This document shows, piece by piece, positions 1 to 38,962 of a stretch of 38,962 nucleotides of DNA (its first letter is position 1; the number at the start of each line of letters is the position of its first letter). The stretch is from contig CAIURC010000171.1 in NCBI GenBank assembly GCA_903901425.1, forward strand, positions 1-38,962, in the 5' to 3' direction. The position numbers were made by a program, and so were the translations under genes. Origin of the DNA: an uncultured Spartobacteria bacterium (GTDB lineage: Bacteria > Verrucomicrobiota > Verrucomicrobiia > Chthoniobacterales > Chthoniobacteraceae). The notes under the pieces are model-generated. The model did no database searches. It had not been told where the DNA came from and saw only the letters and a program-made list of their open reading frames with translations.

Positions 1-192
1 CCGCAGTCCTCCCTGCAGGCTCCCGGGTGTGGCTTTCCGCAGATGAAGGTTATGGGCCTCTTTTCGTTGGCCAGCGGAGCGCTTCTTGCCGAGGCGATTG
101 GCAGCCGGGAACACGACATCAAGCTGGCCCGACAACTCTGGTCGCACCTCAAGCAAGGCGACGTCTTGCTGGGCGACCGGGGATTCTGCGCG
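1..192 (+). pseudogene. IS4-family transposase, fragment cut at both ends
   Basis: An open frame runs in from the left window edge. It reads through F-P-Q-M-K-V-M-G-L-F-S-L, then a GALLAEAIG segment, then GDVLLGDRGFCA. The last part resembles the second catalytic Asp block of IS4-type DDE transposases (D-R-G-F/Y). The similarity stops at about position 192, where the frame enters the GGTCTGTCCCCA repeat cluster and loses protein character. The N-terminal part lies outside the window and the C-terminal catalytic Glu region is missing, so this is a dead remnant. IS4 membership is inferred from the short motif only. Confidence 0.6.
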
Positions 193-567
193 AATTTTCG
201 GATTGCGGGTCTGTCCCCAAATTCGGGCATTTGTGTGGTCTGTCCCCAAAATCTGTGTCCAAAAGTGCGCAAAAAGGCTCCGCAGTGTCGTTGCTGAGCA
301 AGCCTTTTCAAAACCGGGGGTCTGTCCCCAAAACTCCCCCAAACCTGTCCCCAGCAAACTTTGAAGGGTCTGTCCCCAGTAAGCCCGGCAACCCAAATTT
401 TCGGATTGTAGGTCTGTCCCCAAATCCGGGCATTTGTGTGGTCTGTCCCCAAAATCTGGGGGGGGTGTCTCCAGTTTCCCGAGGCGAATTCCGAATTACC
501 GCTCACGGCACTGGAGTTGCGGGGTCTGTCCCCAAAAAACTCGAAGAGTTGGGAGGCTGTCCCTGTT
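193..567 (+). repeat. Left cluster of GGTCTGTCCCCA boxes (REP-like)
   Basis: About nine copies of the box (G)GTCTGTCCCC(A) occur near 206, 236, 318, 345, 367, 411, 441, 524 and 556; the copies near 345 and 556 are degenerate. Each full box has a small GGGG/CCCC inverted-repeat character around TCTGT. A 63-base segment is duplicated at 193-255 and 396-458 with only a few differences. Positions 259-330 match the reverse complement of 38517-38588 at 65 of 72 bases by eye count, and both contain the palindrome TTGCTGAGCAA or a close variant. No coding sense was found. These look like short interspersed mobile-type repeats. Confidence 0.75.
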
Positions 568-793
568 TTCCGGCACGCTGACCTGCGCGGCCAAAATTTG
601 CGTCATCGCTCGGCACGATCGCTCGGCATTTATTCCCCGGGATACCCGTTTTTTTAGACACCGGCCGATTTGGGGAAACCCGGTCCCGCCGCCCTTTGAC
701 CCCGAGGCTTTGGCGAACGCGGCGTTGGAGGCCTCAGGCGCGCCGCTCAGTTTCCGCGCTGCACCCCAGTTGGAGACCGGAATCAGCGCCAAA
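568..793. other. Intergenic stretch without a supported gene
   Basis: Between the repeat cluster and the end of the kinase gene, neither strand shows a frame with recognisable protein features. A minus-strand TTG frame (496-792) exists but runs into the repeats. A short direct duplication (CAGCGCCAAAT-CAGCGCC) sits next to the stop codon of the kinase gene. No hairpin followed by a T-tract was recognised. Confidence 0.5.
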
Positions 794-1753
794 TCAGCGC
801 CGGAATGTATCGAGGAGCCGGGAAAATTCGGACAGGCCGGGGATTGCCGCAGCCACGTGTTTCAAGCTATCCAAAGCCGGTGGGATGTGCTCCAGAAAAT
901 GACTCCGTCCACGGACCAACCCGAGAAACCCGTAGGCACCAAGCGCCTGCATCAAACGCTGCAACGCGCAGAGGTTGTAGACAGGTTCAAAACCAGGCCC
1001 GCCTCGGTCCGGCAACTGGTTGCGGTAATGGTCAAACCAGCGGGCACGTTCGTCCATGGAAAGAGCCACGTACGGGTCAAAGAGGATCGATGCCAAGTCA
1101 TACTGCCGGAGTCCTGGACGCATTCCTTGGAAATCGATGAAACAGGTTTGCCCGTCTTTGACCACGAGGTTCTGGGACTGAAAATCCCGGTGCACGAACA
1201 CGCGCGGTAAAGCGGCCAGTTCGGCGGCGATCTCACCCAGCCTCGGGAACTGCGCCCCGGAGAGTTCCCGTCCGAAAACCCGGCCGACGCAGTTCTCGAA
1301 GAAATACCCCTGTTCCCACAGATAGAGAGCCGAGTCGAAGGCCGGCTGCAGTTTCGGATGAACGCCATCGTGCATCTGGTGGGCACGGTTGTGCAGGATG
1401 AGCAGCTCGTCCAACGCTCGCCGGTAGAGAGTCTCGCGTTCCGGATGGTTCCTGTAACTCCAGAGGTCGCGGTCCCCGAGATCCTCCATCCAGATGAGCC
1501 CGGCGTTTTCATCGTGGAGATGGATCTCCGGCACCCGGACACCGACCCGAGCCAGGAACTTGGCGATGTCGACGTAGTGCCGGTTTTCCTCGCGCTGGCT
1601 TCCGTACTTGGCGAGGATCATGGACTGCCCGTCTCCGCAGCTGATTCGGTAGAAAAAGCGGTCAGACCCGCCTTTTTCGAGCGGCTGCATTTCGAGCACC
1701 TGCCCCGAGAGCCCGGGGAAACGAAGTCGGGTTTCCTGAAGGAGTTCCTGCAT
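794..1753 (-). CDS. Aminoglycoside phosphotransferase-family sugar kinase (AmgK-like)
   Basis: A protein of about 319 residues with the kinase fold of the APH family. It has a glycine/serine-containing N-lobe segment (EKGGSDRFFYRI), the catalytic loop VFVHRDFQSQNLVV (Asp base and metal-binding Asn) and the DFG-equivalent FIDFQGMRPG followed by YDLASIL. The best functional parallel is AmgK, an anomeric kinase of MurNAc/GlcNAc in peptidoglycan recycling, because the next gene upstream encodes a sugar-1-phosphate nucleotidyltransferase, as in amgK-murU pairs. The start was set at 1753, 10 bases after the nucleotidyltransferase stop codon. Starts at 1792 or 1816 would overlap that gene. The substrate is not visible in the sequence, so other sugars remain possible. 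Confidence 0.75.
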   Translation of the reverse strand: MQELLQETRLRFPGLSGQVLEMQPLEKGGSDRFFYRISCGDGQSMILAKYGSQREENRHYVDIAKFLARVGVRVPEIHLHDENAGLIWMEDLGDRDLWSYRNHPERETLYRRALDELLILHNRAHQMHDGVHPKLQPAFDSALYLWEQGYFFENCVGRVFGRELSGAQFPRLGEIAAELAALPRVFVHRDFQSQNLVVKDGQTCFIDFQGMRPGLRQYDLASILFDPYVALSMDERARWFDHYRNQLPDRGGPGFEPVYNLCALQRLMQALGAYGFLGLVRGRSHFLEHIPPALDSLKHVAAAIPGLSEFSRLLDTFRR

Positions 1754-1763
1754 GATGTTTGGG

Positions 1764-2708
1764 CTACAAATCGGCGTCACAATGGGTTCCATGCACTGGC
1801 TGGCTTCCAGTGACAATGCACCGGCTCAGGCGGCTTCCCGGCTCGATCCTCGCACCCGGCCAGAGAATGCAATGGTCGAGAATGCACCCCGCGCCAATCA
1901 CAGCCCCGGCACCGACGGCAGTCGCACCCCGGAGTTCCGCGTTGGGATCGACCACGGCATCCGGGCTGATCCATGGCCCGTTGCCGGCGCGGGCTTGGTG
2001 AACAGCCAGGTACTGCTCGCGGGTTCCGAGATCCCACCATTCTCCCTCGTCCACACAGACTCCCCCCAAAGCGGCTCCAGCCCGGATCATTTCGATGAAA
2101 ACCGGCACCACCCCCAGCTTCTGGCCCGGCGGGATCCGGGCTAGGAATTCGGGTTCCACCACGTAGACGCCCGTGAACAAAAAACTAGCGGGATGGTCTG
2201 GCCGGATCCTGCAACCGATGTCGGTCACGCGTCCGGAAGCGGCGTCCCAAGAGACTTGGAGCGGTCCGCCGTGAGAACGGAGCACCAGAGTGACCTCGTT
2301 ACCGGAGGCGTGGTGGGCGTCAAAAATCCGTCGCAGGGGAAGGTCGGTGAGAATATCGCCGTTGTAGACCACGAAAGGCCTGTTCCGCAGGAGGGGCTCG
2401 GCATTTTTGAGGCCGCCGGCCGTTTCGAGCACTACAGGCTGTTCGTCCACAAACTGAAGCGGGCATCCGGCGTGCATGGCCTCTGGAAAGGCACGTGCAT
2501 ATTCAGCGGACAACCAGTGGGTGTTAACCACAAAACGGCGAACCCCAGAGGCAATCAGATGGTCAAATGCATGGGTGATGAGAGGCCGGTTTTCGACTGG
2601 GATCAACGGCTTCGGGAGGCGCTGGGTGAGCGCCTTCAGGCGGGTCCCGAGACCGGCTCCGAGCACAAAAGCGGTTTCGGGAATGAACGGATGAGACTGA
2701 GGCGCCAT
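1764..2708 (-). CDS. Sugar-1-phosphate nucleotidyltransferase with hexapeptide tail (MurU-like)
   Basis: A protein of about 314 residues. Near the N-terminus it has the nucleotidyltransferase signature LGAGLGTRLKALTQRLPKPL, with the Lys that contacts the phosphates, then VVYNGDILTDL with the metal-binding Asp, and GEWWDLGTREQYLAVH near residue 230. The last 70 or so residues form hexapeptide repeats (GAVIGAGCILDHCILW) of a left-handed beta helix, which classical MurU lacks. It should make an NDP-sugar in the cytoplasm from the product of the adjacent kinase. The ATG at 2708 was chosen because GGAG lies just upstream, overlapping the sufT stop codon; a longer frame to 2867 would lie inside sufT. 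A mannose-1-phosphate guanylyltransferase or heptose nucleotidyltransferase role is an alternative. Confidence 0.75.
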   Translation of the reverse strand: MAPQSHPFIPETAFVLGAGLGTRLKALTQRLPKPLIPVENRPLITHAFDHLIASGVRRFVVNTHWLSAEYARAFPEAMHAGCPLQFVDEQPVVLETAGGLKNAEPLLRNRPFVVYNGDILTDLPLRRIFDAHHASGNEVTLVLRSHGGPLQVSWDAASGRVTDIGCRIRPDHPASFLFTGVYVVEPEFLARIPPGQKLGVVPVFIEMIRAGAALGGVCVDEGEWWDLGTREQYLAVHQARAGNGPWISPDAVVDPNAELRGATAVGAGAVIGAGCILDHCILWPGARIEPGSRLSRCIVTGSQPVHGTHCDADL

Positions 2709-2713
2709 TGCGG

Positions 2714-3256
2714 CTACTCCATGCCGAGACGGGCGCGGCCTTCGGGCGAGATCCGGTCGGGAGTCCACGGCGGATCCCAGACGAGCTCGACATCCGCCCG
2801 GTCCACGCCGGTGATGCCGAGGATTCGCTGGCGGGCATCGGCAGCGAGGGAGGGCCCCATGCCGCAACCGGGCGCGGTGAGCGTCATTTTAACTGCAACA
2901 TCCCGGCCGCCTCCGGGGGTGGTCTGGATATCGACGCTGTAAATCAGGCCGAGGTCGACGATGTTCACCGGGATTTCCGGGTCGTAACAGTTGCGGAGCT
3001 GGTCCCACACCTTTTCCTCGGTAAACGGACCGCCGTCCTCCGGGCCGGTGCCCGGAAGTTCGCGTCCGAGGGCATCGGCGTCCCGGCCCTGGATCCGAAA
3101 GAGTCCCGGATGGTTGCCGGCATGGACGGTGAATGTGCCGCCGAGGGATTGGGTGATGAGGACGGCCGTGCCGGCCTCCAACGGGAATTCCTCGCCGCTC
3201 GGGATCCGGGTGGCGGTAACCGCCCGGGACAATTCGATGAAACCTTCGTGGCTCAT
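2714..3256 (-). CDS. sufT: SufT-type Fe-S assembly protein (MIP18/DUF59 family)
   Basis: 180 residues. The N-terminal third is the extension typical of SufT. The C-terminal MIP18 domain carries VNIVDLGLIYSVDI, the family hallmark, and TAPGCGMGPSLAADAR with its conserved Cys. Members help mature or repair Fe-S clusters in the cytosol. It is followed five bases later by the nucleotidyltransferase gene, whose ribosome site overlaps this stop codon, so the two may be co-transcribed. No other suf gene is in the window. The ATG at 3256 gives the usual start of the family but has no clear Shine-Dalgarno sequence. Confidence 0.85.
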   Translation of the reverse strand: MSHEGFIELSRAVTATRIPSGEEFPLEAGTAVLITQSLGGTFTVHAGNHPGLFRIQGRDADALGRELPGTGPEDGGPFTEEKVWDQLRNCYDPEIPVNIVDLGLIYSVDIQTTPGGGRDVAVKMTLTAPGCGMGPSLAADARQRILGITGVDRADVELVWDPPWTPDRISPEGRARLGME

Positions 3257-3289
3257 GGGGTGATGGATGGGAAACGATCTTGAAAACGA

Positions 3290-3655
3290 TCAGCGCTGCA
3301 CTTTCCAGCGGGTCTCGGGATTCAGGTTGATTTCCTCCTCCCTGACATCGAACCCGCAAACCCGCATGAGATAGGCCACGCCCTCCTGGGTGGCCATGGT
3401 CTGTTTGAGGCTGTTGGCAAAAATCTCGATGTACTCCTTGTAACTGTCGAGTGCGAGGCTGCCCTCGGAGACGTACCGCGCCAATTCCTGGTCATGCTGC
3501 TCGATCATCTCGAACAAAGCCCGCCGGAGCCGGGTCCGCATCACCGGATCCACAACAAGCCGGAACGGGTTGGCCGCAGGATCCGAAGGCAGCGGACCAT
3601 CGGCGAGTTCAAACGAAAAATTCGCGAGGGAAAGTTCGGTGCTGGTTTCTTTCAT
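3290..3655 (-). CDS. Unknown small soluble protein, 121 residues
   Basis: I do not recognise a family. The product is acidic to neutral and soluble, without a signal peptide or membrane segment. The middle (about residues 35-95) is predicted to be mostly helical, with an Arg-rich stretch MRTRLRRALFEMIEQHDQEL and a SYKEYIEIFANSL segment; a hydrophobic YLMRVCGF lies near the C-terminus. It lies 33 bases upstream of sufT on the same strand and is probably the first gene of that group. The frame has strong GC bias at third positions, which supports coding. It is divergent from the helicase gene, with the promoters presumably in 3656-3789. Confidence 0.65.
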   Translation of the reverse strand: MKETSTELSLANFSFELADGPLPSDPAANPFRLVVDPVMRTRLRRALFEMIEQHDQELARYVSEGSLALDSYKEYIEIFANSLKQTMATQEGVAYLMRVCGFDVREEEINLNPETRWKVQR

Positions 3656-3789
3656 GGTGACGGGGCGTTGCGCGATCCGGAATCCTCAGCCATCCCCCGC
3701 CCCTGCGAAAGTGTTTTGTTCGGAATCGCGTGGGGACACGCCGCTCTTTTGCTTTTATCCGGGCGAAATCTGCTACGATGCGGGGTCAC

Positions 3790-4944
3790 ATGCAGAGCAC
3801 ATTTACCGAACTCGGCCTGGACGCGCGTCTGGCGGCCGTCCTTGAAAAGCAGCGGATCACGACCCCGACCCCGATCCAGGCGCTTTCGCTGCCGGCGATT
3901 GCGGCGGGCGACTCGGTTTATCTCCATGCCGAGACGGGCTCTGGAAAGACCCTCGCGTACCTGCTCCCGCTGTTGAGCCGGATTGACCCGGGCCAACCCG
4001 GGCCACAGGTGCTGGTCCTTGCGCCCACGCACGAACTGGCCATCCAAATCCAAAAACAAGCGACGGACCTTGTGGTCGGGTCAGGAACAGCGGTCAAAAC
4101 CCTGCTGCTGATCGGTGGGACTTCACTGGACCGGCAGCTTGAAAAGCTCAAAAAAAAGCCGCACCTCCTCGTTGGGTCGCCGGGCAGGATTCAGGACCTG
4201 ATCCGGAGCGGCAAACTCAAACCCGCCCATCTGCGCGCGGTGGTGCTGGACGAAGTGGACACCCTGCTCGGAGCCGAGTCGCAGGAGACCGTGCTGCGCA
4301 TCCTCAAAAGCATACCCCCCGCTCGCCAACTGGTGTTCGCCTCGGCCACCACCCAGCCTGCCTGCACCGAAACCGTCCGGAACATTGCCCCCACCTGCCG
4401 CCTTTTGGAGCCGGAACCGGAACCGGTCAACCCGCTGATCCGCCACGCGTTTCTGGTGTGCGAAGAACGGGACAAACCGGAGGTGCTTCGGAAACTCATC
4501 CATGCCGCGCAGCCCGAACGGGCTCTGGTCTTTGTGCACCGGCATTCCACGGCGGAAGAGGTCGCTGCCAAACTCGCCCACCATCATCTCCAGGCAGCCG
4601 ATCTCCACGGCGCGTTCCACAAGGAAGACCGGAAACGGGCCATGGAAGATTTCCGCGCCGGTAGGACCCGGATCCTGATTGCCTCTGACCTCGCCGCGCG
4701 CGGGATCGACATCCAAGGCGTGTCCCACGTGTTCAACCTGGACGCGCCTTCACAGAGCAAAGCCTATCTCCACCGGACCGGTCGGACCGGTCGGGCTGGA
4801 GTTCCAGGAACCGCCATCTCGATCCTCACCGTGCCCGAAACCCGACTGGTCCGGCGGTACGCGCAGGAGTTGGGGATTCGGATCGCAGAAGTCCGCCTCA
4901 GGAACGGCCAGATCCAGCCAGCGCAGCCTGTCGAAGACGCCTGA
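3790..4944 (+). CDS. DEAD-box RNA helicase (box II reads DEVD)
   Basis: 384 residues, essentially the minimal two-RecA-domain core without a C-terminal extension. Visible motifs in order: the Q-motif region with TPTPIQ (about residue 22), Walker A AETGSGKT (about 47), PTHELAIQ, GG, SPGR (motif Ib), LDEVD (motif II, about 153), SAT (motif III) and HRTGRTGR (motif VI, about 327). It should be an ATP-dependent RNA-remodelling enzyme of the cytoplasm. The third residue of the DEAD box is Val, an allowed but less common variant. The ATG at 3790 has CGGGG six bases upstream; starts at 3778 and 3730 are also possible. It is convergent with the esterase gene. Confidence 0.92.
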   Translation: MQSTFTELGLDARLAAVLEKQRITTPTPIQALSLPAIAAGDSVYLHAETGSGKTLAYLLPLLSRIDPGQPGPQVLVLAPTHELAIQIQKQATDLVVGSGTAVKTLLLIGGTSLDRQLEKLKKKPHLLVGSPGRIQDLIRSGKLKPAHLRAVVLDEVDTLLGAESQETVLRILKSIPPARQLVFASATTQPACTETVRNIAPTCRLLEPEPEPVNPLIRHAFLVCEERDKPEVLRKLIHAAQPERALVFVHRHSTAEEVAAKLAHHHLQAADLHGAFHKEDRKRAMEDFRAGRTRILIASDLAARGIDIQGVSHVFNLDAPSQSKAYLHRTGRTGRAGVPGTAISILTVPETRLVRRYAQELGIRIAEVRLRNGQIQPAQPVEDA

Positions 4945-5004
4945 TTCCAAGGGCCAGCCTCTCCACAGGCAGCACCCGCCCAAAGACCACCGCCCAAGAA
5001 CCGC

Positions 5005-6567
5005 TCAGAACTTGTCGGCCGTGACCGCCGGAAAGGAGTCCGTCCGGAACGGACTGGCAGGCAACCCCGCGCCATTGATGAGATTCGGTTCGGCATCCTC
5101 CCGCCATGCGAACCGGACAGCCACGGGCTTCGGGACCGCGGGGCTTTGGACCACCAGAGAGTCCCCGTCCACGACAGCCTGTGCCTCGACAAACTTCTGG
5201 TCCTCACCGGCAATGCTAAAGTGGGTGAGCGCCTTGCCGTCCCTCGCCTTCAAACCGGCTCCATGATCAAACCGGACCCGGATTTTTCCGGATTCGACCT
5301 TGGCCTCCTTGTAGAGTGGGCCGGAGAACTCCAGTCCCTTTTTGCCGTACTCCTGGGTCAATGCCCAGAGTGCGAGCCGCAGGCCAACGTCCTGTTTATT
5401 TTTGGGATGGATATCCTGGATGTTGCCGATGTCGGTGGTGACAGCCATGCCCGTCTTGGGGACCGTGCGCAGGGTGTGGAGTTGGGCATCCCAGAGTTCA
5501 GCGCACGGAGTGCAGTCCGCGTCAGGTTTGGTGCGGTTGTAGCCGAAAGGTGCGAGTTGAACGAAGTAGAACGGGAAGTCGCCTTGGGCGAAGTCTGCGC
5601 GCCAGTTGCCGATCATTGCTGGGAACAGGGAACGGTACTGAAATGCGCGGCCGACGTTCGATTCGCCCTGATACCAGATGGCCCCGCGGATCTGGAGATT
5701 CAGAAGGGGGGCAATCATCCCGTTGTAAAGGTTACAAGGGTAGTTCGGGCCGTCCGAAACCCGCTGGGCAAGCGCGGGTTTCCTCGGGGCGGGCTTGCCC
5801 TCCTCCTTTGCCTTGGCCGCCGCAGTGGTCCATGCCGCAAGGGCGCGCTCGTAGGACTCCTTGGCCTTCGCGGGATCGAACTCCTTCGCCGAAGTCTCGT
5901 AACGGTCAATCATCGGCTTGAAGGCCGGATTTGCCTCGAGGCTCTTGCGGCTCATCCACGCCTCCACCACGGTGCCCCCCCAGTTGCTGCCCACCAGACC
6001 AACCGGGACCCCGCCCAGTTGCCGGTGCAGTTCGCGCCCAAAGAAATAACCGACCGCCGAGAAGTCGGGCACAGTTTCCGGAGCGCAGACCACCCAAGCT
6101 CCCTTCACATCGTCCAGCGGGCTGGCCGAGATCGCATGCTGCACCTTGAAATGGCGGATCTTGGGGAACTTGGCAGCCGCCGCCTCCTCCTCCGGTTTCT
6201 CGGCCCTCGCAACGGTCCACTCCATGTTGGACTGACCCGAGCACACCCAAAGTTCGCCCACTAGGACATCGCTCACGGTGAGCCGGTTGCGCCCTTCCAC
6301 GGCCAGTTGGTGCGGCCCCTGTCCGGCGGGCAACGCAACACTGACCCGCCATTTTCCGTCCGCGCCTGCTGCGGTCTCGGCTTTGCTGCCGCCGAGATCC
6401 ACCCGGACTTTTTCCGCAGGATCCGCCCAGCCCCAGATCACTGCGGGCTTTCCCCCCTGCAAAACCAGATGGTCGCTCAGAATGGATGGGAGCCGAACAT
6501 CCGCCAGAGCGGCTCCGGCGAGGGTCAGGAACGGAATGGAGAAGAGCAGGTGCGGGGAGACTTTCAT
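5005..6567 (-). CDS. Secreted sialate O-acetylesterase
   Basis: About 520 residues. A signal peptide (MKVSPHLLFSIPFLTLAGAA) supports the start at 6567; the longer frame to 6636 would add a non-signal N-terminus. Catalytic blocks of the SGNH/DUF303 family are visible: CSGQSNMEW with the nucleophilic Ser (about residue 110), GAIWYQGESN (about 296) and QDIHPKNK with the Asp-x-x-His-type pair (about 382). It removes O-acetyl groups from sialic acid or, in PVC bacteria, probably from other acetylated polysaccharides outside the cytoplasm. It stands next to a secreted FG-GAP protein on the same strand, which fits a polysaccharide-handling pair. Confidence 0.88.
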   Translation of the reverse strand: MKVSPHLLFSIPFLTLAGAALADVRLPSILSDHLVLQGGKPAVIWGWADPAEKVRVDLGGSKAETAAGADGKWRVSVALPAGQGPHQLAVEGRNRLTVSDVLVGELWVCSGQSNMEWTVARAEKPEEEAAAAKFPKIRHFKVQHAISASPLDDVKGAWVVCAPETVPDFSAVGYFFGRELHRQLGGVPVGLVGSNWGGTVVEAWMSRKSLEANPAFKPMIDRYETSAKEFDPAKAKESYERALAAWTTAAAKAKEEGKPAPRKPALAQRVSDGPNYPCNLYNGMIAPLLNLQIRGAIWYQGESNVGRAFQYRSLFPAMIGNWRADFAQGDFPFYFVQLAPFGYNRTKPDADCTPCAELWDAQLHTLRTVPKTGMAVTTDIGNIQDIHPKNKQDVGLRLALWALTQEYGKKGLEFSGPLYKEAKVESGKIRVRFDHGAGLKARDGKALTHFSIAGEDQKFVEAQAVVDGDSLVVQSPAVPKPVAVRFAWREDAEPNLINGAGLPASPFRTDSFPAVTADKF

Positions 6568-6675
6568 GGGGGAAGTAGGTGGGGAATCCCGGTGGAACCG
6601 GGAGCACCAGTGTCCATTCCTTGAGCCCGGAATCAACCGATTTTTAAGGAGCTGAAAGACAGCGGGATGTCCGCG

Positions 6676-7875
6676 TCATTGCTGGAGGAAAACAAAGACG
6701 CCTTTTTTGTTCCCGACAACGATGTCGGTCTTGCCGTCCTTGTTCAGGTCGCCCGGTGTGACCTGGGTGCCAACGCCGCTGTCGACATCAATCAGATGAG
6801 GGACGAGCTCCGCGCCGCCCTTGCCATCCCGCTTCAACTGGAACCAGTAGAGGACGGGATCGGCGTTGGGTTCCTCGTCCTTGGAGGGGCCATGCGCCCA
6901 GCGGCGTTTGCCGGTGACCACGTCCAGGAGTCCGTCCCCATCGACATCGGCGAGGGCCATGGCGTGGAGCTGGCTAAACTTGACCTTGTGCGGGCTCTCT
7001 TCCTCGGTGGCCCCCATGAGGCGGTGTTCGAGGAAAGTTCCATCCGGTTTCTGCTCGAACCAACCGAACCCGTACCCGTGGGCGTCGTAGCTGGTGACCA
7101 CATCGTTCCTGCCGTCCCCGTTTACATCGGTGACCAGCATGTTGGATCCGCCCCGGGCACCGGCGGGACCAAACGGCCCGGCGTGGAAAACCCAGTCATG
7201 GTCTTCGCGGGTGTCGGCGGGTTGTTCGAACCAGCCCTCCTTGGTAAGGAGGTCGGGACGCCCGTCCCCGTTGACGTCGCCGGCGCCATAGCCGTGGGTG
7301 TACTTGAAGTATTTCTTGGCGTTTTCCGGGGTGTACGGCGTGATCGGGCGGTACCGGGCCTCGCCGAACGGGTTTTCCCAGTTCACCTGAGCGTATCCGA
7401 GCCGGCCGAGGGCATGGAAAATCAACTCCGGTTTGCCGTCCTTGTTCATGTCGTGCAACGCCGGCGATTCGTTGTCGGTTCCGTTGAACACCACATGCTT
7501 TTTCCAAGGCCCGGTCGCGTTTTTGGGGTTCTCGAAGACCCAGGTTTCCTTGCCCGGCCATGAAAACACGAGGATGTCGCTCCAGCCGTCGCCGTTGAAG
7601 TCGTGGGTGAAAGTCAGGAAATAATCGCTGTATCCCTTGGCGGGATCGTACGGCTTTTCAGCCGGAGCGGTGTATTCGACGCGGGTCTTAAAGTCGGGTC
7701 CTTTCCAGATGTAGGGACCGGCGCAGACATCGGCATTTCCATCGTGATCGAAGTCGGCGAAGTGAGCGCCCTCAGCGACGAATTCCTCGGTGAGAGTGAA
7801 CTTTTTGAACGTGGGCTGGCCGGCCAGAACAGGAACCGAAAGAGCGATGAGGGGGAGGAGGATTCGGGTAACCAT
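6676..7875 (-). CDS. Secreted FG-GAP/VCBS-repeat beta-propeller protein
   Basis: 399 residues beginning with a signal peptide (MVTRILLPLIALSVPVLAGQ). The ATG at 7875 was preferred over 7896 because it gives a compact signal sequence. At least six calcium-binding loops of the D-x-N/D-x-D-G type repeat through the chain: DFDHDGNADV, DFNGDGWSDI, DMNKDGKPEL, DVNGDGRPDL, DVNGDGRNDV, DVDGDGLLDV and DLNKDGKTDI. They match the FG-GAP repeats of seven-bladed propellers in secreted or surface proteins. No catalytic domain is visible. A polysaccharide-binding or adhesive role is inferred only. It lies upstream of the esterase gene, about 108 bases away. Confidence 0.85.
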   Translation of the reverse strand: MVTRILLPLIALSVPVLAGQPTFKKFTLTEEFVAEGAHFADFDHDGNADVCAGPYIWKGPDFKTRVEYTAPAEKPYDPAKGYSDYFLTFTHDFNGDGWSDILVFSWPGKETWVFENPKNATGPWKKHVVFNGTDNESPALHDMNKDGKPELIFHALGRLGYAQVNWENPFGEARYRPITPYTPENAKKYFKYTHGYGAGDVNGDGRPDLLTKEGWFEQPADTREDHDWVFHAGPFGPAGARGGSNMLVTDVNGDGRNDVVTSYDAHGYGFGWFEQKPDGTFLEHRLMGATEEESPHKVKFSQLHAMALADVDGDGLLDVVTGKRRWAHGPSKDEEPNADPVLYWFQLKRDGKGGAELVPHLIDVDSGVGTQVTPGDLNKDGKTDIVVGNKKGVFVFLQQ

Positions 7876-8101
7876 GGGGATTGTTTGGAAAGACAACCGC
7901 CGAACCTACCCGGAGTCGCACAGAAATCTGTTTTTTTCCGCTTTTTTTGCAGAATCCACCCCGGATTTAACCAAAACCAGCGGGGGACTGCGCGGAACAC
8001 CGCACTTTCCCGATTCCGCGGATGGACCGCGCGAATCCACGGCAGCGCGTCAGGCGTCGAAAATTCTTTGCGCTCCGTCGGCTCCGGGCAAGGATGCGGG
8101 G

Positions 8102-9997
8102 ATGGCTGCAGCGAAGAAGATTTCCCGAAAAGACATCGCCCGGATGTCGTTCCGCGATTTTCTGAGGGCGAGCCGGGAACCGTACCGACGGCTGTTTGCG
8201 TATCTGGGGCCGTACCGGGGGCGTTTCTGGCTGGGGATCCTGTTTGGCGCGCTGTTTGGTGGGGTGCAGGCCCTGATGATTTTTGATGTTCAGTTTGTGG
8301 CGCGGGCGGTGTTTTCCGGGGGCAAACTTGCGTTGGATGGAGGGGCGCTGGGCCGGATTCCGGAGGGGGTGCGGCGTTGGATTCCGGAGTCGGCGAGTCT
8401 GCAGATGGGAGAAGGGATTGGGCTGGTGGCGGTGGTGTGCCTGAGCATTCCGGCTTTGTTTCTGCTCCGTGGGTTGTGCAGCTACCTGAACAGTTACCTG
8501 ATGCTGTGGGTGAGTGTCCGTGTGCTGGACGACATCCGCCGGGAGGCCTTCCGTCACACGCTGGCGCAGTCGATGGAGTTTTTCAACCGGTCAAAGTCAG
8601 GGGACTTGGTGCAGACGGTGTTCAATCAGACCCGGATGGCGCAGCAGGCGCTGACGACGGTGGCCGGAGACATTGTCAAACAACCCATTTCAATCCTGAG
8701 CGCGCTGGCGACCCTGTTTATCTTGGACTGGCGGTTTACGCTGATGTCGTTCCTGATCTTCCCGCTGTGCCTGCTCCCGGTGGTTCTGGTGAGCCGGAAG
8801 GTCCGGAAAGCCGGTGCCCGCGAGGAGGAGGAAGCTGGCCAGTTGATGGTGATCATGCAGGAGGCGTTTGCCGGAGCCCGGGTGGTCAAGACGCACGCCC
8901 GTGAACCCTACGAGTGCGAACGGTTCAACGCGGCCAACACCCAGGTGCTTCGGTTCATCATGCGCTGGCGCAAGGCCATGGAAATCAGCGGTCCGCTGGT
9001 GGAAACGATCGGCTCCCTCGGCGTCGCCGCCGCGCTCCTGTGGGCATGGCACTACAAACTCGGGTTCGACAAGTTCCTGGCCTTGGTGGGCGGGATGACT
9101 CTCCTCTACCCGGCGTTCAAGAGCCTGAGCCGGATTTATTTGACCATGCAGAAATGCCTGGCCTCCACCACCAAAGTTTTTGAGCTGCTGGACCGGACCC
9201 CGGCCATTCTGGATGCGCCCGGCGCCCCCGACCTGCCGGCGGTCCGGGGCGAGATTGTGTTTGAGGGAGTCCGGTTTGGCTACGGGGACGAGCGGCCTGC
9301 GGTCACCGACCTGTCGCTGCGGATTCCGGCGGGAACCACGTGCGCGTTGGTGGGGGCGAGCGGGGCCGGAAAAACGACGGTTCTTGCGCTGCTGCAGCGC
9401 CTGTACGATGTGCAGGCGGGTTCCATCCGGATCGACGGGATCGACATCCGATCCGTGGCCCAGCGCTCGCTCCGGGAACAGTTGGCGGCCGTGAGCCAGG
9501 ACACCTTCCTGTTCCATGACACGATTGCCAACAACATCCGGTATGGAAGACTGGAGGCGACTCCAGAGGAAATTGAGGAAGCCGCGCGCCGGGCGTATGC
9601 GCACGAGTTCATCCTCCAGCAACCGAACGGCTACGAGACGGTGGTGGGGGACAAGGGTTGCCTGCTCAGTGGCGGCCAGCAGCAGCGGATCTCAATTGCG
9701 CGGGCGCTTCTGAAGAACGCCCCGGTTCTGCTTCTGGACGAGGCCACCAGCGCTCTGGATTCGGAGAGCGAAGGCCAGATTCAGGCGGCACTAGAAGCGC
9801 TGTCCTCGGGGCGCACCGTGATCGCCATTGCGCACCGGTTGTCCACCATTCTCAAGGCGGACCAGATTGTGGTGATGGATGCCGGCCGGATTCTGGAGGT
9901 CGGCACCCATCAGGAACTGTATGCCGGAAGCGGCGCCTACCGCCGACTTTACGATCTGCAATTCCAGACCCCCGCCGCTGGTCTTGCCGGGGCCTGA
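8102..9997 (+). CDS. MsbA-type ABC exporter (fused membrane and ATPase domains)
   Basis: About 631 residues. The N-terminal half is a six-helix exporter domain with hydrophobic stretches such as LGILFGALFGGVQALMIF, and a larger than usual periplasmic loop between helices 1 and 2 (about residues 80-110). The C-terminal ATPase has Walker A GASGAGKTT (about 417), signature LSGGQQQRISIARAL (about 521), Walker B VLLLDEATSALD (about 543) and the switch His in AIAHRLST (about 577). It probably functions as a homodimer exporting lipid, lipid-linked glycan or a hydrophobic compound across the inner membrane. The ATG at 8102 has AAGGA at a good distance, one of the few real ribosome sites here. msbA is a likely but unproven identity. 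Confidence 0.88.
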   Translation: MAAAKKISRKDIARMSFRDFLRASREPYRRLFAYLGPYRGRFWLGILFGALFGGVQALMIFDVQFVARAVFSGGKLALDGGALGRIPEGVRRWIPESASLQMGEGIGLVAVVCLSIPALFLLRGLCSYLNSYLMLWVSVRVLDDIRREAFRHTLAQSMEFFNRSKSGDLVQTVFNQTRMAQQALTTVAGDIVKQPISILSALATLFILDWRFTLMSFLIFPLCLLPVVLVSRKVRKAGAREEEEAGQLMVIMQEAFAGARVVKTHAREPYECERFNAANTQVLRFIMRWRKAMEISGPLVETIGSLGVAAALLWAWHYKLGFDKFLALVGGMTLLYPAFKSLSRIYLTMQKCLASTTKVFELLDRTPAILDAPGAPDLPAVRGEIVFEGVRFGYGDERPAVTDLSLRIPAGTTCALVGASGAGKTTVLALLQRLYDVQAGSIRIDGIDIRSVAQRSLREQLAAVSQDTFLFHDTIANNIRYGRLEATPEEIEEAARRAYAHEFILQQPNGYETVVGDKGCLLSGGQQQRISIARALLKNAPVLLLDEATSALDSESEGQIQAALEALSSGRTVIAIAHRLSTILKADQIVVMDAGRILEVGTHQELYAGSGAYRRLYDLQFQTPAAGLAGA

Positions 9998-10053
9998 GTT
10001 TTCTGCTGGTTTGGAGGTTCGGCTCGGGATGTCGCCGGCTCTAAAACTTTTCC

Positions 10054-10518
10054 ATGTCTTACCCCCTCAAATTTCTGATTCCTGCAGCCCTGCTTTTCAG
10101 CGGCCTCCAACCGCTTGGGGCACAGGGTGGCAAGCCGGCCCCGATCCAAGCCAGCACCAAGGTGTTTCCAGACAACAGCGTGTCCACGACGCTGGTGAAC
10201 CTTGAGACGCGGAGCGCCGAGGAAACGCTTCGGACTGCGTCGGGCAAAGTGCTCCGGCGCACCCTGTACGATCTGGATGCCCGCGGTCAGTCCACTGCCG
10301 CCACGTTTTTCGACTCCAAGGACCAGATTCGCTACAAGGAAACCTACGTTCGGGACAGCTCGGACCGGGTCGTGGAATCGAAGCTGTTCTCCGCCACAAA
10401 TACCCCGCTGGGCCGCAGAGTGTTCCACTACGACTCCAAGGGCAAGGTCCGGGTGGACGACTACGACGCGGCCGGAAAACTGATGGTCCCCGCAAAAAAC
10501 GCGGGCAAAAAGCCCTGA
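10054..10518 (+). CDS. Unknown secreted protein, 154 residues
   Basis: I do not recognise a family. The N-terminus is a signal peptide (about residues 1-24, ending near GAQGG). The mature part contains loosely repeated beta-type units, VLRRTLYDLDARGQ, QIRYKETYVRDSSDR and GRRVFHYDSKGKVRVDDYD. Each has an aromatic/Asp-x-x-G turn reminiscent of short YD-type repeats. A periplasmic or outer-membrane-associated location is inferred. It lies 56 bases after the exporter stop codon and may be co-transcribed with it. A small GGGC-AAAAA-GCCC hairpin (10503-10515) overlaps the end of the gene. Confidence 0.65.
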   Translation: MSYPLKFLIPAALLFSGLQPLGAQGGKPAPIQASTKVFPDNSVSTTLVNLETRSAEETLRTASGKVLRRTLYDLDARGQSTAATFFDSKDQIRYKETYVRDSSDRVVESKLFSATNTPLGRRVFHYDSKGKVRVDDYDAAGKLMVPAKNAGKKP

Positions 10519-10540
10519 TGCCTCTGGAGGAAAAAAGATG

Positions 10541-10553
10541 GGCACTTTTTGCC
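10541..10553 (+). promoter_or_regulatory. GGCA-N5-TGCC palindrome upstream of fliA operon (candidate enhancer site)
   Basis: GGCACTTTTTGCC is a perfect GGCA/TGCC dyad around CTTTT. It lies about 174 bases upstream of the predicted transcription start of the sigma-54-type promoter at 10695-10710. An identical copy is at 31471-31483 upstream of the flgF operon, and a near-identical one at 20860-20872. This position is typical for binding sites of NtrC-type activators. That it binds the regulator encoded at 15647-17071 is inference. Confidence 0.5.
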
Positions 10554-10580
10554 TCCCCCGTGAACTCCGGGCCGGGCAAA

Positions 10581-10605
10581 GCCGGGTCAGGAAGCTGGAC
10601 CCGGC
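10581..10605 (+). terminator. Perfect 8-bp hairpin in the gap before the fliA operon
   Basis: GCCGGGTC (10581-10588) pairs perfectly with GACCCGGC (10598-10605) around a nine-base loop. A run of eight T lies at 10628-10635, about 22 bases further, too far for a classical intrinsic terminator. It sits 63 bases after the stop codon of the secreted unknown, so a terminator for that transcript is plausible but not certain. Confidence 0.35.
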
Positions 10606-10694
10606 CTTCGGCGACTCCGGTTGTGGATTTTTTTTCCCGTGAAAACGGGCGGGTTGGGTGGGTAGCGGTCCAAAAGATGGGTTTAGGGGGGAGT

Positions 10695-10710
10695 TGGCTC
10701 GCCCATTGCT
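10695..10710 (+). promoter_or_regulatory. Sigma-54 (RpoN) promoter of the fliA-motA-motB operon
   Basis: TGGCTCGCCCATTGCT fits the sigma-54 consensus TGGCACG-N4-TTGCW in every fixed position except one (A to T in the -24 element), with the exact 10-base spacing between GG and GC. Transcription would start near 10721, 26 bases before the first start codon. With the upstream palindrome at 10541 it forms a complete enhancer-dependent promoter layout. Confidence 0.75.
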
Positions 10711-10746
10711 TTACCGAGCGCCAAAGACTGAAACCGGACGTCCCCT

Positions 10747-10971
10747 ATGCAATATTTCTTCCTGATCGGCGGATTCGCGGGTTTTTTAATTCCCTGCGGG
10801 GTGGGTTTGTACCTTGGGCACGACCCTGTGCATATGCTGTTCAACTCGGGGGTGGGATGTTTGGTGGGAGCGTATGTGATGCGGACGTTCTGGCGGGTGA
10901 TGGCCCGGTGTGTCCGGAATTCGGTGGTCGAGAAATCCCGGATGGAGTCCGCCTCCACGCCGGCGCGGTAG
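10747..10971 (+). CDS. Small membrane protein heading the fliA operon
   Basis: 74 residues; family not recognised. Two hydrophobic segments are visible: FFLIGGFAGFLIPCGVGLYL (about residues 4-23) and MLFNSGVGCLVGAYVMRTFW (about 30-49). A basic, Ser/Arg-rich C-terminal tail follows (from about residue 50). It should sit in the inner membrane with the tail in the cytoplasm. It is the first gene after the sigma-54 promoter and ends 21 bases before fliA, so it is co-transcribed with sigma-28 and the stator genes. A role in flagellar assembly or stator function is inferred from position only. Confidence 0.6.
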   Translation: MQYFFLIGGFAGFLIPCGVGLYLGHDPVHMLFNSGVGCLVGAYVMRTFWRVMARCVRNSVVEKSRMESASTPAR

Positions 10972-10992
10972 TCTGCTGACATTCTTTGATTC

Positions 10993-11793
10993 ATGTTGTC
11001 TTCCCGTTCTGAACCCATGCCTGAGCCGGTCACGGAGACGCTCATGGCAGCGAGTGCGTGGCGCGCCTACCGGGCCGCTTCGCATTCGTTCAGCGAGGAG
11101 GAGACGCTCCGGGCCCATCTGCCCTTGGTTCGGAGCGTGGTGGACCGGATCCGGGCGACCCTTCCACCGCACGTGGAGGTGGAAGACCTCTACAGCGTGG
11201 GGCTGGGCGGTCTGATCCATGCGGCGCGTAAATTCGACCCGGCTTTGGGGGTTTCATTTTCGAATTTTGCGGCCACGCGGATCCGGGGGGCGGTTCTGGA
11301 CGAGTTGCGGCGGATGGACTGGATGAGTCGGTCGCTGCGCGGGAAGGCGAAAAAGCTCACGGAATCGATTGGGCAACTGGAGCAGAGCCTTGGGCGGCCG
11401 GCCACCGAGGAGGAAATTGCGTCGGAGCTTGGATTGAGCGTGCAGGAGTACGGGGAGTTGCTGGACGAGGTGAAACCGATCTGTTTTCTGGAACTGGACG
11501 AAGTCTCGGACCACGAAGGGGACGAGGGTTCACTGCACGAGGTGGTTCCGGACAACCGGCAGTCGACGGCTTCAGACCAACTGCTGGACAAGGAACTCCG
11601 GGAATTGGTAGTGCAACGTCTCCAGAAATTGCCCGACATCCAGCGCAAGGTTCTGGCAATGTACTATTTTGAGGATCTGCGCCTTGCCGAAATCGCTGAG
11701 GTGTTCAAGGTCACCGAATCGCGCATTTGCCAGATCCATGCTCAGGCCATCCTGAGCCTCCGCGCCTACATGAAGCACGCCACCCAACGTTAA
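10993..11793 (+). CDS. fliA: Flagellar sigma factor sigma-28 (FliA)
   Basis: 266 residues. Region 2 carries HLPLVRSVVDRIRATLP and VEDLYSVGLGGLIHAARKFD, then FSNFAATRIRGAVLDELRRM with the DWMSRSLR stretch typical of FliA. Region 3 follows (GQLEQSLGRPATEEEIASEL). Region 4 has the VLAMYYFEDLRLAEIA helix-turn-helix and VTESRICQIHAQAI. It directs RNA polymerase to late flagellar promoters, one of which is visible at 32099-32125. The start could be at 10993, 11017 or 11044. It is second in an operon driven by a sigma-54 promoter, the class order known from Pseudomonas and Vibrio. Confidence 0.95.
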   Translation: MLSSRSEPMPEPVTETLMAASAWRAYRAASHSFSEEETLRAHLPLVRSVVDRIRATLPPHVEVEDLYSVGLGGLIHAARKFDPALGVSFSNFAATRIRGAVLDELRRMDWMSRSLRGKAKKLTESIGQLEQSLGRPATEEEIASELGLSVQEYGELLDEVKPICFLELDEVSDHEGDEGSLHEVVPDNRQSTASDQLLDKELRELVVQRLQKLPDIQRKVLAMYYFEDLRLAEIAEVFKVTESRICQIHAQAILSLRAYMKHATQR

Positions 11794-11805
11794 AGCTTTT
11801 CCCTC

Positions 11806-12663
11806 ATGCTCCTGCTCCTTGGTTTTCTCATCGTCACCGCCTCCACCCTCGGCGGATTCATGATCGCCGGCGGCCAACCCGCCGTGCTGATGCACGTCTC
11901 GGAGTTTGTCACCATCGGCGGGATCTGCATTGGGATTCTCGTCGTGGCAAGTTCGCCCAGCGCACTGGCCACACTTTTCAACAAGATCTCGATTGCCTTG
12001 AAGGGGGCCGCTTTTACCAAGAGCGATGCTTCGGACCTTCTGAAAATGCTGTTTGAACTGTTCACCACGGCACGCCGCGGGGGGCTGATCGCGATTGAAG
12101 ACCACTTGGTCACCCCCCAAACCAGTTCCATTTTCAGCAAATACCCCTCCTTTCTGAGCAAACACGAGCGGGTGGAGTTCCTCTGCGACAGTCTCAAGCC
12201 CATCGTCGATGGCCGGATCAAACCGGACCAGTTGGAGAGCCTGCTTCTGGCCGAGTATCAAGCCAAGGAGGATCACGCCGATCATCCCGTCCACCTGCTG
12301 AACCTGATCGGCGATTCGCTGCCCGGCATCGGGATTGTAGCGGCCGTGCTCGGGATCATCAATACCATGGGCGCTATTGCCGAGGGGCCCACCACCGTCG
12401 GTGAAAAGGTCGCCGCGGCGCTCACCGGCACCTTTCTGGGGGTGCTCGGTGCTTACGGCTTCATCAACCCCTTGGCGGCCCGGATCAAGACCAACAACGC
12501 CGCAGAAATGCAATACTTCACCGTCATCGTGAAAGCCGTGGCCAGTTTCGCCGGAGGCATGGCCCCGCTGATGGCCGTCGAAGTCTCCCGCCGGACGCTT
12601 TCCCACGACATCCAACCCAGCGCAGACCAACTCGAGGAAATGCTCAAGGGCGTCGGAAAATAA
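11806..12663 (+). CDS. motA: Flagellar motor stator protein MotA
   Basis: 285 residues. Hydrophobic helix 1 covers about residues 2-22 and helix 2 about 32-52 (FVTIGGICIGILVVAS). A long cytoplasmic loop contains the charged segment SKHERVEFLCDSLKPIVDG. Helices 3 and 4 are around HLLNLIGDSLPGIGIVAAVL and VGEKVAAALTGTFLGVLGAY, with Pro and charged residues placed as in MotA. It forms the ion-conducting torque unit with MotB, whose gene follows after four bases. It lies 12 bases after fliA. No Shine-Dalgarno sequence is visible before the ATG; the preceding bases are pyrimidine-rich. Confidence 0.95.
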   Translation: MLLLLGFLIVTASTLGGFMIAGGQPAVLMHVSEFVTIGGICIGILVVASSPSALATLFNKISIALKGAAFTKSDASDLLKMLFELFTTARRGGLIAIEDHLVTPQTSSIFSKYPSFLSKHERVEFLCDSLKPIVDGRIKPDQLESLLLAEYQAKEDHADHPVHLLNLIGDSLPGIGIVAAVLGIINTMGAIAEGPTTVGEKVAAALTGTFLGVLGAYGFINPLAARIKTNNAAEMQYFTVIVKAVASFAGGMAPLMAVEVSRRTLSHDIQPSADQLEEMLKGVGK

Positions 12664-12667
12664 TCCC

Positions 12668-13414
12668 ATGGGCAAGAAATCCGAGCATCACGGCGGCGCG
12701 TGGAAGGTGGCCTACGCCGATTTCGTCACCTCCATGATGGCTCTGTTCATGGTTCTCTGGATCTGCGCCCAGAACATTGAGGTGCGCGTTGCCACGTCCC
12801 GGTACTTCAAGGAACCCTACACCGCATTTCCAGACCGCGCACCGGGCATGATGAGCGCCCAAATGGCGGGCGCCGAGCGGACCGCGGACCATCTGGATCC
12901 GACGGCCCAGGAGAGCCAAGGCTTTCTCAAGGCTCTGGCCCGCGAATTTTACCGACTGCTGAATGTCCGCGACGATGAGGACCGCCCGGTGGACGTCGAA
13001 GTCACCTCTGACGGCCTGAAAATCACTGTGTATGATCGGGCCAAAAAACCGGTTTTCAAAAAGGACACCGCCGAACTCACCGAATGGGGGAATTTTGTGA
13101 TTCAAACCCTTGCGTGGCTGGTGGAACGGTACAAGTTTCAGGTCTTCATTGAGGGACACACCGCGTTGGGCATGGTCGAGAAACAAAAGGGCTACGGACC
13201 TTGGGAATTGAGTGCCGACCGCGCCAACACCACCCGGCGTGGCCTCGAGTTCTTTGCCGTTGACCCCAAGAAAATCAACCGGGTCACCGGGTTCGGTGAA
13301 ACCATGCCGCTCCCCAACCAGGAACCCACCGCCGAAACCAATCAGCGCGTCACCGTCAGCCTGTCGATCCAGCAGCAGGACAAGAAAAAGTCCGAAACGC
13401 CCGCAGGCAACTGA
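12668..13414 (+). CDS. motB: Flagellar motor stator protein MotB
   Basis: 248 residues. The N-terminus reads GGAWKVAYADFVTSMMALFM, a single transmembrane helix with the essential ion-binding Asp at residue 18. The WKVAYADF form resembles proton-type MotB more than sodium-type PomB. A plug/linker region follows. The C-terminal OmpA-like peptidoglycan-binding domain (about residues 135-240) has VFIEGHTA, LSADRANTTRRGLEFF and INRVTGFGETMPL. It anchors the stator to the cell wall. It is directly downstream of motA. Confidence 0.95.
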   Translation: MGKKSEHHGGAWKVAYADFVTSMMALFMVLWICAQNIEVRVATSRYFKEPYTAFPDRAPGMMSAQMAGAERTADHLDPTAQESQGFLKALAREFYRLLNVRDDEDRPVDVEVTSDGLKITVYDRAKKPVFKKDTAELTEWGNFVIQTLAWLVERYKFQVFIEGHTALGMVEKQKGYGPWELSADRANTTRRGLEFFAVDPKKINRVTGFGETMPLPNQEPTAETNQRVTVSLSIQQQDKKKSETPAGN

Positions 13415-13434
13415 CCCCTCTCCACGTTCCCGTT

Positions 13435-13683
13435 ATGCAGGATTTTCTTCACGGCCGCCTCTCCTGTTCCCCGAACGCCGGTTCCACCCCGGAAACCGCC
13501 CCGGGATTTGTGGGCATGGAAAACTCGCATCCGGCCGGAAACACGGCATCTCCGGCGCAGGCTGGTCGTACGACGCCGGCCGGGGCGCCTGACGTGCAAC
13601 TGGTGAAAGAGAACGGCCAGATTCGGAAGATCATCGTGGTCTGTTCCTGCGGGGAACGGATCGAACTGGAATGCGCCTACTGA
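13435..13683 (+). CDS. Unknown small protein with C-terminal CxC...C segment
   Basis: 82 residues; family not recognised. The first 50 or so residues are rich in Pro, Ala, Gly and Ser and look disordered. The last 29 residues form a compact segment, VQLVKENGQIRKIIVVCSCG followed by ERIELECAY. The three Cys could bind a metal, but one more ligand would be needed (a dimer, or a partner residue). It lies 20 bases after motB and 11 bases before the next gene, in the same operon. Coding is supported by its position in a tight operon and by the conserved-looking tail. Function unknown. Confidence 0.6.
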   Translation: MQDFLHGRLSCSPNAGSTPETAPGFVGMENSHPAGNTASPAQAGRTTPAGAPDVQLVKENGQIRKIIVVCSCGERIELECAY

Positions 13684-13694
13684 GGGCGCGGCCT

Positions 13695-15623
13695 ATGAAG
13701 GCCCTCCTCCTTCTCCTGTTGTTGGCAGCCCCGCTGCTCCGGGGGGACGAGTCCGCTGCACTGGCGCGGTCCCTTTGGAGCGCAGCCCCGGAACCGCGCG
13801 CCCCGCTTCTCCGGCCGCTCCTCTCTCTCATCCTGCTCTCGGAACACAACCGCCTTCTGCCCCGGGACGCCGACACCCCCCTCCTGGAATCGCTCGCATC
13901 CAGACACCTCGCCGGGCAACCCCAGACCGAGCCAGCTGCATTTCTGCCGCCTGCGGATCAGCGCGCCTTCGACGGCACCGCGTTCGCCGGCGGAAACTTT
14001 GCCTCCATTGACGCGCTCATCGGACTCCACTCCCAACCCGTGGCGTTTGACCGGCAACTCCCCGTTTTTTTGGTCCCGCTCAAGGAGGACGAGGTTCCGA
14101 TTCTCGAAAAACTCCGGGCCGCCTTCCAGAACCGCCCGGATTCGGAGGCCATCCGAAAACGGACCGACCGTCTTCTAGAGGCCGGGGTGGGGGCAAGCCT
14201 TGTGGAAGACGGATGTGTTCTCCGCCCGTATGCCGGAAAATTGGATGACCTTTATTTCCGGCTCTTTCAGGAGGGCGACGCCGCCAGTCAGGTCAACTTT
14301 TACGCCCTGCTCGAGACGCTGCCGGAGCGCACGTACCATCCGGCCGCTGGAGTCGGGGCGCCAGCCATGGTTCCTCCCATGGGGTTCAGCCTCAGCGACA
14401 TCCTCTCGGGTGGCGGCCTTGTGGCTTTCCAGCAGTTCACTTCGGAAAATCCTGATTCCAAACTCCGAAACCCGTTTGCAGGGATCGCCCTCCATCTTCT
14501 CCCGCTGCTGGACCCCGCGCCGCTTCCTCCGGGCTCCAGCATTTCGGTCACCCATGACGTCATGCGCCGGGCTTTGGAAAGCCCAAAACGGTTCTCGGCC
14601 CCTGAGGTGAAACCGATCTTCCGTGACCCGAGCCGGTTCCTGGGTCAGGCGGCACCGGTCTGGTTGGCCGTAAAGAACGGTCCTTCGATTTCCCGGGAGG
14701 AGGTGGAATCGGAGCTTGCGTTGCCCCAGTCCCTTCAGGATCCGGCGGCAAACGAGGCCTTCCGCGGGCCTGTGTACTGGGAAAACCCCGCACACAACCC
14801 CCTGCTTCCCTCGGCACCCAACCAGTTGGTTCCAGCCACTCCCCCGGGTCGTTCTGCACCGCGCCCCCCCCAACGCGTATCCCCACCCTCCGCCCCACCC
14901 TCCGCCCCACCCTCCGCCCCACCCAACCCGCCAGCCAAGTCCGCTTCCTCCAGCCAACAACGCCCCCTCCCCCCTTCGAATCGCCCAACGCAACCCGGTC
15001 CGCCTCCCCGTGCCACGCCGGTTCAGGCTGTTCCGTCCAAACCCCAGCCGAACCCCGAACAGAGTCCGGCCCCCGAACGAAATCCGGGCTCGGGAACCGC
15101 GCCAACCCTGCGTCCGCCCGCCCCCGCGGAGCTTGCGCCCGGGATTCCGGTTGTCCGAGCCCTTCCCGTGGATCGCGAGGCGGAGGGTGGCCCGGGTGTG
15201 GAGCGGGAAAAAAAGGAGTCCCGGTCTCAGGATCCTCGGGACCCGACCTACCGTCCCAAGCCGCGGTTTTCGGTAGCGGTGCTTTTTCCGGAGGCAGAAC
15301 AGGCCGAGGCGTATCTGCGCGGGATTGCTGAAAACGATTCCCTGTTGAAGACGGGGTTCCGGGAAGAGAACCATGCCGTTTGCAAAGCACGCTGGCTGTT
15401 GGAGGCGCTGGGGGCTTTGGAGGCGATGCGCCCGGAATCCGCGCGCGCGTTGGAGCCGAGCATCTTGACGGAGGTGGGCGGGCTCAGGTCCAAGATCCTG
15501 CGGCTGCGGGAAGACCGGCTACAACTCCTCAGGTCGCGCCAGTCGCTGCGTGAATCAGCAGAGAACCGGCTGCGGGAAGACCGCCTGAAAAGGCTGCGGA
15601 ACCAGTTGGGGACACCCCTGTAG
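13695..15623 (+). CDS. Unknown secreted proline-rich protein, last gene of the fliA-mot operon
   Basis: 642 residues. The signal peptide MKALLLLLLLAAPLLRG supports the ATG at 13695; the open frame extends to 13671 inside the previous gene. Residues about 20-390 are a globular part without a recognised domain. Residues about 390-520 are extremely rich in Pro, Ser and Ala and include three to four PPSA units encoded by a 12-base tandem repeat (14881-14928). The C-terminal 110 residues are charged and helical, with near-repeats LREDRLQLLRSRQSLRESAE and NRLREDRLKRLRNQL that suggest a coiled coil. A role in the flagellar envelope zone is inferred from the operon only. Confidence 0.65.
   Translation: MKALLLLLLLAAPLLRGDESAALARSLWSAAPEPRAPLLRPLLSLILLSEHNRLLPRDADTPLLESLASRHLAGQPQTEPAAFLPPADQRAFDGTAFAGGNFASIDALIGLHSQPVAFDRQLPVFLVPLKEDEVPILEKLRAAFQNRPDSEAIRKRTDRLLEAGVGASLVEDGCVLRPYAGKLDDLYFRLFQEGDAASQVNFYALLETLPERTYHPAAGVGAPAMVPPMGFSLSDILSGGGLVAFQQFTSENPDSKLRNPFAGIALHLLPLLDPAPLPPGSSISVTHDVMRRALESPKRFSAPEVKPIFRDPSRFLGQAAPVWLAVKNGPSISREEVESELALPQSLQDPAANEAFRGPVYWENPAHNPLLPSAPNQLVPATPPGRSAPRPPQRVSPPSAPPSAPPSAPPNPPAKSASSSQQRPLPPSNRPTQPGPPPRATPVQAVPSKPQPNPEQSPAPERNPGSGTAPTLRPPAPAELAPGIPVVRALPVDREAEGGPGVEREKKESRSQDPRDPTYRPKPRFSVAVLFPEAEQAEAYLRGIAENDSLLKTGFREENHAVCKARWLLEALGALEAMRPESARALEPSILTEVGGLRSKILRLREDRLQLLRSRQSLRESAENRLREDRLKRLRNQLGTPL
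14881..14928 (+). repeat. 12-bp coding tandem repeat (PPSA units)
   Basis: The unit CCCCACCCTCCG, in phase with codons, occurs about four times in a row, the last copy imperfect, and encodes Pro-Pro-Ser-Ala units. Its multiple-of-three length keeps the frame when the copy number changes. Confidence 0.7.
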
Positions 15624-15646
15624 GACTCCCGAAAACCCCGCAGGGA

Positions 15647-17071
15647 TCACGCCTCCTCGGCGCTGCCAACGGGCTCCGATGCGGCGCCGGTCCTGTACTC
15701 GAGCAGTTTGTTGCGCAGGGTCCGGATGCTGATCTGGAGGAGCGCCGCCGCCTGGGTGCGGTTGCCGCCCGTCTTCTCAAGCGCATCAAAGATGCATCGT
15801 TTTTCGATTTCGTGGAGGGGCAACACGGCATCGGCGGTCGGAGTCAAGGGCGCCTTGGACTCCATTTTCTCGAGGTGCATTCCCCCGAGACTGACCGGAT
15901 GGACGGGCACCGTTCCGAGGCCGAGCGTCTCCAGACTGATGGGACGGCCTGGCTCGGACAAAATGGAGGCCCGTTCCACCAAGTTCTGGAGTTCGCGCAC
16001 GTTCCCCGGCCAGGAGTGGGACTGCAACTGGGCAATTGCAGCCTCCGTGAATCCCTGGTTTTCGAACCCGTGTTTGCGGTTGAACATTTCCAGAAACCGG
16101 GTGGCGAGTTCGGGAACATCCTCGAGCCGTTCCCGGAGCGGCGGGACGTGGAGGGGAAACACGTTCAGCCGGTAGTACAAATCCTCCCGGAACTCCCCCT
16201 TGGCCACGGCCTTGACCAGATCCCGGTTGGTGCAGGCAATCACCCGGACATCCACTTTAATCGTCTTGTTGCCGCCCACCCGCTCAAACTCGCGTTCCTG
16301 AAGCACCCGGAGCAGTTTGCCCTGCAATCCCAGAGTGATCTCCGAAACCTCGTCCAACAGGATCGTCCCTCCGTCCGCGAGCTCAAACCGGCCGTCCCGC
16401 CGCTCCGTGGCCCCCGTGAAGGACCCTTTTTCGTGCCCAAAAAACTCGCTTTCAATCAGCGACTCGGAAATCGCCGCGCAGTTTACCCGGATGAACGGTT
16501 TTTTTCCGCGCCGACTATTTCGGTAAATCTCATTGGCCACGAGTTCCTTGCCAGTCCCGTTTTCGCCGTGAATGAGGACGGTGGCATCGGTGCGGGCGAC
16601 TTTCTGGATGAGTTCGCGCAACCGGTTCATGGCGGGGCTGTGCCCGACCAGTTCGCGTTCGCCGACGGTTTCCTGAATGAGGAAATCGGCCACCTTCACC
16701 ACGCGCTGGTATTCTGCGGCCTTTTTGACCACCAACTCGATCTGGCTGATGGAGAAAGGTTTGGCCACATAATCAAAAGCCCCGGCCCGCATGCAGTCCA
16801 CCACAGACTGGACCGAGCTGTTTCCCGTGATCATGACCACCATCGGCCGGTTCTCAGCCGCTGAAAGGTGCTCCAAGAGAGTCTGACCGTCTCCGTCTGG
16901 AAGCTTCATGTCCAGCATGAGCAGGTCAAAGTTATCCCGTGCCAGAAGCTTCTGGGCCTCCGCCAAGGAGCCGACCGCAGAAACCGCATACCGCTTGCTG
17001 CGGAAATACGATTCCAACGTGCGCCGGATCACCAGTTCGTCGTCGACTATGAGAATGCGTTCGAGGGCCAT
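15647..17071 (-). CDS. Sigma-54-dependent response regulator, NtrC family (FlrC/FleR-like)
   Basis: 474 residues. The receiver domain (1-120) has the acidic pair DD at 10-11, phosphoacceptor Asp54 in LLMLDMKLPD and KPFS. The AAA+ domain has Walker A GENGTGKE, the sigma-54 contact loop as FTGA preceded by KGS (GSFTGA instead of GAFTGA) and Walker B GGTILLDEV. The C-terminal Fis-type helix-turn-helix is NRTQAAALLQISIRTLRNKL. It should activate sigma-54 promoters when phosphorylated. Sigma-54 promoters occur before the fliA and flgF operons, so it is the best local candidate for the flagellar activator. It is convergent with the preceding operon and divergent from the next gene. Confidence 0.92.
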   Translation of the reverse strand: MALERILIVDDELVIRRTLESYFRSKRYAVSAVGSLAEAQKLLARDNFDLLMLDMKLPDGDGQTLLEHLSAAENRPMVVMITGNSSVQSVVDCMRAGAFDYVAKPFSISQIELVVKKAAEYQRVVKVADFLIQETVGERELVGHSPAMNRLRELIQKVARTDATVLIHGENGTGKELVANEIYRNSRRGKKPFIRVNCAAISESLIESEFFGHEKGSFTGATERRDGRFELADGGTILLDEVSEITLGLQGKLLRVLQEREFERVGGNKTIKVDVRVIACTNRDLVKAVAKGEFREDLYYRLNVFPLHVPPLRERLEDVPELATRFLEMFNRKHGFENQGFTEAAIAQLQSHSWPGNVRELQNLVERASILSEPGRPISLETLGLGTVPVHPVSLGGMHLEKMESKAPLTPTADAVLPLHEIEKRCIFDALEKTGGNRTQAAALLQISIRTLRNKLLEYRTGAASEPVGSAEEA

Positions 17072-17155
17072 TCAGCGTTCCAAAAAAACAACTCCACCTG
17101 TGGACTCGATCTTTGCATCTTCCCTACCCAGAGTCGACCAAAGAACCGTGTCCCC

Positions 17156-17515
17156 ATGGCCATTTCCCCACTTTCGCTCCTCCAGAAAGTCCAGTCCCGA
17201 GCGGCACAACTCCTCCGCACCTCCCCTTGGACCTTCCGCAGGTTCCTCAACTTCGCCGATCATTCCGCCGTACTCCAATGCTTTAGTCCCGAACAAAACC
17301 CGGACTCCGACACGCCGGCCGGCATCGTCAATCTCCGACTCTCGGGAGAACCCGGAAATCTGCTGATCCATGGCTGGATATCCGTCCAAGGCGCTCCAGA
17401 CACGCCCTGCGCATTTGACCTTCCCGCCCAGCCGCTGCCCGAAGACCAGTTTGGTAGGATCTGCGCCAAGCTCGCATCCGATCTCGACCTCTCCAAGCCT
17501 GAAGACGGGCAGTAA
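17156..17515 (+). CDS. Unknown soluble protein, 119 residues
   Basis: I do not recognise a family. The ATG at 17156 opens a frame with strong third-position GC bias and a well-behaved composition: LLQKVQSRAAQLLRTSPWTF is amphipathic and basic, then a beta-type segment GIVNLRLSGEPGNLLIHGWI, and a C-terminal acidic helix. No signal peptide. It is divergent from the sigma-54 regulator with only 84 bases between. A competing minus-strand frame (17072-17584) over the same DNA is less protein-like. A flagellar link is possible by location only. Confidence 0.5.
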   Translation: MAISPLSLLQKVQSRAAQLLRTSPWTFRRFLNFADHSAVLQCFSPEQNPDSDTPAGIVNLRLSGEPGNLLIHGWISVQGAPDTPCAFDLPAQPLPEDQFGRICAKLASDLDLSKPEDGQ

Positions 17516-17609
17516 AAACAGAACCCCTCCCGCACCGGTTGCATGCGCTGCGGGGTTACACGGGTTTCTCCCCCCTTCGCCCAAGGAATAAAATGTTCCC
17601 CGCGCTTGG

Positions 17610-17630
17610 CCTGCAGCACGTCGCTGCAGG
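17610..17630. terminator. Hairpin between convergent genes
   Basis: CCTGCAGC and GCTGCAGG form a perfect 8-bp stem around ACGTC, in the gap between the convergent genes ending at 17515 and 17636. There is no T-tract on either strand, so intrinsic termination is uncertain, but the position fits a bidirectional terminator. Confidence 0.4.
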
Positions 17631-17635
17631 GCGGG

Positions 17636-19096
17636 TTAGTTTGAACCGGGCTTCTTTTCCGGACGCAACCCAGGCCGGGCAAGGAATGAGATCTCAGGGA
17701 GTTCCGTGGCCGGTTTCTTTCCGATCAACGGATTCACCTTTCCCTCGGTTTTCTGGATCCAGTGCAGATGATCATAGCGCCACTTGGCCATTTCGCGAAT
17801 GGTGCCGAGGTTGAATCCGAGTTCCGGAAGGCCCTCCGGTTTGCGCGCCGCAGCCGAGTCCTGAGCACCTTTAGCGGGTTTCTCCTGCTTGGGCCCCGTG
17901 AAATCCGAAATGTACCGGTACGCTTCAAGAGCCCGCTCGGGGTGTTTGAGCCTCTCGAAACAGAGCCCGATCTGGTACACGGCGGGCAACCGCCATTCCG
18001 GGGTCTCGTTGATTTCGGCGAGTGTCTGATAGACGGTCAATGCATGGAGGCTGTCTCCGGCGGCGTAGAGTTCGTTGCCCAGCTCGTTCCCAGTCTTCTG
18101 CTGCCAGTAGGCCCAGATTTCAGGATGCTTCCGGGACCGTTCCTTTTCCGTCCTCAGAAGACGCACGGTCTCCGCCAAAGCCTCCTCGGACCGTTTGAGC
18201 GACTTCAGGCTCTGAATCATGGAGTACTGACATTCCGGGGCATACGGGCTGCCTGGGAAATTTGCCAGAAACTCACGGGCCGCCGCCACCGACTTCACAT
18301 GTTCCTTGGCCAGCTGCAGCGTCTGCGCAGCCCGGAAATGCACCTCAGCCCGTTCATCCAGCGGGAGCTCCAACTTTTTGAGCCGTTCATAAAACTTCCC
18401 GGCCTCCTCCCATTCGCCCGCGAGCATATGGGTTTTGGCAATCTCCAACTGGGCCCGGAGCGTCATCCCCTTGTAATCCTGCCCCTCCCCGACACGCAGC
18501 GCCGAATAGAGGACGTTGTAAAACTTGTTCAGCGAGAGCTTGGGGGTGCCGAGTTCCCGGTAAATCCTTCCCATCCGCAGATTGAGTTCCGGGCCTTCAG
18601 GATCGCCGGGCCACAGGGTGAGGACCTGTTCGTACACCGCTGCCGCTTTCACGGGGTTCTTGAGCTTTTCCTCCTCCAGTTTTCCCACCGCAACCAGAGC
18701 GTCCCGTTTCTGCTCCACGGGCACCACATAACTCAGGATTTTAAGATAGTACGCCTCGGCCTTCGCGTAGTCCCCCTTCGCCTCGGCATCTTGGATCCAC
18801 TCCTTCAAAATGTCCTGTTCGGGCCGTTTAACTCGGGCCTCCAACTGCTTTCCTTTGAGCAGTTGATCCGCCTCCTGAACCAACTCCACCGCGCTCTTTG
18901 GTTCGCCCGTGTCCTGCCGGTTCAACGGCACCGTTTCCGCCGCCTGACTGGCTAACCCGTTTTCCGCCCCCTGACTGGGAACCGAAACCACCAGGACTGC
19001 GGCGGCCAATGCCACGCTCAGGGCACCCCGCCCAACAGTCCGAGACACCTGATGCCGGAATCCGGCATTCTGATTATTCCTGACGGAGATTCGCAC
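17636..19096 (-). CDS. Secreted TPR-repeat protein
   Basis: About 486 residues. The N-terminus has basic residues, then a hydrophobic stretch ALSVALAAAVLVVSVPSQGA, a signal peptide ending near residue 40. The rest is a string of helical tetratricopeptide-type repeats, for example GDYAKAEAYYLKILSYV, NPVKAAAVYEQVLTLWPGD, LALAETVRLL-type and HPERALEAYRYISDF units. The start is a GTG, either at 19096 (overlapping the upstream gene by 23 bases) or at 19048; the true start is uncertain. TPR proteins in the periplasm usually scaffold complexes. It is translationally coupled with the proline-rich protein upstream, so they probably act together. Confidence 0.75.
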   Translation of the reverse strand: MRISVRNNQNAGFRHQVSRTVGRGALSVALAAAVLVVSVPSQGAENGLASQAAETVPLNRQDTGEPKSAVELVQEADQLLKGKQLEARVKRPEQDILKEWIQDAEAKGDYAKAEAYYLKILSYVVPVEQKRDALVAVGKLEEEKLKNPVKAAAVYEQVLTLWPGDPEGPELNLRMGRIYRELGTPKLSLNKFYNVLYSALRVGEGQDYKGMTLRAQLEIAKTHMLAGEWEEAGKFYERLKKLELPLDERAEVHFRAAQTLQLAKEHVKSVAAAREFLANFPGSPYAPECQYSMIQSLKSLKRSEEALAETVRLLRTEKERSRKHPEIWAYWQQKTGNELGNELYAAGDSLHALTVYQTLAEINETPEWRLPAVYQIGLCFERLKHPERALEAYRYISDFTGPKQEKPAKGAQDSAAARKPEGLPELGFNLGTIREMAKWRYDHLHWIQKTEGKVNPLIGKKPATELPEISFLARPGLRPEKKPGSN

Positions 19097-19922
19097 GGCT
19101 TTGAACAGGCGGGATTGGAGGAGGTTGCGCAACACGGAAGATCGGCAACACAACAGTTTCCATGCCAATGTCGACCCCAGTCCGCGCCGCAGGTTCCGAA
19201 AAGAACTCAATAGCAGCCTCCGAGTCCGGGCCGGGAACCCTCCCCTGCGGAGGGGTCGGGGTCTGGGAAACTGGCCGGGCCGGAGGCAAATCCAAGACGA
19301 TCCGCGGCAGCTTGGGAGGTCTCCTAGGGAAACCAACGTCCATCGCGAGCCGCATTTCTGTCACCTGCTTGACCAAAGGCGCGTTGCATCCGAGGACCCG
19401 GGCCACGGGAAAATAATCATCGCGCCCAGTTGAAAACCGGGTCCACTTGAGTTCATCGACACTCTCGTTGTCCACCCGCTGCCGCTCTGGTGGCCGGGGA
19501 TGAAACGCCTCCAGCCTTGGAGGAGGCACGGGCTTCACTCCCGCGCGAGTCCCTTCTGGGGCAGGCTTCTGGGGCGCCATCGAAACTGGCGCCGGAGGAG
19601 TCCCTCCCCGGCCTGCGGTGGATCCGGCAGGCTTAGCTCCTTTTGATCCCCCTGAGCCCAGCGAAACAGCCGACTTGGACTCGGGCACGTAGAAGGGTTT
19701 GGTGCTTTTCTTCCCGGAAACCACGACGGATTTTCCATCGGTAATTTTCGCGGCGCTCTTTGTGCCCGCATCCGGGCTCTCCTTGGGAGTCCCTGGAGCC
19801 GCTTTCGGCTCCCGGGACACAGGCACGGGCGCCTGAGCGGGCCCGGCACCCGCTTCCTTCAAAGGAAAGAGGGCACAGAGTCCGGCCAGCAGGAGGCCTC
19901 TCCGGATGCAGTCCGATCGCAT
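19074..19922 (-). CDS. Unknown secreted Pro/Ala/Lys-rich protein
   Basis: 282 residues; family not recognised. A signal peptide (RRGLLLAGLCALFPLKEAGA) is followed by about 110 residues of low-complexity Pro/Ala/Ser/Lys/Gly, then a more ordered segment around VDELKWTRFSTGRDDYFPVA and a C-terminal part with IVLDLPPARPVSQTPTPPQG and VDIGMETVVLPIF. Probably periplasmic, with a disordered linker able to span the cell wall. Its 3' end overlaps the TPR gene, so the two form an operon. It is divergent from the lipoprotein gene across a 119-base gap that should hold both promoters. Confidence 0.6.
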   Translation of the reverse strand: MRSDCIRRGLLLAGLCALFPLKEAGAGPAQAPVPVSREPKAAPGTPKESPDAGTKSAAKITDGKSVVVSGKKSTKPFYVPESKSAVSLGSGGSKGAKPAGSTAGRGGTPPAPVSMAPQKPAPEGTRAGVKPVPPPRLEAFHPRPPERQRVDNESVDELKWTRFSTGRDDYFPVARVLGCNAPLVKQVTEMRLAMDVGFPRRPPKLPRIVLDLPPARPVSQTPTPPQGRVPGPDSEAAIEFFSEPAARTGVDIGMETVVLPIFRVAQPPPIPPVQSRANLRQE

Positions 19923-20041
19923 AGTCCCCTACTCTATCGGAGAATCTGGCCCGTACCTAAGCGATTTTTTCGCGCCTGATCCGCCGATTCCCCCGACACC
20001 CTGCCCGATTCCTGCTAAGCAGTGGTCCGAACGTCTGTCTC

Positions 20042-20824
20042 ATGAATTTATCCACCCTCCGTCCCACCGCTGCCGTCCTGTCGATTCTGCTTCTTGCCGG
20101 CTGCGAATGGATGTCGCCCAAACAGGGCCGACCCAACCCAAAAATCGCGCCGTTCGTCCGGACTTACACCAAGCCCGGAGTCCCTGAACCCCGCCGGGTC
20201 GCCGTGCTTCCCCTCGATTTCAACCAAGCCACCGGGGAAACCCTCACCGACATCGACGAGATCTTCCTCTCGGAAGCCGGAAAAAAACTGCGGTTCGAAC
20301 TGGTGCCCATCAGCCGCCCGGACCTTTCCCGCTCCATTCACCGCGAGAATTTTTCGAGCACTGAACCCACTCCGCCGGAATCCCTCGGGTTCATCCGCGA
20401 GAAATACGCCGCCGATGCCATCCTGTTTACCGAGATCACATCTTACAGGCCTTACCGTCCAATTTCGGTGGGGGTCAGAAGCAAATTGGTGGATTCGGCC
20501 TCCCTCGCGACCCTGTGGTCTGCGGAAACCGTTCTGGATGCCGGGGATCCGGTGGTTGCAGAAGCTGCCGCGCTCTACGCGGGCCGCCAGAGCGCCACTT
20601 CCGATACCCGGGGCGCTGAAATGATCCTGCAAAGCCCGCGCAGGTTCCTCGGGTTTGTGGCATCACACCTGTACTTCACACTGCCCAAGTACTGGGCTGA
20701 ACCCGGCACCACCCCGTTCCTCTCCGGACAACCGGGTGGAACCTCTCCCAGCGCCACTCCTCGCCCCTCCGGATCCCAGACCGGTCCAGCCAAGCCCCGG
20801 AAATCCACACCGGGGGGCAAGTAA
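20042..20824 (+). CDS. Lipoprotein with a TolB_N/CsgG-like domain
   Basis: 260 residues. The lipobox LLLAGC gives an acylated Cys at about residue 20. RVAVLPLDFNQATGE (about residue 54) followed by an alternating helix/strand pattern, FIREKYAADAILFTEITSYR and SASLATLWSAETVLDAGD, resembles the nucleotide-binding-like fold shared by CsgG, LpoB, TolB_N and the middle domain of FlgT. The C-terminal 60 residues are Pro/Ser/Gly-rich. It is probably anchored in the outer membrane. The family suggestion rests on the pattern, not on a search. Inside a flagellar locus, a FlgT-like H-ring role is worth considering. Confidence 0.65.
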   Translation: MNLSTLRPTAAVLSILLLAGCEWMSPKQGRPNPKIAPFVRTYTKPGVPEPRRVAVLPLDFNQATGETLTDIDEIFLSEAGKKLRFELVPISRPDLSRSIHRENFSSTEPTPPESLGFIREKYAADAILFTEITSYRPYRPISVGVRSKLVDSASLATLWSAETVLDAGDPVVAEAAALYAGRQSATSDTRGAEMILQSPRRFLGFVASHLYFTLPKYWAEPGTTPFLSGQPGGTSPSATPRPSGSQTGPAKPRKSTPGGK

Positions 20825-20859
20825 CGCAGCGGCTCTTCCGGGCTGCGGACCCATGACAA

Positions 20860-20872
20860 GGCAAAAAATGCC
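20860..20872 (-). promoter_or_regulatory. GGCA-N5-TGCC palindrome before the ChpT-like/HD-GYP genes
   Basis: On the minus strand it reads GGCATTTTTTGCC, one base different from the two copies at 10541 and 31471. It lies in the gap after the lipoprotein gene, about 72 bases upstream of the start expected from the weak sigma-54-like site at 20912-20927. Confidence 0.4.
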
Positions 20873-20911
20873 CACTCAAGTCTCCATCCGGAATTCCGAT
20901 GTTTTCCGCAG

Positions 20912-20927
20912 TGGCCTTTTTGTCGCG
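20912..20927 (+). promoter_or_regulatory. Weak sigma-54-like promoter before the ChpT-like gene
   Basis: TGGCCTTTTTGTCGCG keeps the essential GG and GC with exact 10-base spacing and the TGGC start, but five of the other consensus positions are off. Transcription would start near 20938 and favour the GTG at 20966 as translation start. Its support comes mainly from the palindrome 40 bases upstream. Confidence 0.35.
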
Positions 20928-20965
20928 GCGCCGTGGCCGCCTCCCCGCGCGCACCTCTAGATCCT

Positions 20966-21706
20966 GTGAACCCTCCGAGCCGACCGCCCTCAGGACCCGA
21001 CCCTGCCGCCCCCGCGGTGGCTCTGCGTGCGTTCAGGCAGGATCTCACCGCCGAACTGACTCTTGGGCTCCTGCACAAAATCAACAATCTTCTCACCCGG
21101 ATTCATTTCCAGGTGGAGGACTCCCTTGCGCTGTTGCAGCCCTCCCATCCGGTGAGTGCTCAGATTGCGGAGCTTTCCGAAAATATCGGGGGAATCCAGG
21201 CGCTTCTGGACCGGACATCGCAGATCAACCTCCCCCCATCGGAACAGGACAATTGCCCGATTTATGACCTCGAGGCGTCTGTCCACCAGCAGATGGACCT
21301 GTTGAAAATCCTGCTCCCGCTCTCCGAGATCCGGACGGTTTCAGAGGAAGCTCTGGCAATCCAGACCGGGATCCGGGAAGGCGAATTTGGTCTGCTCCTG
21401 CTTCAGATCGCCTGCGTACTCCGGGCCCTCCCAGTTCCGAAGCGGTCCCCGGTGTTCATTGATCTCCTCCGCGCCGACCAAACGCAGGTCTGCTTGGAGG
21501 GCCTCCCGTGGCATCCAGCTCAGACGGCCGCCGTGATCTTGGAAGCCGGTGCATTTTCGAACGACCAGACGGAGGTTCCTGCCGCGCTTGGCAAAACCGA
21601 GCGCCTCGCCGAGAGCGTAGGGTGCAGAATCCTGTGTCCGCCTCCGGATCCGGATGGGATGCGCCGTCTGCTGCTGCTTCTGCCAGAGAGTGCCCGGCCT
21701 GAATAA
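20966..21706 (+). CDS. Degenerate histidine kinase / ChpT-like phosphotransfer protein
   Basis: About 246 residues. A dimerisation helix resembling a HisKA H-box reads LTLGLLHKINNLLTRIHFQV, where the His is followed by K-I-N-N as in H-E-I-N-N. The second half looks like an eroded HATPase fold: the end ALGKTERLAESVGCRIL then MRRLLLLLP aligns by pattern with the C-terminus of kinases. However, no N-box, G1 (DxGxG) or G2 motif is visible. This is the architecture of ChpT-type histidine phosphotransferases. It ends six bases before the HD-GYP regulator and should exchange phosphate with it or with the sigma-54 regulator. The start is a GTG at 20966 or 20933. Confidence 0.6.
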   Translation: MNPPSRPPSGPDPAAPAVALRAFRQDLTAELTLGLLHKINNLLTRIHFQVEDSLALLQPSHPVSAQIAELSENIGGIQALLDRTSQINLPPSEQDNCPIYDLEASVHQQMDLLKILLPLSEIRTVSEEALAIQTGIREGEFGLLLLQIACVLRALPVPKRSPVFIDLLRADQTQVCLEGLPWHPAQTAAVILEAGAFSNDQTEVPAALGKTERLAESVGCRILCPPPDPDGMRRLLLLLPESARPE

Positions 21707-21712
21707 ACCGCC

Positions 21713-22900
21713 ATGCCCCGTTCCTCCCATCCCATCCTAGTGGTCGACGACGACCCGATGATCCTAAAAATTCTGAAGGTGACTCTGGGGAATGCTGGGT
21801 TCGACGTGGTCGTGACCACGGACCCCGAGGAAGCGCTGGCATTCGCACGGGAACGCGAGTTTGCGGTCGTGGTATCTGACCAGCAGATGCCCACCATGAT
21901 GGGCTCGGAGTTGCTCAGCCAGATTGCCATTCTCCAACCCGAAGCCACGCGGATCCTGATCACCGGCGTCCGCTCCCTAGAATCGTTCGTGGATGCCGTC
22001 AACCGGGGCGAACTTTTCCGGTTTGTGACGAAGCCCTGGGTCCGCGCGGAGATGCTGGCCACCATGCAGAACGCTATCCAGCGGTACGAACTGGTCCATG
22101 CCAAGGCCCAACTGGAACGGCAAACCCAACTTCTCAATCAGGAACTCGCTGCGGCCAATGCCCGGCTCGAACAGCAGGTGCAGGAACTCGAACACCAGCG
22201 CCAGTTGTTGGAACGCTCCAAAGCCGCACTCCATCACAACTTCGATCGGTCCCTCGAACTCTGCCACCGCATCCTCTCTATTTTTCATCCGCATCTGGGC
22301 GCCAAAACCAAGGCCGTTGTCCATCTCTGCCAGCAGATGGCCGAGACCGGCCTGTTTGCTCCGGAACAAAAACATGTGCTCCTGGTCAGCGCATGGCTTC
22401 ATGACGTGGGCCTGACCGGCCTCCCGCGGGAACTGGCCACTAGCAACCAGCAGAACCCGGATGGATTCCCGGGGGACAGCCGTCAGATCCTGCTCGAGCA
22501 CCCCATCTACGGGCAAACCCTCGCCTCCTTCGTGGATCATCACCAGGCCGTCGGCGAAACCGTCCGGACCCACCACGAACGTTTCGACGGGTCCGGCTAT
22601 CCCGACGGCCTTTCCGGCACCCAAATCCCATGGACTGCCCGCTGCCTGGCTGTGGCGGACCACTACGTCTCCTCCGATCTCTCCCACGAACAGATCACAG
22701 AAGAACTCCTCTCCCAGTCTGGACGCGCCTTTGACCCGGAAGCCGTCCGCCTGCTGCTCCGGTGCCAGTTGGAACCTGCCTCACGCTCCCACCGTTCTCT
22801 GGACTCCTGGCATTCCGCACTCCCCGTAAACCGCGGACTCTATGGCCCTGCCGGAAAATTCGTTTCCGAGGCAACAGAGGCGCTGAGCGAAAACCTCTGA
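21713..22900 (+). CDS. Response regulator with HD-GYP domain
   Basis: 395 residues. The receiver domain (1-125) has VVDDDP, phosphoacceptor Asp56 in VVVSDQQMP, ILITG and KPW. A coiled coil rich in Gln, Leu and Glu follows (about 130-175). The HD-GYP domain has WLHDVG, EHPIYGQTL, DHHQAVGETV and HHERFDGSGYPDGL. The Lys normally after HDxG is Leu here, otherwise the metal ligands look intact. It should hydrolyse cyclic di-GMP in response to phosphorylation, linking this locus to motility/attachment decisions. It is probably co-transcribed with the ChpT-like gene. It converges on csrA with a five-base gap. Confidence 0.9.
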   Translation: MPRSSHPILVVDDDPMILKILKVTLGNAGFDVVVTTDPEEALAFAREREFAVVVSDQQMPTMMGSELLSQIAILQPEATRILITGVRSLESFVDAVNRGELFRFVTKPWVRAEMLATMQNAIQRYELVHAKAQLERQTQLLNQELAAANARLEQQVQELEHQRQLLERSKAALHHNFDRSLELCHRILSIFHPHLGAKTKAVVHLCQQMAETGLFAPEQKHVLLVSAWLHDVGLTGLPRELATSNQQNPDGFPGDSRQILLEHPIYGQTLASFVDHHQAVGETVRTHHERFDGSGYPDGLSGTQIPWTARCLAVADHYVSSDLSHEQITEELLSQSGRAFDPEAVRLLLRCQLEPASRSHRSLDSWHSALPVNRGLYGPAGKFVSEATEALSENL

Positions 22901-22905
22901 CTCCC

Positions 22906-23208
22906 TCAGCCTTCCGCCGGCGGCTGACTGGTGGAGGGTTTGGAGGGGCCACCGGTTTTCAAACGCAGTTTGCCAAGCTCGAGCCTGCTGAGTCCGCCTT
23001 TCTCACCGGCTTTTGCGGTCTTCGCCGCCTCGAGAGCCTCCAGGTTTTCCGCGCGGACCGCTTCGTAGATTTCGCCGCGCACAATCGGCACCTCGCGGGG
23101 AGCCACAACGCCGATCTTGACGACGTCGCCTTCAATCCGCTTGATCCGGATCTCGATCTGGTCACCGATCCGGATCGTTTCGTTTAATTTTCGGGAGAGG
23201 GTCAGCAT
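22906..23208 (-). CDS. csrA: RNA-binding translational regulator CsrA
   Basis: 100 residues. The core is canonical: [20 protein letters not shown], then [20 protein letters not shown] with the key Arg in the second RNA-binding strand. A C-terminal extension of about 40 residues (Ala/Lys/Gly/Pro-rich) makes it longer than the usual 60-75 residues. It binds GGA-containing leaders and, in FliW-containing bacteria, represses flagellin translation until FliW sequesters it. It is the last gene of the flgF operon, 15 bases after fliW. Confidence 0.95.
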
Positions 23209-23223
23209 CGGAGCACCCGCGGA

Positions 23224-23646
23224 TCACGCAGCATCGTCTATCAAAGGGTGGTTGACCGAATACTTCTGGTAATTCGTCAACACCACCTGTTTGCCCACCC
23301 CGGTCTTCCGGTTCACCACCAGCGGCGCCACCAGATTCGCTGTGACCCGCTGGGGCGACCACGATTTCACCGTGGCAATGTTCAACACCCAGGCATCCGA
23401 CCCGTCCCCAGACAATCCCAGTTCCTCGGCATCTTCCTCCCCGATTTCCACCCGGTAATCCGGGATCACCCCCTCGAGTTCAATTGCCACAAACTCGATC
23501 GGGTCTGGTTCCAGAGCCCGCAGAAGGAGGAACGGCCCCGATTCGGGATCCGCCACGAGTTCGAAGTCCCTGAGGTCCGACAACCCGATCAGACCGCCGG
23601 GCAGATGCACCCGCACAGCATTTGCGAACTGGGGTTCACCGAGCAT
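23224..23646 (-). CDS. fliW: Flagellar assembly factor FliW
   Basis: 140 residues. Recognisable features: LPGGLIGLSDLRDFELV near the N-terminus, PFLLLRALEPDPIEFVAIEL, VLNIATVKS, and VTANLVAPLVVNRKTGVGKQ with VLTNYQKYSVNHPL near the end, the FliW hallmark. It binds flagellin or CsrA and so couples flagellin supply to translation. GAGGTGAGGA directly before the ATG is a usable ribosome site, uncommon in this locus. It lies between flgL and csrA. Confidence 0.95.
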   Translation of the reverse strand: MLGEPQFANAVRVHLPGGLIGLSDLRDFELVADPESGPFLLLRALEPDPIEFVAIELEGVIPDYRVEIGEEDAEELGLSGDGSDAWVLNIATVKSWSPQRVTANLVAPLVVNRKTGVGKQVVLTNYQKYSVNHPLIDDAA

Positions 23647-23649
23647 TCC

Positions 23650-24561
23650 TCACCTCAGGAAATCCAGAAGCGAAAGCGTACCCACGCGCGCTGCACTCTG
23701 CAGGGCTGCCTCATAAGCGGTCTGCGACCGGCTGAGATTCAGGGAGATCTGGGCGTAATCCGCATCCACGCGCTCCCCGAACTCCTTGTCCAAGGCTTGG
23801 AAAGTCTCACTGGCCTGGCGCACTGCCGACTCCACACGATACTGCACGGAAGAAATCCGGGTAATACTTGCAAGAATCTGGTCCTCTGAAGTGTTCAACC
23901 CCTGCCGGGCCGCGGACAGTGCGGTCAAATCCAAAGGGGAACCGGTCAATGCATTCCGCAGCGCCACGAGATTGTTCAGGAACCCGGCAAGGTTTGCGTT
24001 CTCCGCCCCGGTCGTTCCGGGCAGAACCGTTTCTGAATCCGAGACGCTGATCGCCGCACCGTTTCCAGCAGCACCATCATAGGAAACAGCACTCACTTTG
24101 TTGGTTGTCTGGTCACGCGTGACCGAGAACGGGGCCTGCATGTCCGTCTTTGTCGAACCGAATAATGCGTCCCCTTGGAACTTGGAATTGCCCAAAGCGA
24201 CACCCTGCTCGATCAACTGGTCGAGTTCGGCCGCGTATGTCGCCAACTCCGCCGGCGAGGAAAGCGAACCCGCCAAGGTTGAGAGTTCTCCAGCCCGGGT
24301 AGACACTTTATTCAGGTTCTCAAGGACCGCATACGTGGCCTGGCCCAAGTCCGCAGCGCGACCCGCATTCTGGAAATACTGTTGCTCCTGCTTCTTGCGC
24401 GCCTCCAGTTCCAGCGCCCGGTTCATCGCCAGCGGATCCTCACTGGGGCGGTTCACACGCTGGCCGCTGGCCAGCTGGTTGGTTGCCGTCAACTGGGCCG
24501 CAGCAAGGCTTTGAAGCCGGGGCAGCAACGCATTGTTCAAGGCATTAAATGGAACACGCAT
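23650..24561 (-). CDS. flgL: Hook-filament junction protein FlgL (HAP3)
   Basis: 303 residues with flagellin-type ends. The N-terminal helix includes AAQLTATNQLASGQRVNRPS and EDPLAMNRALELEARKKQEQ. The C-terminus has SVQYRVESAVRQASETFQAL and an ISLNLSRSQTAYEAALQSAA segment. It is exported by the flagellar type III system and forms the junction with FlgK between hook and filament. It lies 14 bases after flgK and three bases before fliW. Confidence 0.93.
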   Translation of the reverse strand: MRVPFNALNNALLPRLQSLAAAQLTATNQLASGQRVNRPSEDPLAMNRALELEARKKQEQQYFQNAGRAADLGQATYAVLENLNKVSTRAGELSTLAGSLSSPAELATYAAELDQLIEQGVALGNSKFQGDALFGSTKTDMQAPFSVTRDQTTNKVSAVSYDGAAGNGAAISVSDSETVLPGTTGAENANLAGFLNNLVALRNALTGSPLDLTALSAARQGLNTSEDQILASITRISSVQYRVESAVRQASETFQALDKEFGERVDADYAQISLNLSRSQTAYEAALQSAARVGTLSLLDFLR

Positions 24562-24575
24562 AAGATTTCGCTAGT

Positions 24576-26189
24576 TTACGCTCCGAGCCGGTTCACGACC
24601 AGATCCAACAGTTCGTCCACCACGTTCACATAACGCGCCGAGGCTTGGAACGCCCGCTGGAACCGCATCATGTCGGCCAGTTCCTCGTCCTGCGAGACAC
24701 CACTGACCGAGTCCCGCTGTTCGCGCACCATCCGTTCGCTGACTCCCTGGTCCTCCACCTGCGTGTTGACGGTTGCCAGCGCCGCCCCAAGGCCGCTCAC
24801 CGTCCGCGCCACATGCCCCGCGAAGGTCCCTTCGATCCGGTCCGCGGCAAAGTCGAAGGACAACGTTCCATTCGGCGAAGGACCGCTGAGCGTGATGTGC
24901 GTGGCGTCGTCCACGGAAAGAATAACGCCAGAGAAACCCGGCCCTGAGTAGGCCTGGCCGATGTGAAGGCCAGCAGTGCTGGGGATACTGACCCGGTTGC
25001 TGGTTCCATCCCCCGTGATGCTCCGGGTCAACGTCTGTTTCGCAAACACAACGGACGAAAGCGAACCAACCGCCCGCGCAATGTCATTGGCACCGGAATC
25101 GCCGGAGGCCCCAGACCGCAGGCTGGCCACGGTCACGCCAGCGTTGTTGAAACTGATCAGTCCGGAACCCGGAGTCGCGTCAAAGAAGTCCACGCCGGAT
25201 CCATCCGGGTTGTACGCGGCATTGACGCTCTGGGTGAGTTGTCCAGCGAGCGCCGAAAGCGCGTCCCTGGAATCCTGCACAGGCCCCTCGGCGGCCTGCT
25301 TCGCAGAAATCAGGCGCCCCTGCCGGAGCCTGAGGATGGCGCCTCCGCTGTTGAATTCACCGGTACCCGGGTTGTAATCCAGCGGCCCGCTGGTTTCCCG
25401 GCCGTCCACGAGGAGCACTTCCTTGCCCGCGGAATCCCGCACCACGACTTGCAGTTGGCCCGGCCCCTCAGGCTGCTCACGGACTTCGAAATCGGTGTAT
25501 TTGGCCAGTTCCTCGAGCTTGGCAAGGCGCTCGTCCCGGAGATCCACTGCAGCGCCCGGCTTCCCGTTTTCCGCGACACCAACCTGGTAGTTGATCGCCG
25601 CGATCCGGTTGAGAATTTCGTTGGCAGCCGCGAGGTCCTGATCGATCTGATCCACAGCGTCCGTCTGGACTTGGGCAAGGCGTTCATCCGCGTCGTTGAT
25701 CCGGCTCACCAGAGTCTCCGCGCGGGAGAGAAGAATCTGCCGCTGGCCGATGTCCGTCGGCTTTGAGGCAAAGCTCTGGAACGCATTGAAAAAGTCGCTC
25801 AGAGCAAGGTTCACCCCACCGGAACTCGACTGGTTCAGGTCGTCCACGAAGCCGGAGGAACTCGACCGGTTGATTTGGTGCCCCAACGCAGTCTCAGCCC
25901 GGGTCAGGAGCGTCTGCTTCATCTTCAGCCCCTCCGACTTGGCTACCTCCCGCTGAACCTGCCGGTCCAAAAGCGGGTCCCGGACCTGCTGGATGCCGGT
26001 CCCCTCCACCCCAAGCCCTTCATATGCCACGCCCGTGTCATAATGCCCAACCTGCCCCTGAATCAACCGCTGCCGCGCGTACGCCGGGTTGTTCAGGTTC
26101 GCAAGGTTTTTTCCGGTAATCTCCAGAGACTTGCCGTGGGTCCGGAGCGACTGGGTTCCCGCTGTGAGTTGGAAGTATAAGCCGGGCAT
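24576..26189 (-). CDS. flgK: Hook-filament junction protein FlgK (HAP1)
   Basis: 537 residues. The N-terminal rod-type motif reads SLEITGKNLANLNNPAYARQ, and the C-terminus MMRFQRAFQASARYVNVVDE LLDLV is diagnostic (the Q-R-A-F-x-A-S-A-R motif of FlgK). The central part has DFFNAFQSFASKPTDIGQRQ and LAAANEILNRIAAINYQV. An extra segment (about residues 385-450) with Gly/Ser/Thr-rich beta character (SITGDGTSNRV, HIGQAYSGPGF, THITLSGPSPNG) looks inserted between the usual parts. It is exported with FlgN as chaperone, whose gene precedes it. Confidence 0.94.
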   Translation of the reverse strand: MPGLYFQLTAGTQSLRTHGKSLEITGKNLANLNNPAYARQRLIQGQVGHYDTGVAYEGLGVEGTGIQQVRDPLLDRQVQREVAKSEGLKMKQTLLTRAETALGHQINRSSSSGFVDDLNQSSSGGVNLALSDFFNAFQSFASKPTDIGQRQILLSRAETLVSRINDADERLAQVQTDAVDQIDQDLAAANEILNRIAAINYQVGVAENGKPGAAVDLRDERLAKLEELAKYTDFEVREQPEGPGQLQVVVRDSAGKEVLLVDGRETSGPLDYNPGTGEFNSGGAILRLRQGRLISAKQAAEGPVQDSRDALSALAGQLTQSVNAAYNPDGSGVDFFDATPGSGLISFNNAGVTVASLRSGASGDSGANDIARAVGSLSSVVFAKQTLTRSITGDGTSNRVSIPSTAGLHIGQAYSGPGFSGVILSVDDATHITLSGPSPNGTLSFDFAADRIEGTFAGHVARTVSGLGAALATVNTQVEDQGVSERMVREQRDSVSGVSQDEELADMMRFQRAFQASARYVNVVDELLDLVVNRLGA

Positions 26190-26207
26190 AGTGTTAAATT
26201 CCTGTGT

Positions 26208-26714
26208 TCAAGCGACTTGGGCTGAAAAACCGCCCCCGGATCCGACCCGGGGCTCAATCGTTCCCTGCGAGGAGTAGGTCCCGGGGAGGGCGTGGGGATC
26301 CACGCTGGTCAGACGTTGGCGCGCCAGTTCCACCGCCTGCGCCAAAAGCATCCGGTTTTGGTGGGTGCGTCTCTGGACTTGGGCCACCAAGGCGTTGATC
26401 TCGTCCATCAACGCTCGCAGAAGGGGGCGCACCGGTTCCGGCAGGTCCGTCATCAGGCTTGAAAGCGCGCTGTCCTTGGGCCAACCCAATCCCACCGCCA
26501 GTTCCTCCACCAACCGTTCCCGCTGCCTCCGGCACTCTCCCACCCGGCCCATCTGGGCCTCCACCTCAGGATTCTTGCTCAAAAAACCCGCCGGATTCCG
26601 GGCCACGATCAAATGCTGCTGTTCTTCAAAAAGATGCAACAACCCGCCGTACTCCTGCAGCTCAGCCCTCAACGCTTCCACCAAAGGCCCGCTCATATCG
26701 CCCTTCTGGCTCAT
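26208..26714 (-). CDS. flgN: Flagellar export chaperone FlgN
   Basis: 168 residues, mostly helical: ALRAELQEYGGLLHLFEEQQ at the N-terminus, a charged central helix ECRRQRERLVEELAVGLG and NALVAQVQRRTHQNRMLLAQ near the C-terminus, followed by a Gly/Ser-rich tail. The length and the HQNRMLL segment fit FlgN, the cytoplasmic chaperone of FlgK and FlgL. It overlaps flgJ by four bases (ATGA) and is followed by its client flgK. An internal ATG seven codons later (MSGPL) is an alternative start. Confidence 0.85.
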   Translation of the reverse strand: MSQKGDMSGPLVEALRAELQEYGGLLHLFEEQQHLIVARNPAGFLSKNPEVEAQMGRVGECRRQRERLVEELAVGLGWPKDSALSSLMTDLPEPVRPLLRALMDEINALVAQVQRRTHQNRMLLAQAVELARQRLTSVDPHALPGTYSSQGTIEPRVGSGGGFSAQVA

Positions 26715-27037
26715 GGCTGGATCGCCCCTCCTCCCGGTCCGCCTTTCCGCATCAACTGCGCCTCAAGGATCTGAGCAAAACTCTTCGACCCACCCGACAC
26801 CGCCTGAGAAATCGTGTCGCAGAGCAAGTACTGGTACACGCCCGATGGATCCGCAGACCGCTCCGGCCCGCCCAACCCGGGCGCCATCGCCTTTTCCATC
26901 ACCTGACGCCACAGCACAGCCTCAAACTGCCGGCAGGATTCCCGCACCTTCTCGCGGTCACCAGGCACCGGTTTCTGAAGCGCGTCCGGAGCGAGAAGCG
27001 GGTTCATTCCCGCGGGTTGAATGGGAGGCAGGTTCAT
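26711..27037 (-). CDS. flgJ: Rod-binding protein, FlgJ N-terminal domain only
   Basis: 108 residues. The rod-binding motif is clear: VRESCRQFEAVLWRQVMEKA and VYQYLLCDTISQAVSGGSKS. The muramidase domain found at the C-terminus of enterobacterial FlgJ is absent, as in alphaproteobacteria and many other phyla, so a separate lytic enzyme must open the wall for the rod. It shares one base with the flgI stop codon (TGATG) and overlaps flgN by four bases, indicating translational coupling. Confidence 0.9.
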   Translation of the reverse strand: MNLPPIQPAGMNPLLAPDALQKPVPGDREKVRESCRQFEAVLWRQVMEKAMAPGLGGPERSADPSGVYQYLLCDTISQAVSGGSKSFAQILEAQLMRKGGPGGGAIQP

Positions 27038-28179
27038 CAGTTCAGGACCAGTTCCGCCTGCAATGCGCCGGCGCGTTTCATCGACTGAAAAATGGCCATC
27101 ATGTCCCGAGTCGACACCCCCAAAGCATTCAGGGCCGCCGCAACCCGCTCAATGCTGGGAGACTCCTCGACGATCTTGAAGCCGCCCTTCTGCTCCTTCA
27201 CCTCCGTCTGCGTGCTCGGCGTCACCGCTGTGGTGCCGCCAGACAAGGCGTTGGGTTGGCTCACGTTCAGGTTCGAGGAAATCGAGATCGTCAGGGATCC
27301 GTGGCTCACCGCCACAGTCGACACCCGCACATTCGAAGTGGCGATGATCGTCCCCGTCCGCTCGTTGATCACGACTCGCGCCACGCTATCCGGCGCCACC
27401 TCAATCGCACCCACCGTGGCGATGAAATTCACCTCGTATGGCTGATACTCCTTGGGCACCAGAACATTCACCGATGCCGCGTCCTTGGCCATCGCCGATC
27501 CAGGAAAAAGTTGGTTCACCGCCTCCGCCAGACGCGCCGCCGAAGTGAAGTCCGGTTCCCGGAGCAGCAAATTGATCGACCCATTCCGCACCACCTGCGC
27601 GGGAATGTCGCGTTCCACAATCGCCCCGTTGCTGATAGTCCCCACCGTCGGATGGTTTTTCTGCACCGTGGCACCGCCAGGCCCGCTAGTCCCCCCGATG
27701 AATCCCCCCACCGCAATGGGACCCTGGGCAACCGCATACACCACGCCGTCCGCACCGATCAGCGGGGTCTGCAACAGAATCCCGCCCTGCAGCGACTTGG
27801 CATCCCCGATCGACGACACCATCACGTCAATCCTCGTCCCGGACCGCGCAAATGCACTGATGTCTGCCGTCACCATCACGGCAGCCACGTTTCCAGACCG
27901 GATGGTCTGTGGGGGGATGTTGATCCCCTGGCGCTGGAGCGCGTTCGCGATACTCTGGAGGGTCTGGTTGATCTGGCTGTCCCCGCTGCTGGCAAGGCCC
28001 GTCACGAGACCAAAAGCGGTCAACTGGTTGTCCCGGGCTCCTTCCACGCTCGTCAGATCCTTGATCCGCGATCCGCCCCGACTGGTGAGCGTGACCGGCG
28101 AGGCGTCACCCACCTCCGCCCGGAGGACTCCGGCGGAACACAGCAGGGCAAGCAGCAGAAGATGAAATCGGATGAACAT
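27037..28179 (-). CDS. flgI: Flagellar P-ring protein FlgI
   Basis: 380 residues with a signal peptide (FHLLLLALLCSAGVLRA). Characteristic blocks: RIKDLTSVEGARDNQLTAFG, VTGLASSGD, NVAAVMVTADISAFARSGTR, DVMVSSIGDAKSLQGGILLQ, TPLIGADG and a C-terminal ALNALGVSTRDMMAIFQSMK RAGAL. It polymerises around the rod in the peptidoglycan layer, with FlgA as periplasmic assembly chaperone (gene two places upstream). It lies 13 bases after flgH. Confidence 0.96.
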   Translation of the reverse strand: MFIRFHLLLLALLCSAGVLRAEVGDASPVTLTSRGGSRIKDLTSVEGARDNQLTAFGLVTGLASSGDSQINQTLQSIANALQRQGINIPPQTIRSGNVAAVMVTADISAFARSGTRIDVMVSSIGDAKSLQGGILLQTPLIGADGVVYAVAQGPIAVGGFIGGTSGPGGATVQKNHPTVGTISNGAIVERDIPAQVVRNGSINLLLREPDFTSAARLAEAVNQLFPGSAMAKDAASVNVLVPKEYQPYEVNFIATVGAIEVAPDSVARVVINERTGTIIATSNVRVSTVAVSHGSLTISISSNLNVSQPNALSGGTTAVTPSTQTEVKEQKGGFKIVEESPSIERVAAALNALGVSTRDMMAIFQSMKRAGALQAELVLN

Positions 28180-28192
28180 GGTTCTCAGGTAC

Positions 28193-28906
28193 TCAATAGG
28201 GACGGAGCCGGTCCTCTGCCCTCAAAAGCCAGCCGCGTTTCTCCACGTCGGTCAGATACCCCTCCGCCTTCACCTCGACCCGGGCATCGGCGACGTTGGC
28301 GGAAAGCACGGTGTTGTCGGGCAAAACGTCCTGAGGCCGGACCACACCCCGGTAGTAGGCGTAGTGGGTCTCGCGGCCTTGGCCCAGCACCTTGGTCCCT
28401 TCCACCACCATATTCCCATTAGGCAACACGTCCACCACGGTCACAGCCGCACGGTTTGTCATCACCTGCCGGTAATTCAGGGTTCCCCCGCCGGTGTATG
28501 TGTCCTTCCCGGCGACCGTCAGGTCCGGAATCGTGATCTGGGGGGCGTTCGAGGAGACTGAAGGCGGCTCGGGAATCTTGATGTCGCCCACCTTCGCCGG
28601 TTGCTTCGAGGCAGCCCAAGCGGGCAACCCCTTGAGAAACTGGTTCAGCAGGTTGGTCGCAAGGTTGAGCGTACCGGGCTTGCTCTCCTTGTTCGTGGTG
28701 GTCGTCTGAGTCCGGGTCGACACCGTGGTTTCATTCAGCACGATGGTGAGAATATCCCCCACGTGCTTGGCACGGGCATCCGCGTACATGGCCCTCTCGT
28801 TGTTCGTCGGTTTCGTCCAAAGCGAATCGGCAAACACCCCAGAGGGATGAAGGCCCAGCAACAACGCCATGACTGCACTCGATCGCATCCAGGTTTTCAT
28901 CGGCAT
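28193..28906 (-). CDS. flgH: Flagellar L-ring protein FlgH, without a lipobox
   Basis: 237 residues. Family blocks are present: HVGDILTIVLNETTVSTRTQ, NYRQVMTNRAAVTVVDVLPN, GNMVVEGTK and a C-terminal IRPQDV-type segment (VRPQDVLPDNTVLSANVADA RVEVKAEG). The outer-membrane L-ring protein is normally a lipoprotein, but the N-terminus (MALLLGLHPSGVFADSLW) has no Cys, so it appears to be cleaved by signal peptidase I and not lipidated. It is separated from flgA by one base. Confidence 0.93.
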   Translation of the reverse strand: MPMKTWMRSSAVMALLLGLHPSGVFADSLWTKPTNNERAMYADARAKHVGDILTIVLNETTVSTRTQTTTTNKESKPGTLNLATNLLNQFLKGLPAWAASKQPAKVGDIKIPEPPSVSSNAPQITIPDLTVAGKDTYTGGGTLNYRQVMTNRAAVTVVDVLPNGNMVVEGTKVLGQGRETHYAYYRGVVRPQDVLPDNTVLSANVADARVEVKAEGYLTDVEKRGWLLRAEDRLRPY

Positions 28907-28907
28907 T

Positions 28908-29702
28908 TCAAAAGCTCACTTGAACAGTATTCGGCCGCAAAACACGCGCCGTAAAGTCCTTGCGACTGTCCATGTTGCGGACCACCACGGCGTCCCCCGC
29001 CCCACCGCTGCTCATCGCCATCGCCTTCATGGCGATGTTCATCCCGCCATCCTTGAATGTGACGTCCACGATCTGCCCCTTCCGGACCAGCGGCCGCAAC
29101 GCAATGTCGCGCCATGTCAATGGCCGCTCCTGCCCCACCATCTGCACCAGTTCGTACAACGATAAATCCGTTTCCGCCGGAACAAACGACTGCCGCTCCC
29201 GGAGCACATCCACGGCCTGCTGCACACACGCCCCGGAATCCAGCGCCTGCCCGCGTTCCAACCTCCGCTCCGTCACCCAAACCGGTTTCCACAACTGTGC
29301 ACGGAGCATCATCTGCCAGTCGCCCAACACCCGCCCCCCGGACTCAATCTGGAACCGGATCAGAAAAGTGGGGGTCAGGCCCCCAGGCGGCAGCTGCACA
29401 ATCCTCAGATCCCAGCGATCGTCCTGACCCAGGCGCAGTACGGGCCATCCCCGGGTCAGACTCAGACGAAGGTCGCCCGTCAGACCCATCTGAGCCGACA
29501 ACTCCCGCTCCAGAACCGCCACGAGGTCTTTCTCCTCAATCTGGCCACCACTGCGGTCCGGAGCCGCCACACGCCCCCCACCGAGCTTCAAATTGGGCAC
29601 CGAAGGCTTCGACTCCAACGGCACAAGGATCCCGCCCAGTTCCCCGGCAAACCCCGGGAACCCCGCGCACAACAAGATCCCTGTGACCAGACCTTTCATC
29701 AC
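28908..29702 (-). CDS. flgA: P-ring assembly chaperone FlgA
   Basis: 264 residues with a signal peptide (LVTGILLCAGFPGFAG). The C-terminal SAF domain has IALRPLVRKGQIVDVTFKDG and MNIAMKAMAMSSGGAGDAV VVRNMDSRKDF, with an ending TARVLRPNTVQV typical of FlgA. It helps FlgI polymerise in the periplasm. It is preceded by flgG after a 45-base gap that contains a 12-base tandem repeat, and followed at once by flgH. Confidence 0.9.
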   Translation of the reverse strand: MMKGLVTGILLCAGFPGFAGELGGILVPLESKPSVPNLKLGGGRVAAPDRSGGQIEEKDLVAVLERELSAQMGLTGDLRLSLTRGWPVLRLGQDDRWDLRIVQLPPGGLTPTFLIRFQIESGGRVLGDWQMMLRAQLWKPVWVTERRLERGQALDSGACVQQAVDVLRERQSFVPAETDLSLYELVQMVGQERPLTWRDIALRPLVRKGQIVDVTFKDGGMNIAMKAMAMSSGGAGDAVVVRNMDSRKDFTARVLRPNTVQVSF

Positions 29703-29712
29703 GTCATCAATC

Positions 29713-29741
29713 GCCCGCTGGATTGCCCGCTGGATTGCCCG
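29713..29741 (-). repeat. 12-bp tandem repeat in the flgG-flgA gap
   Basis: GCCCGCTGGATT occurs twice in a row (29713-29724, 29725-29736), followed by a further partial unit. It fills most of the 45-base space between flgG and flgA and lies directly upstream of the flgA start. Confidence 0.65.
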
Positions 29742-29747
29742 TTTGCA

Positions 29748-30530
29748 TCAACGCTTCAACTGGTTGATCTGCTCCAGCATCTGGTCCGAGGTCTGGATGG
29801 CTTTGGAATTCACCTCATAGGCCCGCTGCGCCATGATCATGTTCACCATCTCCTCTGCCACGTTCACGTTGGAGGTCTCCAGAAACCCCTGCACAATACT
29901 GCCGTACCCCGCCTCCGCTGGGGAACCTGTGTTCGGATTGCCGCTGGCCGGCGTTTCTTGGAAAAGATTGCCCCCCAGGCTCCGCAACCCGCTCGGGTTG
30001 TTGAACCGCGTCAACTGAAGCCGGAACCGGTTGAACCCGTCTGCAGTTTCCACCGTCACCTCCCCGTTCGGCGCCACGGACACCCCCAGAGTGTTCAGAG
30101 GAATCGTCTGCATCCCGCTCAGAACTGGCAAACCGTCGCTGGTCGTCACGCGGCCATCCGAGGCCACCTTGAACCCGCCATCCCGGGTGAATGCGCTGGT
30201 GCCGTCAGGCCGCTGGATTTCGAAAAAGCCTTCCCCGTTGATGGCCAGATCCAGCCGTTCCCCGGTCTGGTTCAGCTGTCCCTGCGTGAAAATCTTGGAG
30301 GTCGACACCACCCGACTGCCGTTCCCGACCTCGATACCGGTCGGCACCTGGGTGCCGCCCCCGGCCTCCGCCCCCGCCTGACGCGGACGCTGGTAGAGCA
30401 AATCTTGGAACTCCACCTTGCTCCGTTTGAACCCGTTGGTGTTCACGTTGGCCAAATTGTTGGCAATCGCATTCAGGTTCAACTGCTGGGCTTCCATCCC
30501 GCTCGCCGCAGATTTCAACGATATCAGCAT
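29748..30530 (-). CDS. flgG: Distal rod protein FlgG
   Basis: 260 residues, the usual length. N-terminal rod motif LNAIANNLANVNTNGFKRSK, central LAINGEGFFEIQRPDGTSAF TRDGGFKV, and the C-terminal FLETSNVNVAEEMVNMIMAQ RAYEVNSKAIQTSDQML, all diagnostic for FlgG. It builds the distal rod crossing the periplasm through the P and L rings, whose genes follow in the same operon. It is 68 bases after flgF. Confidence 0.96.
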   Translation of the reverse strand: MLISLKSAASGMEAQQLNLNAIANNLANVNTNGFKRSKVEFQDLLYQRPRQAGAEAGGGTQVPTGIEVGNGSRVVSTSKIFTQGQLNQTGERLDLAINGEGFFEIQRPDGTSAFTRDGGFKVASDGRVTTSDGLPVLSGMQTIPLNTLGVSVAPNGEVTVETADGFNRFRLQLTRFNNPSGLRSLGGNLFQETPASGNPNTGSPAEAGYGSIVQGFLETSNVNVAEEMVNMIMAQRAYEVNSKAIQTSDQMLEQINQLKR

Positions 30531-30598
30531 ATTTTCAATGGGGGTTCAGTTTTCCGGTTCCGTCACTGCCATTCAAGCTCTGCATTTCAGCGCGCCAT

Positions 30599-31351
30599 TC
30601 AAACCGTCGGACTTCCAAGAGCCTGAATCGCTCCTTTCATGAGGTCGTCATGGGAAGAAACCACTTTCAACGAGGCCTCGTAGGCCCGGGACACGCCGAT
30701 CATGCTCACCATCTCCTTCAACGCCGACACGTTGGCTCCCTCCACCGCCCCCTGATCTAAAACCGGGTTCTCCTCCTGGGCAGGCACCACCCCATTCTTG
30801 GGCACAAAACACCCTCCCCCCACAGGAGTCAGCGACTCCGGGTCAGGAAACTCAAACAACTGAAGCCGCCCCAACTGGTCCCGCCCCTGAGAAAGCATCC
30901 CGTCCGAAGAAATACTCACCGGCCCCTGCTCCGGGTCCAACTCCACCGGCCCCGCCCCGGACTGCAACTCGAACCCGTCCTTGTTCACCAAGGCGTTCTG
31001 GTCGTTCAACCGGAACTCGCCACCCCGCGTGTAAACCAAGGTCCCATCCGGGCGCCGCAACTGAAAAAAACCCTGGCTGCGGATCGCAAAATCCGTGGAA
31101 ACACCGGTCCACTTCACCTCCCCAGGGGTAAAATCCAGCTTCTGGACCGTCGTCGGCACCGCTCCATCCAGCTCCTCGGCACCGCTTCCCTTGGCCCCAA
31201 ACTTGGTTGCCCCATGCAGAAACCCCTCAAAACTCATCTCCGTCCGCTTGAACCCCGTCACCTCGCTGGACGAGATGTTCTTGGAAATGACGTCCTGCAT
31301 CCGCTGCAACGCAGTCAGAGAAGAGGCACCCACATAGATTCCGTGCAACAT
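30599..31351 (-). CDS. flgF: Proximal rod protein FlgF, first gene of the long flagellar operon
   Basis: 250 residues. The start MLHGIYVGASSLTALQRMQD at 31351 matches the family; the open frame continues upstream to 32062 without protein character. Blocks: VISKNISSSEVTGFKRTEMS, FAIRSQGFFQLRRPDGTLVY TRGGEFRLN, and a C-terminal GANVSALKEMVSMIGVSRAY EASLKVV. It is the rod protein between FlgC and FlgG. A sigma-54-type promoter sits so close upstream that the transcript leader would be only about five bases. Confidence 0.93.
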   Translation of the reverse strand: MLHGIYVGASSLTALQRMQDVISKNISSSEVTGFKRTEMSFEGFLHGATKFGAKGSGAEELDGAVPTTVQKLDFTPGEVKWTGVSTDFAIRSQGFFQLRRPDGTLVYTRGGEFRLNDQNALVNKDGFELQSGAGPVELDPEQGPVSISSDGMLSQGRDQLGRLQLFEFPDPESLTPVGGGCFVPKNGVVPAQEENPVLDQGAVEGANVSALKEMVSMIGVSRAYEASLKVVSSHDDLMKGAIQALGSPTV

Positions 31352-31366
31352 ATCATGTCCGCTCGA

Positions 31367-31382
31367 AGCAGCACCTGTGCCA
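31367..31382 (-). promoter_or_regulatory. Sigma-54 promoter of the flgF-csrA operon
   Basis: Read on the minus strand, TGGCACAGGTGCTGCT has a perfect -24 element TGGCAC and CTGCT at -12, with exact 10-base spacing between GG and GC. Only two consensus positions differ. Transcription would start near 31356, five bases before the flgF ATG, giving a nearly leaderless mRNA. The palindrome at 31471-31483 lies about 120 bases upstream. Confidence 0.65.
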
Positions 31383-31470
31383 CCGGGCAAACCTTGCTCC
31401 CCACATCGCATCCAAGCCCCCCATCCCCGCCTGAACCTCTGCGAAAGAGACGTCGCCCCCCATCCACGTA

Positions 31471-31483
31471 GGCACTTTTTGCC
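31471..31483 (-). promoter_or_regulatory. GGCA-N5-TGCC palindrome upstream of flgF (candidate enhancer site)
   Basis: GGCACTTTTTGCC, identical to the copy at 10541-10553. A degenerate half copy (GGGTTTTTGCC) follows at about 31493. The distance to the predicted flgF transcription start, about 121 bases, is normal for NtrC-type activator sites. The site also lies in the divergent region upstream of the CheY-like gene. Confidence 0.5.
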
Positions 31484-31627
31484 TTTGCGACCGGGGTTTT
31501 TGCCTCTGAAGCACTCCCGACGAGCGAAACCTGCAACATTTGCCTCGACTCGCCACGCCTCCCCCGAACTTAATGCCGAACTGTTTTTTCTCCACCCGTT
31601 CTGGGCCCAACCCACTTCATTTCCTGC

Positions 31628-32029
31628 TTGGACCCGCACCCCGCTCCCGAACCGAAGCCGCCAGCCACCATCCTCTTGGTGGAGGACGACTCCATGGTTC
31701 GCCGCTGGGAAACCACCGTCCTGCAGCGCGCAGGGTTTCGGATCTTGGAAGCCGCTGACGGGGAAGAAGCCCTCCAGATCCTTTCTGAGGAACCCGGAGA
31801 TTCCCCGCAACTGGTCATCACGGACCTCGAACTCCCCACGATTTCCGGCGCGGATCTGGCCCTGCAACTCGAACTGCTGCGTCCGGCGGCACGCATCCTT
31901 TTCACATCCGGATACCCGGACGACGCACTGCCCGAACCGATTCACTCCCTGAAAACCCGGTTCGCCTTTTTCCGCAAACCGTTTTCCCCTCCCCATTTCC
32001 TCGAAATGGTTCGGTCCCTTCTGGCCTGA
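31628..32029 (+). CDS. Single-domain response regulator (CheY-like)
   Basis: 133 residues, a receiver domain only. VEDDSM (acidic pocket), phosphoacceptor Asp66 in LVITDLELP, ILFTSGY with the conserved Thr, and FFRKPFSPP with the conserved Lys-Pro. About ten residues of Pro-rich N-terminal extension precede the fold. The start is a TTG at 31628 because no ATG lies close enough upstream in frame. It is divergent from flgF across 276 bases. It could be a CheY-type switch ligand or a relay partner of the ChpT-like protein; the sequence does not decide. Confidence 0.85.
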   Translation: MDPHPAPEPKPPATILLVEDDSMVRRWETTVLQRAGFRILEAADGEEALQILSEEPGDSPQLVITDLELPTISGADLALQLELLRPAARILFTSGYPDDALPEPIHSLKTRFAFFRKPFSPPHFLEMVRSLLA

Positions 32030-32098
32030 ATTCCGCCCCTCCAAGACCTTCCCTGCGGCCAAGGTCGAAAAAAAGAGGCTGAAAAGGCATTTTTCCCC

Positions 32099-32125
32099 TC
32101 AAGTCTCTCGAGGGCACGCCGATTT
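32099..32125 (+). promoter_or_regulatory. Sigma-28 (FliA) promoter of the flgM-like/fliS operon
   Basis: TCAAGTCT, 11 bases, GCCGATTT. This matches the FliA consensus TAAAGTTT-N11-GCCGATAA at six of eight positions in each element with exact spacing. It lies 28 bases before the start codon of the FlgM-like gene. Confidence 0.7.
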
Positions 32126-32152
32126 GTCTCCGTAGAAACTTTTCTCAAGCTT

Positions 32153-32440
32153 ATGGAAATCCGGCCTCAAAACGAAATCCTCGCTCCCGTGGCAATTCCG
32201 CCCAAGCCTCAGCAGGCGGCTCCCACCCCGATCGCAATTCGGGAAACCACCAACGACACGTTCCGCACCCCGCTCGCCCAGCGACTGAGGGCTGCCTTCC
32301 AGGCGGCACCCGAAGTCCGCGACGAAGCTGTTGCTCACGGCCGTGTGCTCGCCACCGACCCCCAGTATCCGCCGATGGAACGCCTGAACGCCATGGCAGA
32401 ACTGCTGGTTCTCGGCGCCAGCCGCGCTGCCGGCGAATAA
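32153..32440 (+). CDS. Candidate anti-sigma-28 factor (FlgM-like)
   Basis: 95 residues. The N-terminal half is Pro-rich and looks disordered. The C-terminal half reads APEVRDEAVAHGRVLA, a short gap, then PMERLNAMAELLVLG. That pattern (R-x-x-x-V at the start, a 12-15 residue spacer, a final helix ending in Leu-Leu) is that of the FlgM sigma-28-binding region. Length and disorder also fit FlgM. It sits right behind a sigma-28 promoter and 35 bases before fliS. FlgM holds FliA inactive until it is exported through the finished hook. The assignment is by pattern and context, not by a profile hit, so no symbol is given. Confidence 0.5.
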   Translation: MEIRPQNEILAPVAIPPKPQQAAPTPIAIRETTNDTFRTPLAQRLRAAFQAAPEVRDEAVAHGRVLATDPQYPPMERLNAMAELLVLGASRAAGE

Positions 32441-32475
32441 ACCCGCCTCCCTCACCCTCTGCACCGAAGCCAGCC

Positions 32476-32901
32476 ATGATCTGCTATAGCCCTCTGAAGG
32501 TGTACCGCGAAGCCGCGGCCCGCAGTTCCTCCCCCGGTCAGCTCGTGCTGATGCTCCTCGACGGCGCCTTGCGCTTCATGGACTCCGCAGTCCAAGGGTT
32601 CGAGGAGTCAAACTTTGTGCGCCGGAACGAACTGGTCCACAACAACGTCCTGAAGTCCCAAGCCATTCTCTCCGAATTGCAGGCTTCCCTCAATCTGGAT
32701 GCGGGTGGCGAGTTCGGATCTACCATGTTCCGTCTCTACGACTTCATGCTTGAGCAACTCCGCCAGGCCAACCTGAAGAAAGTCGTGGAACCCATCCGGG
32801 TGGTCATGCAGTTGCTCGGTGAAATCCGTGAGGCATGGAGCCAGATGCTCCTCCAACAGCCCGCTGCCCGTCCCGCTGAAGGCTTGGCTGCCGCGTGCTA
32901 A
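32476..32901 (+). CDS. fliS: Flagellin export chaperone FliS
   Basis: 141 residues. YREAAARSSSPGQLVLMLLD followed by GALRFMDSAVQGFE is the FliS hallmark, then LVHNNVLKSQAILSELQASL NLDAGGEF and MLEQLRQANLKKVVEPIRVV. It binds the C-terminus of flagellin in the cytoplasm and prevents premature polymerisation. Flagellin itself is outside the window. It shares seven bases with the next gene. Confidence 0.93.
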   Translation: MICYSPLKVYREAAARSSSPGQLVLMLLDGALRFMDSAVQGFEESNFVRRNELVHNNVLKSQAILSELQASLNLDAGGEFGSTMFRLYDFMLEQLRQANLKKVVEPIRVVMQLLGEIREAWSQMLLQQPAARPAEGLAAAC

Positions 32902-33260
32902 CCGCCGAACAGGCTCGCTTTAACGCCCTCCTCAAACACCTTGAGGAGGGCGTTCGCATTCAGGCCGGGCTCCTCTCCGACCCCGAGGAGCTCCTCCGCT
33001 CCGCTTCCGAACTCGCCCCTTTCTGGGACGCGCTTGCCGAGCAACGGCAACATCTCACCGAGGAAAATCTCGCCCACTTCCTCCCTCGCCTCGAACGGCT
33101 CCGGTCCACCGCAAATGCCAATGCCACCGCGGCAGACGCCGCCACGGTTGCCCTCCGGACGGAACTCCATGAGATGGCCAGGACCGTTCTCAGGCTCCGC
33201 CAAGTGCTGCGGGGCACGAACCAGACCCCCGAAGACGCCCCGCGCACCCTTTGGGCGTGA
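32895..33260 (+). CDS. Helical protein in FliT position after fliS
   Basis: 121 residues, GTG start overlapping the fliS stop codon (GTGCTAA), so it is translationally coupled. It is almost entirely helical and charged: NALLKHLEEGVRIQAGLLSD, ELLRSASELAPFWDALAEQR, and RTELHEMARTVLRLRQVLRG. No sequence motif identifies it. Short helical proteins directly after fliS are often FliT-type chaperones (for FliD), and that is the likely role here by position only. Confidence 0.6.
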   Translation: MLTAEQARFNALLKHLEEGVRIQAGLLSDPEELLRSASELAPFWDALAEQRQHLTEENLAHFLPRLERLRSTANANATAADAATVALRTELHEMARTVLRLRQVLRGTNQTPEDAPRTLWA

Positions 33261-33312
33261 GCTCCCTGCAAATCCCTCTCGATCTCCCCAGCGCCTTGGG
33301 CAAGATTCCTCC

Positions 33313-33585
33313 ATGGTTGGCAGACAAGTCTTCTACGAGGGCCGCGTCCAAGGCGTCGGCTTCCGGTTCACCGTGAAATCTTTGGCCCGCGGCTTCGAGG
33401 TCGTTGGCTGGATCCGCAATCTCCCCGACGGCCGGGTCGAACTTCAGGCCTCCGGCGAACCCGCTGAACTGGAGGCCTTCCTCGAAGCCATTCAGGAAAG
33501 CGAACTCCAAAGCCATATCCGGAAATCCGAGTCTCACCCCCAACCGCCCCTCTCCGGCGTCCGCGGCTTCGAAATCCTACGCTGA
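33313..33585 (+). CDS. acyP: Acylphosphatase
   Basis: 90 residues, the full family length. The phosphate-binding loop with its catalytic Arg is in YEGRVQGVGFRFTVKSLARG, and the catalytic Asn in GWIRNLPDGRVELQASGEP. It hydrolyses acyl phosphates such as acetyl or carbamoyl phosphate in the cytoplasm. It ends four bases before the ABC ATPase gene. The longer frame back to 32941 lies in the previous gene. Confidence 0.93.
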   Translation: MVGRQVFYEGRVQGVGFRFTVKSLARGFEVVGWIRNLPDGRVELQASGEPAELEAFLEAIQESELQSHIRKSESHPQPPLSGVRGFEILR

Positions 33586-33589
33586 CCCC

Positions 33590-34492
33590 ATGGCTGACCC
33601 CGCTGCCATCGCCATCCGGAATCTCACCAAGATCTTCCCGGTCCCGTTCCGGAAAGAAAAAGTCACGGCCGTAGAAGACCTTTCCCTGGAGGTTCAACCC
33701 GGCCAGATCTATGGCCTGCTCGGACCCAACGGATCTGGCAAAAGCACAACCATGAAAGTGGTTCTCGGCCTGGTCTCACCCACCTCAGGGAGCACTGAGA
33801 TTTTCGGCCGCTCCAGCCTCCATGTGGAAAGCCGCGAGGCCGTTGGGTTCCTCCCAGAAAACCCGTATTTCTACAAGTTCCTCACAGGTTCGGAGACCCT
33901 CCATTTCTTTGGACGCCTCTGCGGTCTTTCCGGCCCACGCCTCGCCGCCCGGAGCCGGGAACTGCTTGCCTTGGTTGGACTTGAAACCGCCGCAAACCGG
34001 CGGGTCGGCTCCTACTCCAAAGGCATGCTGCAAAGGATCGGCCTCGCACAGGCCCTCATCCAGGACCCACGGCTCTTGGTTCTGGACGAGCCCACCGCAG
34101 GCGTCGATCCCGCCGGGTCCCGCGAAATCCGGGATCTCCTTCTGCAGTTCAAACAGCGCGGAATCACCGTGCTCCTGTGTTCGCATCTGCTGGGCCAAGT
34201 CCAGGAGGTCTGCGACCGGATCGGAATCCTGCACCAAGGCCGGCTCGTCAGCGAAGGCCCCCTCGAATCGCTCGTTTCTGTCGAGGACCAAACCGAGTGC
34301 CTCCTCCGGAACGCTTCACCGGAACTGCTCCGTTCGATTCAAGCGCAGGCCGCAGCCGCCGGAGCCGAGGTCATTCAGATTCGCAAACCTCAAACCACGC
34401 TCGAACGCCATTTTTTGAAAGTCACGCACGGCGTTTCACGGGACGCCAGCACCCAGCCCTCACCCCAGCATGCCGACGTCCACGCCCCTTGA
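33590..34492 (+). CDS. ABC transporter ATP-binding protein
   Basis: 300 residues. Walker A GLLGPNGSGKSTT (about residue 45), Q-loop region VGFLPENPYFYKFLTGSETL, signature YSKGMLQRIGLAQAL, Walker B LLVLDEPTAGVDP and the switch His in VLLCSHLLGQV. The signature begins YSKGM, the variant usual in CcmA/DrrA-type exporters and Nat/ABC-2 systems. With the membrane protein encoded next (23-base overlap) it forms an ABC-2 type exporter. Substrate unknown. Confidence 0.92.
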   Translation: MADPAAIAIRNLTKIFPVPFRKEKVTAVEDLSLEVQPGQIYGLLGPNGSGKSTTMKVVLGLVSPTSGSTEIFGRSSLHVESREAVGFLPENPYFYKFLTGSETLHFFGRLCGLSGPRLAARSRELLALVGLETAANRRVGSYSKGMLQRIGLAQALIQDPRLLVLDEPTAGVDPAGSREIRDLLLQFKQRGITVLLCSHLLGQVQEVCDRIGILHQGRLVSEGPLESLVSVEDQTECLLRNASPELLRSIQAQAAAAGAEVIQIRKPQTTLERHFLKVTHGVSRDASTQPSPQHADVHAP

Positions 34493-35387
34493 TCCGTCTG
34501 TCCCGGTGCGCCACCGCTGGTTTTCCCCGGCCCGGCTCCTCGCGATTGCCTCCAACACCCTTCTCGAACTGGTTCGCCAGAAGGTGTTTTACTTCCTGCT
34601 CCTGTTTGCCCTGCTTTCCATTGGCAGCTCACTTCTGGTCGTCCAGTTCACCTTCCAGCAACAGTTTCAGGTGCTCAAGGATGTCTCGCTCGGCGCAATG
34701 TCCATTTTCAGCTGGCTGCTTGCCGTCCTCGCCACAGCCCAGCTTCTTCCTCGCGACCTTGAGGACCGGACCCTCTACACCATCCTCGCCAAACCCGTGC
34801 CCCGGTTTGAATACCTGCTCGGCAAACTGGGCGGAGTCCTCCTCCTTCTGGCACTTTCTCTGGCCCTGATGTCTGCCCTGTTTGCCGGGGTTCTGGCTTG
34901 GCGCGAACAGACCCAACTCGCCTTGATCCAAGCCGCCACACCTCCCGAAGACCTCGAGGCCGCAGTGCAAGCCCTCCGCGCTTCCACATTCACACCCAGC
35001 CTCGGCCTCGCCATCCTCACCATCTTTCTCCGCGCGGCAATTTGCGCCTCCCTGACCCTCCTCATTTCCAGCTTCGCCACCTCCTCCATTTTCACTGTCA
35101 TTGTCTCTGTCATCGCCTACATCATCGGCCACATCCAACCCGTGGCCCGCGACTACTGGCTGCATTCACTCCCCGCAGGCCAAGGAGTTTCCCCCCTGGT
35201 CCAAGTGTTCCTCGGGTTCGTCGCCCTCTTCTTTCCGGACTTCCAGCTTTTCAACCTGGTCGACGAAGCCGCAGCGGGAAACACCATCCCATTTCCCCTC
35301 TTTGCACAGACCTCCGCGCTCGGTCTCGGCTACGCCATGGTCTACACCTTCCTCGCCTACCTTTTCTTCTCCCAAAAAGAACTGTAG
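34470..35387 (+). CDS. ABC-2 type transporter permease
   Basis: 305 residues with about six hydrophobic segments: FYFLLLFALLSIGSSLLVV, LGAMSIFSWLLAVLATAQLL, LGGVLLLLALSLALMSALFA, ICASLTLLISSFATSSIF, VIVSVIAYIIGHI, and a C-terminal AMVYTFLAYLFF. Between the first pairs lies LPRDLEDRTLYTILAKPVPR with the cytoplasmic R-x-x-E-Y-L-L-G-K coupling element common in NatB-type permeases. It overlaps the ATPase gene by 23 bases and is surely its partner. Confidence 0.85.
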   Translation: MPTSTPLDPSVPVRHRWFSPARLLAIASNTLLELVRQKVFYFLLLFALLSIGSSLLVVQFTFQQQFQVLKDVSLGAMSIFSWLLAVLATAQLLPRDLEDRTLYTILAKPVPRFEYLLGKLGGVLLLLALSLALMSALFAGVLAWREQTQLALIQAATPPEDLEAAVQALRASTFTPSLGLAILTIFLRAAICASLTLLISSFATSSIFTVIVSVIAYIIGHIQPVARDYWLHSLPAGQGVSPLVQVFLGFVALFFPDFQLFNLVDEAAAGNTIPFPLFAQTSALGLGYAMVYTFLAYLFFSQKEL

Positions 35388-35390
35388 GTC

Positions 35391-36152
35391 ATGCGCGCCA
35401 GACTCCTCGCCCCAGTTCTGCTCCTTGGTTTCGGTTTTGCCAAACTCGCGCCTGAATCTCTGCTGACACGGGTCCGCCAGTCCGCAAATCTCCACACGGC
35501 ACCCGTCCAGATCAGCCTCCGCCAAAACCTCAGCCAGATGGGCTTCCTCGCCGCCCTGAGCGGATTCCGCGCCGTGGTTGCCGACCTGCTCTGGATTCAA
35601 GCCCATACCGCCTGGGAAAACACCGACTGGGGCCGGATGAAGCTTCTCCTCGACACAGTCACCGCGCTCCAACCCCGGGCCGTGGTCTTCTGGGACGGAG
35701 CCGCATGGCACATGGCGTGGAACGCCAGCGTTTCAGCACTCGAAAACCCCGCCCAACCCCGGCTGGCCCTCCGCGTCAAAGCCCAGCGGGAGTTTTTCAG
35801 ACTCGGTGAAGACTTCCTGCTCCGTGGAATCCAGAACAATCCCGGTCGTCAGGAACTCTACAACCGGCTCGGGATGCTTTACCGGGACAAGTTTGAGGAC
35901 CATGCCCGGGCCTCAGACGCATTTGCCGCCTGCGCCGCCCTCCCCAATGCCCCCTCCTACGCCCGCAGGTTCGCTGCCTACGAACTCTCCCGGGTCCCAG
36001 GCCGCGAAGCCGAAGCCTACCAGACCCTCAAAAAGCTCTTTCTTGAGGGCGAAAAAAACTGGCTCCCCACCCTTTTTAACCGAATCCGCTTTTTAGAGGA
36101 AAAATTGAACGTGCGCCCGGACGAAAGACTTCGTATTCCTGAAGGCAGGTAA
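35391..36152 (+). CDS. Unknown TPR-like membrane-anchored protein
   Basis: 253 residues; family not recognised. An N-terminal hydrophobic stretch (LLAPVLLLGFGFAKLAP) could be a signal anchor. The rest is helical, with LSGFRAVVADLLWIQAHTAW near residue 60, a WDGAAWHMAWNASVSALEN segment, and repeat-like helices GIQNNPGRQELYNRLGMLYR and HARASDAFAACAALP that resemble TPR units. The gene starts three bases after the permease stop codon, so it is probably a component of the same ABC system, facing the periplasm. Confidence 0.65.
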   Translation: MRARLLAPVLLLGFGFAKLAPESLLTRVRQSANLHTAPVQISLRQNLSQMGFLAALSGFRAVVADLLWIQAHTAWENTDWGRMKLLLDTVTALQPRAVVFWDGAAWHMAWNASVSALENPAQPRLALRVKAQREFFRLGEDFLLRGIQNNPGRQELYNRLGMLYRDKFEDHARASDAFAACAALPNAPSYARRFAAYELSRVPGREAEAYQTLKKLFLEGEKNWLPTLFNRIRFLEEKLNVRPDERLRIPEGR

Positions 36153-36161
36153 GTTCCTCCC

Positions 36162-36884
36162 ATGAGATTTGCGATCTTTGGAGACATCCATTCCAACCTT
36201 GAAGCCCTGAACGCCATCCTCGCGGATGCCGCTGCTCATGGGGTCACCCACTATGCCTGCCTCGGGGACATTGTCGGCTATGCCGCCAACCCCGCCGAGT
36301 GCCTTGAGATTGTTCGCGCCCTCGAATGCCCGGTAGTTCAGGGGAACCATGACGAACAGGCCTGCGCCGGCGACGATCTCTCCGGGTTTAACCCGCTCGC
36401 CCAACAAGCGATCGACTGGACTCGCAGCCAACTCACCGACGACCAGAAAGCTTGGCTCCGGAACCTGAAATTTGTCCGCCAAGTTCGGGATTTCACCATC
36501 GTCCATGCCACTCTGGACACCCCGCACCGCTGGGGCTACGTCTTCAACCAACTCGACGCCGAAGCCAGCTTTAATTACCAGCACACCCAGATCTGTTTCT
36601 ACGGCCATACCCACACCCCGCGCGCCTACATCCGGGACGGCATGGTCCGGGGACAGCCCTTCGAATCCCTCCTCATCGAGCCGGGCAAAAAGTACTTCAT
36701 CAACGTCGGTAGCGTCGGGCAGCCAAGAGATGGCGACTGGCACTGTTCCTACTGCCTCTATTGCCCCGAGGAAAAGGAGGTTGTTCTCCGCCGGCTCGAG
36801 TACGACATCTTTACCACCCAGGACAAAATCCTCGCGGCAGGTCTCCCCCAGAAACTCGCCGACCGTCTCGCTCTTGGCAAATAG
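36162..36884 (+). CDS. Metallophosphoesterase (calcineurin-like, YfcE/MJ0936 type)
   Basis: 240 residues. All metal-binding blocks are present: FGDIHSNLEAL (D-x-H), CLGDIVGYAANP (G-D), VVQGNHDEQA (G-N-H-D/E), FTIVHATLD and FYGHTHTPRAY (G-H-T-H). This type hydrolyses phosphodiesters in the cytoplasm; the physiological substrate of such proteins is mostly unknown. It begins ten bases after the TPR-like gene and ends 26 bases before the glycosyltransferase, so the whole stretch from acyP could be one transcript. Confidence 0.9.
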   Translation: MRFAIFGDIHSNLEALNAILADAAAHGVTHYACLGDIVGYAANPAECLEIVRALECPVVQGNHDEQACAGDDLSGFNPLAQQAIDWTRSQLTDDQKAWLRNLKFVRQVRDFTIVHATLDTPHRWGYVFNQLDAEASFNYQHTQICFYGHTHTPRAYIRDGMVRGQPFESLLIEPGKKYFINVGSVGQPRDGDWHCSYCLYCPEEKEVVLRRLEYDIFTTQDKILAAGLPQKLADRLALGK

Positions 36885-36910
36885 GTCTCCGGTCACCCGG
36901 ACCCTCCTCC

Positions 36911-37876
36911 TTGGACTCGCCAGCACGCATCCTTGTGGTCAAGCCGAGTTCCCTCGGCGACATTGTTCACACCCTCCCCGCGCTCGCCGCTCTCCGGCGC
37001 CAATGGCCCGAGTCCAAGATCCACTGGATGGTCAATCCCGAATGGGCCCCCCTGCTGGAAAATCATCCCCACCTGGACGGAATCCTTCTCTTTCCCAGAA
37101 ACCAGTTCCGGGGTGTCGCAGGGCCGGCGCGGTTCATCCCCTGGGCGCTTTCACTGCGCCGCGCCCCCTTCGATCTGGCCTTGGATTTTCAAGGCCTGTT
37201 CCGAAGCGCCCTTCTCGCAAAACTCGCCTCTAAACAGAGCGTCCTCGGCCTCTCCGATGCCAGGGAAGGTGGCACCCTTTTCTATCAGAAAACCGCAGAC
37301 ACAAGGCCGTTCTGCCACTCTGTGGACCGGTACCTTGCCCTCGCAAGGCTGGCTGGAGCGCAAACGCCATCAGATCCCGAATGGATTCTGCCCCCCGGCG
37401 AACCCGTTCCGGGCCTTCCCGAGCGCTTTCTCCTGCTCCATCCGTTCTCCCGTGGGAAGGGAAAATCCATGACTCAGGATCAGGTGGAGCATCTCTGCGC
37501 CGCGCTGTCGCCGACGCCCGTGGTGATTGCCGGGCGCTCGGAAGCCCGGCTAAACCTCCCGCACAACGGGTTGAATCTGCTCAACCAAACCTCCATTCCT
37601 CAGCTGATCGGATTGATCCGCTCGGCCACTGCAGTGGTCAGCGTTGACAGCGGTCCGATGCACATCGCGGCGGCGCTTCATCCCCGCCTTCTTGCTCTGC
37701 ACACCTGGAGCGATCCGCAAAAAGTCGGCCCCTATCCCCCAACCGCTTGGGTACTCAAGGACGGCCTGCTCTTCCAGAGGGGCACCCCCCACCTTATACG
37801 CACGCTACCCCCAGACCACCTCGCCGAGTTCATCGGGAACGAACTCCTCGGGGAAGTCACGCCCTCACCCAAGTAG
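36911..37876 (+). CDS. Glycosyltransferase family 9 (heptosyltransferase-like)
   Basis: About 321 residues. The N-terminus ARILVVKPSSLGDIVHTLPA LAALRRQWP is the GT9 signature (S-L-G-D-I-V/I-H). The C-terminal domain has LLHPFSRGKGKSMT and VVSVDSGPMHIAAAL (D-S-G-x-x-H), binding the nucleotide sugar. Members add heptose or related sugars to the lipopolysaccharide core at the inner membrane. The TTG at 36911 was chosen since it gives the exact family start; no ATG is suitable. The last 276 bases of the gene recur as a decayed copy at 38191-38464. Confidence 0.88.
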   Translation: MDSPARILVVKPSSLGDIVHTLPALAALRRQWPESKIHWMVNPEWAPLLENHPHLDGILLFPRNQFRGVAGPARFIPWALSLRRAPFDLALDFQGLFRSALLAKLASKQSVLGLSDAREGGTLFYQKTADTRPFCHSVDRYLALARLAGAQTPSDPEWILPPGEPVPGLPERFLLLHPFSRGKGKSMTQDQVEHLCAALSPTPVVIAGRSEARLNLPHNGLNLLNQTSIPQLIGLIRSATAVVSVDSGPMHIAAALHPRLLALHTWSDPQKVGPYPPTAWVLKDGLLFQRGTPHLIRTLPPDHLAEFIGNELLGEVTPSPK

Positions 37877-37904
37877 GGGCAGATTATTTATTCGGGTATC
37901 ATTG

Positions 37905-37972
37905 AGGGTACCGACCCCGGGTTTCGCCAAAGCTTGCCCAGCAAAAGCCGCACGAAACCTTTTTACCCGCCC
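37905..37972 (-). repeat. Degenerate copy of the 72-base repeat
   Basis: Read on the minus strand it shows AAAAAGGTTTCG, a TTGCTGGGCAAGC core and CCGGGGTCGGT, which align with the 72-base element at 259-330 and 38517-38588, but with more changes. It follows the glycosyltransferase stop codon directly. Confidence 0.5.
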
Positions 37973-38190
37973 CCCCTCCAACCGCCTTCCGGCTCTCAAG
38001 AGTGTCAGTGAGCGGATGCTCATTGTTTTGGGGACACACCCCATGACCCAAAATTTGCCCTGCACCCCGGTAAAATGGGGACAGACCTTCGGAATTTTCT
38101 CTTTGCCGGGGACAGACCCCGCCGATTTGAAAAACTGGGGACAGCCCCCGGGGCTTTAAGCCCTTCTGGGGACAGGCCAGTGATTTTGAT
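37973..38190 (-). repeat. Right cluster of GGGGACAGACC boxes, part 1
   Basis: Boxes of TGGGGACA(G)(A)CC occur near 38034, 38076, 38098, 38130 and 38167. They are the reverse complement of the GGTCTGTCCCC boxes at the left end. No protein-like frame is present. The stretch separates the intact glycosyltransferase 3' end from its decayed copy. Confidence 0.7.
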
Positions 38191-38464
38191 CCTCAACTCA
38201 TCGGCTTGATCCGCTCGGCCACTGCAGTGGTAAGCGTTGACAGCGGTCCGATACACGTTGCAGCAGCGCTGCATCCCCGCCTTCTTGCTCCGCTCATCTT
38301 GAGCGATCCGCAAAAAGTCGGCCCCGATCCCCCACCCGCTTAGGTGCTCAAGAAAGGCCTGCTCTTCCGGAGGCCAACCCCACCTCATGCGCACGCTCCC
38401 CCCAGACCACCCCGCCGAGTTTGCCGAGAACGAACTCCTCGGGGAAGTCACGCCCTCACCCAAG
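38191..38464 (+). pseudogene. Decayed duplicate of the glycosyltransferase 3' end
   Basis: These 274 bases align with 37598-37873, the 3' part of the family 9 glycosyltransferase gene, over their whole length with scattered substitutions and a net loss of two bases. Long identical blocks include GATCCGCTCGGCCACTGCAG and AACTCCTCGGGGAAGTCACG. The TGG codon of the original (PTAW) reads TAG here and the frame is shifted, so it cannot encode the domain. It starts in the middle of the gene and has no start codon. Confidence 0.85.
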
Positions 38465-38474
38465 CAATTATTTT

Positions 38475-38590
38475 TCTGGGGACAGACCCCGCCAATTTGA
38501 AAGAAAAAAGAAACACTGGGGACAGACCCCCGGGTTTGGAAAGGCTTGCTGAGCAACAACCCTGCGGAACCTTTTTGCGAACTTTTGGAT
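38475..38590 (-). repeat. Right cluster of GGGGACAGACC boxes, part 2, with 72-base element
   Basis: Two boxes occur near 38478 and 38518. Positions 38517-38588 are the inverted partner of 259-330 (65 of 72 bases equal by eye count). The repeat follows the decayed glycosyltransferase copy just as the degenerate repeat at 37905 follows the intact gene, so gene end and repeat seem to have been duplicated together. Confidence 0.75.
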
Positions 38591-38962
38591 TACCGCTTTG
38601 GAGTCCGTTGTCTTGAGACGACCTCGCCCCATCCTGAAGCGCGGTTTCACGCGGGAACGCGGGAATACGCGGAAAAAGGGGCCGAAAACTGACGCGCGAA
38701 GCCTTTTCAGTCCTCGCAGGCGCGGCTCAGCCAATTGTCGGACAGAAATCCGGGCAGCACAAAGAGGCGAACTCCGTTCGCCTCGTCCAATTCTTCTTCA
38801 GCCGGCGACCGCCAACTGAATTTTCCCGGGAAAAACTCCGGGCTAACTCTCTGTCCCCCCCCCAGCCCCCCCAGAACCTACCAGGGACTCCCAGGACCTA
38901 CTGGGAACAGGCGATTGCCTGTTTTCTCACGGGCCCCAGCACCTTCACCCCCGGCATGTCCA
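38591..38962. other. Gene-free right end with hairpins
   Basis: No supported gene. A perfect 9-bp hairpin GAGGCGAAC-TCC-GTTCGCCTC lies at 38764-38784. A further hairpin is annotated separately at 38906. Between them are short C- and G-runs and the ACGCGGGAA-type direct repeat near 38650. No protein-like frame or RNA gene was recognised. Confidence 0.5.
38906..38925 (+). terminator. Possible intrinsic terminator
   Basis: AACAGGC pairs with GCCTGTT around GATT and is followed by two more T and a C/T-rich stretch on the plus strand. The stem is short and no gene precedes it closely, so this is only a candidate. Confidence 0.35.

Follow-up and report, generated by a model that had tools for sequence, protein, structure and literature searches.

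Does the small open reading frame in front of fliS in a verrucomicrobial flagellar gene cluster encode an anti-sigma-28 factor that annotation has overlooked? PF04316, which together with TIGR03824 represents the FlgM anti-sigma-28 family, detects FlgM in only 1/288 sampled genomes of the phylum, from which one would conclude that sigma-28 operates in flagellated Verrucomicrobiota with no anti-sigma factor of its own. A literature search on FlgM in Verrucomicrobiota found no paper. The question is posed here by one locus of the window (the whole 38,962-nt stretch of DNA that was analysed, from an uncultured Spartobacteria bacterium), for which an earlier note had proposed a FliA-type promoter driving a divergent flgM together with fliS. 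As described below, the gene at this locus belongs to a family that is conserved in flagellated Verrucomicrobiota, is linked both to fliS and to a promoter of the sigma-28 type, and is related through intermediates to PF04316 (Table 1).

A small gene under purifying selection precedes fliS

The open reading frame, which starts with the ATG at 32153, is a real gene under purifying selection. Its product shares 78% protein identity with an orthologue from the same genus, 46 of the 74 differences between the two genes fall at third positions, and dN/dS is 0.17 (dN 0.17, dS 1.02).

In FlgM, the N-terminal half is disordered, and the C-terminal half is helical and binds the sigma factor. Both sequence halves quoted in the earlier note are present in the window protein, namely a Pro-rich stretch (residues 1-40) and APEVRDEAV...LNAMAELLV (residues 52-86). 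The disorder proposed for the first half also agrees with an AlphaFold2 model (18 relatives), in which residues 1-39 are unstructured, with low pLDDT, and are followed by helices at residues 40-51, 54-68 and 75-94. The model itself is of modest confidence (pLDDT 69, pTM 0.34), and the FlgM-like arrangement of the two halves is predicted with moderate confidence only. A structure search with this model gave no PDB match, as is to be expected for a protein that is short, partly disordered and helical.

The gap between this gene and fliS is 35 nt. The end of fliS is overlapped by a 121-aa open reading frame, for which no family of Pfam or NCBIfam scored above cut-off, and which has weak homologues (E ~1e-5) after fliS in loci L002 and L006. 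The same genome encodes a sigma factor of the FliA class as well as flagellar proteins: the FliA of the window is the only one over the curated cut-off genome-wide, a flagellin gene lies elsewhere in the genome, and FlhA was also found.

Table 1 Features of the window discussed in the text.
Feature	Coordinates	Strand	Basis
Sigma-28-type (FliA) promoter, TCAAGTCT-N11-GCCGATTT	32099..32125	+	Sequence; upstream conservation in 41/49 linked homologues
Divergent FlgM-type anti-sigma-28 gene (predicted), 95 aa	32153..32440	+	Homologue family, fliS linkage, PF04316 intermediates, AlphaFold2 model, purifying selection
fliS, flagellin export chaperone	32476..32901	+	PF02561 106 bits, E 1.8e-30; TIGR00208 80.4 bits (cut-off 53.75)
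121-aa open reading frame in the fliT place, third gene of the presumed operon	32895..33260	+	Position; homologues after fliS in L002, L006
fliA, presumed target	10993..11793	+	TIGR02479 240.8 bits (cut-off 189.6)
flgN, hook-filament junction chaperone	26208..26714	-	PF05130 60.2 bits

Two other neighbours were recorded. A single-domain response regulator (31628-32029, + strand) lies directly upstream of the promoter, and a similar one occupies the same place in L002. A lipoprotein (20042-20824, + strand), 11 kb from the flgM-type gene in the window, is homologous (E 1e-20 to 1e-35) to one whose gene immediately precedes the flgM-type gene in L003, L004, L005, L043 and L054; it is conserved, unnamed and linked to flagellar genes.

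The family follows flagella and is linked to fliS

A first family profile, built from six homologues, was searched in 286 genomes of the class and matched 67 of them. Genomes were considered flagellated if FlhA was found at flagellar scores or if FliS was present, giving 73 flagellated and 213 other genomes. By this first profile, a family member was found in 63/73 flagellated genomes versus 4/213 others (Fisher p ~2e-47, a value that overstates independence because the sampled genomes are related), and in three of the four matching genomes without flagellar markers, nothing but the C-terminal motif of short proteins was matched. The named relatives in the genome collection, from a search with a single homologue, were Opitutaceae and other Opitutia of the Verrucomicrobiota.

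Every one of the 30 best loci has fliS immediately after the family gene. When the remaining loci were read as well, together with the fliS surroundings in genomes lacking a linked match, two arrangements emerged: across the 73 flagellated genomes, the family gene sits directly before fliS in 55 (five of them found only with a wider profile) and away from fliS in 16. Combining the first profile, the wider profiles and PF04316, an FlgM-type gene is present in 71/73 sampled flagellated genomes; no member was detectable in G216 or in G299, the latter with a completeness of 82%.

Short proteins of ~62-73 aa that carry only the C-terminal motif, VxxGRxLLxDPxYP...IA, were seen at L065:1980-2201, L066:1995-2183 and L074:1992-2180 (minus strand), and also in L064 and L056. 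Those of G168, G209 and G262 come from genomes that have a FliA-class sigma factor and no match to FliS or flagellar FlhA, and such proteins are possibly FlgM-like regulators outside flagella. Separately, a gene of ~200 aa lies directly upstream of fliS in L104, L106, L108, L109, L110 and L113, where the FlgM-type gene is not adjacent.

A sigma-28-type site is conserved upstream of the family

The promoter described in the earlier note was read back exactly as claimed, with TCAAGTCT at 32099-32106, an 11-nt spacer at 32107-32117 and GCCGATTT at 32118-32125, leaving 27 nt between the end of the site and the ATG. Judged from sequence alone, it is a site of the TAAAGTTT-N11-GCCGATAA type that marks the FliA regulon. 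With the E. coli FliA consensus as the yardstick, shuffled versions of the window are expected to hold ~0.05 sites of equal quality per strand, and the same score is reached by two further sites of the window, so that the single site is weak evidence when taken alone.

The promoter evidence is strong because the site is conserved upstream of linked homologues. Counting sites that score at least 19 within 200 nt upstream of the gene, we found one at 41 of the 49 fliS-linked loci tested, starting 28-126 nt before the start codon. The controls gave 0/49 inside the gene, 1/49 on the opposite strand and 3/49 with a reversed consensus. Unlinked family members, such as those in L055 and L045, also have an upstream sigma-28-type site, and in the genome of the window, a similar but weaker one (TAAAGGCG-N11-ACCGATCA) lies ~130 nt upstream of the flagellin gene. 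When the whole genome was searched with a pattern taken from the window site, allowing two mismatches, there were 13 matches versus 16 in the backward control and so no excess; as the pattern comes from the site itself, this search is circular and is not counted as evidence.

A second sigma-28-like site, TCAAGTCT-N11-TCCGATGT, was observed at 20876-20902 (+ strand) of the window, 30 nt before an open reading frame at 20933-21706, which is possibly another late gene.

These results bear on whether the locus is a functional unit at all. That a chance open reading frame happens to follow a chance promoter could be argued from the equal-scoring sites elsewhere in the window and from the lack of a database name for the reading frame, but this explanation is refuted by homologues across the class, by the conservation of the promoter and by the dN/dS of 0.17, and we give it practically no weight.

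Intermediates connect the family to FlgM

The earlier note had proposed a profile check against PF04316, and for the window protein itself this check failed: no Pfam family, PF04316 included, was matched even at E 10, and NCBIfam at E 10 gave one meaningless short stretch only, with no match to TIGR03824. Likewise, comparisons with Pfam, NCBIfam and PDB found nothing, whether made with the protein alone or with six of its close homologues, and only wider alignments tied the protein to FlgM. Judging by these sequence searches, the window protein is beyond the reach of the PF04316 model. As it lies below the curated FlgM cut-off, we call it a divergent FlgM-type homologue and not a PF04316 member. 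The note had named an unmistakable flgM at another place in the genome as evidence to the contrary; a search with PF04316 across the whole genome of the window found none. Divergence is also seen with known queries: an approximate E. coli FlgM sequence matched no FlgM in PDB, which shows how strongly FlgM diverges in general; Aquifex FlgM was recovered exactly.

The connection emerged when family members were scanned singly. Among 55 members, 19 were matched by PF04316 (best E 1.4e-7) and 14 by TIGR03824 (best 2.3e-7), and no other Pfam family recurred. PF04316 is still the leading family if only linked members are considered (11/39, best 0.0012). These linked members reach at most ~20 bits against the PF04316 cut-off of 25 bits, whereas members away from fliS pass it (31.9 bits in L045, 32.0 in L067). 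PF04316 was also searched in 72 genomes: its matches in the linked genomes G163 and G233, which are below cut-off, land exactly on the fliS-linked gene, fliS-linked genomes show no second FlgM by PF04316, and in genomes without linkage the match lands on the unlinked family gene.

Profile comparisons gave the same picture. By hhalign, linked members align with unlinked members at 98% probability (score 72) and with a combined FlgM set at a score of 67, compared with at most 12.75 for column-shuffled controls of that set. A comparison with nothing but five FlgM proteins from outside the phylum fails to convince (probability 6.6%, score 20), so the link to FlgM depends on the verrucomicrobial intermediates. 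Structures of FlgM in PDB include 1rp3 and 1sc5 (Aquifex) and 9wsf. The FlgM of 9wsf is the top match of the whole-family profile (E 0.00096) and the one chain found by a profile of linked members only (E 0.024). Conversely, the family profile recovers the Pfam-positive FlgM of G093 (2e-4) and G167 (7e-12), both of which were absent from it when it was built. Homology to recognised FlgM is thus found by profile methods by way of verrucomicrobial members, and the alignments show a matching gradation in the turn motif, from GxYxVD in classical FlgM through GxYPPP in the intermediates to DPxYPP in the linked members.

Could the gene instead encode a FlaG-like filament protein, or some other small sigma-28-dependent late protein that resembles FlgM by chance? 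The upstream promoter is of the late class, the gene sits in a fliD-fliS neighbourhood, near which FlaG genes are also found, and the YPP-E motif of the family loosely resembles the end of FlaG. Of the 55 members, however, none matches a FlaG model even at E 10, compared with 19 for FlgM; FlaG identity is rejected on this count, and we regard a protein of this kind as very unlikely.

The gene could also encode a FliS-specific accessory protein, a co-chaperone or competitor rather than an anti-sigma factor, its place in the fliS operon reflecting FliS binding only. This would fit the finding that the gene strictly adjoins fliS in 55 of the 73 flagellated genomes, and other small partners of FliS are known, HP1076 among them (PMC7248283). 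Yet the homologues that lie away from fliS, in 16 flagellated genomes, are the very ones that score as FlgM, and PF04316 leads even among linked members, which makes an accessory role improbable.

The FlgM identity put forward in the earlier note is therefore supported by intermediates over the PF04316 cut-off, the profile-profile match, the lead of PF04316 among linked members, the top PDB match, near-perfect co-occurrence with flagella, the conserved promoters and the single FliA. We conclude that the small gene before fliS in Verrucomicrobiota is very probably an overlooked FlgM.

Comparison with known systems and proposed mechanism

The window protein resembles FlgM in size, in its predicted disordered first half and its predicted helical second half, in occurring in a genome with FliA behind a sigma-28-type promoter, and in homology through intermediates. 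It also shares the order of elements: first a helix with R-x(3)-V, next a turn whose aromatic residue is almost invariant, and finally a hydrophobic helix. Unlike the FlgM family, it lies below the Pfam threshold, and unlike classical FlgM, the linked family has DPxYPP in place of the GxY turn.

Gene order differs as well. In Salmonella and E. coli, flgM adjoins flgN, an order that also occurs in L129, whereas the window gene lies before fliS. As in the flgMN operon, an anti-sigma gene would be followed by an export-chaperone gene, and the late-type promoter of the window locus has its counterpart in the late (sigma-28) promoter of flgMN (PMC8527033). The chaperone differs, being FliS (for flagellin) and not FlgN, the gene for which is 5.4 kb away on the other strand. 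FliS and FlgM are reported to interact in Salmonella and Yersinia (PMC8527033, PMC5466977). In Salmonella, FlgM bound by FliS is secreted less when the filament begins to grow (PMC8527033, citing Galeva et al. 2014, Xu et al. 2014 and Yokoseki et al. 1996; also PMC5466977). The genes flgM and fliS belong to different operons in those bacteria; in Verrucomicrobiota, the two are encoded side by side, and an interaction between their products is a prediction.

Taken together, we consider it highly likely that 32153-32440 encodes a divergent anti-sigma-28 factor of the FlgM type, in which the first half is predicted to be flexible and competent for export and the helical second half to bind FliA. 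In the mechanism we propose, the C-terminal helices would bind FliA and keep it inactive up to completion of the hook, at which point the FlgM-type protein would be exported through the flagellum and FliA freed. Free FliA would then transcribe late genes, including flgM-fliS-(third gene) from the promoter at 32099, and because this transcript includes flgM, newly made FlgM would close the loop; newly made FliS would escort flagellin and could hold FlgM. A single message for the FlgM-type protein and FliS would keep both in balance. A bolder reading, which we offer as speculation and think rather unlikely, is that the late checkpoint of Verrucomicrobiota is wired around FliS: with the FlgM-type gene and fliS in a common operon, FliS, and not FlgN, would set the level of free anti-sigma factor, FliA activity would be a read-out of flagellin demand, and the DPxYPP turn would fit FlgM to binding both partners.

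Implications for flagellar regulation in Verrucomicrobiota

Most of the apparent FlgM gap is removed by an FlgM-type gene in 71 of 73 sampled flagellated genomes. Standard gene models miss FlgM-type control in Verrucomicrobiota, nearly all sampled flagellated members of which have the family, and annotators gain a profile for an overlooked gene. Gene order pairs this FlgM-type gene with fliS, the enterobacterial product of which is known to bind FlgM, and FliS-FlgM coupling thereby becomes testable in Verrucomicrobiota.
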